Assembly (NCBI GenBank): GCA_025451375.1
Contig: JANWKL010000085.1
Coordinates: 1 to 37,849, forward strand
Source: Steroidobacteraceae bacterium
GTDB lineage: Bacteria > Pseudomonadota > Gammaproteobacteria > Steroidobacterales > Steroidobacteraceae
DNA: 37,849 nucleotides
Reading direction: 5' to 3'
Positions 1 to 37,849 of the stretch are shown here, piece by piece (positions within the stretch are counted from its first letter, which is position 1; every line of letters begins with the position of its first letter). The notes under the pieces are model-generated. The model did no database searches and was not told the origin of the DNA. It saw only the letters and a program-made list of their open reading frames with translations. A program made the translations under genes and the position numbers.

Positions 1-16
1 AGGGGTGCAATTCGTG

Positions 17-2185
17 TCAGGACCCTCCGAAGGCTTTCGACACCCCCAGGAAGAATCCGCGCCGCGGACCGAACTGCGGCGCACCGACGCCGACGCCCGT
101 GCCGTTGCGGATCTGGTAGATCTGGTCGAAGACGTTGATTACGTCCAGGCGCACCGTAAGTCCCGGAATGCCGTCACGGTCGAACATGTGGCTGACGCCG
201 GCGTTCACCTGCCGGTAGTAAGGCAGGTGTGCGCCGTTGGGGACGCTGGTGCCGTCGGGGAGTGCCAGACTCGAACGCAGGCCTGAACCGAACAGCAGGT
301 CGCCGCTCACGCGTGTCCCCTTCCACAGCCAGGCGGCGCCGCCGGAAGCGGTTATTTCCTGCTCGTGGTCGAGATGGATGTAGTGGTCGGCGACGTAGGC
401 CAGATCATCCGGGCTGAAGTTGAACTGGCTTGATTCAAAATCCTTGCCGATAGCGCGCTGGAAGGCCAGGTTGCCGTACGCCTGGAAGTGGGAGACGTTG
501 TAGTTGCCGGTGAACTCCACGCCGTACACCTGCCCGTAGCGGTAGTTGAAGGGCGTGAGGATGATGGGCGCGCCGAACTGCCCCTCGTCGATCAGATGGA
601 TCGACTGTTTGTAGTAGCTGTCAAGGCCGACGGAGACCGCCCTGGTGAGCTGCTGCTGGATGCCGAAGTCGTAGTAGTTGGAACGCTCGGCCCTCACGGA
701 ATCGTCAATGGCGACCGCCGGCGCGGCGGTGGTGTTGGCGAACTTGGCGACCGTGGTGCTGCCTACGAGTTCGAAGGGCGGCGGCGAGAAAAAGCGCGAA
801 TAGCCGGCGTGCACGGTGGTGTCGGCGCCGGCCTGCCAGACGATGTTGACACGCGGGCTCAGCTGACTGCCGCTCGAGAACGCCCGGTAGTGATCGAACC
901 GCAGCCCGTAGTTCACCGTGAGTACACCATCGAGCCGCCACTCGTCCTGCAGGTAGGCGCTCTCAATCGACTGGCTGTTGACACTGTCGTCGACGATGCC
1001 GAAGGGCACGTCGTTCACCGGCAATCCCGTAGCCGGGTCGGTCTGCAATACCTGCGATGTGGTGTTGCTCGTCAGGCGGTCGGTCTGCGCATACACGCCG
1101 GCCCGCAGCGTGTGGGCGTCGTTCAGCTTGTAGGCGCCGTCGCTCTGCAGGCCGTAGGCGACGTCGCGCTTGTAGGCTTGCTGCGAGACGCCGTTGAAGA
1201 ACAGGTCGCCGAGGTTGGGATCCGGCGAGAACTGCAGGCTCGAGTAGCGCGCGATGAGCGAAGTCTGCATGCTCAAGGCGCCCCGCGAGTGCTGCAGGCT
1301 GAGTGCGGCAAAATCGGTTATCTCGCGCTGATTCTCATCGAGGTTCTGGCTGAGGAAATCTGTCTGGCCGTTCACCGTGAGGGGCGGGACGAAGACATCG
1401 GCCGCGTGCAGGCCCTCGCGGTTCGGGATCTCGAAGCGGTCATCGGATGAGCCGGCGATCAGGGACAGTCGGTTGCTGTCATCAAAGATGTGCTCGAAGT
1501 AGCCAAAGCCGTGAAGCTGCCGGGTGCGGTCGTGCAGCGGTGTGGAGCGGCCGTCCGGGGATTCGATTCCCAGGTCGTTGCGGATCACGTCGCCGGTGAC
1601 GAAGTAGGTGTTGGAGCCTGAACTGCCGCCGTAATAGACGCTTGGCTCGATCGAGCTGTGACTGCCGCCGTACAGCGAGACCTCCCCGCCTGGCTGCAGC
1701 GCGCCGCCCTTGGTGGTCAGATCGATGATGCCGGCGCTGCGCAGGCCGTACTCCGCCGGCAGGCTGCCGGTGATGACCTTTAACGATTCGATCATGCGCG
1801 GCGGCAGCGTCTGGCCGAAGAAACTGATGCCGTCGGGCAGAATGACGCCGTTCAGCCGGAACTGCAGTCCGTTGTGATCACCGCGGATGTGCAGTTGCCC
1901 GAAGGAGTCCTGCGCCGCATCCGGTACCTGCAGCATGACCTGGTTCAGCTGCACGTTGTCGCCGCCGGGCTCGGATTGAATGTCCTGGGCGTTGAAGGTG
2001 TAGGTCGAAGCTCCCGTCTGCGTGTCGATGCGCGAGCGTTCCTCGTTCAGGTGCTGGGCGGTTATCGTGATCGTAGGCAGCGAGGCACCGGGCGTATCGG
2101 CGACCTGTGCCTGTGCCGTCTGCGCGGTCCATGCGGCCAGCGCGGCGGCCAGTGGCCACGCGCGGTGGAAATAAACTGAAAGCAT
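17..2185 (-). CDS. TonB-dependent outer-membrane receptor
   Basis: This is an outer-membrane, TonB-energised transporter for an unidentified ligand. I use the ATG at 2185 rather than the longer ORF, because it has AAGGA six bases upstream and opens a clear signal peptide (MLSVYFHRAWPLAAAL, ending in AQA). That gives about 722 residues, normal for the family. After the signal comes a TonB-box-like ITITAQ. A plug domain follows (about residues 50-165) with a typical LHIRGDHNGLQFRLNG segment and SLPAEYG. The rest is a beta-barrel rich in alternating aromatic residues, ending FFLGVSKAF plus three residues. There is no carboxypeptidase-like N-terminal domain and no anti-sigma signalling extension. 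It lies 123 bases downstream of a small His/Cys protein on the same strand, which hints at metal or metal-chelate uptake; that is inference only. The family assignment is secure and the substrate unknown. Confidence 0.93.
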   Translation of the reverse strand: MLSVYFHRAWPLAAALAAWTAQTAQAQVADTPGASLPTITITAQHLNEERSRIDTQTGASTYTFNAQDIQSEPGGDNVQLNQVMLQVPDAAQDSFGQLHIRGDHNGLQFRLNGVILPDGISFFGQTLPPRMIESLKVITGSLPAEYGLRSAGIIDLTTKGGALQPGGEVSLYGGSHSSIEPSVYYGGSSGSNTYFVTGDVIRNDLGIESPDGRSTPLHDRTRQLHGFGYFEHIFDDSNRLSLIAGSSDDRFEIPNREGLHAADVFVPPLTVNGQTDFLSQNLDENQREITDFAALSLQHSRGALSMQTSLIARYSSLQFSPDPNLGDLFFNGVSQQAYKRDVAYGLQSDGAYKLNDAHTLRAGVYAQTDRLTSNTTSQVLQTDPATGLPVNDVPFGIVDDSVNSQSIESAYLQDEWRLDGVLTVNYGLRFDHYRAFSSGSQLSPRVNIVWQAGADTTVHAGYSRFFSPPPFELVGSTTVAKFANTTAAPAVAIDDSVRAERSNYYDFGIQQQLTRAVSVGLDSYYKQSIHLIDEGQFGAPIILTPFNYRYGQVYGVEFTGNYNVSHFQAYGNLAFQRAIGKDFESSQFNFSPDDLAYVADHYIHLDHEQEITASGGAAWLWKGTRVSGDLLFGSGLRSSLALPDGTSVPNGAHLPYYRQVNAGVSHMFDRDGIPGLTVRLDVINVFDQIYQIRNGTGVGVGAPQFGPRRGFFLGVSKAFGGS

Positions 2186-2204
2186 GTTGGGTCCTTGAAA
2201 ATTC

Positions 2205-2240
2205 CTGCAGCGACCAGCGCACCACCCCCACGAAGGGGTT
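2205..2240 (-). promoter_or_regulatory. Hairpin with UUCG-type loop in the leader of the TonB receptor
   Basis: On the minus strand the receptor leader contains GCGC-aa-ACCCC-TTCGT-GGGG followed by a matching GCGC, an extended stem closed by a UUCG-type loop. It ends a few tens of bases before the AAGGA ribosome site. It could affect mRNA stability or translation. I looked for a B12-box and saw none, so I do not call a riboswitch. The function is unknown. Confidence 0.3.
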
Positions 2241-2308
2241 TGCGCCAAGCCACACGGCCGCAGGCAGCCATTGACGGCAGCCTGGGCATTCACTCGTCCT
2301 GGTGGGGT

Positions 2309-2701
2309 CTAGACGGGAGGGCCGCGGGGCAGGTTGCGGCCGGCCACCGAACGGGTCGGCAGGTACAGCTGCAGCCGCGTCGGGGCGACGCGGACGACGA
2401 GGACTGGTTTGCTGGCGATCGTGGCCTTTGCAGGCGAGCCGGCGCTGCCCGCGAAGTGCACGCACAGGTCGCAATGCGAATGCTCGTGGTTACGATCGCC
2501 CAGCCCGTGGGCCGAATACACGGCCAAACAGGCGATCAGCGCGCAGGCCGTGATCAGCACGATAAGGCGGTTACGGGGCAGGGCGGTGCTCAAGCGGGTA
2601 GGGTAGCTGTCCCGCGCAGGGTAAGGCAACCAACGGCGGCACGGTTCCCAAACACGCACCGCACGCAGGCCTCGGATCGTCGATAATGCAGGCCTCGTCA
2701 T
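2309..2701 (-). CDS. Small DUF2946-like membrane-anchored protein, possible metal-binding
   Basis: This short protein has one hydrophobic segment (RLIVLITACALIACLAVYSA) followed by a His/Cys cluster (HEHSHCDLCVHF). It ends in an Arg/Pro-rich tail, RGPPV. This layout resembles DUF2946-type proteins, which often sit beside TonB receptors and are suspected of metal roles. It lies just upstream of the receptor on the same strand. The start is uncertain. The ATG at 2701 has a strong GGAGGTG about seven bases upstream, but that site lies inside holA. TTG codons at 2629 or 2593 would give a shorter protein with the hydrophobic segment nearer its N-terminus. I support the gene, not the exact start. 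The family call is from pattern only. Confidence 0.6.
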   Translation of the reverse strand: MTRPALSTIRGLRAVRVWEPCRRWLPYPARDSYPTRLSTALPRNRLIVLITACALIACLAVYSAHGLGDRNHEHSHCDLCVHFAGSAGSPAKATIASKPVLVVRVAPTRLQLYLPTRSVAGRNLPRGPPV

Positions 2702-3689
2702 GAAGCTCACCTCCGACTCGCTCGCCGCTCACCTCGGGGAACGGCTGTTACCGGCATATCTTGTGTCCGGGGACGAGCCGCTGCTGACGGGCGAGGCCGC
2801 CGATGCGGTGCGGGTGCGGGCGCGCGCCGCGGGCTTCACCGAACGCGAGGTGCATTTCATCGAGCGCGTCGCCGATTGGGATGATGTGCGCGCCTCGGCG
2901 GCGAACCTCTCGCTGTTCGGCTCGCGGCGGGTGTTGGAGATCCGCCTGGCCACGGGCAAGCCCGGCGTCGGCGGCAACGCCGCGCTGGTTGCGCTGCTTG
3001 GCAACGCCGATCCTGGCACCGTACTGCTCATGCTCGCACCGCGCCTCGACCGTGATGCCCAGAATGCCGAGTGGGTGCGCACGGTGGAGAAGCACGGCGC
3101 CTGGGTGCAGGTGTGGCCGGTGGATGTTGCGCGCCTCGTGGGCTGGCTCAAAGCCCGCTGCCTCAAAATGAAACTCGACCTGAGTGATGAAGCGCTCAAG
3201 GTATTGGCCGCGCGCACCGAGGGAAACCTGCTGGCCGCACACCAGGAACTGGTGAAGCTCGCGCTCCTTGCCCCCGGACAGACAATCACGCCGCAGGAGG
3301 TGCTCGCGAGCGTGGCCGACAGTGCCCGCTTCGACGTCTTCCAGCTTACGGAAAGTGCGCTCGCCGGCGACGCTGCACGTGCGCTGCGCATGCTCGCCGG
3401 CCTGCGTGCTGAAGGCACGGAGGCCACACTGGTCCTGTGGGCGCTCAACAAATCGCTGCGCGATGTATGGCAGGCGCGCGCCGGCGGCGGACCGAAGGCG
3501 CCCGCCTGGCAGCGCCAGGGCGCAGCCCTCGAGCGGGCAGTGCAACGCGCGCCGCGGCTGTCCTTCGCGGCGCTCGCGCGGCGCGCCGAGCGCGCCGACC
3601 GCGTAATCAAGGGGCGCGCACCCGGGGATGCCTGGAATGAACTGGCGCTGCTGGCGGCGGGCATCTGCGCAACACCGGTGCTGCGCTAG
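2700..3689 (+). CDS. holA: DNA polymerase III delta subunit
   Basis: HolA is the clamp-loader subunit that opens the beta sliding clamp during chromosome replication. The 329-residue product matches the family length. Its N-terminus (LLPAYLVSGDEPLL) lines up with the opening of E. coli delta (AAYLLLGNDPLL). The middle has the conserved TEGNLLAAHQEL segment, followed by the helical collar region. The ATG at 2700 is the natural start by family alignment, though no good ribosome site precedes it. It begins a co-directional run through tldD. In E. coli holA follows leuS-lptE. Here those genes are absent and the upstream neighbour is the divergent DUF2946-like gene, whose possible ATG shares the same CATG. 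Confidence 0.96.
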   Translation: MKLTSDSLAAHLGERLLPAYLVSGDEPLLTGEAADAVRVRARAAGFTEREVHFIERVADWDDVRASAANLSLFGSRRVLEIRLATGKPGVGGNAALVALLGNADPGTVLLMLAPRLDRDAQNAEWVRTVEKHGAWVQVWPVDVARLVGWLKARCLKMKLDLSDEALKVLAARTEGNLLAAHQELVKLALLAPGQTITPQEVLASVADSARFDVFQLTESALAGDAARALRMLAGLRAEGTEATLVLWALNKSLRDVWQARAGGGPKAPAWQRQGAALERAVQRAPRLSFAALARRAERADRVIKGRAPGDAWNELALLAAGICATPVLR

Positions 3690-3780
3690 TCGATGGGAAA
3701 AAGTCGCCTGCGGCGCTTTTTCGGACCGCGGCTGCGTTTCAGCCGGCAAAAGGCGCGGCTTTTGCCGGCTGCTCATTGCC
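3690..3780 (+). repeat. Two-hairpin interspersed repeat, copy A
   Basis: The gap between holA and nadD holds two inverted repeats. The first, at 3697-3722, is GAAAAAG-t-CGCC / TGC / GGCG-CTTTTTC, with one bulged T. The second, at 3741-3770, is a perfect 12-bp stem AGCCGGCAAAAG / GCGCGG / CTTTTGCCGGCT. The same order (CGCC-TGC-GGCG hairpin, CGGAC, CGTTTC, GCCGGC-AAAG hairpin) recurs at 26341-26500, and the first half recurs inverted at 34005-34050. It is therefore a repeat family and not a one-off terminator, although hairpin 1 with its T-run could also terminate transcription. Confidence 0.75.
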
Positions 3781-3822
3781 AAATTTGTGGGTCAGCTATT
3801 CCGACAGGCTGGTAGTACACAC

Positions 3823-4473
3823 ATGCAACCCATCGGGCTTTTCGGCGGTACCTTCGATCCGATCCACTGCGGACACCTGCGCACGGCTTTCGAGCTGTGG
3901 CAGGAGCTGCAGCTCGCGGAAGTCAGATTCCTGCCCACCGGCAACCCGCCGCATCGCGAGCATCTGTACGCCGACGCGCAGCAGCGCCTGCGAATGGTGC
4001 GCGCCGCCATCGCCGATCAGCCGCGCTTTGTCGTCGATGATCGCGAAGTGCGGCGCACGGGGGTCTCCTACTCGGTGGATACGCTCGCGCAGCTGCGCGC
4101 CGAGAATCCACAGGCGTCGTTGTGCCTGCTGCTCGGGATGGATGCGTTCCTTGGCCTGCCGGGCTGGCATCGCTGGCGCGAGCTCCTCGGTCTTGCGCAT
4201 ATCGTCGTGGCGCACCGGCCTGGCTGGCGTGCGCCGACCATGGGACCTTTGGGGGAGCTCATGGTCGATCACGGCACCGGCTCGGTACGGGAGCTGCACG
4301 GGCGGCCCGCCGGCTGCGTGTACGTGCACGCCGTGACCCAGCTGGAGATCTCCTCGACTGAGCTGCGCGCGCTCATCCTCGCCGGCCGCGACCCGCGCTA
4401 CCTGGTGCCCGACGCGGTGAGGCAGATCATTCTCGAAACGAGGTGCTATGCTCCACGCGGGGGCCCCCCGTGA
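3823..4473 (+). CDS. nadD: Nicotinate-nucleotide adenylyltransferase
   Basis: NadD joins ATP and nicotinate mononucleotide to make deamido-NAD in NAD synthesis. The ORF runs upstream to 3628, but the family start is the ATG at 3823 (MQPIGLFGGTFDP), giving 216 residues. The nucleotidyltransferase motif GGTFDPIHCGH is at residues 8-18, and the second signature ISSTELR is near 176-182. Both are intact. The gene follows the repeat-filled gap after holA and is followed by rsfS, the usual gammaproteobacterial order. No strong ribosome site is visible before the ATG. Confidence 0.96.
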   Translation: MQPIGLFGGTFDPIHCGHLRTAFELWQELQLAEVRFLPTGNPPHREHLYADAQQRLRMVRAAIADQPRFVVDDREVRRTGVSYSVDTLAQLRAENPQASLCLLLGMDAFLGLPGWHRWRELLGLAHIVVAHRPGWRAPTMGPLGELMVDHGTGSVRELHGRPAGCVYVHAVTQLEISSTELRALILAGRDPRYLVPDAVRQIILETRCYAPRGGPP

Positions 4474-4522
4474 GGGCCCGCGCGCCGAATCTGACAGGCC
4501 ACAGGAGAATCCACTTAAGCAC

Positions 4523-4948
4523 ATGATCACCCGCAAACGCCTGCGCCCCGCGAAGGAGCGCGCCTCGCCGTTGCAAGACACCGTGACGACCGCGCTCGAA
4601 GACATGAAAGCCGTGAATATCAGGGTGCTCGACGTACGGGGTCTCACCGATATCGCCGACACGATGGTCATCGCGTGCGGCAACTCAGATCGCCATGTGC
4701 GCTCCATCGCCGAGCGCGTCGCGGTCGAAGCCAAGGCGGCCGGATTCCGGCCACTCGGAACGGAAGGGACGCGGGATGGGGAGTGGGTGCTGGTGGATCT
4801 GCAGGATATCCTGGTGCACGTGATGCTGCCGCGGGTGCGCGAGTTCTACGGGCTGGAAGGCCTGTGGGAAAACGGCACTGCCGCGCCTGTTGCAGCCGCT
4901 GCGGCGGTTGCCGGCGCTCCCGCACGGCGGCGGCGAAGCGCGCGCTAA
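4523..4948 (+). CDS. rsfS: Ribosomal silencing factor RsfS
   Basis: RsfS binds ribosomal protein uL14 and blocks subunit joining when nutrients are low. The core matches YbeB/RsfS: ALEDMKAVNIRVLDVRG, the CGNSDRHVRSIAERV segment, and WVLVDLQDILVHVMLP with REFYGLEGLW. The ATG at 4523 gives 141 residues. AGGAG lies 15 bases upstream, slightly far. The ORF track start at 4448 would overlap nadD and add an unconserved leader. The protein is longer than E. coli RsfS (105 residues) because of a short basic N-terminus and an Ala-rich, Arg-rich tail ending RRRRSAR. It sits between nadD and rlmH. Confidence 0.93.
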   Translation: MITRKRLRPAKERASPLQDTVTTALEDMKAVNIRVLDVRGLTDIADTMVIACGNSDRHVRSIAERVAVEAKAAGFRPLGTEGTRDGEWVLVDLQDILVHVMLPRVREFYGLEGLWENGTAAPVAAAAAVAGAPARRRRSAR

Positions 4949-4958
4949 CTCGCACCCG

Positions 4959-5426
4959 ATGCGCGTGCGCGTAATCGCCGTCGGCACACGCCCGCCGGCC
5001 TGGGTGCGCACCGCCACCGATGAGTACCTGCAGCGTCTTAGCCCGCTGCCGGTTTCACTCACTGAAATCACTCCCGGAACACGCAGCGCCGGCGGCACTT
5101 CGCACCAGGCGATCGCAGCCGAGGGCAAGCGCCTGCTCGGCGCGCTCAAGGCGAACGATCACGTCACCGTGCTCGATGAACGCGGCAGCGAGTTGTCGAC
5201 GCGGGAACTGGCCGCCTGGCTCGGCAAGCGCATGCAGGACGGCAGGGACCTGGCGTTCCTGATCGGTGGGCCGGACGGTTTCGCACCCGAAGTTCTGGCC
5301 CGCAGCGACTTCAGACTTTCCTTATCGCGCCTGACGTTGCCGCATGCGCTGGTGCGCGTGCTGCTTGCCGAGCAGCTCTACCGCGCGCACAGCATACTGG
5401 GCAACCACCCCTATCATCGCGACTGA
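4959..5426 (+). CDS. rlmH: 23S rRNA (pseudouridine1915-N3)-methyltransferase
   Basis: RlmH is a SPOUT-fold enzyme that methylates pseudouridine 1915 of 23S rRNA on assembled 70S ribosomes, using S-adenosylmethionine. The ATG at 4959 gives 155 residues, the same length as the E. coli enzyme. The cofactor knot is seen in LIGGPDGF and in the C-terminal LPHALVRVLLAEQLYRA, followed by the typical HPYHRD end. It starts ten bases after rsfS and its stop overlaps the maf start (TGATG), so translation is probably coupled. Confidence 0.97.
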   Translation: MRVRVIAVGTRPPAWVRTATDEYLQRLSPLPVSLTEITPGTRSAGGTSHQAIAAEGKRLLGALKANDHVTVLDERGSELSTRELAAWLGKRMQDGRDLAFLIGGPDGFAPEVLARSDFRLSLSRLTLPHALVRVLLAEQLYRAHSILGNHPYHRD

Positions 5427-6040
5427 TGAAAACGGATCCCGCCGCCGCACTGTGTCTCGCCTCGGTCTCACCGCGGCGCCGGGAGCTGTTGAACCAGATC
5501 GGCGTGCGCTACCTGGTCGAGTCTGCCGACATCGACGAGACGGTGCGGCCCGGTGAGCCGGCATCCGCTTATGTCACTCGCATCGCGCGTGACAAGGCGT
5601 TGGCCGTGCGCTCCCGCGGCATGGCGCTGCCGGTGCTGGCGGCGGACACGACGGTCGTCGTGGACGAGGTAATCTGCGGCAAGCCGCGGGGTGAAGCCGA
5701 TTGCGTCGCCATGCTGCAGCGCCTGTCCGGCCGCACGCACCAGGTACTCACCGCGGTGGCACTGGCGGGCGCGCACGGTGTGGATGAACTCCTGAGCGCG
5801 AGCGCGGTGCGCTTCCGGGCCTTGAGCGCCGCCGAGTGCGTGGCTTACTGGCGCGGCGGTGAGCCGCGCGACAAGGCCGGTGGCTACGCCATCCAGGGAC
5901 ACGGCGCGGTCTTCATTGAACACCTGAGCGGCAGCTACTCCGGCGTCATGGGACTGCCGCTGTTCGAGACCGCGCAGTTGTTGCGGGCGGCCGGCGTGCC
6001 GTACGGTCAGCGCGCCGCTGACGGCAAGGAGCGCGTGTGA
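5426..6040 (+). CDS. maf: Maf-family nucleotide pyrophosphatase, YhdE type
   Basis: Maf proteins hydrolyse non-canonical or excess nucleoside triphosphates (dTTP/UTP for the YhdE branch) and are linked to septum control. The 204-residue product has the nucleotide-binding LASVSPRRRELL near the start. It also has the AADTTVVVD metal/base region, the SGRTHQVLT signature, and DKAGGYAIQGHGA near the C-terminus. It overlaps rlmH by one base and rng by four. As in E. coli, maf directly precedes rng. Assignment to the YhdE branch rests on this context and the motifs. Confidence 0.94.
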   Translation: MKTDPAAALCLASVSPRRRELLNQIGVRYLVESADIDETVRPGEPASAYVTRIARDKALAVRSRGMALPVLAADTTVVVDEVICGKPRGEADCVAMLQRLSGRTHQVLTAVALAGAHGVDELLSASAVRFRALSAAECVAYWRGGEPRDKAGGYAIQGHGAVFIEHLSGSYSGVMGLPLFETAQLLRAAGVPYGQRAADGKERV

Positions 6041-7518
6041 GCCTGGAAATCCTGGTCAATGTGGCTCCCCGTGAGACGCGGGCCGCCATCCTCGACAACG
6101 CGGTGGTGCAGGAAATCCACATCGAACGCGCCAGCCGCCGCGGTCTGGTCAGTAATCTCTACAAGGGGCGCGTATCGCGCGTGCTGCCGGGCATGCAGGC
6201 GGCGTTCGTCGAAATAGGCCTGGAACGCACCGCTTTCCTGCACGCGGCCGATATTGCCTCGAGGGTTTCGGACGACACGGTGCTCGGCGCCCCCTCGACG
6301 CTGGCGGCGGCAGAGGACATCCGTCGTCTGGTGAATCCCGGGGATGAAATCCTGGTGCAGGTGATCAAGGACCCGATCGGCAGCAAGGGCGCGCGGCTGA
6401 CGACCTTTGTCGCGCTGCCCTCGCGCTACCTGGTGTACATGCCGCGTGGGGAAGCCATCGGCGTGTCGGCGCGTATCGAAGATGAAGCCGAGCGTGCGCG
6501 GCTGAAGGCGATACTCGCGCAGCTTGTGAGCGCCGACAGCGCCGGCGGCTACATCGTGCGCACCGCCGCCCAGGGCGTCTCGATCCAGAGCCTGCGCGAC
6601 GACATGGGGTATCTCGCGAAGCTGTGGGGTCATGTGCGTGAGCGTGTTATGCAGGTAAGTTCAGGCGCGGTGGTCCATGAGGACCTGCCCCTGAGCCTGC
6701 GGGTGCTGCGCGATGAGCTGACCCATGGCGTCAGCCGCGTGCTCGTGGACTCGCCGCGCGAGCACGCGCGCATGCAGGAATTTGCCGCCGCCTTCATGCC
6801 GGAGGCGGCGTCGGTGATTGAGCTGTATACGGGCGCCCGGCCGATTTTCGATCTCAACGGCGTCGAAGAGGAAATCGCCAAGGCGCTCGATCGCAAGGTG
6901 CCGCTGAAATCCGGCGGCCACCTGGTGATCGACCAGACCGAGGCGATGACTACCATCGACGTCAATACCGGCGCCTACGTCGGTCACCGCACGCTCGAGG
7001 AAACGATCTTCCGCACTAATCTGGAGGCGGCGGTCAGCATCGCGCGGCAGCTGCGCCTGCGTAATCTCGGCGGCATCATCATCATCGACTTCATCGACAT
7101 GCGCGATGAGCCGCATCGGCGCGCGGTGCTGACCGCGCTCGAGCGCGCGCTCGCCGGCGACCGCGCCCAGACGCACATCGTGAGCCTCTCGCCGCTCGGC
7201 CTGGTGGAGATGACCCGCAAGCGCACGCGCGAGAGCCTGGAACATCTCCTGTGTGAACCGTGTCGAAGCTGTGAAGGGCGCGGCTTCATCCGCACGCCGG
7301 AAACGGTGTGTCACGAGATTTTTCGGGAGATTGTGCGACAGAGCCGACAGTTTGCGAGCCGCGAGCTGCTGATACTCGCTCACCAGGACGTCGTGGATCG
7401 CCTGCTCGACGAGGAGTCGGTCACCCTGGGCGAGTTGGAGGCGCAGGTCGGACGTCCGATCCGCCTGCAGGTCGAGGCGCTCTACGGCATTGACCAGTAC
7501 GACGTCGTACTCGTTTAA
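6037..7518 (+). CDS. rng: Ribonuclease G
   Basis: RNase G is an endoribonuclease of the RNase E/G family that matures the 5' end of 16S rRNA and degrades some mRNAs. The GTG start at 6037 overlaps the maf stop and has AAGGAG five bases upstream. The length, 493 residues, is close to E. coli RNase G (489), and there is no RNase E-like scaffold tail. An S1 RNA-binding domain spans about residues 37-125 (NLYKGRVSRVLPGMQAAFVEIG). The two catalytic Asp residues sit in TIDVNTGAYVG (about 308) and IIIIDFIDM (about 351). A Cys-rich Zn-link (CEPCRSCEGRG) is near 405. yhdP follows after ten bases. Confidence 0.97.
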   Translation: MSLEILVNVAPRETRAAILDNAVVQEIHIERASRRGLVSNLYKGRVSRVLPGMQAAFVEIGLERTAFLHAADIASRVSDDTVLGAPSTLAAAEDIRRLVNPGDEILVQVIKDPIGSKGARLTTFVALPSRYLVYMPRGEAIGVSARIEDEAERARLKAILAQLVSADSAGGYIVRTAAQGVSIQSLRDDMGYLAKLWGHVRERVMQVSSGAVVHEDLPLSLRVLRDELTHGVSRVLVDSPREHARMQEFAAAFMPEAASVIELYTGARPIFDLNGVEEEIAKALDRKVPLKSGGHLVIDQTEAMTTIDVNTGAYVGHRTLEETIFRTNLEAAVSIARQLRLRNLGGIIIIDFIDMRDEPHRRAVLTALERALAGDRAQTHIVSLSPLGLVEMTRKRTRESLEHLLCEPCRSCEGRGFIRTPETVCHEIFREIVRQSRQFASRELLILAHQDVVDRLLDEESVTLGELEAQVGRPIRLQVEALYGIDQYDVVLV

Positions 7519-7528
7519 GGTTAGACCC

Positions 7529-10500
7529 GTGACTGTTACGCCCGCAGAGCCGGCCGGGCCGGCGTCCACGGCCGCCGCGCGCGCGCGGTGGCTCGAATGG
7601 CGCACCCTGGTGGTAGCGCTGGGCTGCGCGCTCAGCCTCCTCGCGGTCGTGTGGCTCGCGTTCGAGCTGACGGTGGCGCGCCTTCCCGAGCATCGCGCCG
7701 CGCTCGAAGCCCTGGTGCGCGACGAAACCCACCTTGATCTGCGTTTCTCCAGATTGCGCCTGCGCTGGGGCTGGTACGGCCCGGAGGCGGTGTTCCGCGA
7801 TGTGGAACTGGGTGAGCCGGCGGGCGGCGCGCTCCTGGTGCGCGCTCCGCAGCTCGTCGTGGGACTGGATCTGTGGCGCATGCTGCGCACCGGTCAGCCG
7901 GAGGCCGGTCGTATCACCCTGGTGGCGCCGGATATCCTGCTGCAGCCGGACGCCGACGCCGGCAATACCAACATTCCCGCGAGTCCGCCTGTTGCCAACC
8001 GGGCATACGCACCGATCTGGACCGCGGGCGCCCGGATCCTGTCTGGCTGGCGGGGCGGCCGCATAGACATTGAGGGTGGAACGCTGCACTGGCCCACCAC
8101 GGCCGCGACGCTGCCGCTCACCGTGGGACTGCGGCATTTGACGCTGCGCCGCCTGGGCGATCAATGGAGCGCGGATGCGTTGCTGCAGCTGCCGGAAAGC
8201 CTGGGAGCGAGTGCGCACCTCACCGTGTTCATGCAGGGCGATCCGGCGCAGGCTGCGAGCACCCACGGGACGTTCCGGTTGCAGGCGCGGCAGCTGGAGT
8301 CGGCGCTGTGGGGCAGCGCGTTTGCAGATTCCGCGATCGGGGATTTTCTGCCCCAGGCGGGGATCGCCGATCTTGACCTGCAAGGACAGTTCGCGGCGGG
8401 CCGCCTGATCGGCAGTGAGGGTGAAGTGAACGCCGCGACGCTCGCGTGGGCGCCGCGCGCGGGGGATGCGGGTGCGCTGTCCGTGCCACGGCTACGCGCC
8501 ACCTGGCAACTCGCAACTCGGCACGGCGCGTGGCATCTGAGTGTCGCGAAGCTGCAGCTGGATCAGTCCGCGACACCCGCCTCACTGGTCCTTGATGCGC
8601 CTGCCGACCTTCAGAGCGCCAGCGGCGCCGTGCAACACGCGCCGCTGGCGCTGCTCACGCGCGTATTGCGGTGGAGCACACCCGTGCTGCCGCTGCGGGA
8701 TCTCGACGTGCGTGGCGACGCAGGCGTGCTCAGGTTCGACTGGAGCGCACGGCGCGCGGCGGGCGAGCGCCTGCAGGCGGTGCTGGATCTTGACGGCCTG
8801 GCGCTTGCAAGCCGCGATGGCAGCGCTGTTCTCGGCGGCCTTGGCGGGGAGCTGTCGGTGAGCGAGGCGTCTTTCAGCGCCGTGCTGACTGCCGCGGATG
8901 CGCAGCTCACCCTGGCGCGCACAACGCCACTCAGTCTTTCCGGATTGAAGGTCGCGGCTCACGTGAGCGGTGTTGTGGACGCCGGTGGTTGGCAGCTCAA
9001 GAGTGACGATGTCGAGGTGCAGCACGGGGACGCGACCCTTACGGTGTCCGGCACACTGGCCGGGCGCCCGCACGATGCTCATCCTGGGATTGATGCTCGC
9101 GCCACGTTGCGGCAGGCCGATGTGGAACTGCTCACCCAGCTTCTGGGGCCGGCGGGCGAGGGCCTGTTCGGCGCGACCGGACCGCAGTTCACGGCGGGTC
9201 GTGTCGAAGCCGCGCAGTTCACGCTGCAGGGGCCCATGGATGCGACCTTGCCTCTGGGCCGCGGCAGCGCATTTCGCGGCACACTGGAGCTGCGGGATGC
9301 GAGTCTCGCCAGCGGTGCCTGGTGGCCGCAGATGCAGGGCCTGAGTGCGCACCTGGATTGGCGAGGCTCGCACGCTCACGCTGCGCTGGATGCCGGCGCG
9401 GCAGGCAGCTGGCAATTGTCCGCAGCGAACCTGGATTGGGACCTCCTGGGGACCGCCAGCGCGCATCTGCGGGGCCGTTTCCACGGCGCGGCCGAGGAGG
9501 CACTGGCCTGGATGCGCGAGCGCCCGGAGGTCTACGCCGCGGCGCCCGCTGTGGGCAATCTGGATCTGTCCGGCGACACCATTCTTGATGTGGACGTCAC
9601 GATTCCGCCGGCGACCGCGCCGCTTGCGCACCCACGTGCGCGACTCACCGCACTCTTTAACGGCGTGCGCCTTACTCCGCTGGCAGGCCTGCCGCCGATC
9701 CAGGGCCTGCGCGGCACGCTCGCCTTCAGCGACGGCCATGTGCGTCATTCGACGCTGACGGGTCAATGGCTCGGAGGGCCGGTGGCCCTGAGTGTTGCCG
9801 AGCGCCGTGAGCGGGGCGCGAACGGACTGTCAATCTCGAGCCGCGGCCTCATGAACGCTCGCGAGGCCGTGTTCGCCGCTGGCGGCAGTGTTGATGCCGC
9901 GCCTCTGCAGGGCAATGCCGAGTGGACCGCGTCGCTGAATATTCCCGCGACGACAGATCCACGGCAGGCACGCTGGCGGATCCGTGCGGATTCAACCCTG
10001 GTGGGCGTCAGCAGCCGTTTGCCCGAGCCGTTCGCCAAGACGCAAGCTTCCGCCCTCGCGCTGCGCATTGACGCCCAGGGCGATGCGGACAAGGGACAGC
10101 TGCGGGTGAGCCTCGGCGAGCGGTTGCGGGGTGCTGCCGCCGTTACGCGCAGCCGCGACAGCTGGCGCATCGAGCGTGGCGCGGTGCGCCTCGCCGCCAG
10201 CGCCCCACCGCTCCCGGAGCGGCAGGTGTTGTTGGTGGAGGGCGCCGTCGGCCGGCTGGATCTGCCGGCGTACCTGACCTTGTTGCGCCAGGCGGGCGCG
10301 GATGCGGCGCTGCCGGCACTGCAGGCGCGCCTCACGGCCGAGCAGCTCCTCATCGGCGCCCACAGTTACACGGACGTCACCGTGAGCGCCGACGCCGGGC
10401 GCGGCATGAGCCGGGTGCAGCTCCAGTCCGCTGACCTCGCGGGTCTTGCGCAATGGCCCTCGTCGGGGGCCGCCGCCGTGCATTTCACGACGCTCAACGT

Positions 10501-11335
10501 GGCCGAGCTGACTGATGTCGCCCTCGGCGCGGGCCTCGTGGGTGCCCTGGGCGCGGACGTGGCCGTCACGGCGGATCAGCTGCAATGGCAGGGACGCCCG
10601 CTCGGCCGGTTTGGGGCGCGCGTGACCGCGCGCGGCGAGGGTCTGGAGTTGCGCGACCTTACGCTCATCGGGCCGAACGACCGGACCGTCGGCAGCGCCC
10701 GCTGCCAGGACGGCGACTGCGGGCTTACGTTCTCAATGGACAGCATTGATGCCGCGGCAACACTCGCCCGCTTTGGATGGCGGCCGGAGCTTAGCGCCCG
10801 GCACGCGCAGCTGAGTGGGGACGTACACTGGCCGCAGGCGGGCGGGGCTGCTCTTGCACTCCTCAACGGACGCCTCCATATGCAGCTTGAGGACGGCATG
10901 ACACGGGCGACGAGCGCCGCAGCGCCAGCGGCGCCGTTTGCGCTTCTGGCTTTGCCAGCGCTCATAAGAGGCCTGGTTACACCGGCGCGGGCCGGCACGC
11001 CGCCGCAGTTGCGGTTCGCGAGCCTGGGCGCCGATTTTTCGCTGCACGACGGACAGGCGGAAACCTCCGATCTGCACTGCGACGGGGATGCGGAAATTCT
11101 GATGCGCGGCCGGATTGGGCTCACCGCACGCACCTATGATGCTGAGGTGTGGATCCTCAACGGCGAGGATCGCCTGCCCGCGGCAGTACGGGGACTTGGG
11201 CCAACACCGCGCGTGGCCGCGTTGTGGATGTCGCTGCGTGACCTGTTCACGGGGTCGGCAGCACCCCACGCGGGCGCCGCCGCGTTGCACCTGGAAGGGA
11301 CCTGGGATGATCCGGTGGTGGTAGCCGCGGATTGA
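7529..11335 (+). CDS. yhdP: YhdP family AsmA-like envelope phospholipid-transport protein
   Basis: YhdP is a large inner-membrane-anchored, periplasm-spanning protein of the AsmA/TamB group, thought to help move phospholipid to the outer membrane. I choose GTG 7529, which has AAGG eight bases upstream and lies just after the rng stop, over the in-frame codon at 7490 inside rng. This gives 1268 residues, essentially the E. coli length (1266). One membrane helix (WRTLVVALGCALSLLAVVWL) lies at about residues 24-47. Then come more than 1100 residues of repetitive beta-rich sequence, and the AsmA-like C-terminal end closes with HLEGTWDDPVV. Its place between rng and tldD matches E. coli, with a nitrilase gene inserted. 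Confidence 0.93.
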   Translation: MTVTPAEPAGPASTAAARARWLEWRTLVVALGCALSLLAVVWLAFELTVARLPEHRAALEALVRDETHLDLRFSRLRLRWGWYGPEAVFRDVELGEPAGGALLVRAPQLVVGLDLWRMLRTGQPEAGRITLVAPDILLQPDADAGNTNIPASPPVANRAYAPIWTAGARILSGWRGGRIDIEGGTLHWPTTAATLPLTVGLRHLTLRRLGDQWSADALLQLPESLGASAHLTVFMQGDPAQAASTHGTFRLQARQLESALWGSAFADSAIGDFLPQAGIADLDLQGQFAAGRLIGSEGEVNAATLAWAPRAGDAGALSVPRLRATWQLATRHGAWHLSVAKLQLDQSATPASLVLDAPADLQSASGAVQHAPLALLTRVLRWSTPVLPLRDLDVRGDAGVLRFDWSARRAAGERLQAVLDLDGLALASRDGSAVLGGLGGELSVSEASFSAVLTAADAQLTLARTTPLSLSGLKVAAHVSGVVDAGGWQLKSDDVEVQHGDATLTVSGTLAGRPHDAHPGIDARATLRQADVELLTQLLGPAGEGLFGATGPQFTAGRVEAAQFTLQGPMDATLPLGRGSAFRGTLELRDASLASGAWWPQMQGLSAHLDWRGSHAHAALDAGAAGSWQLSAANLDWDLLGTASAHLRGRFHGAAEEALAWMRERPEVYAAAPAVGNLDLSGDTILDVDVTIPPATAPLAHPRARLTALFNGVRLTPLAGLPPIQGLRGTLAFSDGHVRHSTLTGQWLGGPVALSVAERRERGANGLSISSRGLMNAREAVFAAGGSVDAAPLQGNAEWTASLNIPATTDPRQARWRIRADSTLVGVSSRLPEPFAKTQASALALRIDAQGDADKGQLRVSLGERLRGAAAVTRSRDSWRIERGAVRLAASAPPLPERQVLLVEGAVGRLDLPAYLTLLRQAGADAALPALQARLTAEQLLIGAHSYTDVTVSADAGRGMSRVQLQSADLAGLAQWPSSGAAAVHFTTLNVAELTDVALGAGLVGALGADVAVTADQLQWQGRPLGRFGARVTARGEGLELRDLTLIGPNDRTVGSARCQDGDCGLTFSMDSIDAAATLARFGWRPELSARHAQLSGDVHWPQAGGAALALLNGRLHMQLEDGMTRATSAAAPAAPFALLALPALIRGLVTPARAGTPPQLRFASLGADFSLHDGQAETSDLHCDGDAEILMRGRIGLTARTYDAEVWILNGEDRLPAAVRGLGPTPRVAALWMSLRDLFTGSAAPHAGAAALHLEGTWDDPVVVAAD

Positions 11336-11358
11336 TGAACGGGGAGACTGGCAGGCAG

Positions 11359-12186
11359 ATGAAAGTTGCCGCGATACAAATGACCGCAGGTTCAGAGGTG
11401 AATGCGAACCTGGAGCAGGCGCGGGCGCTGCTTGAGGAGGCCGCGGCGCGCGGCGCGCGCCTGGCGGCGCTGCCTGAGAATTTCTCTTTCATGGGACTCA
11501 AGGATGCCGACAAGCGCGCCGTGGCCGAGGATGAGGGCGCAGGCGCCGCGCAGGATTTTCTCGCGGGCATCGCACGACGACTGAAATTGTGGATCGTCGG
11601 CGGCACGGTGCCGCTGCGCGCCGCTGGCGCCGATGGGCGAGTCGCAGCCGCCTCGCTGGTGTACGACGCGGACGGACGGCGCGTGGCCCGTTACGACAAG
11701 ATTCACCTCTTCGACGTCGACATCCCGGGTCGCATCGAGGCCTACCGCGAGTCGCGGCACGTCGCCCCCGGTTCCACCGCCACCGTGGTGGATACCCCAG
11801 CCGGAAGAGTCGGCCTGTCCGTGTGCTACGACGTACGGTTTCCCGAGTTGTACCGGCATTTGAGCGCCGCGGGCGCCCAGCTGCTGGTGGTGCCCTCGGC
11901 GTTCACCGCTCCCACGGGCCGCGCGCACTGGGAGACCCTGTTGCGGGCCCGTGCCATCGAAAATCTGTGTTATGTTCTCGCGCCCGCGCAGTCGGGCTTC
12001 CATCCGGGCGGACGCGAGACTTACGGCGACAGCATGATTGTCGACTACTGGGGACGGATTCTGCAGCGCGTGCCGCGCGGTAACGGCTGTGCGGTTGCGG
12101 AGGTGGACCTGTCGCGCCAGGCCGGAGTCCGCGAGAGTTTTCCCGCCCTCGCGCATCGCGTCTTTGCGAGCAACACCCATGAGTGA
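11359..12186 (+). CDS. Carbon-nitrogen hydrolase, Nit1/deaminated-glutathione-amidase type
   Basis: This is a nitrilase-superfamily amidase. The catalytic triad is visible as Glu40 (LPENFSF), Lys114 ([10 protein letters not shown]) and Cys156 ([13 protein letters not shown]), numbering from the ATG at 11359. The sequence around the Cys and the [11 protein letters not shown] motif fit the Nit1/NitA group, which repairs deaminated glutathione; that substrate is inferred from the family. The start could also be ATG 11335, which overlaps the yhdP stop as ATGA and adds eight residues. I prefer 11359 because family members begin at MKVAAIQ. The gene overlaps tldD by eight bases. Confidence 0.92.
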
Positions 12187-13633
12187 GTCCTCCGGCAACG
12201 ATCCCCTGGCGCTGGCGCGCGACCTGATCCTGCACCCGAGCGGACTGGACGAGCGGCGTCTCGATCAGGTATTCGGCGAGGTGCTCTCACATTCGGTGGA
12301 CTTCGCCGACCTGTACTTCCAGCTCACGCACCAGGAGTCCTGGGCGCTCGAGGACGGCATCGTCAAGGACGGTACGGCGAGCATTGAACAGGGCGTGGGC
12401 GTGCGGGCACTTGCCGGTGAGAAGACCGGCTTCGCTTACTCCGATGAGATTCTGGCGCCGGCGCTCGTAGAAGCCTCCCGCGCCGCGCGCGCCATCGCGG
12501 TGCACGGCGGCGAACGCCACGCCCCGGCGCTGCGTCCCCAGGCGGGACATCAGTTGTACCTGCCGGTCGACCCGGGTGCATCGCTCGGCGCACAGGAAAA
12601 GGTTGCCTGGCTTGAACGCGTGGACAAAGAAGCCCGCCGCGTCGACCCGCGCGTGGTGCATGTCACCGCGAGCGTGGTCGCGGTGCACGAAGTGGTGCTG
12701 ATCGCGACCAGCGAAGGCGAACTGGCCGCGGATGTGCGGCCGCTGGTGCGCATGAGCGTGTCGGTGCTGGTCGAACAGGACGGGCGCCGCGAGCAGGGAT
12801 ATGCCGGGGCGGGCGGGCGCTACACCCTAAGCGAACTCGTGGCGGGTGATCGGCCGCTGGCGCTGGCGCGCGAGGCTGCGCGCCAGGCGCTGGTGAATCT
12901 CGAGGCGCGCCCGGCGCCTGCCGGCACCATGACCGTGGTGCTCGGGCCGGGATGGCCGGGAATCCTGCTGCACGAGGCGATCGGACACGGACTCGAGGGG
13001 GATTTCAACCGCAAGGGAACCTCGGCGTTCGCCAACCGCATTGGCGAGCGCGTCGCCGCGGCCGAATGCACGGTAGTGGATGACGGCACCCTGGCGCGCC
13101 GCCGCGGCTCGCTCAACATCGACGACGAAGGCACGCCGACCCAATGCACCACGCTGATCGAGAACGGTGTGCTGCGTGGCTACATGCAGGACCGGCTGAA
13201 CGCGCGACTCATGGGCGTAGCGCCGACCGGCAACGGCCGGCGTGAGTCATTCGCGCATCTGACCCTGCCGCGCATGACCAACACCTACATGCGCCCGGGG
13301 CCGCACGCACCGGAGGACATCATCGCTTCCGTGGAACGCGGGATTTACGCGGTCAACTTCGGCGGCGGCCAGGTGGACATCACCTCGGGCAAGTTCGTGT
13401 TCTCGGCCAGCGAGGCCTACGCCATCGAGAACGGCCGCATCGGCGCGCCGCTCAAGGGCGCGACGCTCATCGGCAATGGACCGGATGTGCTGACGCGGGT
13501 CTCGATGGTGGGCAACGACCTGAAGCTCGATGAGGGCATCGGCACCTGCGGTAAGGAAGGGCAGAGCATTCCGGTCGGCGTGGGCCAGCCGACCCTGCGC
13601 ATTGATGCGCTGACGGTTGGCGGCACGGCCTGA
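12179..13633 (+). CDS. tldD: Metalloprotease TldD
   Basis: TldD is the metal-bearing half of the TldD/TldE heterodimeric protease, which degrades unfolded peptides and in some bacteria matures microcins and antitoxins. The ATG at 12179 gives 484 residues (E. coli: 481). The active-site [13 protein letters not shown] motif lies near residue 264, and the conserved GTCGKEGQ with [17 protein letters not shown] forms the C-terminus. It overlaps the nitrilase gene by eight bases and ends the plus-strand cluster. Its partner, pmbA/tldE, is about 11 kb away on the minus strand. Confidence 0.97.
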
Positions 13634-13654
13634 CGATCCGCGTCCTCCCGAAGC

Positions 13655-13880
13655 CTACCTGGTAACGTTCAGGAACGGGATCGGCGCGCCGGCGTAAATG
13701 TTTACGGGCAGCACGCCGTGCCACTGCTGAGCCTTCTTCATCTCGACTTCAATGCGCCGCAGTTCAAGAACGCGGGGTTGGCCTGGATCGAGGCGCCCTG
13801 GACACGTAGCGCTTCCGCCTGGGCCTGGGCTTCCTGCGTCACTTTCTCGTTGATCGCTTCCATGTAGGACGGCGAGAACG
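13655..13880 (-). pseudogene. Decayed C-terminal remnant of an SPFH/prohibitin-family gene
   Basis: Reading the minus strand, one frame gives SYMEAINEKVTQEAQAQAEA then VQGASIQANPAFL. A one-base shift near 13755 continues as LRRIEVEMKKAQQWHGVLP then VNIYAGAPIPFLNVTR and a stop at 13655. This order (an EAINEKV helix, an Ala/Glu/Gln coiled coil, then W-x-G-x-LP and a short tail) is what the end of a prohibitin/band-7 protein looks like. The membrane segment and SPFH domain upstream are missing, so it is a 5'-truncated and frameshifted remnant. A sequencing error could explain the shift but not the missing domain. Confidence 0.6.
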
Positions 13881-13942
13881 CAGGTTTAGAGGACGGAGTT
13901 CTTCGGCCCAGGATTTTCCGTTTGCGAAGACCGGCAGGCTTG

Positions 13943-14329
13943 TCAAGAACGGGCCGCACGCGGTGTCTTCCGGATTGAGAAAAACAGCTGTCGGTGCGCG
14001 CCTACTCGCAACAGCGCCGCCTGTTCGAGCGCGACGAGAACGTACAGGATGTTCAGTGCCGACAGGCTTGAAGAAACGTGTTTCGTGCGTCGAGCACTGG
14101 AGAGGACATCTTTCGCCGTCACCCCAGACCGCCCGCCAAGGCGCTTTTGAACGTAGGCAACCGCCGCAAGATCGACGACGCTGAAGTACCCCGACCCCTT
14201 ACGAGCCTTTGACAGCGCGAAGGACAGTACGAAGAAATAACCGTGGGCCTCAAAGATATGGTAGGTCTGCCTGACGGCTGCAACACGGCCGCGGTACCTG
14301 AGCCCTTGCTGAAGCTTTTTTATATTCAC
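13943..14329 (-). CDS. Unrecognised basic protein, helix-turn-helix-like
   Basis: I do not recognise this gene. From GTG 14329, preceded by AGGGG four bases upstream, it gives about 128 residues, basic overall. The segment YFSVVDLAAVAYVQKRLGG then SGVTAKDVLSSARR reads like a small winged-helix or helix-turn-helix domain. A second predicted helix pair (SSLSALNILYVLVALEQAALL) and a beta-like QLFFSIRK follow. The ORF track extends it to 14536, overlapping the thioredoxin gene in another frame, and that N-terminal part looks non-coding. It lies beside a decayed gene, so it may itself be a remnant. Codon choice here is less strongly GC-biased at third positions than in neighbouring genes. No function is proposed. 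Confidence 0.4.
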   Translation of the reverse strand: MNIKKLQQGLRYRGRVAAVRQTYHIFEAHGYFFVLSFALSKARKGSGYFSVVDLAAVAYVQKRLGGRSGVTAKDVLSSARRTKHVSSSLSALNILYVLVALEQAALLRVGAHRQLFFSIRKTPRAARS

Positions 14330-14444
14330 GTGACCCCTGACGCGTCTGTGTACCAGGAGTCCATCTTCGACCCTGGGGCGGCCGAGCGCCACTCTCGGCA
14401 GGCAATTGCCACGCTGACGCTGGTCCCAACACCAACAGGCAAGG

Positions 14445-15026
14445 TCACGGTACGCGCTGCTGCCCGGTCTGCGCTTTGTCGGATCGCCCCTGGTCCTGGT
14501 GAGGCTCCGGATCCGGCGCAACCGGCGCATGCTCACGCAGCAGAGGCACCAGAATGGTGTTCAGGTCATCAAGGGTGAAGCTCCCTGCCTGGGCGTAACG
14601 CAGGATGCCATCCCGGTCAATGACGTAGTTGGTTGGGACGCCCTTCAAGGGTCCGTAGTCACCTTTGAAGCGGCGCACCATCGGAATGGCTAGCGCCGCG
14701 GCGAGCGGCTTCAGCTGACTCAGCGGGGCAGAATCCTCGGTTGTCACTGCGAGCACTCGTAGTCCCACGTGTTGCTGAGCGCGATAGTACTGATCCAGCA
14801 GCGGCAACTCGCGCTTGCATGGTGCGCACCAGGTCGCCCAGAAATTCAGCACCAATACCTGGTCCTTGAAGTCGGCCAGAGTGAGTTTCGTCCCGCCAAG
14901 GGTGATGACCTGAAAGTCCGGTGCCGCGTTGCCAACAACGAGCGGTGGCTTGGAGGCGCCGGGGCTTGCAAAAACCAGCGCCACCAGATGAGCAAGTATC
15001 GGCGTAGTTCGCGGTCGACGAGTCAC
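14445..15026 (-). CDS. TlpA-type periplasmic thioredoxin
   Basis: This is a thiol-disulfide oxidoreductase of the TlpA/ResA redoxin group. The redox motif WCAPC follows VLNFWAT, and the cis-Pro region is GVPTNYVIDRDG. I use GTG 15026 because it has AGAGGA six bases upstream and opens a hydrophobic N-terminal segment (ILAHLVALVFASPGAS) suited to export. The track start at 15080 overlaps the upstream stop. About 193 residues. The C-terminus after LLREHAPV is a polar Asp/Gln/Arg tail. It lies 53 bases downstream of a persulfide dioxygenase-rhodanese gene on the same strand, so a role in sulfur or thiol redox handling is plausible; that is inference. Confidence 0.88.
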   Translation of the reverse strand: MTRRPRTTPILAHLVALVFASPGASKPPLVVGNAAPDFQVITLGGTKLTLADFKDQVLVLNFWATWCAPCKRELPLLDQYYRAQQHVGLRVLAVTTEDSAPLSQLKPLAAALAIPMVRRFKGDYGPLKGVPTNYVIDRDGILRYAQAGSFTLDDLNTILVPLLREHAPVAPDPEPHQDQGRSDKAQTGQQRVP

Positions 15027-15079
15027 GGTGGATCCTCTTGCTGGATCTGCGCGGGCGGGCTGCTGGTAAGGAAGTTGCA

Positions 15080-16120
15080 CTAGGGGTCTGCTCCTGACCT
15101 GACAGGGTAGCTGGCCTCGCGCCAGGCCTGCATTCCGCCGTCCAGCGCCACCGCACGCTGAAACCCCATGGAGCGCAGCGTGGCGGTTGCCAGCGTGGAT
15201 ATTCGCCCAAACTCGCAGTACGCAACAATCCTGCAGGTTGGATCGGGAAGTTCCTGGTTGACGCGCAGTTCAAGCTGACCCCGCGGCAGGAGCCTCGCGC
15301 CCGGAATGTGTCCCGCTTCGTAGGCATCGCGTTCACGGACATCGAGGATCAGCAACTCCTGCGCCGCGTTCGCGACCCGGGACTGCAACTGCGCCAGCGA
15401 CATGAAGGGCACGGTCGCCGCCGCTTCCGCCAGCATCTGTGCGACGGTCTTGCCGCCGCTCATGTTGGTACGCAGCGCTTCGGTAATGTGCGTCGGCATT
15501 TTCAGATTCAGATTGCGCATCATTTCGACAAATGCGCTGCGGTCACGAACCTGCAGACGTGGATTCTCCGCAAACTCCTGTCCGATCGTGGAGTGACCCC
15601 GTCCCTTGTATTCGTGCGCGGGGTGCACCTTGAGCGCCGGATCCAGCTGCGACAAGCGCTCGAACAGGCTATCGAACAGCGCATTGGGATCCCCACTGGG
15701 CAGGTCCGTGCGACCGGTCGCACCGATCAGCAGCGTGTCGCCCGTGAACACCCGGTCCTCCACGCGCAGACACAGCGAGTCGCGGGTATGGCCCGGCGTG
15801 TACAGCACCTGCAGGCGAAGCTTGCCGACCGCGAGCATCTCGCCATCGTCAATTCTGAGTGTGACAAAGGGCGCTGGGCTCGCGCGGTGCATCGCGACGG
15901 GGACATCGAGTTGTCGTGACAACTGTTGCGTCGCCGACAGGTGATCGGCGTGTGTGTGCGTGTCAATCAGATAGCGGATTCGCAAGCCGTCGCGCGCTGC
16001 CACGGCCAGGTAGCGGTCGACCAGCGAGATCTCTGGATCGATGAGCGCGGCCGCGCAGCTCTCAGCGCAGCCAACCAGGTACGACTGACAACCCCCGGCG
16101 CTGAATTGCTCAAAAATCAC
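15080..16120 (-). CDS. Persulfide dioxygenase-rhodanese fusion
   Basis: The N-terminal metallo-beta-lactamase domain resembles ETHE1-type persulfide dioxygenases, which oxidise glutathione persulfide to sulfite. Visible ligands are THTHADH (His55 to His60), GHT in TPGHTRDS, the Asp of FTGD, and His in PAHEYKGRG. STIGQEFAENPRL and the MRNLNLKMP linker are also typical. A C-terminal rhodanese domain (LILDVRERDAYEAGHIPGA) carries a Cys at about 302 in YCEFGRIS. I prefer GTG 16120, with GGGGG just upstream, giving about 346 residues. The track start at 16216 adds an implausible Cys/Gly-rich leader. The pairing suggests sulfane-sulfur detoxification. CstB-like and other MBL-rhodanese proteins are alternatives. 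Confidence 0.85.
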   Translation of the reverse strand: MIFEQFSAGGCQSYLVGCAESCAAALIDPEISLVDRYLAVAARDGLRIRYLIDTHTHADHLSATQQLSRQLDVPVAMHRASPAPFVTLRIDDGEMLAVGKLRLQVLYTPGHTRDSLCLRVEDRVFTGDTLLIGATGRTDLPSGDPNALFDSLFERLSQLDPALKVHPAHEYKGRGHSTIGQEFAENPRLQVRDRSAFVEMMRNLNLKMPTHITEALRTNMSGGKTVAQMLAEAAATVPFMSLAQLQSRVANAAQELLILDVRERDAYEAGHIPGARLLPRGQLELRVNQELPDPTCRIVAYCEFGRISTLATATLRSMGFQRAVALDGGMQAWREASYPVRSGADP

Positions 16121-16441
16121 GGTACCCCCGCCCGTCTGACGCCCGCAAATGCCGCCGCAGGATGCGCCGAGGGTGAGTAGCCCGCAACCTGGAGGCCGGC
16201 AGCCACACCGGTGCATGCATTTCTCTACAAACAGGGAACTAATGCCTCCTTCCCGCCGGATCTGGCTGCCGTAAGGTGCCGGTACGGGCGGGGCAGGCAG
16301 CTCCCGCGTGCGCAGGCAGGCGCAGCCCGGTCCTTCTCACTCCTTCGATAGAAAGCGCCCATGCCTTGTGGCACTTTGCCGCCGGAGCGCTGTCCTTGAA
16401 AATGAGCGCTGTCGACACTCGGTGCACACCGGAGGACCCAC
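16121..16441. other. Divergent intergenic region between the persulfide dioxygenase gene and sodB
   Basis: About 320 bases lie between the chosen starts of the two divergent genes. I see no convincing ORF here; the track entries look like shadows. A small palindrome CGGTG-CA-CACCG sits immediately before the sodB ribosome site GGAGG. I could not find clear -35/-10 pairs for either gene, nor a recognisable Fur box. If the dioxygenase really starts at 16216, about 95 bases of this become coding. Confidence 0.4.
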
Positions 16442-17032
16442 GTGGCGAAAAGCAAGGCGGCAATCATTCTTCCCGAGCTTCCCTACGCACGCGGCGCGCT
16501 CGAGCCTTACATGTCGCGCGAAACGCTGGATTATCACTATGGCAAACACCACAAGGGGTACGTCGACAAGGTGAATGCCCTGATCGCCGGCACGAAATTC
16601 TCTGACGCGTCGCTGCAGGAGCTGGTGGCGGAAGCTGATGGGACACTGTTCAATAACGCCGCGCAGGTGTGGAACCACAGTTTTTTCTGGAACTGCCTGT
16701 CGGCGGGGCGCCAGGCTCCCGGCAAGGAAATCACCCGGGCGCTGGATAAAGTCGGTGGCCTCGAGTCACTGCAGGCACAGTTCGACAAGGCGGCACTAAG
16801 CCTGTTTGGTTCCGGCTGGGTGTGGCTGGTGAGAGATTCGGTCGGCACGATCAAAGTCGTGACCAGCGCCAATGCGGACACTCCGGCGCGCCAGGGACAC
16901 ACGGCGCTCCTGACGTGCGACGTGTGGGAGCACGCCTATTACATTGACCACCGCAACGATCGTGGCGGGTATCTCAAGAACTTCTGGCAGCTGGTGAATT
17001 GGGAGTTCGTGGCGGCGAATCTCGAGACGTGA
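16442..17032 (+). CDS. sodB: Superoxide dismutase, iron type
   Basis: This cytoplasmic enzyme converts superoxide to oxygen and hydrogen peroxide. The GTG at 16442 has GGAGG six bases upstream and gives 196 residues. The metal ligands are the first His of DYHYGKHH, the His of WNHSFFW, and Asp and His in CDVWEHAYYID. FNNAAQVWNHSFFWNCL and FGSGWVWLV are close to E. coli SodB, so iron is the likely metal, though sequence alone does not fully separate Fe from cambialistic enzymes. The gene stands alone on the plus strand. Confidence 0.96.
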   Translation: MAKSKAAIILPELPYARGALEPYMSRETLDYHYGKHHKGYVDKVNALIAGTKFSDASLQELVAEADGTLFNNAAQVWNHSFFWNCLSAGRQAPGKEITRALDKVGGLESLQAQFDKAALSLFGSGWVWLVRDSVGTIKVVTSANADTPARQGHTALLTCDVWEHAYYIDHRNDRGGYLKNFWQLVNWEFVAANLET

Positions 17033-17167
17033 AGCTCGAACCAAAGGCCACCCCGGAAAATCGCGCTTGCCGCATCAGGCGAGTGCGCATCACCCAACAA
17101 GATGCGTGATTTCCCGGGGACCGGCGGTTCTCATCCTGGTCCCGTCGTCCCCCGGGCCTGGAAAGGC

Positions 17168-17196
17168 AGAAGGCCCGTGGAATACACGGGCCTTCT
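17168..17196. terminator. Perfect 12-bp stem-loop between sodB and tRNA-Gln
   Basis: AGAAGGCCCGTG / GAATA / CACGGGCCTTCT is a perfect inverted repeat. It lies downstream of sodB on plus and just beyond the tRNA-Gln 3' end on minus, so it could serve as a shared terminator for convergent transcripts. Neither side has a clean U-run (CTTCTGCCTTT on minus, GGCCATTGG on plus), so Rho-independent activity is likely but not certain. Confidence 0.6.
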
Positions 17197-17202
17197 GGCC
17201 AT

Positions 17203-17276
17203 TGGCTGGGGGACTAGGATTCGAACCTAGGTAAACGGAGTCAGAGTCCGTTGTCCTACCACTAGACGATCCCCCA
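17203..17276 (-). tRNA. tRNA-Gln (CUG anticodon)
   Basis: The minus strand folds as a complete tRNA. The acceptor arm pairs TGGGGGA with TCCCCCA, the discriminator is G, and the 3' CCA is encoded. The D-arm is GTCTAGTGGTAGGAC. The anticodon arm is ACGGA-CTCTGAC-TCCGT with anticodon CTG, and the T-arm is CCTAG-GTTCGAAT-CTAGT. It reads CAG codons. It lies 63 bases downstream of rpsI on the same strand and may be processed from the rplM-rpsI transcript. Confidence 0.97.
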
Positions 17277-17305
17277 AAACGGGCGTGGCGGGATGCGCAA
17301 TCGCA

Positions 17306-17333
17306 CGGCGCACCGGAACGGACCGGTGCGCCG
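17306..17333 (-). terminator. Perfect 11-bp stem-loop between rpsI and tRNA-Gln
   Basis: CGGCGCACCGG / AACGGA / CCGGTGCGCCG is a perfect inverted repeat starting six bases after the rpsI stop on the minus strand. There is no following U-run. It may be a leaky terminator, an RNA-stabilising 3' structure for rpsI, or a processing site that frees the downstream tRNA. Confidence 0.55.
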
Positions 17334-17339
17334 CCGATA

Positions 17340-17738
17340 TTAACGCTTCGAGTACTGCGGTCCGCGGCGGGCCTTGCGGCGTCCGACCTTCTTGCGCTCC
17401 ACTTCGCGCGCATCGCGCGTCACGAAGCCCGCATCACGCAACGTCTTGCGCAGGCTCTCGTCATACTTCAGGAGCGCCCGGGTGATGCCGTGGCGGATCG
17501 CGCCGGCCTGGCCGGTGATGCCGCCGCCGTCCACCTTGACGGCGATGTCGAACTTGCTGACGAGCTTCGCTGCCTCGAGGGGCTGGCGCACGATCATGCG
17601 CCCGGTCTCGCGGCCAAAGAACTCATCGAGCGTACGGTCATTGACCGTGATACGCCCGCTGCCGGGCTTGAGGTAGACGCGCGCCGTGGCGGTCTTGCGC
17701 CGGCCGGTGCCGTAGTGACTATTCTGGGTCGCTGCCAT
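17340..17738 (-). CDS. rpsI: 30S ribosomal protein S9
   Basis: S9 (uS9) is a small-subunit protein whose C-terminal tail reaches the P-site tRNA. The 132-residue product has the [20 protein letters not shown]-terminal signature, the conserved [19 protein letters not shown], and the basic tail ending GPQYSKR, whose terminal Lys-Arg contacts tRNA. It follows rplM by 12 bases, the usual two-gene operon, and is followed by tRNA-Gln. Confidence 0.98.
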
Positions 17739-17750
17739 GTCGTTGCGGTC

Positions 17751-18182
17751 CTATTGAAGCTCGAGCGGCTTGGGCTGCTGCGCCTGGTGCGGATGTACAC
17801 CGCCGGCAAACACGTGCAGCTTCCTGAACATGCGCCGCCCGAGGGGGTTCTTCGGCAGCATGCCTTTTACGGCAAACTCGATCGCCCGCTCGGGGTGCTC
17901 GTCGAGCAGCTTGTCGAGCGCGATCGATTTGATCCCACCGATGTAACCGGTGTGATGGTAGTAAATCTTGTCGGTGAGCTTGCGGCCGGTGACGTGGATC
18001 TTCTCCGCGTTCACCACGACGATGTGGTCTCCCATATCGACGTGCGGGCTGTAGTCAGCCTTGTGCTTGCCCTTCAGGCGATGGGCAATCTGCGTGGCGA
18101 GCCGGCCCAGCGTCTTGTTGCTGGCGTCGACAATGAACCAGTCACCGCGGACGGTGCCGGGCTTGGCGAATACAGTCTTCAT
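17751..18182 (-). CDS. rplM: 50S ribosomal protein L13
   Basis: L13 (uL13) is an early-assembly large-subunit protein. The 143-residue product shows [19 protein letters not shown], the [18 protein letters not shown] segment, and the [19 protein letters not shown] signature. It heads the minus-strand rplM-rpsI operon. The 100-base leader (18183-18290) probably carries the promoter. I could not identify convincing -35/-10 boxes or a known L13-binding leader fold. Confidence 0.98.
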
Positions 18183-18350
18183 AGGTCACTCGTGGCTGCG
18201 GCCGTACTGTCGGGGACAATCCCCCTCAGGGCCGTTTTAGGGGCTAAAAAAGGCGTGGAAGTGTACTCAAGCAGGTGCCCCAATGCAAAGGCACCGACCC
18301 TGGGGGGCCAGGGGAGGCCAACCTAAGGTATCCCGCCCGGAATTGCCCCT

Positions 18351-18356
18351 TATAAT
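18351..18356 (+). promoter_or_regulatory. Consensus -10 hexamer TATAAT before coq7
   Basis: A perfect TATAAT lies 13 bases before the coq7 ATG. The expected transcription start, about seven bases downstream, would leave a leader of only about seven bases. GAGG at 18358-18361 would then be upstream of the transcript start. No good -35 is visible. Confidence 0.4.
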
Positions 18357-18369
18357 AGAGGTCGTAGAT

Positions 18370-19008
18370 ATGGAGTCAGGCCGTCCTCTGGACTCGGTTA
18401 TCGTCGCCGTCGATCGTGCACTGCGAGCCGTCTTTGCGCCGGCCAGCGCGGCGCGGACCGTGCCGGGCCCCGGTTCGCCGCAGTCCAGCCCCCTTCCCGA
18501 AGCCGAGCGCCGCGAGAGCGCCGCCCTCATGCGCGTCAATCATGCCGGTGAGCTTGCCGCCCAGGCGCTCTATCACGGCCAGGCACTGGTCGCGCGCTCC
18601 GCGGCCACGCGCGCGATGTTGTTGTCGGCGGCGCGCGCCGAATCCGATCATCTGGGCTGGTGCGAAGCGCGACTGAAGGAACTTGCCGCGCGCCCGAGCC
18701 TGCTGAATCCCCTGTGGTACGCCGGCTCCTTTACCATCGGCGCGCTCACCGCGCTGTTGGGAGATCGAGCGAGTCTGGGGTTTGTTGCCGAAACCGAGCG
18801 CCAGGTCGAGGGGCACCTTACCGAGCACCTCGGCAGACTTCCGGCAAGCGATACCCGCAGCCGTGCCATACTGGAAACCATGAGGTCAGAGGAAATCGCG
18901 CATGGCCAAGCCGCCTCCGCCGCCGGTGGCACGCCGTTGCCGCCACCGTTGCCGGCGCTCATGCGCGCGACAGCGCGCATCATGACCCGTACAGCGTATT
19001 GGCTCTAA
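18370..19008 (+). CDS. coq7: Coq7-type demethoxyubiquinone hydroxylase
   Basis: This di-iron monooxygenase hydroxylates the C6 position in ubiquinone synthesis, replacing the flavin enzyme UbiF used by E. coli. The ATG at 18370 gives 212 residues, near the Pseudomonas Coq7 length. Its N-terminus (PLDSVIVAVDRALRAVF) aligns with that family. All di-iron ligands are visible: Glu in NHAGELAAQAL, ESDH, the Glu of VEGHL, and SEEIAHGQ. A hydrophobic patch (GSFTIGALTALLGDRASLGF) suits membrane attachment. The Crp-type gene follows after 25 bases; coq7 and vfr are also near neighbours in Pseudomonas. Confidence 0.95.
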   Translation: MESGRPLDSVIVAVDRALRAVFAPASAARTVPGPGSPQSSPLPEAERRESAALMRVNHAGELAAQALYHGQALVARSAATRAMLLSAARAESDHLGWCEARLKELAARPSLLNPLWYAGSFTIGALTALLGDRASLGFVAETERQVEGHLTEHLGRLPASDTRSRAILETMRSEEIAHGQAASAAGGTPLPPPLPALMRATARIMTRTAYWL

Positions 19009-19033
19009 TAAAAGGTTCTTGGGGGAACCGCTA

Positions 19034-19795
19034 ATGGAAGAAAACATCAAGCCGCTGAGTGAGATTCCCGCAATCAACCGGTTCCTGAGTTACTGCCGGA
19101 TCCGCGCGGTGCCATCAAAGACCGTCGTCATCCACGCCGGTGATTTGCCGGATGTTCTCTACTACATCATCAGCGGCTCGGTGGAGGTGATGATCGAGGA
19201 CGAGGAGGGCAACGAGATGGTGCTCGCCTACCTCAACCGCGGGCAGTTCTTCGGTGAAATGGGGCTGTTCTACGAACAGCCCACGCGCAGCGCCTGGGTA
19301 CGCACGCGCAACCAGTGCGAGCTGGCGGAAATGACCTACCCGCGCTTCCGGCAGATCGCCGCCGAGAGCCCGGGACTGGTGTTTGAACTTGCGACGCAGC
19401 TTGCGACCCGCCTCGACCGGACCAACCGCAAGCTCGGCGATCTTGCCTTCGTGGACGTCACCGGGCGCGTGGCGCACGCGATCATGGATCTGTGCGGTGA
19501 GCCGGATGCCATGACCCATCCGGAAGGGATGCAGATCAAGGTGAGTCGCCAGGAACTCTCACGCCTGGTGGGCTGCTCGCGCGAGATGGCGGGGCGCGTA
19601 CTGAAGGTGCTGGAAGAGCAGGGCCTGCTGCGCGCGACCGGCAAGACCATTGTCGTGTTCAACGCGCGGCCGAAGATGAAAACCCGCCCGGTCATCGTGC
19701 CCGCGAAGCCGAGCGGCGCTGCTGCCGTCGGACGGGTAAGCGCCCAGGCGCCTCGCGACGAAGATGATGATGACGATGAGGACGACGACGAGTAG
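19034..19795 (+). CDS. crp: Crp/Vfr/Clp-type transcriptional regulator with acidic tail
   Basis: This is a global regulator with an N-terminal cyclic-nucleotide-binding beta-roll and a C-terminal winged helix-turn-helix. GGGGGA lies seven bases before ATG 19034, giving 253 residues. The nucleotide pocket has GEMGLF and TRSAWVRT, retaining the Arg-Ser pair that contacts cAMP in Crp. The recognition-helix region is VSRQELSRLVGCSREMAGRVLK, about residues 170-190. The SREMAGR form resembles Xanthomonas Clp, which binds c-di-GMP, so the ligand is open. Oddly, about 40 extra residues follow, ending in an almost pure Asp/Glu run. It converges on rpe. Confidence 0.93.
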   Translation: MEENIKPLSEIPAINRFLSYCRIRAVPSKTVVIHAGDLPDVLYYIISGSVEVMIEDEEGNEMVLAYLNRGQFFGEMGLFYEQPTRSAWVRTRNQCELAEMTYPRFRQIAAESPGLVFELATQLATRLDRTNRKLGDLAFVDVTGRVAHAIMDLCGEPDAMTHPEGMQIKVSRQELSRLVGCSREMAGRVLKVLEEQGLLRATGKTIVVFNARPKMKTRPVIVPAKPSGAAAVGRVSAQAPRDEDDDDDEDDDE

Positions 19796-19809
19796 ACCGC
19801 GCGCGAACC

Positions 19810-20514
19810 TCAGCGCCCGCGCGCCCCGGCGTGCACCGCGGCAGCTGACGCTGCAGTGATCTCCCGGCGCATCTCCCGCATGGTCGCCGCATAATCGGCG
19901 CTGCCGAAGATCGCAGATCCGGCGACGAAGGTATCCGCGCCAGCCTCGGCCGCCGCGCGGATGTTGTCGATCTTGATGCCGCCGTCCACTTCCAGGCGCA
20001 CCGTGCGACCGCTCGCGTCGATCCGCGCGCGTGCGTCCCTTAACTTCCGTAGTGACGTCGGGATGAACTGCTGCCCGCCAAAGCCCGGATTCACGGACAT
20101 GATGAGCACCATGTCGATGAGATCGAGCGTGTAGTCGAGGTAATCGAGCGGCGTGGCGGGATTGAACACGAGGCCGGGCCGGCAGCCGTGTTCGCGGATG
20201 AGCGCGATGGTGCGATCAACGTGCGCGGTCGCTTCCGGGTGGAAGGTGATGTAGGTGGCGCCGGCGGCGGCGAAGTCCGGCACGATGCGGTCCACGGGAC
20301 TTACCATCAGGTGCACATCGATCGGCGCTTTGACGCCGTGCTTGTGCAGCGCCGCGCACACCGCAGGTCCGATGGTGAGATTCGGCACGTAGTGGTTGTC
20401 CATTACGTCGAAGTGAACAAGGTCGGCGCCGGCGGCGCATACCGCGTCGACTTCCTCGCCGAGCCGGGCGAAATCGGCGGACAGGATTGAGGGGGCGAGC
20501 CAGGCAGGCGACAT
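19810..20514 (-). CDS. rpe: Ribulose-phosphate 3-epimerase
   Basis: Rpe interconverts ribulose-5-phosphate and xylulose-5-phosphate in the pentose phosphate pathway. The TIM-barrel signatures are intact: [53 protein letters not shown] and LEVDGGI. The metal-binding His/Asp residues fall within these. I use ATG 20514 (234 residues) rather than GTG 20520. It starts nine bases after the purC stop on the same strand, so the two genes are probably co-transcribed. Confidence 0.97.
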
Positions 20515-20523
20515 GGGCACAGT

Positions 20524-21429
20524 CTAGCCGATCGCGATCTTAGCGCCGGTCAGCCGCGCCAGCGCTTCGCGGTACTTCTCGCTGGTGCGGGCGATGACGT
20601 CCGCCGGCAGTTTCGGTCCCGGCGCTTTCTTGTCCCAGTCGAGCGTCTCCAGATAGTCGCGCACGAACTGCTTGTCGAAGCTCGGCGGGCTCGCTCCCAC
20701 CTGATAGGTGTCGGCCGGCCAGAAACGCGACGAGTCCGGTGTCAGCGCCTCATCGATGAGGGTAAGGGTGCCATCGGCGTCGACACCGAATTCAAACTTG
20801 GTGTCGGCGATGATGATGCCGCGCTGGCGGGCGTGTTCGGCGGCGAAGCCGTAGAGCGCGAGCGCCGTGTCGCGCACCGCCGTGGCGAGCGGCGCGCCGA
20901 TGAGTCTGACAGTTTCCTCAAAGCTGATGTTCTCGTCATGCTCGCCGAGCGCCGCCTTGGTGGCGGGCGTGAACACGGGTTGGGGCAGCGCTTGCGCGAG
21001 CTTGAGTCCCGCTGGCAGGCCGATGCCGCACACCTTTCCCGTCGCCTGGTAGGCCTTCCAGCCCGAGCCTGCGAGATAGCCACGCACCACCGCCTCGATG
21101 GGCAAGGCTTTGAGCCGCCGCACGATCATGGCGCGGCCTTCCAGTTGCGCGCGCTGGTCCGCATCGCGCACCACGCTGGCGAGATCCCGGCCGGTGAGGT
21201 GGTTCGGCACCAGGTGCTGTGTCTTTGCAAACCAGAAATTGGAAATGCTGTTGAGCACCCTTCCCTTGTCCGGGATCGGGTCGGGTAACACCACATCAAA
21301 GGCCGACAGGCGATCGGTCGCGACCACGAGCATGGTGTGCGCATCGACCTCGTACAGATCGCGCACCTTCCCCGAGTAGATCTTGGTCAAACCGGAGAGG
21401 CTGGAGCTGAAGAGACTGGGTGTTGGCAT
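20524..21429 (-). CDS. purC: Phosphoribosylaminoimidazole-succinocarboxamide synthase
   Basis: PurC makes SAICAR from CAIR and aspartate, a step of de novo purine synthesis. The open frame extends to 21822, but the upstream part is antisense to djlA. ATG 21429 (MPTPSLF) gives 301 residues, typical of the longer, eukaryote-like PurC form. Signatures are [46 protein letters not shown] and [12 protein letters not shown]. The ribosome site is weak (AAGGG). The gene diverges from djlA across 33 bases and leads into rpe. Confidence 0.96.
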
Positions 21430-21437
21430 GCCCTTGC

Positions 21438-21446
21438 TACTATAAC
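21438..21446. promoter_or_regulatory. Overlapping divergent -10 elements for purC and djlA
   Basis: On minus, TATAGT (21439-21444) lies nine bases before the purC ATG, with TTTCAT 18 bases further upstream as a possible -35. On plus, TATAAC (21441-21446) lies 16 bases before the djlA ATG at 21463. The hexamers overlap, so the two promoters would exclude each other. This is inferred from motif matches only. Confidence 0.35.
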
Positions 21447-21462
21447 GTCCATGGCAGTGGGC

Positions 21463-22266
21463 ATGAAATGGATTGGCAAAGCCTTCGGCGCTTTGCTGGG
21501 CGCGGTCGCGGCGGGCCCGGTAGGGGCTGCCATAGGGGTGCTGCTCGGTCACCAGTACGACGTGCATGCGGAAGCCGATCAGGAAGCGCTGCCGCCCGGG
21601 GAGCTGGCAGGGGTTGCCGAGAGTTTCTTTCGCGCCACTTTCCGCGTGATGGGCTACCTCGCCAAGGCGGATGGGCGGATTTCCCAGCAGGAGATTGCCG
21701 CCGCCCGCGGGGTGATGGCGGAGCTGCGGCTGACCTCCGCGCAGGTCCAGGAGGCGATCGCACGCTTCACCGAAGGCAAGCAGCCGTACTTCGAAGTCGG
21801 CCGCGAACTCACCGCCTTGCATCAGGCCTGCCGCGGACGGCCGGATCTCATGCGGGTGTTTCTGGAGATCCAGGTGCGCGCCGCGCTTGCCGGTAACAAC
21901 CTCGATGGTCCGGTGCGACCGCTCATGAACCGCGTGGCGGGGGCCTTGGGGATCTCACCGCCGGAGCTGGCACACATCGAGGCCGTACTGCGCATCCAGC
22001 ACGGCAGCTTCCAGGCTGGCGGCCGCCCGGAGCGTGCGGCTACCCGCGGCGCTGACCTCTCCGAAGCGTACAAGGTGCTCGAGACGGCGCCCGGTGCGAG
22101 CGATGAGGAGGTCGTCAAGTCCTACCGCCGGCAGTTGAGCCGCCATCATCCGGATAAGCTCAAAGCCAACGGACTCCCCGAATCCATGTTGTCGCACGCC
22201 AAGCAGCGCACGCAGCTGATCATCGAGGCTTACGAGCTCATCCGAGCACGACGTGGAATGAGTTGA
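21463..22266 (+). CDS. djlA: Membrane-anchored DnaJ-like co-chaperone DjlA
   Basis: DjlA is a type III inner-membrane J-protein that stimulates DnaK. The ATG at 21463 ([15 protein letters not shown]) matches the E. coli start and gives 267 residues. One N-terminal membrane helix spans about residues 4-32, ending GVLLGHQYD. The central TerB-like helical domain follows ([20 protein letters not shown], then [11 protein letters not shown]). The C-terminal J domain carries the essential HPD in [12 protein letters not shown] near residue 227. ATG 21451 is an alternative start. The gene converges on the binding-protein gene with only two bases between stops. Confidence 0.94.
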
Positions 22267-22268
22267 GG

Positions 22269-23072
22269 CTACGCCGCCGCCCACTCTTCGATGATGGCCT
22301 GTATCGCCCGCACGCCGTCGGTCAGAGCGGCTGGACCGGGCTGCAGGATCACCGAGGACTTGATCTCGCGCACGAAGCCGTCGCGCACCGCCGGTACGTC
22401 TTGCCAGCCGGGACGTGCGGCAACCGCCGCCGGCTGAAATTTCTTGCCGCACCAGGACCCGAGCACGATGTCCGGTGAACGGCGCGGCACTTCCAGCGGA
22501 TCGGCGATGATGCGGTTCTTCCCCAGTGCTTCGCGCGCGAGTTCCGGGAAGCAGTCCTCGCCCCCGGCGGCCTGCACCAGCTCCGACACCCAGCGGATGC
22601 CGCTGATCATGGGTGTATCCCATTCCTCGAAATACACCCGCGGGTGACGCGGCAGGACCGCGGCCCGGGCGCGCACTTGCGCCATCCCCGCCTCGAGGGA
22701 ATCGCTGAGCGCGCGCGCCTTGGCCTCGCAGCCGATCATGCCGCCGAGGGTGCGGATCATGCGCAGGATGTCCTCGAGGCTGCGGTGATTGAAGACATGC
22801 ACTTCGAGCCCGGCGCGAATGAGCTCGGCGGCGATGTCCGCCTGCAGGTCGGAGAAGCCGAGCACGAGATCGGGCTGCAAGGCGAGAATGCGTGCGGTCT
22901 TGGCGCTGGTGAACGCTGACACCCGCGGTTTCTCACGGCGCGCGCGCGGCGGGCGCACCGTGAATCCGGAGATACCGACGATGCGCCAGTCCTCCCCCAG
23001 GAGGTACAGCGTTTCGGTGGTCTCCTCTGTGAGGCACACGATGCGTTCTGGGAATGCTGAATTTGGGGACAT
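22269..23072 (-). CDS. BtuF-like cobalamin-binding-type protein without a signal peptide
   Basis: The sequence has the bi-lobed TroA/BtuF fold of ABC-transporter binding proteins: RIVCLTEETTETLYLLGE, then LALQPDLVLGFSDLQADIAAEL, a long linking helix, and YFEEWDTPMISGIRWVSEL with GSWCGKKF. It matches a widespread proteobacterial group usually annotated as cobalamin-binding protein. At 267 residues from ATG 23072 it begins directly at the first domain (MSPNSAFPERIVCL). No signal peptide or lipobox is visible, and no permease or ATPase gene is nearby. A cytoplasmic role is therefore likely; the ligand is only inferred from the family. Confidence 0.8.
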   Translation of the reverse strand: MSPNSAFPERIVCLTEETTETLYLLGEDWRIVGISGFTVRPPRARREKPRVSAFTSAKTARILALQPDLVLGFSDLQADIAAELIRAGLEVHVFNHRSLEDILRMIRTLGGMIGCEAKARALSDSLEAGMAQVRARAAVLPRHPRVYFEEWDTPMISGIRWVSELVQAAGGEDCFPELAREALGKNRIIADPLEVPRRSPDIVLGSWCGKKFQPAAVAARPGWQDVPAVRDGFVREIKSSVILQPGPAALTDGVRAIQAIIEEWAAA

Positions 23073-23112
23073 CGGCCCACCGCCCTGACGGGGCGCACTG
23101 TATCCTTAAGCC

Positions 23113-24465
23113 ATGTGGACGCGCATCTGGGCTTTCCTCGACTGGTGCTTTTTTGGCCCGGCCTCCATGCGCGTTGGTATGGCCGGGGAGGCGCTGCGCG
23201 TGCTGCGCTATCCGTACGCGGTGGTGCGCGATCTTTTGCGCGGCGAGATCAACCTGCGCGCCATGGGCCTGGTGTACACGACGCTCCTGTCGCTGATCCC
23301 GCTGCTCGCCTTCAGCTTTGCCATCCTGAAACTCTTTGGCGGCCACCGCGATCTCGAGCCGATCGTGTACGAGTTTTTCCGCCCGGTCGGCGGGGCGGCG
23401 GCGACCGAGCTCACCCGTCGCGTGGTGCAGTTCGCGAACCACGTCAGCAGCGGGATCGTCGGCTCGCTCGGATTCGCACTGCTCGCCTGGACGCTGGTCG
23501 GCACCATCAAGAAAGTCGAGGACAGCTTCAACTTCCTGTGGCACGTGGAGCAGCCGCGCAGCTTCGCCCGCCGGATCGCCGAGTACACGACGCTCTTGAT
23601 CGCGGGCCCGGTGCTGCTGGTCGGCTTCATCAGCCTGTCGCACTCGGCGCTCGGCAGCGCGCCGGTGCAGGAAGTCGCGCGCTGGCCGCTGCTGCAGCAC
23701 CTGCGCGGCACGGGGTTGATGCTCGCGCCCTACGTCATGGTGACGGCGTTCTTCACCGCTGCGTACATGTGGATTCCCAACACGCGGGTGCACTGGCGCG
23801 CGGCACTCACGGGCGCCCTGGTGGCCGGGGTGCTGTGGGCGGCGGTCGGCAAGATGTTCACCGCCTTCGTCGTCTACTCCACGCGCCTCACCATTGTGTA
23901 CGCGGGCTTTGCGTTCGTGGTGGCGGCGCTCCTGTGGACCTACTTTGGATGGCTGATCCTGCTCGCCGGGGCGCAGCTGTCGTTTTACGTGCAGAACCCG
24001 ACGTATCTGCGCCTGGGGCTGCAGCAGCTGCGCCTCTCGAGCGTCGAACTCGAGCAGTTGTCACTGAAACTCTTGTACTTCGTCGGCCGCACGCACGTGG
24101 CGGGCGGCCGGCGCTGGACCGTGAACCGGCTGGCCACCGAGCTTGGCTTACCCGGCATCGCCGTGGCGCAGATGGCGAGCGCGCTCGAGCGGGCGGGGCT
24201 TCTGATCGTGACTGACTATGACGAGCTGGTACCGGCGCGCGACATCGGCCGTATCGGGGTCTACGAGATACTCGAGATCGCGCGTAATCAGCGCAGCGGC
24301 CACGTCGCGCCGCGCAACGTGCAGATCCCGCCGGTGGACCGCATCCTCACGACCCTCGATGAGACGCGCCGCAAGGGCTGCGGTGAGCTGACGCTGCGGG
24401 ATCTGGTGGACGAGGCGCCGCGCCCGGCATTGCACCTTACTTCGCGGCAATCCTCGTTGCGCTGA
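23113..24465 (+). CDS. yihY: YihY/BrkB family inner-membrane protein with C-terminal winged-helix extension
   Basis: This is a polytopic inner-membrane protein of the YihY/UPF0761 family, once mislabelled ribonuclease BN. About six membrane helices are visible between residues 48 and 297, for example LVYTTLLSLIPLLAFSFAIL and FAFVVAALLWTYFGWLILLAGA. The family motif around VEDSFNFLWHVE is present. Residues 300-450 form a soluble tail. Its WTVNRLATELGLPGIAVAQM with ERAGLL looks like a winged helix, as in the longer family members. The molecular function is not established. It diverges from the binding-protein gene across 40 bases, and its 3' end overlaps the GNAT gene. Confidence 0.9.
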   Translation: MWTRIWAFLDWCFFGPASMRVGMAGEALRVLRYPYAVVRDLLRGEINLRAMGLVYTTLLSLIPLLAFSFAILKLFGGHRDLEPIVYEFFRPVGGAAATELTRRVVQFANHVSSGIVGSLGFALLAWTLVGTIKKVEDSFNFLWHVEQPRSFARRIAEYTTLLIAGPVLLVGFISLSHSALGSAPVQEVARWPLLQHLRGTGLMLAPYVMVTAFFTAAYMWIPNTRVHWRAALTGALVAGVLWAAVGKMFTAFVVYSTRLTIVYAGFAFVVAALLWTYFGWLILLAGAQLSFYVQNPTYLRLGLQQLRLSSVELEQLSLKLLYFVGRTHVAGGRRWTVNRLATELGLPGIAVAQMASALERAGLLIVTDYDELVPARDIGRIGVYEILEIARNQRSGHVAPRNVQIPPVDRILTTLDETRRKGCGELTLRDLVDEAPRPALHLTSRQSSLR

Positions 24466-24955
24466 GGAAGCGCACCATCAACACCTCATCGGCGTAGCCG
24501 GTGGAGCTCTTCAGTCCCCGCGGCTCGGTTCCGTAGATCTCAAACCCGAGCCTGCGGTACAGGGCCAGCGCCGCGATGTTGTTGCTCACGACCGCCAGGG
24601 TGAGCTGCTCGACCTGTTGCGCCGCACTCTGCAGCACCGCTTCGATTAGCGCCGCCGCCACGCCTCCCCGACGCCGCTGCGGCTGCACGTACGTGCCCCA
24701 CACAAAAGCCTTGTGAGCGTCGCGGGCGCCTTCCTGACGCTTGTAGCCGGCCATGCCGATGATGCGCCCGTCCGCATAGGCGCCGAACACCACCGAGGTC
24801 GTCAGGCGTTGTGCGAAGTGATCAAGGGGCCGGGGCGACTCGGCCTCGTAGGTCGAGCCAAAGACCTCGGCATCGCCGCGCAAAGCCGCGAGGCGGATCG
24901 CGCGGTAGTCATCCGCCTCGGTCGGGCCCAGGCGGCGGATTTCAACGTGGCTCAT
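24437..24955 (-). CDS. GNAT family N-acetyltransferase
   Basis: This 172-residue acyl-CoA-dependent acetyltransferase has the GNAT core. The acetyl-CoA pyrophosphate-binding segment is VQPQRRRGGVAAALIEAV (R/Q-x-x-G-x-G/A type), preceded by IIGMAGYK. The C-terminal motif NIAALALYRRLGFEIYGTEPR is typical of RimI-like enzymes. The substrate is unknown. The gene starts 14 bases after the pmbA stop on the same strand, so it is probably the last gene of a pmbA operon. Its 3' end overlaps yihY by 29 bases in convergent orientation. Confidence 0.9.
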   Translation of the reverse strand: MSHVEIRRLGPTEADDYRAIRLAALRGDAEVFGSTYEAESPRPLDHFAQRLTTSVVFGAYADGRIIGMAGYKRQEGARDAHKAFVWGTYVQPQRRRGGVAAALIEAVLQSAAQQVEQLTLAVVSNNIAALALYRRLGFEIYGTEPRGLKSSTGYADEVLMVRFLSATRIAAK

Positions 24956-24969
24956 CGCCTCAGGTCCGC

Positions 24970-26316
24970 CTACTCTCCGGCGATGGTCATCTCGCCGATG
25001 AGCACTGAGCCCACGCGGATGCCGCCGCGGGCATCGACGTCGCTGCCCAGCGCGATGATGTCCCGGTACATCGGCTTCAGATTCCCGGCAATGGTGATCT
25101 CGTGCACGGGATAGGCGATGGCGCCGTTCTCAACCCAGAAGCCGCTGGCCCCGCGTGAGTAGTCGCCGGTCACGCCGTTGACGCCCTGACCCATGAGCTC
25201 GGTCACCAGCATGCCGGTGCCGAGTTGCTTCAGGAAGGCGTCCCAGCCGAGTCCACCATCGTGGCTGCTCACCAGGAGATTGTGCAGTCCGCCGGCATTG
25301 CCGGTGGTCTTGAGACCCAAGCGCCGGGCGGAGTAGCTGCCGAGTACGTAACCCCCGACCACGCCGTTCTTCACCAGTTCACGGTCGTGCGTTGCAGCCC
25401 CCTCGTGGTCGAACGGGGCGCTCGCGAGGGCCTTGAGGATGTGCGGTCGCTCCTGCATCTGCAGGAATGCCGGAAACACCTGCTCGCCTGCGGCGTTGAG
25501 CAGAAACGAGGACTTCCGATACTGGCTCGGGCCGCTGATCGCACCGATGAAGTGCCCGAACAGCCCGCGTGCGAGGTCCGAGGAGTAGGCCACCGGCGCC
25601 TTCCTGGTCGAGAGCTTGCGCGCACCCAGGCGTGCGAGTGCCCGCTCGCCGGCGATACGGCCGACGGCAGTCACGGCCTGCAGCTCCTGCGGGTCGCGTG
25701 CCACGCTGTACCAGTAGTCACGTTGCATGTCGTCCCCGGCCTGGGCGATGAGTGAAGCACTCACCGAGTGGCTGGTGGAGGAGAAGCCGGCAAGAAAGCC
25801 GAGCGAGTTGCCATAGACGCCCGAGTGGCGCTGCGTGCCGACGGAGGCGCCCTCGGAGTTCGCGATGCGCGCGTCCACCGCCAGTCCCGCCGCCTCGCAT
25901 TCCCGGGCGAGCTCGATCGCCCGCTCCGGCGGCAGATCCCAGGCATGATCAAGATCCAGGTCCGGGATTTCGCGCGCCAGCGCTTCCGGCTCGATCAGGC
26001 CCGCGTAGGGATCTTCGGCGGTGAAGCGCGCGATGGCGCAGGCTTTCTCCACAGTCTCGCGCACGGCAGCAGGCGTAAGGTCCGCGGTGCTCGCCGACCC
26101 CTTGCGCTTGCCGAAATAGACGGTGACTCCGAGGCCCCGGTCGCGCTGGTACTCGACGGTGTCGACCTCGCCAAGCCGCACGCTTACCGACAGTCCCTTG
26201 GACACCGAAGCGTCGGCCTCGGCCGCAGAGGCGCCATGGCGGCGCGCTTGCGCGAGTGCGAGGCTTGTGATGTCTTCGAGTTGCCCGCTCGGGGCAGGTG
26301 TGACGGCCGTTTGCAT
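24970..26316 (-). CDS. pmbA: Metalloprotease TldE/PmbA
   Basis: PmbA/TldE is the partner of TldD in the heterodimeric protease and lacks the HExxxH metal motif itself. The frame stays open to 26523, but that region is the repeat-containing intergenic DNA. ATG 26316 (MQTAVTPAPSG) gives 448 residues, matching the family. Conserved parts include VRLGEVDTVEYQRDRGLGVTV, YSSDLARGLFGHFIGAISG, and the C-terminal GVTGDYSRGASGFWVENG followed by HEITIAGNL. It diverges from darP. tldD lies elsewhere in the window, as in many gammaproteobacteria. Confidence 0.96.
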   Translation of the reverse strand: MQTAVTPAPSGQLEDITSLALAQARRHGASAAEADASVSKGLSVSVRLGEVDTVEYQRDRGLGVTVYFGKRKGSASTADLTPAAVRETVEKACAIARFTAEDPYAGLIEPEALAREIPDLDLDHAWDLPPERAIELARECEAAGLAVDARIANSEGASVGTQRHSGVYGNSLGFLAGFSSTSHSVSASLIAQAGDDMQRDYWYSVARDPQELQAVTAVGRIAGERALARLGARKLSTRKAPVAYSSDLARGLFGHFIGAISGPSQYRKSSFLLNAAGEQVFPAFLQMQERPHILKALASAPFDHEGAATHDRELVKNGVVGGYVLGSYSARRLGLKTTGNAGGLHNLLVSSHDGGLGWDAFLKQLGTGMLVTELMGQGVNGVTGDYSRGASGFWVENGAIAYPVHEITIAGNLKPMYRDIIALGSDVDARGGIRVGSVLIGEMTIAGE

Positions 26317-26324
26317 CAGGTTAA

Positions 26325-26330
26325 ATTGTA
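26325..26330 (-). promoter_or_regulatory. -10 hexamer TACAAT eight bases before pmbA
   Basis: On minus, TACAAT lies eight bases before the pmbA ATG. A TTGGTC 15 bases upstream is a possible though closely spaced -35, and it falls inside the first hairpin of repeat copy B. No Shine-Dalgarno is visible before the ATG, in keeping with a leaderless or near-leaderless mRNA. Confidence 0.4.
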
Positions 26331-26340
26331 GCAGCCTGGT

Positions 26341-26500
26341 GCATTGACCAAATCGCCTGCGGCGAATTTGGCGGACATCGGCGTCGTTTCCGCCGGCCAA
26401 AGGCGTGGCTCGATACGCCTCGCTTGAGGTGACCTCAGCAGCCGAGCACTTCATAGTGGGGTGAGCGGACGGACTTTGGCCGGCTGCGACGGTTGTCAGC
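26341..26500 (+). repeat. Two-hairpin interspersed repeat, copy B (expanded)
   Basis: This fills the pmbA-darP gap. Hairpin 1 at 26348-26371 is CCAAAT-CGCC / TGC / GGCG-a-ATTTGG. After GCGGAC and CGTTTC, hairpin 2 has arms GCCGGCCAAAG (26392-26402) and CTTTGGCCGGC (26474-26484), a perfect 11-bp match separated by 71 bases. In copy A that loop is only six bases, so copy B carries about 65 extra bases. These include a small palindrome TGAGGT-G-ACCTCA. Outside the extra loop the two copies look clearly alike by eye. Confidence 0.75.
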
Positions 26501-26534
26501 GCGGTTGAGTCAGCAGTGTTCACAGGCCCTAATC

Positions 26535-27080
26535 ATGAGAACCCCCGTGACGCCCCCATCACCCGACGACGCCCAGGACGACACCGAGCACCCGGAAGCT
26601 CCGAGCAAGAGCGCGCGCAAGCGCGCCGCGCACGCCGCCCAGGATCTGGGCGAGGAACTCATCCGGCTGCGGGATACGCAGCTTGACGCACTCGAGCTCC
26701 CGGAACCCCTGCTGGATGCCATCCGCGAGGCGCACCGCATCAAAAGCCGTGCGGGGCTGGCACGCCAGCGGCAGTTCATCGGCAAACTCATGCGCGACAT
26801 CGATCCTAAGCCCATCCGCGCGGTCCTCGATGCGCGCAGCGCGATCGACGCACAGGAGACCGAGCGCTTCAAACGGGTTGAGAACTGGCGCGAACGGCTG
26901 ATCAGCGAGGGCGCACCGGCCTTGCGCGAACTGCAACGCTGGCGGCCGGACATCGACAGCCACGAATGGGCGCAGCGCGTGCACGCGGCGCAGGCTGAGC
27001 GCGAGCGCTCGGGTGTCAGCGGCGCGGCTTCAAAAGAGCTGTTTCGCGCTTTGCGGGCGTTGTTCGCTACAATGCCCTGA
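26535..27080 (+). CDS. darP: Ribosome-associated factor DarP (YjgA)
   Basis: DarP binds pre-50S particles and helps peptidyl-transferase-centre maturation. ATG 26535 gives 181 residues (E. coli 183). The track start at 26493 adds an unconserved stretch. The conserved core is clear: [22 protein letters not shown], then [24 protein letters not shown], and the C-terminal [12 protein letters not shown]. The charged, helical composition is typical. Its stop overlaps the purE ATG (TGATG), so translational coupling is possible. Confidence 0.94.
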
Positions 27081-27580
27081 TGCAAACGCTCGTCGGCATC
27101 ATCATGGGCTCCACTTCCGATTGGGAGACCATGCAGTCGGCCGCCGGGCAGTTGGACAAGCTCAATGTGCCGTACGAGGTGCGGGTCGTGTCGGCGCACC
27201 GCACCCCGGACCTGTTGTTCGAGTACGCCGCCGGCGCACGTGACCGCGGCCTCGAGGTAATCATCGCCGGCGCTGGCGGCGCGGCGCACCTGCCGGGAAT
27301 GGCGGCCGCGAAAACCACGCTGCCGGTACTCGGTGTGCCGGTGCAGTCGAAGACCCTCGGTGGACTGGATTCGCTGCTGTCCATCGTGCAGATGCCCGCC
27401 GGGGTGCCGGTGGCGACGTTTGCGATCGGGGCGGCGGGAGCTGCCAATGCGGCACTGTGTGCGGCCGCGATCCTCGCCAACAAGTACCCGGCCATTGCTT
27501 CCGCGCTGGACGCGTTTCGCGCCGCGCAGACGGCGATCGTCCTCGGGGCTCCCGATCCGCGCGCGACTTCGCGCCCATGA
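27080..27580 (+). CDS. purE: N5-carboxyaminoimidazole ribonucleotide mutase
   Basis: PurE converts N5-CAIR to CAIR in purine synthesis, working with PurK. The 166-residue protein shows [44 protein letters not shown] and [29 protein letters not shown], all family hallmarks. TACAAT at 27068-27073, inside the end of darP, sits exactly six bases before the ATG. An internal promoter there would yield a leaderless purE mRNA. No good -35 is visible, so co-transcription with darP is the simpler reading. It overlaps purK as ATGA. Confidence 0.97.
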
Positions 27581-28683
27581 CCGTCGGGATTGTGGGCGCC
27601 GGCCAGCTCGGCCGCATGCTCGCGTTGGCAGGTTACCCGCTGGGGCTGGATTTCCTGTGCCTGGACCCGTCACGCGACGCACCGGCCGGCCAGGTCGCGC
27701 CGCTCCTGCACGGCGCCTTTACCGACCGACGCCTCCTCGCCCGTCTCGGGCAGCGCTGCGAGGTGGTTACTTTTGATTGGGAAAACGTCCCGGTCACGAG
27801 CCTGCGCTCGATCACGCGCTCGCACGGCGCGCGCATCGCGCCCCCGGTTGCGGCGCTGGCGACCGGCCAGGACCGCGTCGCCGAGAAGCGCCTGTTCGAG
27901 CGCTTGGGTATTCCCACGACGCGCTGGCGCGCGGTCAGTTCGCGTATGCAGCTCGAGCACGCCGTCGAGGCAATCGGGCTGCCGGGGGTGCTCAAGACCC
28001 GACGCTTCGGCTACGACGGCAAGGGCCAGGTGGTGCTGCGCGTCGCCGCCGATACGGAGGCCGCCTGGCGCGCACTGGGCAACGTGCCGCTCCTGTACGA
28101 GGAACTGGTACCGTTTGACTGCGAGGTGTCCATCATTGGCGCCCGCAGCACCCGCGGTGAGCTTGCGATCTACCCCTTGTGCGGCAACGTCCACGGCGCT
28201 GGCGTCCTGCGGCTTACCTGCGCGCCTTTCGGACCTGCCCGTTGGCAGACCCTGGCGGCGCGCTACCTGACGCGCCTGCTCACACACTTTCGCTACACCG
28301 GCATTCTCACCGTTGAATTCTTCGTGCGCGGCGGGCGCCTTATCGCCAATGAGATGGCGCCGCGCGTGCACAACTCCGGGCACTGGACTATCGAGGGTGC
28401 CGCGACCAGCCAGTTCGAGAATCACCTGCGCGCGATCCTGGGACTGCCGCTCGGAGCGACGCGCGCGCTCGGCCACAGCGCCATGATCAACCTCATCGGG
28501 CAGTTGCCCGCGCCCTCGAAAGTGCTCAGCGTCGAAGGCGTGCACCTGCACGACTACGGCAAGGAGCCCCGCCCAGGGCGCAAGGTTGGCCACCTGACGG
28601 TGGTGGAGCCGACCGCCAGGGCCCGTGACGCCCGCGCGCGGCGCCTGCTGGCTGATTTGGCCGTGAGCGCACGCATCCCGTAA
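27577..28683 (+). CDS. purK: N5-carboxyaminoimidazole ribonucleotide synthase
   Basis: PurK is an ATP-grasp enzyme that carboxylates AIR using bicarbonate. ATG 27577 overlaps the purE stop and gives 368 residues. It opens with [17 protein letters not shown]. The ATP-grasp region includes [31 protein letters not shown], and [28 protein letters not shown]. It forms the purE-purK pair; a plain ATP-grasp domain plus N-terminal Rossmann domain is the normal layout. Confidence 0.97.
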
Positions 28684-28706
28684 CATCGCTCTGGCGAGTC
28701 AACAGC

Positions 28707-29978
28707 ATGTACCTTGAACCCTTCAAACTGCGGGAGTTGCCGTTCCGGCTCAGTCCGGACCCGCAATTCCTGTACCTGTCGAAGCAGCACGCCCGTGCCA
28801 AGGCGTACATGGAGTCGACCATCTGGTTCACGGATGGGTTCGTGGTCATCACCGGCGAGATTGGCGCGGGCAAGACGACGCTGATCGAGTCCTTCCTCAA
28901 GGAAGTCCCCCCGGATGTGGTGGTGGCCCAGATCAACCAGACGCAGGTCTCGGTGGTGGATTTCCTGCAGGCGGTGCTGGTGCAGTTCGGCTTCTCGCCC
29001 TTCAAGATGCGCAAGGCCGAGCTCATCAGTACGCTCAACAACTTCCTCATCGAGCAGTACGCCGCCGGACGCAAGGTGCTCCTGATCGTCGATGAGGCGC
29101 AGAACCTCACCATGCGCGTGCTGGAGGAGGTGCGCCTGTTGTCGGGCGTCGAGACCACCAAGGACAAGGTGCTGCGCATCATTCTGGCCGGGCAGCCGGA
29201 GCTCAATGAGAAACTGAACGCCCCGGAACTGGCGCAGCTGACGCAGCGCGTGCGCCTGCGCTTTCATCTGCAGACATTGTCGGAAGCGGAAACCAAGGCG
29301 TACATCCAGCACCGCCTGGAAGTGGCCGGTGGCGGGGAGCGGCAGATTTTCGCCGCTGAAACCTTCCCGATCATCTTCCGTTACTGCGGCGGGGTACCGC
29401 GGCTCATCAACACCCTGTGCGACACGGCCCTCATGGCCGCCTTCAGCGCCGATCACGGCACGGTCACGGGCGTTGATGTCATGGCGGCGGTGGAGGAGCT
29501 GCGATGGGTCGAGTACGCAGCGCGCCAGCAGCAGTATTCCCCGGCCGGACTCCCGCACGCGGTCAAGACGGCGGCTGCGGCGATGCCCCAGGGGCACCCC
29601 GTCGGCAAGCTGCTGGTGGCGGCCGACGGTCGCACCGTGCAGGAGATCCCGTTGCATATCGGACGGCTCATCGTGGGGCGCACGCCCGACAATGACATTT
29701 ACATCGACAGCCGCTTCGTGAGCCGCCACCACTGCCAGGTTATCACCACCTCCCACTCCTGCGTGGTCGAGGACCTGAACAGCACTAACGGCATTTTTGT
29801 GAAGGCCAACCGCGTGCGCCGCCACTACCTCAACGATGGCGACGTCGTCCTGGTCGGCAAGCACGAACTCATCTACGTCGACGAGCGGTCGTCGCGTGCG
29901 CGCGGTTCGGGCACCGATACGGTGCCGGGGATCCAGGTTGATCCGGCGATTGACACCGGCGTGGTGCGCACTACTTAA
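28707..29978 (+). CDS. ExeA/GspA-like AAA ATPase fused to an FHA domain
   Basis: The N-terminal half is an AAA ATPase of the ExeA/GspA type. It begins YLEPFKLRELPFRLSPDPQFLYLS, has Walker A GEIGAGKTT (residues 50-58) and Walker B LLIVDEAQNL (about 124-133), and ends with GGVPRLINTLCDTALMAA. The C-terminal part (about 297-395) is a forkhead-associated domain: LIVGRTPDNDIYID, SRFVSRHHCQVI and EDLNSTNGIFVKANR keep the phosphothreonine-binding Arg, Ser-Arg-His and Asn. No peptidoglycan-binding domain is seen. It may couple an ATPase machine to Ser/Thr phosphorylation. No secretin, exosortase or kinase genes are nearby, so its process is unknown. Confidence 0.88.
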   Translation: MYLEPFKLRELPFRLSPDPQFLYLSKQHARAKAYMESTIWFTDGFVVITGEIGAGKTTLIESFLKEVPPDVVVAQINQTQVSVVDFLQAVLVQFGFSPFKMRKAELISTLNNFLIEQYAAGRKVLLIVDEAQNLTMRVLEEVRLLSGVETTKDKVLRIILAGQPELNEKLNAPELAQLTQRVRLRFHLQTLSEAETKAYIQHRLEVAGGGERQIFAAETFPIIFRYCGGVPRLINTLCDTALMAAFSADHGTVTGVDVMAAVEELRWVEYAARQQQYSPAGLPHAVKTAAAAMPQGHPVGKLLVAADGRTVQEIPLHIGRLIVGRTPDNDIYIDSRFVSRHHCQVITTSHSCVVEDLNSTNGIFVKANRVRRHYLNDGDVVLVGKHELIYVDERSSRARGSGTDTVPGIQVDPAIDTGVVRTT

Positions 29979-30229
29979 GGCTCGTCCTGGCGGGTGAGCG
30001 CGTCCGGATCAGCGTACCGCGAGCGCAGCTCACGATAGTCGCGCCGCCGCAGCAACACCACAAAGCCGCCGATCAGCGCCACCAGGCCCAGGAGTCCGAT
30101 GATGAGGCTCAGAGCGGTGTGCGCGGCGAGCCAGTAACTGCCGAGCAGGATGAGTACGCCGCTCGCCATGTAAATCCACGGCAGCCCTTCATAAAGGGGG
30201 CGGGAGAGATGGCGGCCGGGACGCTCCAT
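29975..30229 (-). CDS. Small two-helix inner-membrane protein
   Basis: This 84-residue protein has two closely spaced hydrophobic segments (YMASGVLILLGSYWLAA and LSLIIGLLGLVALIGGFVVLL). A basic RRRDYRELRSRY C-terminal tail follows. AGGA lies eight bases before ATG 30229. It resembles small conserved hypothetical proteins in gammaproteobacteria but I cannot assign a function. Its stop codon shares the palindrome TTAA with the stop of the convergent ATPase-FHA gene. A 52-residue gene lies 27 bases upstream on the same strand. Confidence 0.75.
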   Translation of the reverse strand: MERPGRHLSRPLYEGLPWIYMASGVLILLGSYWLAAHTALSLIIGLLGLVALIGGFVVLLRRRDYRELRSRYADPDALTRQDEP

Positions 30230-30256
30230 TGGAGCATCCTAGCCCCCGGACGCCAA

Positions 30257-30415
30257 TCAGACGAGGCCCAGCAGCCTCGCGAGGCGCTCAAAGAGCGTCG
30301 GCTTCCAGCCTTCGACGCGAAAGTCGGGGCGCGCGGTGCCGCGGCGGCTGACTTCGGCCACGAGATCTGCAGGCAATTGCAGCTTCGGGACCTCGACCGT
30401 GGGTTCGGCGTACAT
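30257..30415 (-). CDS. Small 52-residue hypothetical protein, absent from the ORF track
   Basis: Reading minus from ATG 30415 gives MYAEPTVEVPKLQLPADLVA, a central RRGTARPDFRVEGWKPTLFE, and LARLLGLV before a TGA. AGGAG lies exactly six bases before the ATG. The sequence is too short for the 60-codon track. It has no membrane segment, is mixed in charge, and looks like a folded or peptide-like soluble protein with one Trp. It sits directly upstream of the two-helix membrane protein and may share its transcript. I do not recognise it. Support comes from the ribosome site, the spacing and the non-random composition. Confidence 0.55.
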   Translation of the reverse strand: MYAEPTVEVPKLQLPADLVAEVSRRGTARPDFRVEGWKPTLFERLARLLGLV

Positions 30416-30551
30416 GCGCAACTCCTGGAGCACTTAGGGTTCGTCGTTGTCTGCACGTTACTGAACTTGCTCAGGCGGCAGCCGTGTGCGACCTCACAGG
30501 CTCAGGTTCGCGCTGAGGATTATGTCGTGAGGGAACGCGCCGGGGCGTTTG

Positions 30552-31211
30552 TCAGCGCGTCAGAACGGCCTGCGCAGTGCCGACGAGCAGCACGTCTGCA
30601 GGGCGGGCGGCGAAGAGTCCCACCGTGACAATGCCGGTGATCTGGTTCAGCTCCCGCTCGAGCGCCTTAGGATCGGTGATGACCAGGCCGTGGACATCGA
30701 GGATGTGGTTGCCGTTGTCGGTCACGAAGCCTTCGCGCCACACCGGCCGGCCGCCGCGTGCCGTCAGCTGCCGGGCCACCAGGGAGCGCGCCATCGGGAT
30801 CACCTCGATGGGCAGGGGGAAGGTGCCGAGGGTCTGCACGAGCTTGCCGTCGTCGATGATGCACACGAAGCGCCGTGCGGCTGAGGCGATAATCTTCTCG
30901 CGCGTCAGGGCGCCGCCGCCGCCCTTGATGAGGTGCCGTTCAGCGGTGGCCTCATCGGCGCCGTCGATGTAGAGGTCGAGGCGGGCGAGCTCATTCAGGT
31001 CGAGCACCGCGATACCGGCGGCGCGCAGCCGCGCGCTGCTCGCCTCGGAGCTGGAGACGGCGCGCTGCACACGCCCGGGATGTGCGGCGAGGGCTTCGAT
31101 GAAGAAATTCACGGTGGAACCAGTGCCGACGCCGATGGTGGCGCCGGCGGTGATGAGCTCCAGGGCCGCCTGCGCAGCACGCCGCTTCTTGCTGTCACCG
31201 TCCGCCGTCAT
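30552..31211 (-). CDS. rpiA: Ribose-5-phosphate isomerase A
   Basis: RpiA interconverts ribose-5-phosphate and ribulose-5-phosphate. The 219-residue product has the full family pattern: [49 protein letters not shown], and the catalytic-domain segment LPIEVIPMA. The C-terminus [15 protein letters not shown] is typical. GGGGGA lies a few bases before ATG 31211. Two strong stem-loops lie directly upstream and separate it from the tiny Lys-rich gene. The 136 bases downstream, up to the 52-residue gene, hold nothing I can recognise. Confidence 0.97.
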
Positions 31212-31230
31212 CGCCGTCCCCCAGATGCGA

Positions 31231-31257
31231 CTGTGCCCGCAAGAGCCGCGGGCACAG
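31231..31257 (-). terminator. Perfect 10-bp stem-loop upstream of rpiA
   Basis: CTGTGCCCGC / AAGAGCC / GCGGGCACAG is a perfect inverted repeat between the tiny Lys-rich gene and rpiA. On minus it lies about 50 bases after the peptide stop. It lacks a U-run, so it may be a Rho-assisted terminator or a 3'-stabilising hairpin, or may regulate rpiA from its leader. Confidence 0.5.
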
Positions 31258-31274
31258 TGTTCGAATTCGACTCA

Positions 31275-31294
31275 GCGGCCACTTACGTGGCCGC
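31275..31294 (-). terminator. 8-bp GC-rich stem-loop after the Lys-rich peptide gene
   Basis: GCGGCCAC / TTAC / GTGGCCGC is a perfect inverted repeat starting 13 bases after the peptide stop on minus. It has a four-base loop and no clear U-run. With the next hairpin it would give a short structured 3' end. Confidence 0.45.
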
Positions 31295-31307
31295 CGAGAT
31301 AAGGCCA

Positions 31308-31358
31308 CTATTTCTTCTTAGCAGCTTTCTTCTTGGCCTTCTTCTTTGCCTTCGCCAT
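31308..31358 (-). CDS. Tiny 16-residue Lys/Ala peptide
   Basis: On minus, ATG 31358 starts MAKAKKKAKKKAAKKK and a TAG. GGAG lies about seven bases upstream, and a near-consensus promoter lies just before that. The peptide is made only of Met, Ala and Lys, with ten Lys in 16 residues, like the tail of histone-H1-like or other nucleic-acid-binding proteins. It is far below the track cutoff; the listed 31308-31862 frame ends in it but is otherwise antisense or shadow sequence. It could be a real micro-protein, a ribosome-stalling leader, or a marker ORF in a small RNA. No function is assigned. Confidence 0.55.
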   Translation of the reverse strand: MAKAKKKAKKKAAKKK

Positions 31359-31395
31359 GTTAGATCTCCAAATTGACGGGTTAGTCCGGGGTCCG

Positions 31396-31423
31396 AGTAT
31401 ATACACGCGAATGTAAATTACAA
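31396..31423 (-). promoter_or_regulatory. Near-consensus sigma70-type promoter for the Lys-rich peptide gene
   Basis: On minus, TTGTAA (31418-31423) and TATACT (31396-31401) are separated by 16 bases. This is one of the best -35/-10 pairs in the window, and the locally AT-rich stretch stands out against the surrounding GC. The expected start near 31389 leaves a leader of about 31 bases holding the GGAG ribosome site. Confidence 0.6.
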
Positions 31424-31521
31424 GCGAGCGCGCGGTGAAGTGTGCTAGGCGACTCGCGTGCGATGTGCGCGGTGAGCAGGCGTTCGCGGTATCAGGCGCA
31501 TGCGCACACGCGCCGCGCGAC

Positions 31522-31986
31522 TCATTCGAGCGTGAGAATGAACTTCCAGTGCGCCGCTTCCACCGGTGTGATCGAGAGGCGATTGCCCGGGCGCAACAGC
31601 ACCATGCCCTTGAGCTCCCGGGCCGCATGCGCTCGCAGTTCCTCGAGGGTGATGACGCGCTTGAGGCGGCGCTGCAGCTGCACGTCCACCATGAACCAGC
31701 GTGGATTTGCAGGATCGCTGTCCGCATCGTAGTGATGATGCTTGCGCTCAAAGGCGGTGGCGTCCGGATAGCCGCTCTTCGCGATGCGCATGATGGCCGC
31801 GATCCCCGGCACATCGCAGCTGGAGTGGTACAGGAAGGCCTCATCCCCGCGCTGCATCTCATCGCGCAGCATGTTGCGCGCCTGGAAGTTGCGCACGCCG
31901 TCCCAGGCGCTGGTGCGGCGGGGCGCCGCGCCTAAGTGCTCGACGCCGAAGGTCTCAGGTTCGGTCTTCATCAGCCAGTAGCGCAT
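31522..31986 (-). CDS. EVE-domain protein
   Basis: The 154-residue product is a single EVE domain, a PUA-like fold related to YTH domains and linked to binding of modified nucleic-acid bases. It opens with MRYWLMKTEPETFGVEHL and has WDGVRNFQARNMLRDEMQRGD, FLYHSSC and the basic DVQLQRRLKRVITLEEL. The real start is ATG 31986; the longer track frame is read through fau. Its ATG overlaps the fau 3' end by 16 bases, so the two are probably co-transcribed. Confidence 0.92.
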   Translation of the reverse strand: MRYWLMKTEPETFGVEHLGAAPRRTSAWDGVRNFQARNMLRDEMQRGDEAFLYHSSCDVPGIAAIMRIAKSGYPDATAFERKHHHYDADSDPANPRWFMVDVQLQRRLKRVITLEELRAHAARELKGMVLLRPGNRLSITPVEAAHWKFILTLE

Positions 31987-32588
31987 CGCCTGATCCCCTC
32001 TTCGGTAACTACTGCGTCCATGAGTACATCGTGGGCCGCCGCCTCGAGGTGCGGCAGCTCCTGGAAAGCGTAGCCGAGTCCCACCAGGCGCGGTGCGTGC
32101 CATACGCGGCGCCAGCGCCGGAAAGCAAAGGCGCGATCGTAGAAGCCCCCGCCGGAGCCCAAGCGCACCCCCCGCGGGTCGAAGCCGGTGAGGGGCAGGA
32201 ACACAATGTCCAGCCAGCGCGCACCGAGGGTCGCGGCGCCTTGCGGTTCTGCGATCCCGAGACGATTGGTGCGCAGCGCGCCGCGCATCTCAACAAAGCG
32301 CATGCCGCGCGCGCGCCGCACCCGGTCGATGCGTGGCAGATAGATCAGGCAGCCGCGCCGGCGGGCGAGCGCGATGAGGGGCGCGGTGTCGAGCTCGTGG
32401 GGAAGGGCGGCGTAGATCGCGATGCGCTGGCCGGCGGCAAGATGCAGCGACTGATCGACCTTAAGGGCGAGGCGGTGGGCGGCGGCGGTGCGCACCTGCG
32501 CCGGCACGCCGCGCCGGCGTACATCGAGCGTTGCCCGCAGCGTTCTGCGGGCAACACTCAATGTGGAATCAGGAAGCGCCACCCGCAT
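31971..32588 (-). CDS. fau: 5-formyltetrahydrofolate cyclo-ligase
   Basis: This enzyme (YgfA, MTHFS) converts 5-formyl-THF to 5,10-methenyl-THF with ATP. The conserved ATP/substrate loop GSGGGFYDRAFAFRR is clear, preceded by FLPLTGFDPRGVRLG. The N-terminal ARRTLRATLDVRRR region and IAIYAALPHELDT fit the family. I take ATG 32588 (205 residues). GTG 32582 or TTG 32561 are possible starts and would avoid overlap with 6S RNA. The track start at 32717 lies inside 6S RNA. The order zapA-6S RNA-fau is the classic one. Confidence 0.92.
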   Translation of the reverse strand: MRVALPDSTLSVARRTLRATLDVRRRGVPAQVRTAAAHRLALKVDQSLHLAAGQRIAIYAALPHELDTAPLIALARRRGCLIYLPRIDRVRRARGMRFVEMRGALRTNRLGIAEPQGAATLGARWLDIVFLPLTGFDPRGVRLGSGGGFYDRAFAFRRWRRVWHAPRLVGLGYAFQELPHLEAAAHDVLMDAVVTEEGIRRCATG

Positions 32589-32767
32589 GTGCCGGTGCGG
32601 ACCGTTGCTCTCGAACCAGAGCAACAAGTGGGACGAGCTGCGGCACGTAAGGCTTTCCGCCCGATGGCGGACCTGCACAGCGATGCGCGCAAGCCCAAAG
32701 TCCCGAGGGTGTTTCAATTAGGGTCCGAGGTAACCCGGTACGCTTATCGAACACCGCAGGCGACGCA
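32583..32767 (-). ncRNA. ssrS: 6S RNA
   Basis: 6S RNA binds sigma70-RNA polymerase and damps transcription in stationary phase. Between zapA and fau, the minus strand has the 5' core TGCGGTGTTCG-AT-AAGC, then CTCGGACCCTAATTGAAACACC, matching the E. coli order GAGATGTTCG-CAAGC then CTGAGCCGATATTTCAT. At the 3' side is a perfect hairpin GTTGCTCT/GGTTCG/AGAGCAAC (32604-32625), equivalent to the CCTTGAACCAAGGGTTCAAGG arm. CACCGGCA follows and pairs with TGC-GGTG to close the molecule. The length, about 185, is normal. The ends are approximate, and the 3' end may overlap the fau start by a few bases. Confidence 0.85.
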
Positions 32768-32773
32768 AGCAGC

Positions 32774-32779
32774 ACTCTA
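32774..32779 (-). promoter_or_regulatory. -10 element of 6S RNA
   Basis: On minus, TAGAGT ends seven bases before the 5' end predicted from the 6S closing stem, so motif and structure agree on a start near 32767. A good -35 is not obvious. Confidence 0.45.
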
Positions 32780-32818
32780 CACCAAGACGGGTTCGCGCCC
32801 AGGGCCTTGGGTCGCAAA

Positions 32819-33133
32819 TTACAGATCGAGTTGCTGCGACTTGCCGAGCGCGCTCTCGACGCGTTCGCGCAGCGCACGCACCCGCGTGCCGGCGCCGCTG
32901 TCGACTTTCGACTCGCGGTCCTTGATCTTGAGGAATTCGTGCGCAAGATTCAGCGCCGACATGACGGCGATGCGGTCGAGGCCGACGACCTTGCCGGTGT
33001 CGCGGATCTCGCGCATGCGGGCGTTGAGGAACTCGGCCGCGTCCAGGAGCGCCGCCCGCTCATCGTAGGGGCAGGCGACCACGTATTCCTTCTCCATGAT
33101 CCGCACACTGACGCGTGCCTGGTCCTGGCTCAT
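32819..33133 (-). CDS. zapA: Cell division protein ZapA
   Basis: ZapA bundles FtsZ filaments at the division ring. The 104-residue protein has the typical opening (VSVRIMEKEYVVACPYDERAALLDAAEFLN), GLDRIAVMSALNLAHEFL, and a C-terminal coiled coil. ATG 33133 overlaps the stop region of the upstream coiled-coil gene. It is followed by 6S RNA and fau. Confidence 0.94.
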   Translation of the reverse strand: MSQDQARVSVRIMEKEYVVACPYDERAALLDAAEFLNARMREIRDTGKVVGLDRIAVMSALNLAHEFLKIKDRESKVDSGAGTRVRALRERVESALGKSQQLDL

Positions 33134-33360
33134 GCGCCGTGCTCCAGGGTCTTCAGGCGGCCGATCATGGCCTCGACGCGGGTACGCACCTGCTCGTTCT
33201 TATGCACCAGGGCGGCGCGCTCACCGGCGAGGCTCTCGTGCCGCGTGCGCAGCGCGCGGTTCTCTTCGCGCAGGTGTTCCAGGGTGGCCAGCAGTTCTTC
33301 GACGCGCTTGGTGAGGCGCGCGAGCTCCAGATCGAGCTGTGTTTTTGTGGTGTCGCTCAT
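33130..33360 (-). CDS. ZapB-like coiled-coil protein (TIGR02449-type)
   Basis: This 76-residue protein is almost entirely a predicted coiled coil (LELARLTKRVEELLATLEHL, then REENRALRTRHESLAGERAAL). It sits immediately before zapA with overlapping stop and start, matching the small ZapB-like family found beside zapA in many gammaproteobacteria. A role in FtsZ-ring or Z-ring-to-chromosome organisation is inferred from this context. Confidence 0.85.
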   Translation of the reverse strand: MSDTTKTQLDLELARLTKRVEELLATLEHLREENRALRTRHESLAGERAALVHKNEQVRTRVEAMIGRLKTLEHGA

Positions 33361-33399
33361 GTCAGGAACTATAGGGCCGCGCTCTGATCACGGTCAATT

Positions 33400-33405
33400 T
33401 ATACT
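33400..33405 (+). promoter_or_regulatory. -10 hexamer TATACT exactly six bases before ygfB
   Basis: TATACT is followed by GGGCAA and then ATG 33412. With canonical spacing the A of ATG would be the transcription start, a leaderless mRNA. A good -35 is not visible. If translation instead begins at ATG 33418, the leader is still only about six bases. Confidence 0.4.
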
Positions 33406-33411
33406 GGGCAA

Positions 33412-33984
33412 ATGGCTATGCACCACCCCGACTACCCGCACATCCAGGAACTGCTCACGCAGGAACACGCGCTGGCCGAAGCCGCCGAAGCCCACGGCAC
33501 GCTTACCGGGTGCCTGTGCGGCGCTGCCGGCTACAAGTTCGCGGACTGGCTGCGCGAGATCCTCCCCGAGGGCCAGGCGGAACCGGAAAACTCCGAGACC
33601 CTGCGTGACGTGTACGCCGCCACGCGCGAAGCGCTCGAACAGCCGGACATGGGCTTTGAGCCTTTGCTGCCGAGCGACGCTCAGCCGATCGAGGCCCGCA
33701 CCACCGCGCTCGCCGAATGGTGCCAGGGATTCCTGTACGGCCTGGGGGCGGGCAACATCCCCGATGCCAGCAGCCTGCCCGGTGAGGTGGGTGAGGTGGT
33801 GCGCGACTTCGCCGAGATCACCCGCGCCGGGGTGGATGGAGCCGAGACCGAGGAATCAAATGAAAGCGCCTACGCCGAGCTCGTCGAGTTCGTGCGCGTG
33901 GGCGTGCAGCTTCTCTACGAGGAGCTGATGGACGCCCGACGTGCTCCCGTGCCTGCGCCGGACGATGCGGCGCCATTGCACTAG
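33412..33984 (+). CDS. ygfB: YgfB/YecA (UPF0149) family protein
   Basis: This 190-residue UPF0149 protein has the family signature LTGCLCGAA near residue 31, the central WCQGFLYGLG, and a C-terminal AYAELVEFVRVGVQLLYEEL. In Pseudomonas, YgfB modulates peptidoglycan-amidase expression; in general the function is poorly defined. It precedes pepP and diverges from the zapA cluster, as in E. coli. No Shine-Dalgarno is evident. Confidence 0.92.
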   Translation: MAMHHPDYPHIQELLTQEHALAEAAEAHGTLTGCLCGAAGYKFADWLREILPEGQAEPENSETLRDVYAATREALEQPDMGFEPLLPSDAQPIEARTTALAEWCQGFLYGLGAGNIPDASSLPGEVGEVVRDFAEITRAGVDGAETEESNESAYAELVEFVRVGVQLLYEELMDARRAPVPAPDDAAPLH

Positions 33985-34004
33985 CCCGTGTCAACACTAC
34001 TGAA

Positions 34005-34050
34005 CCGGCCCCTGTCCGCTGAAATCGCTGCGAAGCGATTTCGGCCAATA
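34005..34050 (-). repeat. Interspersed palindromic repeat, copy C (inverted, first half only)
   Basis: Between ygfB and pepP, 34021-34042 is a perfect 9-bp stem GAAATCGCT / GCGA / AGCGATTTC with a GNRA-type loop. On minus it reads TTGGCCGAAATCGC then AGCGATTTC-AGCGGAC. This lines up with copy B (TTGACC-AAATCGCC, GGCGAATTTG-GCGGAC) and copy A. The second hairpin is missing. It also lies just before the pepP start. Confidence 0.65.
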
Positions 34051-34068
34051 GACTAGGCGCGCACTGCG

Positions 34069-35376
34069 ATGGTGAGAGACGAGTTCGCGCGCCGCCGCAA
34101 GCAGTTGATGCGCCTCATGGGGCGCGATTCGATTGCCGTGCTGCCGGCCGCGCCCATTCGCCACCGCAACAACGACGTCGAGTACCCGTTTCGCCAGGAC
34201 AGTGATTTTCAATACCTCACCGGCTTTGGCGAGCCGGAGGCGGTGGCGGTACTGGTTCCCGGGCGCAGCCAGGCGGAGTACATCCTGTTCGTACGCGATC
34301 GGGACCCGCAGCGCGAAACCTGGGACGGCCGTCGCGCCGGCCCCGCAGGAGCTGCGCGTGTTTACGGCGCGGACGATGCCTTTCCCATAACCGACATCGA
34401 CGAGATCCTCCCTGGCCTCCTGGAGAACCGCACGCGGGTTTTCTACGCCATGGGGGCCTACGCCGACTTCGACCAGCGCGTGGTGGGCTGGGTGAACGGC
34501 CTCCGAACCCAGGCACGTAACGGCCGTCACCCGCCGCAGGAGTTCGTGGCGCTCGATCACGTGCTGCACGACATGCGCCTCTACAAGTCCTCGCGCGAGA
34601 TCGAGCTCATGCGCACGGCGGCGCAGATTGCCGCGCGCGCCCACCAGCGGGTGATGCGCTTCTGCCGCCCCGGTGCCACCGAATACCAGGTGATGGCGGA
34701 GCTCGTGCACGAGTTCCGCCGCCACAATGCCGATACCGCCTACGCACCGATCGTGGGCGGTGGAGCGAACAGCTGCGTGCTGCATTATCGCGAGAACGAC
34801 CAGCCGCTGAAAGGTGGCGACCTGCTGCTCGTCGACGCTGGCTGCGAGTTCGAGTGTTACGCCTCCGACATCACGCGCACGATTCCGGTCAACGGACGCT
34901 TCACGCCCGAGCAGCGCGCCGTCTACGAGGTTGTTCTCGAGGCGAATCGCGCCGCGATCGAGCAGGTGCGTCCGGGTAATCACTGGGATGACCCGCACGC
35001 GGCGGCGGTACGCGTCATCACCCAGGGGCTGGTCAGGCTTGGACTCCTGAAGGGGCGCGTCGCGCAACTCATCCGCTCCGGAGCCTACAAGCGATTTTTC
35101 ATGCACCGCACCGGCCACTGGCTCGGACTCGATGTGCACGACGTCGGGGACTACAAGGTGGGCGACGAGTGGCGGGTGCTCGAGCCGGGCATGGCGCTCA
35201 CCGTCGAGCCCGGCATTTATCTGCCCGCCGCGGCGCGCGGTGTGCCGAAGCGCTTCCGGAACATTGGTATTCGCATCGAGGATGACGTGGTGGTCACGCG
35301 GCGCGCGCCCGAGGTCCTTAGTGCACGTGCGCCGAAGGAAGTGGCCGAAATCGAGGCGCTGATGGCGCGCGGCTGA
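34069..35376 (+). CDS. pepP: Xaa-Pro aminopeptidase
   Basis: PepP removes the N-terminal residue from peptides with proline in second position, using two Mn ions. The 435-residue product has the N-terminal creatinase-like domain (RHRNNDVEYPFRQDSDFQYLTGF). The pita-bread catalytic domain has all five ligands: Asp in VDAGCE, Asp in SDITRT, His in HRTGHWLGLDVHD, Glu in TVEPGIY and Glu in IRIEDDVV. The gene order ygfB-pepP-ubiH-ubiI matches E. coli. ubiH starts 12 bases after its stop. Confidence 0.97.
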   Translation: MVRDEFARRRKQLMRLMGRDSIAVLPAAPIRHRNNDVEYPFRQDSDFQYLTGFGEPEAVAVLVPGRSQAEYILFVRDRDPQRETWDGRRAGPAGAARVYGADDAFPITDIDEILPGLLENRTRVFYAMGAYADFDQRVVGWVNGLRTQARNGRHPPQEFVALDHVLHDMRLYKSSREIELMRTAAQIAARAHQRVMRFCRPGATEYQVMAELVHEFRRHNADTAYAPIVGGGANSCVLHYRENDQPLKGGDLLLVDAGCEFECYASDITRTIPVNGRFTPEQRAVYEVVLEANRAAIEQVRPGNHWDDPHAAAVRVITQGLVRLGLLKGRVAQLIRSGAYKRFFMHRTGHWLGLDVHDVGDYKVGDEWRVLEPGMALTVEPGIYLPAAARGVPKRFRNIGIRIEDDVVVTRRAPEVLSARAPKEVAEIEALMARG

Positions 35377-35388
35377 CCCGCGCGCTCA

Positions 35389-36645
35389 ATGGCCCGCATG
35401 GCCGACACCAGCACAGCGACCGCAGCCCACGATACCGACGTAGCCATCATCGGCGGCGGCATGGTCGGCGCGAGTCTGGCGCTCGGTCTTGCCGGGACGG
35501 GCGTACGCGTGTTGCTTATTGAGAGCACGCCGTTCGACTCCGCGGCCCAAACGAGTTTCGATGAGCGCACGACGGCGCTCGGCAACGCCAGCCGCCGGAT
35601 TTTCAGCGGCCTGGGTGTCTGGGACACCATCGCGCCAGCTGCCGCAGCGATCCGCGACATTCATGTGTCGGACGCAGGGCGATTCGGGTTCTCGCGCCTC
35701 AACGCGCGCGAGCAGGGCGTCGATGCACTCGGCTATGTGGTGGCCAATCGCATCATCGGCGCTGCTTTGTGGGGCGCGCTCACTCGCGCACCGGGTATCA
35801 CGTTGCGGGTGCCGGCGCGGGCCGAGGATCTTGATATCAGCCCCACGGGCGTGGGCTTCACGCTCGGGGATGGTTCGGGCGGTCGCGAACGCGTCACGGC
35901 GCGCCTGGTGGTCGCCGCCGACGGGGCGCACTCGCAGGTACGCGTGGCGGCGGGGATTGAGGCGGCGGTCGAGGATTACGAACAGATTGCGGTGGTAGCG
36001 AATGTCGCCGCGGAGCATGCGCACCACGGCACCGCCTACGAGCGCTTCACGCCCGCCGGTCCCCTCGCCGTGCTGCCGCTGCGTGACGGCACGTACGCCG
36101 TGATCTGGGCGTGTCGGCCGGCGCAGGCGCAGGAGGTGCTGGCACTCGGGGAGGGCGCGTACCTCGCAAGCCTGCAGGCGCAGTTCGGCTGGCGCGCTGG
36201 TCGGTTCGTGCGCGCGAGTCGCCGTGGGTCATATCCTTTGAAGCTGACGCGCGCGGCGAGTACCGTCGCGACCCGCACGGTGCTCATCGGCAACGCCGCG
36301 CAGGCGCTGCACCCGGTGGCGGGTCAGGGATTTAATTTAGGCCTGCGCGATGCGGCCATGCTCGCCGAAGTGCTTGCGAACGCGCAGGGCGACGTCGGCG
36401 CACCGCAGCTCCTGCGTCAGTTCAGTGACTGGCGCGCGCGCGATCGCGAGGGCGTCACGCGCTTCACCGATGGCCTGGTGAAGCTGTTCGCGGACACGCG
36501 TCCTGGGGTGCCGCTGCTGCGTAACCTCGGTCTTCTGATGTTCGATCTCGCGCCGCCGGCGAAGGGCGCGCTGGCACGGGTCAGCGCCGGATTTGGCGGA
36601 CCCGCCCCCAGGCTCGCGCGCGGACTGCCGGTGCGGCATGTATGA
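35389..36645 (+). CDS. ubiH: 2-octaprenyl-6-methoxyphenol hydroxylase UbiH
   Basis: UbiH is a flavin monooxygenase acting at C1 in ubiquinone synthesis. The 418-residue product has the FAD motif VAIIGGGMVGASLALGLA, the DERTTALGNAS segment typical of Ubi hydroxylases, the VVAADGAHSQVR motif, and the C-terminal GNAAQALHPVAGQGFNLGLRD. The GN instead of GD in that last motif is normal for UbiH and separates it from UbiI. ATG 35398 is an alternative start. It overlaps ubiI by eight bases. Confidence 0.95.
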   Translation: MARMADTSTATAAHDTDVAIIGGGMVGASLALGLAGTGVRVLLIESTPFDSAAQTSFDERTTALGNASRRIFSGLGVWDTIAPAAAAIRDIHVSDAGRFGFSRLNAREQGVDALGYVVANRIIGAALWGALTRAPGITLRVPARAEDLDISPTGVGFTLGDGSGGRERVTARLVVAADGAHSQVRVAAGIEAAVEDYEQIAVVANVAAEHAHHGTAYERFTPAGPLAVLPLRDGTYAVIWACRPAQAQEVLALGEGAYLASLQAQFGWRAGRFVRASRRGSYPLKLTRAASTVATRTVLIGNAAQALHPVAGQGFNLGLRDAAMLAEVLANAQGDVGAPQLLRQFSDWRARDREGVTRFTDGLVKLFADTRPGVPLLRNLGLLMFDLAPPAKGALARVSAGFGGPAPRLARGLPVRHV

Positions 36646-37849
36646 CGTGCTGATCGTGGGCGGCGGCCCGGTGGGCGCCTGCGCCGGGGCGCTGCTCGCG
36701 CGCGGTGAGGGCGGACGGGGCCTTGCGGTGGCACTGCTCGAGCCCAGAGCGCCGACGCCGCTGCCGGCGGGCGCCGCGCTCGAGGCGCGCGTAGTCGCAC
36801 TGTCGCGCGCGAGTGAACGCACGCTCGTGAGCGCCGGTGCGTGGCCGTCGATTCTCGGGCCACGCGTGTGTGCCTACGAACGCATGCGTATCTGGCATGA
36901 GAGCGTATCGCCGGCGAGCGATGCGGCGCTGGTATTCGATGCCGCGGATGTCGGCGAGCCGAACCTCGGTTACATCGTGGAGAACCGGCAATTGCAGACC
37001 GCGCTGCTCGCCGCGTTCACCCAGGCTGGCGGTCACATCGAGTCCGCGCAACTGTCAGGGTTGCGCATCGCCGAAGACGCGGTGCACGTGCAGACTTCCC
37101 GCGGCGCCTTCAGTGCGCGGCTCATTATCGGGGCGGACGGCGCCCAGTCGGCGGTGCGTGAGGCGGCCGGACTCACGGCGCAGATCGGAAGCTACCGCCA
37201 GACCGCGATTGTCGCGACCGTGGCAACGGCGCGCGCTCACGAGCTGACCGCCTGGCAGCGCTTTCTCAAGACCGGCACGCTGGCGTTTTTGCCGCTCGCC
37301 GACGGCGCGAGCTCCATCGTGTGGTCAGCGGACGACGAGCTGGCGCCAGGACTCATGGCGGCGAGCGAAGCGGATTTCGCGGCGGAACTGGACCGCGCTT
37401 CGGACCTGGCGCTCGGAGCGACCCGGCTGGTGAGTGCGCGGCAGTCTTTCCCCCTGCAGCGCCTGCACGCACCGCGCTACGTGGCGAAGCGCGTGGCACT
37501 GGTAGGGGATGCGGCGCACGTGGTGCATCCGCTGGCCGGGCAGGGCGTGAACCTGGGACTACTCGACGCCGCGGCGCTCGCAGACCTCCTGCTCGCGGCC
37601 AGCGGGGAGGGCGAGGATCCGGGGGCGCTCGCTGTGCTGCGCCGTTACGAGCGCTGGCGCAAGAGCGAGGTTGCCCTGATGAGCGCCGCCATCGACGGCT
37701 TCGACCGCTTGCTTGCCCACGGCACGGGACCCCTCGCGCGTCTGGCGCAGCAGGGACTTTCGTGGGTGAACGGTGCGCCCGAACTGAGGCGCGCCTTCAT
37801 CCGCCGCGCGCTGGGCATGAGCGGGGAGTTGCCGCGCGCGGCGCGCTGA
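36638..37849 (+). CDS. ubiI: Ubiquinone C5-hydroxylase UbiI (VisC) type
   Basis: This second flavin monooxygenase of the pathway hydroxylates C5 of the ring. ATG 36638 (MYDVLIVGGGPVGA) gives 403 residues (E. coli UbiI 400). The track start at 36593 is inside ubiH. It shows the FAD motif at the N-terminus, LIIGADGAQSAVREAAG, and GDAAHVVHPLAGQGVNLGLLDAAAL. Its TGA is the last codon of the window, so the gene is complete. Together with coq7 and ubiH, all three aerobic ring hydroxylations are covered in this window. Confidence 0.94.
   Translation: MYDVLIVGGGPVGACAGALLARGEGGRGLAVALLEPRAPTPLPAGAALEARVVALSRASERTLVSAGAWPSILGPRVCAYERMRIWHESVSPASDAALVFDAADVGEPNLGYIVENRQLQTALLAAFTQAGGHIESAQLSGLRIAEDAVHVQTSRGAFSARLIIGADGAQSAVREAAGLTAQIGSYRQTAIVATVATARAHELTAWQRFLKTGTLAFLPLADGASSIVWSADDELAPGLMAASEADFAAELDRASDLALGATRLVSARQSFPLQRLHAPRYVAKRVALVGDAAHVVHPLAGQGVNLGLLDAAALADLLLAASGEGEDPGALAVLRRYERWRKSEVALMSAAIDGFDRLLAHGTGPLARLAQQGLSWVNGAPELRRAFIRRALGMSGELPRAAR

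Follow-up and report, generated by a model that had tools for sequence, protein, structure and literature searches.

A conserved 16-codon Lys/Ala micro-ORF upstream of rpiA in Steroidobacteraceae and its long H1-like relatives at the same locus

Layout of the unit on the minus strand

What would a bacterium encode in a reading frame of only 16 codons, made of Met, Ala and Lys and flanked by a promoter-like sequence and two hairpins? This question is raised by a short segment of the window, the whole stretch of 37,849 nucleotides analysed here (contig JANWKL010000085.1 of a Steroidobacteraceae bacterium). The initial annotation had described a promoter, a leader with GGAG, the small frame and the hairpins, and all of these parts were located on the minus strand, at 31423-31230, where they form a unit flanked by fau and an EVE-domain gene on one side and by rpiA on the other. 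The sigma-70-type promoter (31423-31396) has a -35 element TTGTAA (31423-31418), a 16-nt spacer and a -10 element TATACT (31401-31396) within TATATACTC, and it is the single promoter-like site in 2 kb, against 0.2 expected from shuffled sequences. Transcription is predicted to start near 31389, and a GC-rich discriminator and 5' leader, CGGACCCCGGACTAACCCGTCAATTTGGAGATCTAAC, follow at 31395-31359. The Shine-Dalgarno (SD) motif GGAG (31369-31366) stands 7 nt upstream of the ATG at 31358, which opens the micro-ORF MAKAKKKAKKKAAKKK (31358-31308, 16 codons), composed of 10 Lys, 5 Ala and Met and closed by a TAG stop (31310-31308). The frame stays open upstream as far as 31862, so that automatic annotation could call an ORF of 184 aa overlapping the EVE gene; the start that is conserved in the alignments is the ATG after the SD.

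Hairpin 1 (31298-31271), between the stop codon and hairpin 2, has 12 bp and a 4-nt loop, and because one of its pairs is G-U it is not strictly perfect, as both hairpins had been called. Hairpin 2 (31258-31230), of the form (ACT)GTGCCCGC...GCGGGCAC(AGT) with 11 bp, is a probable transcription terminator. The downstream neighbour, outside the unit, is rpiA (ribose-5-phosphate isomerase A), at 31211-30552. Further upstream, a 6S RNA (Rfam RF00013, 56.2 bits) was found on the minus strand at 32765-32576, just upstream of fau, where other gammaproteobacteria have it too; mechanically called ORFs overlapping this RNA are likely spurious.

Conservation of the unit and of its position

Chance or a local artefact as the origin of the unit was ruled out by its conservation in relatives. 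The initial annotation had judged it too ordered to be noise and had made its reading depend on conservation of the frame and the promoter; both are conserved, and the unit recurs in relatives at the DNA level. A DNA search of 40 relatives gave matches in 22, mostly among the 24 genomes classed as the same genus, a tally that includes a few short matches, those in other families being pieces of longer Lys-rich genes. A pattern made of promoter and leader matched in 145 of the order's 396 genomes, as a rule at one site each, and the same pattern reversed matched in none of them; several genomes have two matches, which are located at contig ends. In a class-wide search of 274 genomes, just two matches were found beyond two family genomes, both outside the order and both unlike the unit in sequence within the pattern, differing after its start. 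The unit recurs in the same slot throughout the family of the window, which we call Steroidobacteraceae here because the named records that carry the unit include several Steroidobacteraceae MAGs. Three MAG records (L168, L104 and L145) are titled Klebsiella pneumoniae, Candidatus Planktophila lacus and Janthinobacterium lividum, respectively; they carry a Steroidobacteraceae-type unit together with fau and rpiA, so that their titles look wrong.

The genomic position is equally constant. Where a locus extends far enough, it nearly always has fau, (EVE), the Lys/Ala ORF and rpiA in this order on one strand, with rpiA directly 3' of the unit. An apparent absence of rpiA next to the unit in some members of the genus was rejected, as the gene is present there with DNA too divergent for the first alignment. 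A further 30 rpiA loci came from genomes that lack the exact promoter pattern, including four out-group genomes. All nine loci from the family hold an ORF of 15-28 aa upstream of rpiA, and a short or long ORF is found in 11 of the 17 from other families of the order, where three of the six misses have less than 400 nt upstream. Outside the order, no Lys-rich ORF was seen upstream of rpiA in any of 29 genomes, a few of which had little upstream sequence; this count includes the four out-group loci (0/4).

Across the genus, the alignment shows a nearly invariant block, TATATACTC-N-CGGACTAACCCG-N-GGAG, followed by the ORF and the hairpins, whereas the flank upstream of the unit is not alignable. 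The 115 distinct short units keep TATATACTC intact in 112 cases and show conservation of the -35 region CTTGTAA; in 85 of them SD and ATG are 7 nt apart, and their discriminator has 81% G+C. GC-rich discriminators are of the kind found at growth-regulated promoters, and by this analogy the composition suggests growth-rate or stringent control. The leader CGGACTAACCCG (31395-31370) is nearly invariant order-wide, as CGGTTAACCCG in other families. Thus, promoter, leader, frame, peptide, hairpins and the position between fau and rpiA are all conserved in the sequences compared.

Coding signal, RNA structure and competing readings

The 115 distinct short units have ORFs of 14-30 aa. Eighteen different DNA sequences all encode exactly MAKAKKKAKKKAAKKK, and the 17-mer MAKAKKKAAKKKAAKKK is encoded by twelve, in which each of the 11 columns that vary is a third codon position. 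When the length classes are pooled, the variable columns number 30, 29 and 74 at codon positions 1, 2 and 3, respectively (p = 1e-7, an approximate value given shared ancestry, with a signal diluted by pooling different proteins of the same length). Beyond the Met, the residues of the short forms are limited to K, A, T, V, S, G, R and P, plus one internal M, and the ORFs end in TAA (77), TAG (28) or TGA (10). By these substitution patterns, the micro-ORF is under coding selection.

Two of the functions initially suggested are disfavoured by these data. A poly-Lys stalling ORF fits poorly because relatives encode 75-195 residues in the slot and the Lys codons are mostly AAG (1062 vs 203), with A-runs of at most three in 68 of the 115 short units, as would be expected if slippage is avoided. 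The idea of an sRNA with a decoy ORF is weakened because it is the amino acids rather than the nucleotides that are conserved, and because hairpin 1 is absent in some relatives.

The RNA is nevertheless structured, and a broader alternative is that the functional product is a regulatory RNA (a 160-nt transcript comprising the invariant leader and both hairpins), with the ORF as a passenger or the RNA having a dual function. The fold of 31391-31231 is better than those of dinucleotide shuffles (z = -4.88; none of 200 as good). On the genus alignment, the structure as a whole pairs in 94% of cells, against 33-48% in slid controls, and hairpin 1 in 99%, with compensatory changes, five of its 12 pairs being changed on both sides; at least two hairpins are predicted from the stop codon to the end of the terminator in 97 of 110 short units. 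The fold and the conserved hairpins, together with the leader motif CGGACTAACC, invariant across the genus, speak for an RNA product. Against it stand the third-position variation under an identical peptide, the range of the ORF from 14 to ~195 codons while it stays Lys/Ala-rich throughout, and hairpin 1 itself, which is missing or different in other genera (L059 has a single hairpin, without hairpin 1). In addition, Rfam 15 gave no relevant family for the window at or above the gathering score, nor any for the unit at a relaxed threshold, the only hits being the 6S RNA and, elsewhere in the window, a tRNA. In our view an RNA product is unlikely. MAG contigs from four genomes (G005, G090, G184 and G384) end or start inside the unit, as if assemblies break at the hairpins.

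The outer part of hairpin 2 aligns poorly between sub-groups, but nearly all relatives have its GTGCCCGC/GCGGGCAC stem. In long-ORF families (L040, L041 and L043) a canonical T-run follows this stem, which makes hairpin 2 most likely a terminator; a terminator scan of the window did not flag it because the T-run is degenerate here (CGCATC, and CGTTTC in most relatives). With hairpins lying between the unit and rpiA, which is nearly always directly downstream on the same strand, the unit could be a leader peptide, in which translation of the Lys run decides read-through of hairpin 2 into rpiA. We regard such attenuation as improbable. A leader peptide would have its length and control codons fixed against mutually exclusive hairpins, whereas here, judged on length, the ORF varies more than tenfold, with 75-195 codons in the slot of relatives; the AAG-rich Lys codons and short A-runs suit smooth translation; and fau upstream is as constant as rpiA, which points to a conserved gene block.

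Long relatives and the proposed role of the peptide

In the order's other families, the slot codes for proteins of 20-195 residues made of Lys, Ala, Arg, Thr, Val and Ser, with Pro and Gly completing the set of residues in the long forms. They share with the short units the promoter/leader/terminator frame and the place upstream of rpiA. Short and long forms alike have the composition of bacterial histone-H1-like (H1-like) proteins, in which Lys and Ala prevail and acidic and aromatic residues are absent. They also show the variation in length, by repeat number at a fixed locus, that is typical of such proteins; here it spans 14 to ~195 residues in the slot that separates fau from rpiA. The curated H1-like models (Pfam HC2 and NCBIfam hist_H1_lk_Burk), for which a 16-mer is too short, gave only sub-threshold scores in the five relatives searched: one of the five matched, scoring 18 bits where the cut-offs are 40 and 80, and the best E-values of long forms were 0.0034 (HC2) and 0.0021 (hist_H1_lk_Burk). 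Hence, we propose that these proteins work like H1-like proteins and belong to the same locus family within the order, not that they are members of Hc2 or AlgP. Homology to the named H1-like families would rest on composition, and homology within the order on the common locus, promoter and terminator.

In the RpiA tree, about six changes of the short label are needed, at least three of them forced by well-supported branches, in a tree with many weak forks whose bootstrap is not fully settled. Short forms make up two separate clades, one in the family of the window and the other in part of family f15, which also has long forms, and a 61-aa form (L215) sits within a short clade, as one re-expansion, indicating that the length of the ORF changed repeatedly. 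In f15, shortening seems the simpler reading, a direction argued for that family alone and not for the window's own. Twelve genomes of the family that have short forms were searched for a further long H1-like gene and gave none, a result limited by low-complexity scoring.

Several known systems resemble this arrangement, and H1-like Lys-rich proteins elsewhere, among them Hc2, BpH1 and AlgP, show binding to DNA and RNA and variable repeat numbers. Hc2 (hctB) of Chlamydia and the Hc2-like BpH1 of Bordetella are Lys/Ala-rich proteins whose repeat number and length change with flanking DNA intact, and DNA (and RNA) binding is reported for Hc2; they differ in having 149-237 residues and another genomic context (PMC2848022), whereas the family of the window has 14-30 residues and a conserved promoter, leader and terminator. 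The C-terminal domains of AlgP and PhaF in Pseudomonas are also H1-tail-like, Lys/Ala-rich disordered segments, and AlgP associates with polyphosphate granules while its KPAA-repeat peptides bind DNA in vitro, but these tails are attached to an N-terminal helical domain and are not stand-alone micro-proteins (PMC9239181). The repeats differ as well, being KPAA in AlgP/PhaF and KKA/KAKKK at the unit locus. For two further proteins, ScvA and Hq1 of Coxiella burnetii, we know of neither size plasticity nor a link to rpiA. By description they are like the unit in being small, basic, gammaproteobacterial and DNA-binding, and they differ in being enriched in the small cell variant (PMC4766238). A literature search for Steroidobacter histones or Lys-rich microproteins found nothing relevant. 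The initial statement that no named family of this kind is known thus holds for the 16-mer itself, but not for its long relatives, which are of the known H1-like Lys-rich kind.

Taken together, the unit probably encodes a translated and probably well-expressed polycationic micro-protein of 16 residues, which would belong to a size-plastic H1-like family and bind DNA, RNA or polyphosphate. The nucleic-acid-binding micro-protein put forward at the outset is strongly favoured by the coding selection and by the promoter, leader, terminator and locus held in common with long H1-like proteins, and the 16-mer would be among the smallest members of a Lys/Ala-rich family that occupies this locus in most of the order's families. 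Its own strong promoter would drive transcription, which would terminate at hairpin 2, before rpiA. The micro-ORF would then be translated, and the Lys-rich peptide, presumably disordered, would bind polyanions (DNA or RNA, possibly polyphosphate) and act as a small condensing or screening factor of low sequence specificity. The sub-threshold scores of the long forms count against this explanation, as does the conservation of the leader, which exceeds what a plain 5' UTR needs; in addition, binding by a 16-mer may be too weak, or the peptide may be degraded. A small basic ribosome-associated peptide, similar to bTHX, instead of a nucleoid or polyanion factor, would agree with the basic composition and with the discriminator, given what is generally known of growth-regulated promoters. 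It is nevertheless very improbable, as products of 14 to ~195 residues without a fixed sequence motif are unsuited to a fixed binding site on the ribosome. More tentatively, and with chances that we put slightly below even, the free Lys/Ala peptide of 14-30 residues found family-wide may be an abundant nucleoid or polyanion "micro-histone", shrunk at least twice from a long H1-like protein while promoter, leader and terminator stayed nearly unchanged.

This conserved protein-coding gene came to light through reading raw sequence; at its length, standard gene callers would probably pass over it. With H1-tail-like proteins of 14 to ~195 residues behind a single conserved promoter, the locus also provides a natural size series in which the role of tail length in bacterial H1-like proteins can be tested directly. 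In one genome of family f16 (locus L021, genome G039), an open frame at ~603 to 1851, which by eye we take to be adenylate-kinase-like, runs into a Lys/Arg-rich, H1-like tail of ~190 residues.
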